DNA from: Chloroflexota bacterium | Lineage (GTDB): Bacteria > Chloroflexota > Dehalococcoidia > JACQUE01 | Direction: 5' to 3' | Assembly (NCBI GenBank): GCA_016210425.1 | Contig: JACQUE010000161.1 | Location: forward strand, 1 to 11,638 | DNA: 11,638 bases | In this document: positions 1 to 11,638 of the stretch, piece by piece | How positions within the stretch are numbered: position 1 is the first letter of the stretch | Layout: every line of letters begins with the position of its first letter | Position numbers and translations under genes: made by a program | The notes under the pieces: model-generated | Told to the model about the DNA's origin: nothing | Databases searched by the model: none | Seen by the model: the letters and a program-made list of their open reading frames with translations, nothing else

Positions 1-115
1 ATCCTACGCGCCCGGCCAGTCAGGGCAACCAAGCGCTCTTGTGGGCGATTTAGGTGGGAGACAAAATCCCAGCGGGTCTCTATCTCCTCTCCCCTACACT
101 CTCCCCTACTCGTCC

Positions 116-144
116 TTGACCCCCTTTCCACCCCTTGCTATACT
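116..144 (+). promoter_or_regulatory. Sigma-70 type promoter of the ECF sigma gene
   Basis: The sequence shows TTGACC at 116-121 (five of six consensus bases), a 17-base spacer, and TATACT at 139-144 (five of six). Transcription would start near 151, about 30 bases before the ATG at 182. This rules out the longer reading frame that opens at 41, because its start lies upstream of the promoter. The housekeeping-type boxes suggest that the sigma gene is not solely self-activated. Bases 1-115 hold nothing I recognise. Confidence 0.65.
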
Positions 145-181
145 ACGGCGAATCCTTTTCCTCGAAGCGGTGTTTATCCCT

Positions 182-760
182 ATGGCAACGAGAGTTTTCC
201 CTACGGTTGAAGGGGGTTGGGCAGCCGAGAGTGACGAGGCGCTGGTTGAGAGGGCCCGCTTCGATGCCGAAGCCTTCGGGGAGCTATACGAGCGCTACAT
301 CAGCCGCATCTATAGCTACCTGTACTATCGGACCGGAAGCCAGGCCGACGCGGAGGACCTAGCCGAGAAGGTCTTCCTGCAGGCCCTCGCCAATCTCCCT
401 CGTTACACGCAGCGCGGGAGGCCTTTTGCGGCCTGGCTGTACACTATCGCGCACAACCTGCTGGCCAACTGGCATCGCGACCGGCGACGGCGCAACGCTA
501 TGCCGATCGACGATACGCGCGACCTGGGGATCGAGGCTCCCAGCCAAGAGAATTGGGAGGAGGCATCCACCCTGCGCCAGGCGGTCGGGGAGTTGCCCCA
601 GAACAGGCAGCTCCTGGTGCACCTTAAGTACGTGGAGGAGATGTCCAACGCTGAGATCGGAGCCATCATGGGTCTCAGCGAGGGGGCAGTCAAGAGCCTC
701 CTCCACCGCACTTTGCGCAGCCTGCGGCAGAGGATCGCCATCAGCCCGGACGAGAGGTGA
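182..760 (+). CDS. ECF-type RNA polymerase sigma factor
   Basis: This 192-residue protein has the two-domain layout of extracytoplasmic-function sigma-70 factors. Region 2 spans about residues 30-102, with the core-binding stretch around DAEDLAEKVF and the promoter-melting segment FAAWLYTIAHNLL followed by a basic run. Region 4 spans about 131-185, with a helix-turn-helix around 154-173 (MSNAEIGAIMGLSEGAVKSL). Regions 1.1 and 3 are absent, as usual for ECF factors. I chose ATG at 182 because the promoter at 116-144 lies between it and the more upstream in-frame start at 41. The Shine-Dalgarno sequence before 182 is weak, so the mRNA may be nearly leaderless in practice. The stop at 760 nearly abuts the next gene, a small membrane protein that is the obvious candidate regulator. 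Target promoters and the inducing signal cannot be read from the sequence. Confidence 0.9.
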   Translation: MATRVFPTVEGGWAAESDEALVERARFDAEAFGELYERYISRIYSYLYYRTGSQADAEDLAEKVFLQALANLPRYTQRGRPFAAWLYTIAHNLLANWHRDRRRRNAMPIDDTRDLGIEAPSQENWEEASTLRQAVGELPQNRQLLVHLKYVEEMSNAEIGAIMGLSEGAVKSLLHRTLRSLRQRIAISPDER

Positions 761-771
761 GGTACAGGCTC

Positions 772-1086
772 ATGCAACGGAACGAGACGGGTCTTCTGCA
801 GAACAACGGGTCCTCCGAGGCGGCGGGCCTGACGGCGCTGGTGGGCAACCTGAAGCGCGTCTTCCCGCGCATGACGCCTCCGGATGTCTTTCGGGCGGAG
901 CTACGGCAGCGCCTTGTGGTTGCCGCTTCAGCACGGGGCCCCGAGATAGCAGTCATTCGCTCCCGCCAACCCAGCTCTTCGGTCCTCGTAGGCGCCGCCG
1001 CCCTGTCGCTGGCCGGCGTGGCGATTTTGCTTTGGCGTAGCCACTCTCAGGAGAAGCGCTCCCGGCTGGCCGCCGCAGGGAGCTAG
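772..1086 (+). CDS. Small single-pass membrane protein, candidate anti-sigma partner
   Basis: This 104-residue protein belongs to no family I can name. The N-terminal 70 residues are soluble, with a basic amphipathic stretch (VFRAELRQRLVVAASA). One hydrophobic helix follows (about residues 71-89, VLVGAAALSLAGVAILLW) and then a short basic tail, which predicts the N-terminal part outside or the tail anchored on the cytoplasmic side. I chose ATG 772 because a purine-rich Shine-Dalgarno stretch (GAGGTGAGG) ends nine bases before it. A GTG at 757 overlapping the sigma stop is the alternative. Position directly after an ECF sigma gene suggests a sigma-controlling role by analogy with sigma/anti-sigma pairs. 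However, there is no cysteine at all, so the classic zinc-binding anti-sigma motif (HxxxCxxC) is absent. The function is inference from context only. Confidence 0.6.
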   Translation: MQRNETGLLQNNGSSEAAGLTALVGNLKRVFPRMTPPDVFRAELRQRLVVAASARGPEIAVIRSRQPSSSVLVGAAALSLAGVAILLWRSHSQEKRSRLAAAGS

Positions 1087-1105
1087 AGGGATGGCATTGG
1101 GTTCG

Positions 1106-1199
1106 TGTCATTCCGAGCGTCAGCGAGGAATCTGGCTCCTATTTGGACGAGCGTTCTTGGTAAAAGTAGCAAGACCCCTCGACTTCGCTCGGGGTGACA
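1106..1199. repeat. Short palindromic element with 28-base terminal inverted repeats (MITE/REP-like)
   Basis: Bases 1106-1133 and the reverse complement of 1172-1199 match at 20 of 28 positions. Both ends read TGTCA at the outer edge, CCGAGCG in the middle and CGAGG near the inner side. The mismatches include paired changes: ATTCC with GGAAT in the left arm corresponds to ACCCC with GGGGT in the right arm, so each arm keeps its own internal stem. The interior is 38 bases with no coding capacity. The element fills most of the gap between the sigma operon and fabH. From memory, this type of CGAGCGAAG-centred repeat is dispersed in several environmental bacterial phyla including Chloroflexota. 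No second copy is present in this window. Confidence 0.6.
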
Positions 1200-1280
1200 A
1201 GTGGGTGCACGTTTTTCATCCTCCGTGGCATCTATAAGGGACACGGACGATCCTACGTATCCGGCAGCAGAGGTAAACGT

Positions 1281-2309
1281 TTGAATAGACGGGCGCAGAT
1301 CACGGGCTGGGGCATGTACGTGCCCGAGAAAGTCTTGACCAATTTCGAGCTACAGGGCATGGTCGAGACGACCGACGAGTGGATCCGCTCCCGTACCGGC
1401 ATCGCTGAGCGACGCATCGCCGCCCCCGAGGAGACGAGCTCCAGCTTGGCCACCGAGGCCGCGAGACGCGCGCTCGCCGTCGCCGGCCTTCCCCCCGAAG
1501 CCCTGGACATGGTCATCGTCGCCACAACAACGCCAGACCAGATCGTGCCGTCGTCGGCCGCTTTCGTCCAACACGCCCTCGGCGCCAAACGCGCCGGCGC
1601 CTTCGATCTCAATACCGCCTGCAGCGGCTTCGTCTACGCCCTCTCCGTCGCCTCCCAGTTCATCGCCGCCGGCACCTACCGGCACGTGCTCGTCGTCGGC
1701 AGCGAGGTCTACTCCCGTATCCTGAACTGGCAGGACCGTGGCACCTGCATCCTCTTCGGGGATGGCGCGGGGGCCGTGGTCCTGAGCGCCGGCGTGGGGG
1801 AAGAGGGGATCTTGGGCTTCGTCCTGGGAAACGACGGATCGGGCATCGACTTGCTTTACGTCCCAGGCCCTTGCGGAAGCCCCCTGGACCCCAGACGCAA
1901 CGGCGGCTTCTATGTGAACATGGCCGGACAGGAGGTCTTCCGCTTCGCCGTCAACGGGATGGCCAAGGCGACGACGGATGTCCTGGCGGCTGCCGGCCTT
2001 CGCTTCGATGACGTTGCCCTCGTCCTGCCCCATCAGGCCAACAAGCGCATCATCAGCGCCGTCGCGAGGCAACTGCGGCTAGACGAAAGCCTCTTCTACT
2101 GCAACCTGGAGAAGTACGGCAACACCTCCTCGGCCTCGGTGCCCATCGCCCTCTGCGAAGCGCTAGACGAGGGCAGGATCAAGCGGGGTGACAACCTGGT
2201 CATGGTGGCCTTCGGAGGCGGCTTCTCCTACGCCGCACTGGCCCTCCGGTGGGGAGCGAGTCAATGCTCCACTCACCGCGAGGAGACGGCGACGCCGGAG
2301 ACTTCATAG
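1281..2309 (+). CDS. fabH: Beta-ketoacyl-ACP synthase III
   Basis: FabH condenses acetyl-CoA (or a branched acyl-CoA) with malonyl-ACP to start each round of type II fatty-acid synthesis in the cytoplasm. Counting from the TTG at 1281, the 342-residue protein has the full thiolase-fold triad. These are Cys114 in NTACSGFVYAL, His251 in LPHQANKRI and Asn281 in GNTSSASVP, matching the spacing in E. coli FabH. The N-terminal motif TTDEWIRSRTGI is also typical. I chose TTG 1281 because AGAGGT lies seven bases upstream and the family begins at about this point. The longer frame from 1194 starts inside the inverted-repeat element and would add 29 unrelated residues. A TATAAG at 1233-1238 could be a -10 box but has no convincing -35. 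The gene is followed after 58 bases by bioY, probably in the same transcript. The C-terminal 15 residues after ALRWGAS look like a non-conserved tail. Confidence 0.95.
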   Translation: MNRRAQITGWGMYVPEKVLTNFELQGMVETTDEWIRSRTGIAERRIAAPEETSSSLATEAARRALAVAGLPPEALDMVIVATTTPDQIVPSSAAFVQHALGAKRAGAFDLNTACSGFVYALSVASQFIAAGTYRHVLVVGSEVYSRILNWQDRGTCILFGDGAGAVVLSAGVGEEGILGFVLGNDGSGIDLLYVPGPCGSPLDPRRNGGFYVNMAGQEVFRFAVNGMAKATTDVLAAAGLRFDDVALVLPHQANKRIISAVARQLRLDESLFYCNLEKYGNTSSASVPIALCEALDEGRIKRGDNLVMVAFGGGFSYAALALRWGASQCSTHREETATPETS

Positions 2310-2367
2310 GGCAGCGAGCTCTCGCCTGCAGGCGGGGACATTAAAGCATAACCTAAGGAGGAGAAAG

Positions 2368-3090
2368 ATGTCGGTATCTGCCCAGGCAGTGCCCAGGGGG
2401 AGAACGCTGATGGAGGCAATCCTCCCCACCACGAACCTGTCCAAGGAGACGGCCTTCCTGCGCGACGTCGTTCTCGTGGTGGGCTTCAGCTTCCTGACGG
2501 CCCTCGTAGCCCAGATCGCCTTCCGCATCCCGACCACCACCGTCCCCATCACCGGCCAGACCTTCGGGGCGCTGCTGACCGGTGCCGCACTGGGCCGAAA
2601 GCGAGGCGCCCTCTCGATGCTGCTCTATATGGCGATGGGCATGTTCTGGCTGCCCGTCTTCGCCCCGTCAGCCAAGGCGATGGGAGGCGCGACGGCCCAC
2701 GTTGTCCTGCCCTGGGCCGGCAGCAAAGGCTTCATCTGGGACATGTCCAGCGGTGGCTACATCGTCGGCTTCGTCCTGGCAGCCTACCTGGTCGGCTGGC
2801 TGGCTGAGAAGGGCATGGACCGGCGCGGCAGCGTGGCCTTCGTGATGGCCCTGGGCAACATCGTTATCTATGCGGTGGGCCTGGTCTGGCTGGCCGCCTT
2901 CATCGCCTCCGATACCATCGTGCCCGGCACGGACAAGACCTACTACCAGGTCATCTCCGGCGCCAACGTCTTGGACAAGACCCTGCGCGGTGGCCTCTAC
3001 CCCTTCATTGGCGGCGACGCCATCAAGCTGGTACTGGCCTCCATGGCCCTGCCTTCCGCGTGGGCGCTGGTGAACCGCTGGAAGAAGTAG
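2368..3090 (+). CDS. bioY: BioY-type biotin transporter, substrate-binding S component
   Basis: BioY is the membrane subunit that captures biotin, alone or with a shared ECF energising module. The 240-residue product is strongly hydrophobic, with about six membrane segments. It carries the family's signature region FRIPTTTVPITGQTFGALLTGAALGR and a following LSMLLYMAMGMFWLPVF. Towards the end it has the conserved PFIGGDAIK before the last helix. It is longer than a usual BioY (about 190 residues) because of a soluble N-terminal stretch of about 30 residues and an extra hydrophilic loop around DTIVPGTDKTYYQVI. ATG 2368 has a perfect AGGAGG at 2356-2361, six bases away; the same frame is open further upstream, but that part overlaps fabH and is not BioY-like. 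No ATPase (EcfA) or EcfT gene is nearby. The fabH neighbour fits a supply role, since biotin is needed by acetyl-CoA carboxylase. I see no clear BirA operator in the 58-base gap. Confidence 0.9.
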   Translation: MSVSAQAVPRGRTLMEAILPTTNLSKETAFLRDVVLVVGFSFLTALVAQIAFRIPTTTVPITGQTFGALLTGAALGRKRGALSMLLYMAMGMFWLPVFAPSAKAMGGATAHVVLPWAGSKGFIWDMSSGGYIVGFVLAAYLVGWLAEKGMDRRGSVAFVMALGNIVIYAVGLVWLAAFIASDTIVPGTDKTYYQVISGANVLDKTLRGGLYPFIGGDAIKLVLASMALPSAWALVNRWKK

Positions 3091-3113
3091 TTTACAGGCA
3101 ACACAGTACAAGC

Positions 3114-3146
3114 GAGGGGGTGCAGCCCCAGAGGCCGCGCCCCCTC
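3114..3146 (+). terminator. Possible terminator hairpin after bioY
   Basis: GAGGGGG at 3114-3120 pairs with CCCCCTC at 3140-3146, enclosing a 19-base loop that could itself fold (GGGG with CCCC). The following bases (TTCAGCCTTGTC) are only modestly T-rich, so this is at best a weak intrinsic terminator. It lies 23 bases after the bioY stop. Confidence 0.35.
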
Positions 3147-3178
3147 TTCAGCCTTGTCATAGGCGAAGGAGTCCTCGT

Positions 3179-3817
3179 TTGGAGATTACCTGGCTTGGCC
3201 ACTCCTGCTTCCGTTTGAGAGGCAGGGACGCCACTGTGATCACGGACCCCTACGACAAGTCCATCGGCTACTCACTGGGCAAACCATCGGCCCAGATCGT
3301 CACCGTCAGCCACGACCACCCCGGCCACAACGCCGTTTCAAACGTCGGCGGGAGCCCCCAGGTCCTCCTTGGTCCAGGGGAGTACGAGATCGCCCGCGTC
3401 CTTATCACCGGCATCCGCACCTTTCACGATGCTGAGCAGGGCAAGAAGCGGGGCAAAAATACGGTCTACCTCATCGCCATGGACGAGCTAACGATTTGCC
3501 ACCTGGGGGACCTTGGCCACGTGCCGACCGCGGAGCAGGTGGAGGCTCTGAGCAACGTCGATATCCTGATGACGCCCGTTGGCGGCGAGAGCACCATCGA
3601 CGCTGCCGGAGCTGCTGAGGTGGCGAACCTCCTCGAGCCCAAGGTCATTATACCGATGCACTACAAGACCCAGGCGACAGACAGGAACCTGGAGCCGCTG
3701 GACCGCTTTCTGAAGGAGATGGGACTCAAAGAGGTGGAGCCTCAGCCGCGACTCTCGATCACAAAGGCGACCCTTCCCCATGAGACGCAGGTGGTGGTGC
3801 TGAGCTACCAGAGGTAA
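3179..3817 (+). CDS. Metallo-beta-lactamase-fold hydrolase (COG2220-like)
   Basis: This 212-residue protein begins ITWLGHSCFRL and continues with TDPY, the usual opening of the COG2220/Lactamase_B_3 group of Zn-dependent hydrolases. Metal-site residues visible are His45, His47 and His50 in SHDHPGHN, His108 and Asp111 in ICHLGDLGH, and His161 in IIPMHYKT. In the canonical HxHxDH motif the fifth position is Asp, but here it is Gly49, so the second metal site lacks a usual ligand. I recall SHDHPGHN variants in this subfamily, so this may be a subfamily trait, not damage. TTG 3179 is chosen because GAAGGAG lies seven bases upstream and the fold starts immediately. There is no signal peptide, so it is likely cytoplasmic. 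The substrate is unknown. It is separated from bioY by 88 bases with a hairpin and ends at a two-way terminator. Confidence 0.85.
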   Translation: MEITWLGHSCFRLRGRDATVITDPYDKSIGYSLGKPSAQIVTVSHDHPGHNAVSNVGGSPQVLLGPGEYEIARVLITGIRTFHDAEQGKKRGKNTVYLIAMDELTICHLGDLGHVPTAEQVEALSNVDILMTPVGGESTIDAAGAAEVANLLEPKVIIPMHYKTQATDRNLEPLDRFLKEMGLKEVEPQPRLSITKATLPHETQVVVLSYQR

Positions 3818-3839
3818 AGAGGAAATCTGCGGCAATGGA

Positions 3840-3863
3840 AAAGGGGCCTTTTCAGGCCCCTTT
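3840..3863. terminator. Bidirectional intrinsic terminator between convergent genes
   Basis: AAAGGGGCC at 3840-3848 pairs perfectly with GGCCCCTTT at 3855-3863 around a six-base loop. On the + strand the stem is followed by TTTCTTCTTT, ending the metallo-hydrolase transcript. On the - strand GGCCCC is followed by TTTTCC, ending the pyrG-to-peptidase transcript. The position, 22 bases past one stop and 22 bases past the other, is what a shared terminator needs. Confidence 0.85.
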
Positions 3864-3885
3864 CTTCTTTGCTTTCCGTCTTCCG

Positions 3886-5106
3886 CTAGGGCAGGTAGTC
3901 CAGCGGGTTCACCTCGACACCGTTCTTTGTAATACGAAAGTCCAGATGAGGGCCTGTGCTGCGCCCCGTGTTGCCGACCCTGCCGATAAGCTGCCCCCGC
4001 GCAACCTGCTCGCCAACTCCAACGTCGAACTCGGATAGGTGGCTGTACCTGGTTTTGTAGCCATCACCATGGTCGACGAGGATATACCACCCGTAGCTCC
4101 AGCCCAACTTCACGGTCTCCACTACCACGCCGTCCCTGGAGGCGTACACGGGCGTGCCATAGGGCGGGCTTATGTCGATGCCCTCGTGGTTCCAACTGAA
4201 GTAGGTGAAGATGGGGCCTGTCGTCGGCCAACTGAAGCCGCTGCCTCCGGATCGGGCCAGCGCGGGAGCAGGGGCCGGCTTGGGCTGAACCGCCGGTTGC
4301 TGGGCTGCCACAGCGACCTGTGCAGGCTGGGGCTGGGGCGCGACTTTGGGTTGAGGCTGGGGTTTTGGCTTGACCCGCCCACCCGGGATCATCAGCTCCT
4401 TCCCCACCACCAGGAAGTTGGGGTTACTGAGGCCGTTGCTACGGAAGCCGATGATAGCTTCCGGCTCAACCCCGTAGTCGTCGGCGATGGAAGCCAGAGT
4501 GTCCCCCTTTTCCACTTTATATATTACCCCGTCAATCGGTGGGATCTTCAGCTCCTGGCCCACCTTCACGAAGTCGCTGTTCGTGAGGCTGTTGGCCCAG
4601 ATGATGGTCTCCTGGGTAATACCGAACCTACGCCCAATGGCGGACAGGGTATCGCCGCCGGCAACGGTGTATACCGTTGGCCTTTTCTCCTCCGCCGGCT
4701 TCTCCTGGGCGGCTGGCTCCGCCGTTTTGGCCTCCGAAGGGGCCGCCGACATGGCCGAGACCAGGAAGTTTGGCTCCTCTTGGCTGGTCTTGTCGAAGGT
4801 TATCTGCAGAGGGTTCTTGAGGTAGGCCTGGCTATCGTTGGGGCCCAGGCTGGCGAGACGGTGGATGTACCAGTTCACATAGCGGCCTCCGACGCGGCCT
4901 CCAGCAGGTGTGCTTGAGGCTGAGGAAGCCCTGGAAGCCACCAAGGCGTAGCCAACGGCTAAGGTGAGGATCATAGCGTGGACAACGTAGCGGCTGAGTG
5001 CGAAGGAATGTACCGTCCTGCCTGCGCCGACGGTAGCCCGGCGTTGAGGATAGAGTGGCCTGATAAGAGGATGGGGGGCCGGCAGACCAATAGTGCTCCC
5101 GCCTAT
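3886..5106 (-). CDS. Membrane-anchored LysM/M23 peptidoglycan peptidase, copy distal to rho, altered metal site
   Basis: Counted from ATA at 5106-5104, this is a 406-residue envelope protein. It has a cytoplasmic N-terminus with SRYVVH, one membrane segment (about 40-60), two LysM peptidoglycan-binding repeats (about 145-189 and 195-241), a Pro/Gln/Lys-rich linker (about 244-284) and a C-terminal M23 domain (about 293-400). The M23 family cleaves peptidoglycan cross-bridges or stem peptides outside the membrane. Zn-site residues His307 and Asp311 (HEGID) and His356 (SHL) are present. The final HxH motif reads H-L-D: His387 is kept, but the second His, a zinc ligand, is Asp389 (codon at 3940-3942 on the minus strand, GAC where the sister gene has CAC). 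Activity may be lost or altered. The first ordinary start is ATG 4974, inside the membrane segment and without a Shine-Dalgarno sequence. The frame conserved with the sister gene continues 44 codons further to ATA, preceded by AGGAGG. A start at CTG 5085 is the alternative. Confidence 0.85.
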   Translation of the reverse strand: MGGSTIGLPAPHPLIRPLYPQRRATVGAGRTVHSFALSRYVVHAMILTLAVGYALVASRASSASSTPAGGRVGGRYVNWYIHRLASLGPNDSQAYLKNPLQITFDKTSQEEPNFLVSAMSAAPSEAKTAEPAAQEKPAEEKRPTVYTVAGGDTLSAIGRRFGITQETIIWANSLTNSDFVKVGQELKIPPIDGVIYKVEKGDTLASIADDYGVEPEAIIGFRSNGLSNPNFLVVGKELMIPGGRVKPKPQPQPKVAPQPQPAQVAVAAQQPAVQPKPAPAPALARSGGSGFSWPTTGPIFTYFSWNHEGIDISPPYGTPVYASRDGVVVETVKLGWSYGWYILVDHGDGYKTRYSHLSEFDVGVGEQVARGQLIGRVGNTGRSTGPHLDFRITKNGVEVNPLDYLP

Positions 5107-5112
5107 TTCAGA

Positions 5113-5118
5113 CCTCCT
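5113..5118 (-). promoter_or_regulatory. Shine-Dalgarno sequence deciding an ATA start (distal peptidase)
   Basis: AGGAGG on the minus strand is separated by six bases (TCTGAA) from the in-frame ATA at 5106-5104. Strength and spacing are the same as for the bioY ATG. No ATG, GTG or TTG lies in frame between the upstream TAA and ATG 4974. Confidence 0.6.
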
Positions 5119-5180
5119 CTCAACGCGCTGGAGCGGCTCGCTGGAGCCCCAGACAGCGTTCAGTTAATCGGGGGGCTGAG

Positions 5181-5204
5181 GGAGGTGCCTATCCAGGCTC
5201 CTCC
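5181..5204. other. Intercistronic hairpin between the two peptidase genes
   Basis: GGAGG plus GCCT on one side pairs with AGGC plus CCTCC on the other around a four-base loop, with one internal A-A (minus strand) mismatch, giving nine base pairs. It lies about ten bases after the stop of the rho-proximal peptidase. No T-run follows on the minus strand, so it is more likely an RNA-stabilising or attenuating hairpin than a full terminator. Confidence 0.45.
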
Positions 5205-5212
5205 GCTTTCCG

Positions 5213-6403
5213 TTAGGGCAGGTAGTCCAAGGGGTTAACCGGTACCCCGTTTTTAATTACCTCGAAGTGCAGGTGTGGCCCAGTGCTCCGGCCGGTGGTT
5301 CCGACGAGACCGATGAGCTGACCGCGTGTGATGCGGTCGCCGGGGCTCACCGCAAACTGGCCCAGGTGCCCATACCTGGTGCGGAAGCCATCGCCATGAT
5401 CCACCAGCACATACCAGCCATAGCTCCAGCCCAGCTTCACCTCCTCCACTACCACTCCGTCTCCCGCTGCGTACACGGGCGTGCCGTAGGGCGGACTAAT
5501 GTCGATGCCTTCATGTCCATCCTCACCGAAGTAGGTGAAGATAGGGCCAATAGTAGGCCAGCTAAACCCGCTGCCTCCGGCCCTCACCGGAGCCGGCTTG
5601 GGCGGAGTGGCCGGCAGTTTCGGCTGCTCGACCGCCGAGGCGCCGGCCCTCGCGCCAGGTATTACGATCTCCTTACCCACCACAAGGAAGTTAGGGTTTA
5701 TGAGCCCGTTCGGCCTATACGCTATTATAACCTCCGTGTCAACCCCATAGGCAGCGGCGATGGACGCTATATTCTCGCCTTTTACAACCTTATGGACCAC
5801 GAGAGCGCTGCCGGCGGCGCTGCCGCCGGAAGGTATCTTCAACTCCTGGCCGACCCTGAGCATGTTGGCGTTTGCCAGGCCGCTGGCCGCCACGATAGCC
5901 TGCTCGCTAACGTTGAAGCGACGGGCTATCTCGGATAGTGTCTCACCCTGAGCAACCACGTATGTCGCCGGCTGTGCCTTGGCTTCTTTCTGGGCCTCCG
6001 GGTTCGCCCCAGGATCGCTAACCTTCGCAGGCTCTGCTGTAGCCGCGGCCAGTCCCGCCGCATAGCCGCCGTCGCTCTCGCGCTTGCCTACCGTCATAGC
6101 CAACTGGTTTTTCAGGTAGGCCTGGCCATCGTCAGGGGCAAGACTCGCCAGGCGATGAATGTACCAGTTGATATAGCTGCCTCCTCCGCGGCCGCCCATT
6201 ACTGGTGATGGAGTCGCGGAGTGGACTCTACTGGCTATCAGCGCAAAGCTCACTGCGAAGACCGTTATCAACCCGTGAATCAGATATCGACTGACAGGGA
6301 ACGAGTGTATCGATCTGACCAGTATGGGCGGCGCTTCGCGGCTCGATTGTAGGAGCTTGGGGCCCGGACTCAGGGCCGGCAGACAATAGTTGCTCCCGCC
6401 TAT
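5213..6403 (-). CDS. Membrane-anchored LysM/M23 peptidoglycan peptidase, copy next to rho
   Basis: Counted from ATA at 6403-6401, this is a 396-residue protein with the same plan as its neighbour. It has an N-terminal segment ending IHSFPVSRYLIH, one membrane segment (about 40-60), a conserved NWYIHRLASL region, two LysM repeats (about 146-190 and 201-249), a short Pro-rich linker and an M23 domain to the end. The catalytic set is complete: His297 and Asp301 (GHEGID), His346 (GHL), and His377 and His379 (GPHLHFE). It should be an active peptidoglycan peptidase held at the outer face of the cytoplasmic membrane. The only ordinary start codon is TTG 6271, mid-helix and without a Shine-Dalgarno sequence. 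The conserved frame runs on to ATA 6403, one base after the rho stop TGA, with AGGAGG formed by the last rho codons. This predicts translation coupled to rho. It could be confused with NlpD- or EnvC-like activators, but the intact zinc site argues for an enzyme. Confidence 0.9.
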   Translation of the reverse strand: MGGSNYCLPALSPGPKLLQSSREAPPILVRSIHSFPVSRYLIHGLITVFAVSFALIASRVHSATPSPVMGGRGGGSYINWYIHRLASLAPDDGQAYLKNQLAMTVGKRESDGGYAAGLAAATAEPAKVSDPGANPEAQKEAKAQPATYVVAQGETLSEIARRFNVSEQAIVAASGLANANMLRVGQELKIPSGGSAAGSALVVHKVVKGENIASIAAAYGVDTEVIIAYRPNGLINPNFLVVGKEIVIPGARAGASAVEQPKLPATPPKPAPVRAGGSGFSWPTIGPIFTYFGEDGHEGIDISPPYGTPVYAAGDGVVVEEVKLGWSYGWYVLVDHGDGFRTRYGHLGQFAVSPGDRITRGQLIGLVGTTGRSTGPHLHFEVIKNGVPVNPLDYLP

Positions 6404-6404
6404 C

Positions 6405-7670
6405 TCATACCTCCTTACTCAGCGTGGCGAGGAACTCGGCGTTATTCTGCGTTCGCGCGAGACGCTCCAGGACACGCTCCGTGGCGTCGGTAGAGGGCGA
6501 GTTCGTGGCGATCATGGAGACCATTCGCCTCAACAGCCAGACCTGACGGAGGGTGGTTTCGTCAAGGAGAAGCTCTTCCCGGCGTGTACCACTACGCTGG
6601 ATGTCGATGGCGGGGAAGATGCGACGCTCCGACAGCTTCCGGTCCAGGTGAAGCTCCATGTTGCCGGTGCCCTTAAACTCCTCGTAGATCACGTCGTCCA
6701 TGCGGCTGCCCGTATCGACGAGGCAGGTAGCGATGATCGTCAGACTGCCACCTTCCTCAATATTGCGGGCGGCGCCGAAGAAGCGCTTGGGCGGATAGAG
6801 GGCGCCGGGGTCGATACCGCCGGAGAGGGTGCGTCCGCTGGTGGGCAGGGCCAGGTTGTAAGCCCTGGTCAGACGCGTGATGCTGTCCAGCAGGATAACC
6901 ACGTGGCGCTTGCCCTCCACCAGGCGCTTCGCCCGCTCCAGGCCCATCTCCGCCGCCTTGACATGGTCTTCCACCGGCTCATCGAAGGTGGAGCTTATGA
7001 CCTCACCCTTGACCGAGCGCTTCATGTCTGTTACTTCCTCCGGACGCTCGCCGATGAGGCAGACCATGATGTGGATCTCCGGCCGGTTTAAGGCTATGCC
7101 GTTGGCGATATGCTTGAGGAGGATCGTTTTGCCCGCCTTAGGTGGCGACACGATGAGCCCGCGCTGGCCGCAGCCGATGGGGGCGATGAGGTCGATGAGC
7201 CGGCAGGAGAGCTCAGTCCCCTTGGTCTCCAGCCTAAGGTGTTCCGTGGGGAAGATGGGCGTGAGCCTATCGAAGTAGGGCCGCTGCTTGGCGACCTCCG
7301 GGTCCAGCCCGTTGACCGCCTCAACGCGAAGCAGCCCGTAATAGCGCTCGTTGTCTTTAGGAGGGCGAACCTGCCCGGTTACCATGTCGCCGGTGCGCAA
7401 GGCAAAGCGGCGGATCTGGGACTGGGAGACATAGACGTCGTTCAGGCTCGGCATCAAGCTCTCCTGGCGGAGGAAGCCGTAGCCGTCGTCTACGATCTCT
7501 AGGACGCCCCCCCGGAAAAGGTGACCTTGCTGCTCTGACTGCGCTTGCAGGAGGCGGAAGATGAGGTCCTGCTTCTTGAGGCTGCTGTAGCCGGAGATTC
7601 CGAGCTCTTTGGCTACTTCCATTAGATCTTCACGGGTTCTTGTTTCCAATTCTGCGATATTGATATTCAC
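6405..7670 (-). CDS. rho: Transcription termination factor Rho
   Basis: Rho is the hexameric RNA-dependent ATPase that ends transcription at untranslated, C-rich RNA. The 421-residue product matches the E. coli length (419). It has the N-terminal helical Rho_N domain (about 1-45, [22 protein letters not shown]), a cold-shock-like RNA-binding domain (about 50-120, with DGYGFLR and [11 protein letters not shown]), and a RecA-type ATPase core. The core contains Walker A SPPKAGKT (175-182), the catalytic stretch [10 protein letters not shown] (about 207-216), Walker [11 protein letters not shown] (about 257-266), and the secondary-site region [11 protein letters not shown]. It has no long inserted N-terminal region, unlike some actinobacterial forms. 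The start is GTG 7670, six bases after GGAG. It lies 112 bases after tal with a promoter between, and one base before the next gene's apparent ATA start. Confidence 0.97.
6410..6415 (-). promoter_or_regulatory. Shine-Dalgarno sequence inside the end of rho, before an ATA start
   Basis: AGGAGG is formed by the last codons of rho (AAG GAG GTA TGA). Six bases (TATGAG) separate it from ATA at 6403-6401, which begins one base after the rho TGA. The arrangement suits termination-reinitiation by ribosomes finishing rho. An in-frame TGA twelve bases upstream of the AGGAGG-ATA unit confirms that the peptidase frame cannot begin inside rho. Confidence 0.6.
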
Positions 7671-7757
7671 CTGTTTCTCCGAGGGTTACGATGCGAGGCA
7701 CGTAGCGCATGCGTGTATAAGGGGCGAGAAAAGGGGCCCTTCCCCAATGTTTTGGCC

Positions 7758-7786
7758 ATGCTATCACACATGAAAAAGTTTGTCAA
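7758..7786 (-). promoter_or_regulatory. Promoter of rho, overlapping the tal stop codon
   Basis: On the minus strand there is a perfect TTGACA at 7786-7781, which contains the tal stop codon TGA. A 17-base spacer ends in TGA, and TAGCAT follows at 7763-7758. The TGn just before the -10 makes it an extended -10 promoter. Transcription would begin near 7751, leaving an RNA leader of about 80 bases before GTG 7670, with a GC-rich stretch (GGGGAAGGGCCCC) that could fold. Rho could therefore be transcribed apart from pyrG and tal. Confidence 0.6.
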
Positions 7787-8451
7787 AGCGTTTTCACCTC
7801 TTCTCGCTCATACACTTTGCGCCAGTCCTCCAAAAACCTTGCTATTCCGATGTCTGTTAGAGGGTGCTGAATCATCTGCATCAGCACCTTGTAAGGGATG
7901 GTTGCCACGTCGGCACCTGCCTTGGCGGCAACCACGCAGTGGAGCGGGTGCCGGATGCTGGCAGCCAGCACCTGCGTTGTGTAATGGCAGCGGGCGAAGA
8001 CCTGGGCAATGTCGGCGACGATGGCCATCCCGTCGTGGCCGGCGTCGTCCAGGCGGCCGACGAAGGGGCTGACGAAGGTGGCCCCCGCCAGCGCCGCCAG
8101 CAGCGCCTGGTTTGCGGAGAAGCAGAGGGTCAAGTTTATCTTGATGCCCTCCCGCGATAGCACGGATGTGGCCGCCAGGCCGTCAGCCGTTATCGGCAGC
8201 TTTACGACCACGTTAGGCGCCCAGCCCGCCACCTCTCGGGCTTCCCGCATCATGCCCTGCCGGTCCAGGCTCAACACTTCAGCGGAGACCGGCCCGTCCA
8301 CCAGCCCGCATATCTCCCGAACGGCCGCCTTGAAGTCGGGATGGCCCTCCTTGGCCACCAGGGTGGGGTTAGTGGTGACGCCGCTGATGACGCCTAGTTC
8401 AACACCGTGGCGGACCTCCTTGAAGTTGGCTGTGTCCAGAAACAGTCGCAT
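7783..8451 (-). CDS. tal: Transaldolase, short TalC/MipB-type
   Basis: This 222-residue protein is a member of the small fructose-6-phosphate aldolase/transaldolase family of the pentose phosphate pathway (cytoplasm). The active-site Lys84 (VVVKLPIT) forms the Schiff base, and the opening [11 protein letters not shown] and GVTTNPTL are standard. Two positions separate the enzymes in this family. E. coli fructose-6-phosphate aldolase has Gln in FAQVMA and Tyr in APYVNR, whereas this protein has Glu58 in SAEVLS and Phe130 in SPFVGR, the transaldolase pattern. I therefore call transaldolase, although names in databases are often mixed. The start is ATG 8451 with GAGGTG six bases upstream. It sits 99 bases after pyrG on the same strand and ends inside the promoter of rho. 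Confidence 0.92.
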
Positions 8452-8502
8452 GAAAACACCTCGCTAGTAGCGCTTGCACCTTGGGGGGAAGCTCGGACAA
8501 CC

Positions 8503-8520
8503 GGGGCCATAAGCGGCCCC
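8503..8520. other. Intercistronic hairpin between pyrG and tal
   Basis: GGGGCC at 8503-8508 and GGCCCC at 8515-8520 form a perfect six-pair stem with a six-base loop. The same stem core occurs in the terminator at 3840-3863, but here no T-run follows on the minus strand. It may modulate read-through from pyrG into tal or stabilise the processed ends. Confidence 0.4.
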
Positions 8521-8550
8521 ATTATTGCAGTTGGGACGAAATGATGATGG

Positions 8551-10188
8551 CTACAATCCCGATTCGAGCGGGAGTCGATGCTGGCTGCCCTCCCGCATGG
8601 TCTCCTTCGCCGCCCCGACGAAGTCGCGGAAGAGCGGATGGGGGCGATTGGGCCGGGACCGAAACTCAGGATGGAACTGGACACCTAGCATCCACGGGTG
8701 GCCACGGATCTCGGTTATCTCCACGAGCTCCCCATTGGCCGACAGGCCGCTGATAATGAGGCCGGCCTTCTCAAGGGGCTCTCGAAAGGCATTATTGAAC
8801 TCGAAGCGATGGCGATGTCGCTCCTGCGCCACCGGCTTGCCATAGGCGCGCTCCGCCAGCGTACCCTCCTTGAGATGGCAAGGATAGACGCCTAGGCGCA
8901 TTGTTCCACCCTTTTCACCCACGGTCCGCTGCTCAGACATAAGGTCGATGACCGGGTAGCGGGTGTTGAAATCGAACTCAGTCGAATTAGGCTCACCGTT
9001 GCCGAAGGCGAAGCGCGCCAGCTCGATAACCATCACCTGCATGCCGAGGCAGAGCCCGAAGTAGGGCACCTTGTTCTCCCTGGCGAAGGTTGACGCCTTG
9101 ACCATGCCTTCGATGCCCCGTATCCCGAAGCCGCCCGGCACCACGATGCCGCTCGCCTCCCGCAGCACGTCCTCGCCACCCGCCTTCTCCAAATCCTCCG
9201 AATGCACCCACATTATGTCCACTGTGCGGTCGTGGCAGAGCGCCGCGTGGTGGAGGGCCTCCCGTACGGAGAGGTAGGAGTCCTGTAGCTCCACATACTT
9301 CCCTACCAGCGCTATCTTGATGCTCTCCTTGGGCCGCTTAATGTGCTCCACCATCGCTCGCCAGTCGTTCAGGTCCCGAAAGCTGGTGGGAAGCCCCATC
9401 CTCTCGATGATCAGGTCCCCCAGCCCAGCCTCCTCCAATATGAGAGGCACCTCGTAGATGGTAGGCGTGGTCAGGAGCGGGACGACAGCCCGCTTCTCCA
9501 CATCGCAAAAGAGGGCGATCTTATCCTTGATATCATCGGAGACGGGCCGATCGCTGCGGCAGACGATAACATCGGGCTGTATACCGATGCTGCGCAACTC
9601 GCGCGTGCTGTGCTGCGTCGGCTTCGTCTTTAGCTCTCCTGTGGATATGTAGGGCAGCAGGGTCACGTGGATATAGAAAACGTTATCGCGGCCCACCTCG
9701 TTACGCATCTGACGAATCGCTTCAAGGAAGGGCTGCCCCTCGATGTCGCCGACGGTGCCGCCCACTTCCACGATAATCACGTCGGCGCCTGTGTCATCGG
9801 CCACCTTGCGAATGCGCGCCTTGATCTCGTTAGTCACGTGGGGGATCGGCTGGATAGTGCCGCCCAGGAACTCGCCACGCCGCTCTTTCGCGATGACGGC
9901 GCTATAGACCTGGCCGGTAGTGACGGATGATGCCCGAGTGAGATTGATATCTATGAATCGCTCGTAATGGCCGAGGTCCAGGTCGGTCTCCGCTCCATCA
10001 TCAGTGACGAAGACCTCGCCGTGCTGGTAGGGGGACATTGTTCCCGGATCGACGTTGAGGTAGGGATCCAGCTTCTGGACGGAGACGGAGATGCCACGGC
10101 TTTTGAGGAGGCGTCCGATGGAGGCGGCGGTGATCCCTTTTCCAACTGAGCTTACGACACCGCCGGTAACGAAGATGTACTTTGCCAT
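8551..10188 (-). CDS. pyrG: CTP synthase (glutamine-hydrolysing)
   Basis: CTP synthase converts UTP, ATP and glutamine to CTP, the last step of pyrimidine nucleotide synthesis (cytoplasmic, active as a tetramer). The product is 545 residues, the usual length. The N-terminal synthase domain starts [20 protein letters not shown] with its P-loop at about 9-19 and continues through [20 protein letters not shown] linker near 270-295 leads to the class I glutamine amidotransferase domain, with the nucleophile Cys380 in FGLCLGMQ and the His506/Glu508 pair in QFHPEF. The [10 protein letters not shown] motif is also present. ATG 10188 is preceded by a weak AGGG. It is the first gene of a same-strand run (pyrG, tal, rho, two peptidases) and is divergent from the glycosyltransferase. 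Confidence 0.98.
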
Positions 10189-10289
10189 CGTCCCTATGGC
10201 TCTGCCTGGCCTCTTCTCTTAAACATTATTCATATCGCTCTATTGCCTTATTAAGGGACTCAGCATTGCCCGAGGGATCCGGTCAAACA

Positions 10290-10295
10290 ATTATA
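10290..10295 (-). promoter_or_regulatory. Perfect -10 box, candidate proximal pyrG promoter
   Basis: The minus strand reads TATAAT at 10295-10290. The best -35 at 17 bases is TAGTCC, which is poor, so the promoter may need an activator or be weak. It would give a leader of about 95 bases before pyrG. Confidence 0.35.
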
Positions 10296-10368
10296 CAATG
10301 CACAGGCAACGTGGACTACTCGGGTCCCCCCGGTCAGAGAGAAGGCGTGTGGAGCACCACCGGAGTAT

Positions 10369-10398
10369 ATGTTAATGCTCTGTATTGTTTCTTGTCAA
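10369..10398 (-). promoter_or_regulatory. Candidate distal pyrG promoter
   Basis: The minus strand shows TTGACA at 10398-10393, an 18-base spacer and TAACAT at 10374-10369 (four of six). It would produce an RNA leader of roughly 170 bases before the pyrG ATG. Confidence 0.5.
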
Positions 10399-10435
10399 GA
10401 GGTTGACCCGCGGACGGCAGTCGCCCCGCTTCAGC

Positions 10436-10464
10436 TTGACAGGCCAGATGCCCCATGATAACGT
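10436..10464 (+). promoter_or_regulatory. Candidate plus-strand promoter in the divergent region
   Basis: A perfect TTGACA at 10436-10441 is followed by a 17-base spacer ending TGA and by TAACGT at 10459-10464. The -10 matches only three positions, but these are the key first, second and sixth, and it carries the extended TGn. It has the same design as the rho promoter. Transcription would begin near 10471, about 290 bases before the glycosyltransferase ATG. Confidence 0.4.
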
Positions 10465-10490
10465 TAGAAAAGCAACCGACCTAATAACGA

Positions 10491-10602
10491 GCCGCGCTAG
10501 GCAACAAACTGGGGGCAGTTTGGGTGGTGGCGGATTCCCCTTCGAGAGCTCACTTCCGGAACGCACTCTGCGGGCTCATTGTAGCATTCTCATCCTAGCG
10601 GC
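10491..10602 (+). ncRNA. Candidate structured leader or small RNA
   Basis: GCCG/CTAGG at 10491-10501 (with a two-base bulge) pairs with CCTAGCGGC at 10594-10602, closing a segment of about 110 bases. Inside, AAACTG at 10506-10511 pairs perfectly with CAGTTT at 10516-10521 around a GGGG loop. The segment begins about 20 bases after the predicted start of the plus-strand promoter. It matches no RNA family I recognise, and pairings of this size can arise by chance in GC-rich DNA. Confidence 0.25.
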
Positions 10603-10763
10603 CCGCCAGGGTTAGCTCTCCTCCCGGTCATGGCTCCATCGGGACAGACCCTTGCCAAACCCAAAGCAAAATAGTGAACTAGCTATAGAGACGACCTTTC
10701 GGCCTGCTGGGTCAGACGCAGCCGAGCCGGGGGCCCGCTTACGAACACTGGGAGGAAGAAGGG

Positions 10764-11638
10764 ATGGGTGGATTGAGAGTCCTCACGTGGCATATTCATA
10801 GCAGCTACCTCTACTACCTCTCGCAGGTTGACCACGAGTTCTACCTGCCCGTGAAGCCGGGGCGGCCCGATGGTTACGGGGGCCGCTCGGGCAACTTCCA
10901 CTGGCCCGATAACGTCCACGAGGTCCCAGCCGACCAGGTTCGCCGCCTCAACCTGGACTGTATCCTCTTCCAGTCACGTAAGAATCTAATGGAGGACCAG
11001 CACGATATCCTCTCCCGGACGCAGCAGCGCCTGCCGCGCATCTACCTTGAGCACGATCCGCCACGTCAGCATCCCTCCGACACTCGCCATCCAGCCAACC
11101 ATCCGGAGATCCTCCTGGTGCACGTTACACCCTACAATCAGCTTATGTGGGACAGTGGCTGCACGCCAACGCGAGTGATTGAGCACGGCGTTGTGGTGCC
11201 CGAGGCGATACGCTACACGGGCGAGTTGGAGCGTGGGCTCGTCGCCGTGAACGGCCTTGTGCATCGCGGGCGTCATGCCGGCGCCGACATCTTCGAGCGG
11301 GTCCGTAAGGAGATACCACTCGACCTCATCGGCATCGGCTCGGAGGAGATTGGCGGCCTAGGGGACATACCTCACTATGACCTGCCTGCCTTCGCCGCCC
11401 GCTACCGCTTCTTCTTCAATCCGACCCGCTACACGAGCCTTGGGCTCGCAGTTTGCGAGGCGATGATGCTGGGCATGCCTATCGTCGGGCTGGCCACGAC
11501 GGAGATGGCTACGGTGGTGGAGAACGGCGTTTCGGGCCACGTGGAAAATAACGTGAACCGGCTGATCGACCGCATGCGCGAGCTGCTGGTGGACCCTTCG
11601 GAGGCGCACTGGCTGAGCAAGGGAGCGCAGCGACGGGC
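10764..11638 (+). CDS. Glycosyltransferase, GT4-like, 3' end beyond the window
   Basis: The frame opens at ATG 10764, with GGAGG at 10751-10755 upstream, and runs 291 codons to the window edge without a stop, so it is partial. The product starts LRVLTWHIHSSYLYYLSQ, has LPVKPGRPDGYGGRSGNF and YLEHDPPRQHP in the N-terminal Rossmann-like half, then VIEHGVVVP between the domains. The C-terminal half has RYRFFFNPTRYTSLG (213-227) leading to LAVCEAMMLGMPIVGLATTEM and VVENGVSGHV, the nucleotide-sugar binding region of GT-B family 4 enzymes. In the usual E-x7-E motif the second Glu is present (Glu232), but the first position is Thr224. No membrane segment is visible in the part seen. Donor and acceptor sugars are unknown; a role in cell-surface polysaccharide is inference. 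More sugar-related genes probably follow to the right. Confidence 0.88.
   Translation, partial: MGGLRVLTWHIHSSYLYYLSQVDHEFYLPVKPGRPDGYGGRSGNFHWPDNVHEVPADQVRRLNLDCILFQSRKNLMEDQHDILSRTQQRLPRIYLEHDPPRQHPSDTRHPANHPEILLVHVTPYNQLMWDSGCTPTRVIEHGVVVPEAIRYTGELERGLVAVNGLVHRGRHAGADIFERVRKEIPLDLIGIGSEEIGGLGDIPHYDLPAFAARYRFFFNPTRYTSLGLAVCEAMMLGMPIVGLATTEMATVVENGVSGHVENNVNRLIDRMRELLVDPSEAHWLSKGAQRR

Follow-up and report, generated by a model that had tools for sequence, protein, structure and literature searches.

A putative AUA start codon behind a strong Shine-Dalgarno site in a LysM-peptidase M23 gene next to rho, and near-cognate codons at this position in related Chloroflexota

The peptidase genes at the rho locus

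The window, i.e. the whole stretch of 11,638 nucleotides analysed from a Chloroflexota bacterium of the class Dehalococcoidia, carries on its minus strand the gene of the transcription termination factor Rho (6405..7670, with the stop codon TGA at 6407-6405, according to the open reading frame list) and, downstream of it, two tandem genes of LysM-peptidase M23 proteins, designated A and B. The rho query has matches in 88 of 100 class relatives at E <= 1e-100. Peptidase A (5213..6403, minus strand) comprises 396 residues when translated from the proposed ATA and is organized as a basic tail, an RxxxH motif, a membrane helix, LysM and peptidase M23. Its Pfam scores lie over the cut-offs, with 119 bits for PF01551 and 81 bits for PF01476, the latter in two LysM stretches. 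The M23 domain (5231..5518, residues 296-391 by Pfam) contains H297, D301, H377 and H379, which form the HxxxD and HxH motifs that we take to be expected of LysM-peptidase M23 proteins. The frame is intact across the 396 codons and keeps these conserved residues.

The frame of A is closed upstream by a TGA (6421-6419, minus strand), and from there to the TTG at 6271-6269 it contains no ATG, GTG or TTG, none of these codons being found ahead of the membrane helix. This TTG (6269..6271), the first canonical start codon in the frame, is residue 45 and follows H43 of the R39-xxx-H43 motif (6275..6289, minus strand). The motif lies directly before the helix, and its arginine and the histidine four residues later are invariant in 14 of 14 aligned proteins (A and B of the window, eleven homologues of the class and L028). 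Since R39 and H43 are invariant and the TTG comes only at residue 45, translation must begin upstream of 6271. The candidate start is an ATA (6401..6403, minus strand), proposed from the sequence and from the comparison with homologues. It is preceded by the spacer TATGAG (6409-6404) and by the Shine-Dalgarno site AGGAGG (6410..6415), which sits within the last codons of rho, six bases ahead of the ATA; the pairing was computed as -17.5 kcal/mol at a spacing of 6. The ATA begins one base past the rho stop codon and 4 bases after the last rho codon. The earlier note had described this frame, the AGGAGG and the ATA at the same positions, and its description holds. The same is true for its claim that the 12 codons before the TTG at 6271 are conserved with the sister gene (SIHSFPVSRYLIHG in A versus TVHSFALSRYVVHA in B), the identical residues showing mostly synonymous changes. 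An ATG at 6408-6406, over the rho stop, opens a frame of two codons (ATG AGA TAG) one base from the AGGAGG and is absent in the sister; it was taken as chance.

Sister gene B (3886..5106, minus strand) encodes a LysM-M23 protein of 406 residues when the open reading frame is translated from its ATA, with Pfam scores over the cut-offs of 114 bits for PF01551 and 86 bits for PF01476. The arrangement AGGAGG-N6-ATA, which the earlier note had not mentioned for B, is common to both tandem paralogues: in B, an AGGAGG (5113..5118) stands six bases ahead of an in-frame ATA (5104..5106), with a computed site of -16.5 kcal/mol. There is no ATG, GTG or TTG before RxxxH in B, and the ATG at 4974-4972 falls after this motif. 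The last motif of B is HLD where A has HLH, and B may therefore be altered or inactive. The bases round AGGAGG-ATA are more alike between A and B than the codons after them. The two copies were combined into a pattern of 24 bases, AGGAGGTNTGARATAGGCGGGAGC, which matches only the A and B sites when the own genome is searched with up to 3 mismatches. As B follows A and not rho, the site is no mere by-product of the last codons of rho.

The public gene call of the contig (P0001) begins at residue 69 of A (ATG 6199), so that the helix is missing. By eye, the calls of the relatives P0006, P0010, P0011, P0017-P0022 and P0024 also start in or after the helix. Starts at TTG 6271 or at ATG 6199 were rejected, both lying after the invariant RxxxH. 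A frameshift from rho was also rejected: the site is present in B, which does not follow rho, and the distances from rho vary among the relatives.

Start-like codons in the class

The gene compared consists of a membrane anchor, LysM and peptidase M23, often after rho, in relatives of the same class or phylum. The search with alignment A1 found it in 144 of 393 class genomes at E <= 1e-60. Most of these places were taken, leaving out the matches that start far inside the model and most of the low-ranked places. The 207 unique frames were reduced to 129 by removing 78 frames of unrelated loci (L026 and L028 were retained) and then to 124 genes by dropping five without a helix, at a contig edge or without an N-terminal match. 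Three of the 124 belong outside the class, and the 121 class rows cover 108 genomes and 20 families, with one gene of G021 counted twice (L203, L289). The comparison comprises genomes of families other than that of the window, and support for the ATA of the window itself comes from its paralogue and from these other families.

The start-like codons considered were ATG, GTG, TTG, CTG, ATA, ATT and ATC (the last three together ATH), and each row was classed by the codon with the best Shine-Dalgarno site. A site was called strong at -9 kcal/mol or better with a spacing of 5-9 bases, limits that were fixed after a first look at the data and that class as weak several genes of family f2 with ATH at -6 to -8.4 kcal/mol. 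The energies derive from a stacking table and a ribosomal RNA tail, some wobble steps being approximate.

ATH is the best start-like codon in 62 of the 121 rows (29 ATT, 26 ATC and 7 ATA, from 57 genomes and 14 of the 20 families), followed by CTG in 8 and TTG in 5, while 46 have no such codon at -9 kcal/mol or better. The 62 ATH rows, for which -9 kcal/mol or better was the selection criterion, have a median site energy of -13.0 kcal/mol; the spacing is 6 in 32 of them, and the codon lies 34-42 residues ahead of the helix (10-90% range). An in-frame stop occurs at most 10 codons upstream of the ATH codon in 35 of the 62. No ATG, GTG or TTG is present in 30 of these rows, from 12 families, within a stretch that begins at the frame opening, or 70 codons ahead of the helix, and stops 8 codons short of it. 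The other 32 also contain some ATG, GTG or TTG there, whose site is weaker under the classing rule. The 59 non-ATH rows include 25 of family f33 among the 46 without a strong site. Most f33 rows have an ATG with a weak site (23 of 27 rows, median -2.35 kcal/mol).

The AUA start of A, which the earlier note had proposed from one gene, gains support from the sister gene and from ATT, ATC or ATA behind a strong site in 13 further families. Among the orthologues near rho, at which the same note had pointed for comparison, ATH is the commonest codon; a few have TTG or CTG, and f33, a large family, has mostly an ATG with a weak site. In the f2 genes L241, L242, L251 and L252 the homologous first position is taken by TTG, itself a start codon, with a strong G-rich site six bases ahead. 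A co-oriented rho lies no more than 1200 bases upstream of the gene in 41 of the 62 ATH rows versus 44 of the 59 others. None of the nine f16 rows has rho upstream, and contig ends hide rho in other rows. The distance from the last aligned rho codon to the start ranges from 4 to 455 bases. The lower value is that of the window and of f46 (L014), whose starts follow the rho stop directly. The opening I-x-G-[TP]-[LI] is common to many genes of f2, f16, f25, f31 and f60 and to L123 (f22). A GAGC...GCTC stretch is found in f16, f60, f25, f22 and f33.

The codon-wise test covered 5210 in-frame codons before the helix in the 124 genes, of which 396 have a strong site ahead. For ATH this is the case in 65 of 197 codons (ATT 30/69, ATC 28/94, ATA 7/34; Fisher p 1.8e-26, although p-values in this comparison overstate independence, the rows being related to one another). 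The values for the other start-like codons are 1/49 for ATG, 1/54 for GTG, 7/49 for TTG and 9/118 for CTG. TTA is also high (7/18), three of these codons being in a leader shared within f33 (L266, L276, L288). The strongest site is followed by an in-frame ATH in 54 of the 121 rows, against a null mean of 8.0 and a maximum of 21 in 2000 draws, and with one gene per family in 10-13 of the 20 families (null 1.5). A subset of 99 rows, without the members of A1 and the loci inspected before the hypothesis arose, had been viewed before it was tested, though after the hypothesis; it gives 45 of 99 (null mean 6.5, maximum 17 in 3000 draws). In this subset a strong site precedes 54 of 156 ATH, 0 of 41 ATG and 0 of 44 GTG codons, and ATG, GTG or TTG behind the strongest site shows no excess (4/99, null 5.3).

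The controls show no excess of ATH. At 30 rho loci a strong site precedes ATH in 4 of 57 codons (p 0.45) and ATG in 6 of 22. The best codon of rho is ATG in 6 of these loci, GTG in 3, TTG in 1, CTG in 1, ATH in 2 and none in 17, so that single ATH cases can arise by chance. In 368 long open frames of the loci analysed, ATH has a strong site in 39 of 619 codons versus a base of 5.8% (p 0.33), and ATG in 37 of 238. Among homologues of other classes, ATH behind the strongest site is also without excess (2/28, null 1.45), and a strong site stands ahead of 7 of 33 TTG codons. The best codon at -9 kcal/mol or better in the 32 frames of the phylum search, 31 of them from other classes, is ATH in 3, TTG in 8, GTG in 2, ATG in 1 and none in 18. 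The plasmid collection yielded two short M23 matches. The pattern AGGAGG-N5-7-ATH occurs at 109 places in the own genome versus 88 for the pattern read backwards. This count is near chance; therefore one instance proves little, the claim is carried by the comparative evidence, and such a genome scan cannot list further AUH genes.

In 30 overlapping pairs of ATH genes that align without gaps, the two codons are ATC/ATC in 13, ATC/ATT in 9, ATT/ATT in 6 and ATA/ATA in 2, counts that reveal interchange within ATH only, because ATH was the selection criterion. Downstream of the codon these pairs differ at 839 of 3360 sites, half the substitution frequency seen upstream of the Shine-Dalgarno site (638 of 1260). 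The excess at third positions behind the codon is slight (262, 257 and 320 by position). The ATH codon behaves in these comparisons as a start rather than as an inner isoleucine. The position of the start, the class of its codon, the strong site and their conservation are likewise supported by the comparison, and the AUA start of A appears well supported.

Known near-cognate starts and alternative readings

To our knowledge, few bacterial genes besides infC are known with AUU, AUC or AUA starts. E. coli pcnB, which Binns and Masters are said to have treated in 2002, reportedly has an AUU start that limits translation; it is another gene, from another phylum than peptidase A. The infC gene served as the positive control: ATH is the best start-like codon in 26 of 30 class loci (the exceptions are L311, L319, L320 and L322), a sample of 30 of the 58 places listed, with the codon 5-7 codons before the IF3_N match. 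The infC of the own genome (L307) has ATA as start-like codon, and an IF3 gene was found in 54 of 60 class genomes, the own genome included. Like peptidase A, infC combines a near-cognate AUH start with a Shine-Dalgarno site and is widely conserved in this form. The difference lies in the product, which is the fidelity factor itself and allows autoregulation in infC, whereas A is a cell-wall enzyme.

The literature offers further parallels. One is sigR of Streptomyces, again not infC itself, in which AGGAGG precedes a non-canonical start, as in A: this GTC start is repressed by IF3, is mis-annotated in the available streptomycete genomes and is conserved within the genus (PMC5472188). The sigR case thus concerns GTC in one genus with IF3 control shown, whereas the peptidase has AUU, AUC or AUA over many families and is known from sequence alone. 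In S. aureus, ccpN (AUA), cvfC1 (AUU) and citZ (AUA) have an AUH start with extended Shine-Dalgarno pairing, and infC has AUA; in poor medium the AUA and AUU sites yield about 10% as much as AUG, ccpN reaching up to 30% in rich medium, and the AUU of cvfC1 shows no medium effect (PMC13009471). These are other genes than the peptidase, with cvfC1 conserved among staphylococci and citZ in one strain lineage, so that for sigR, cvfC1 and citZ alike the conservation of the start is described within a genus or strain lineage (PMC5472188, PMC13009471). In E. coli, elevated IF3 leads to less initiation at non-canonical codons, according to earlier work cited in PMC2268962. In the open-licence literature nothing was found on this gene or on a class-wide near-cognate start in Chloroflexi or in peptidoglycan hydrolases. 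Characterized LysM-peptidase M23 endopeptidases (PF01476, PF01551) have the same domain content as A, from which they differ in the near-cognate start.

The contender closest to the preferred explanation, to which we give a little under an even chance, accepts the AUA start as real and takes it as unregulated, i.e. as a means of fixed low expression or as a weak codon tolerated behind a strong site, with no response to IF3. All sequence evidence for the start fits it equally. The yields of the S. aureus sites in poor medium and the indifference of cvfC1 to the medium agree with it, and the weak-site ATG of f33 would be another route to a low rate. Against it, the IF3 effects in E. coli (PMC2268962) and on sigR (PMC5472188) lead one to expect some IF3 dependence. 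Much less probable is that AGGAGG...ATA is a conserved RNA element and that the true start lies further downstream without a Shine-Dalgarno site. The greater likeness of the site bases than of the following codons in A and B, the nearly invariant synonymous sites of f16, f60 and f25, and the AGGAGG and GAGC...GCTC found in f33 at 71-82 bases before the ATG, in 16 of 27 rows and in varying frame, would suit such an element. However, A has no canonical start before the invariant RxxxH, the link between ATH and the site holds in frame and is absent for other codons, and the RNA folds round the start differ between families.

A start at CTG 6382, the eighth codon from the ATA and present in sister B as well, is very unlikely. 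CTG CCG GCC is common to A and B, with -9.2 kcal/mol at spacing 9 in both, and the f23 genes L009 and L207 look CTG-started, six bases behind AGGGGG or TGGGGG. This site is much weaker than those of the ATA in the two genes, though, the family-wide test gives CTG no link with a strong site (p 0.55), and the bases invariant between A and B include AGGAGG-N6-ATA. It is more improbable still, to the point of being scarcely credible, that the ATA results from a sequencing or assembly error in a true ATG or that the gene is dead and decayed. In favour of this reading, the assembly is 54% complete and in 266 contigs; against it stand the same codon in the paralogue, the recurrence of ATH in 62 rows from 57 genomes and the intact frame of A with its conserved M23 residues.

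Proposed mechanism and significance

The best explanation taken as a whole, which we hold with considerable confidence, is that A and B start at AUA behind AGGAGG and that this infC-type start is kept as a brake, probably sensed through IF3. When the initiator tRNA pairs with AUH, the third position is mismatched; IF3 rejects complexes of this kind, an effect that a strong Shine-Dalgarno site partly offsets. Translation of A and B would thus start at AUA, six bases past a perfect AGGAGG whose strong pairing would compensate partly for the codon, giving a low but steady supply of the membrane-anchored LysM-M23 wall enzyme. As with infC in these genomes, the output would depend on the strictness of IF3 towards near-cognate codons. 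The start of A, one base past the rho stop, may also receive ribosomes that have just completed rho. Such a restart is possible in the window and in f46 (L014), where the start lies directly behind the stop; as a general mechanism it is disfavoured, because the distances from rho are larger elsewhere. We infer the low yield, the IF3 dependence, the restart after rho and the purpose of the weak start; IF3 control of A in particular is suggested by its likeness to infC, sigR and the S. aureus cases.

The earlier note had seen in the AUA start a brake on a wall-cutting enzyme, a suggestion that the sequence evidence fits. The weak codon looks selected, because AUH (with few UUG or CUG) holds the position and AUG hardly ever stands behind a strong site. 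That AUG is avoided where the site is strong, and that the ATG of f33 has a weak site, would both fit selection for a low initiation rate. Conservation of an infC-type codon together with avoidance of AUG holds in the class, but not in f33 or outside the class. An extension of this explanation, which is tentative and in our view rather doubtful, is that the peptidase start is a second class-wide member of an IF3 circuit and reads initiation fidelity or free IF3 relative to ribosomes. Wall cutting would then be tied to the state of translation, through a site kept in at least 14 families, often by rho.

Judged by its sequence, the gene joins the small set of bacterial genes with near-cognate starts, as a new member of unusually wide conservation. 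By mechanism it is kin to infC, pcnB, sigR and ccpN; its product is an ordinary LysM-M23 peptidase. At least 14 families of a single class show this near-cognate start in a gene for a cell-wall enzyme, and behind the strong site AUG is avoided. If true, this would provide a natural test of the purpose of near-cognate starts, would mean that a weak start can be maintained by selection over long times, and would imply that public gene calls of the peptidase family are often without the membrane anchor. The codon-wise comparison of Shine-Dalgarno strength offers an experiment-free way to find near-cognate starts. The AUH-type start in many relatives of the class suggests that scarcity of the enzyme is built into the gene.

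Possible constraint on the RNA behind the near-cognate codon

Behind the codon ATH (ATA, ATT or ATC, the near-cognate start class), the homologues of the LysM/M23 peptidase gene that lies directly downstream of rho (5213-6403, reverse strand) begin with GGC ACG CTC AGC CC in 10 of the 12 genes from families f16, f60 and f25 (for example, at loci L108, L125 and L246). This stretch is identical, synonymous sites included, and the exceptions are L210 and L245. At L123, from family f22, the codons are GGC CCA CTC AGC, and GAGT/ACTC replaces GAGC/GCTC. Together, the synonymous-site identity and this replacement suggest that a constraint behind ATH in f16, f60 and f25, as well as at L123, acts on the RNA too.

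Other start-like sites in the class

In the window, an ATG overlaps the rho stop codon as ATGA and opens a two-codon frame, ATG AGA TAG (6408-6400, reverse strand), ending over the ATA; the matching place of the tandem paralogue (3886-5106, reverse strand) reads CTG AAA TAG instead. In family f23, the same LysM-M23 gene seems to start at a CTG in L009 and L207, where AGGGGG or TGGGGG stands six bases upstream of that codon; L011 has TTG instead. In 16 of the 27 f33 homologues, the strongest Shine-Dalgarno-like site lies 71-82 bases upstream of the ATG, in varying frame and often accompanied by a GAGC...GCTC stretch (L133, L143, L262, L266, L276 and L288, for instance). This site is possibly a relic of the gene's old start or an RNA element.

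infC and the tandem paralogue

The infC gene of the same genome (L307) has an apparent ATA start, and apparent ATH starts occur at 26 of the 30 class infC loci. Near its C-terminal end, the paralogue reads HLD at the peptidase M23 HxH motif, where the rho-proximal protein has HLH. The replaced residue presumably has a role in M23 peptidases, and because of this substitution the paralogue may have altered catalysis or be a non-enzymatic partner.
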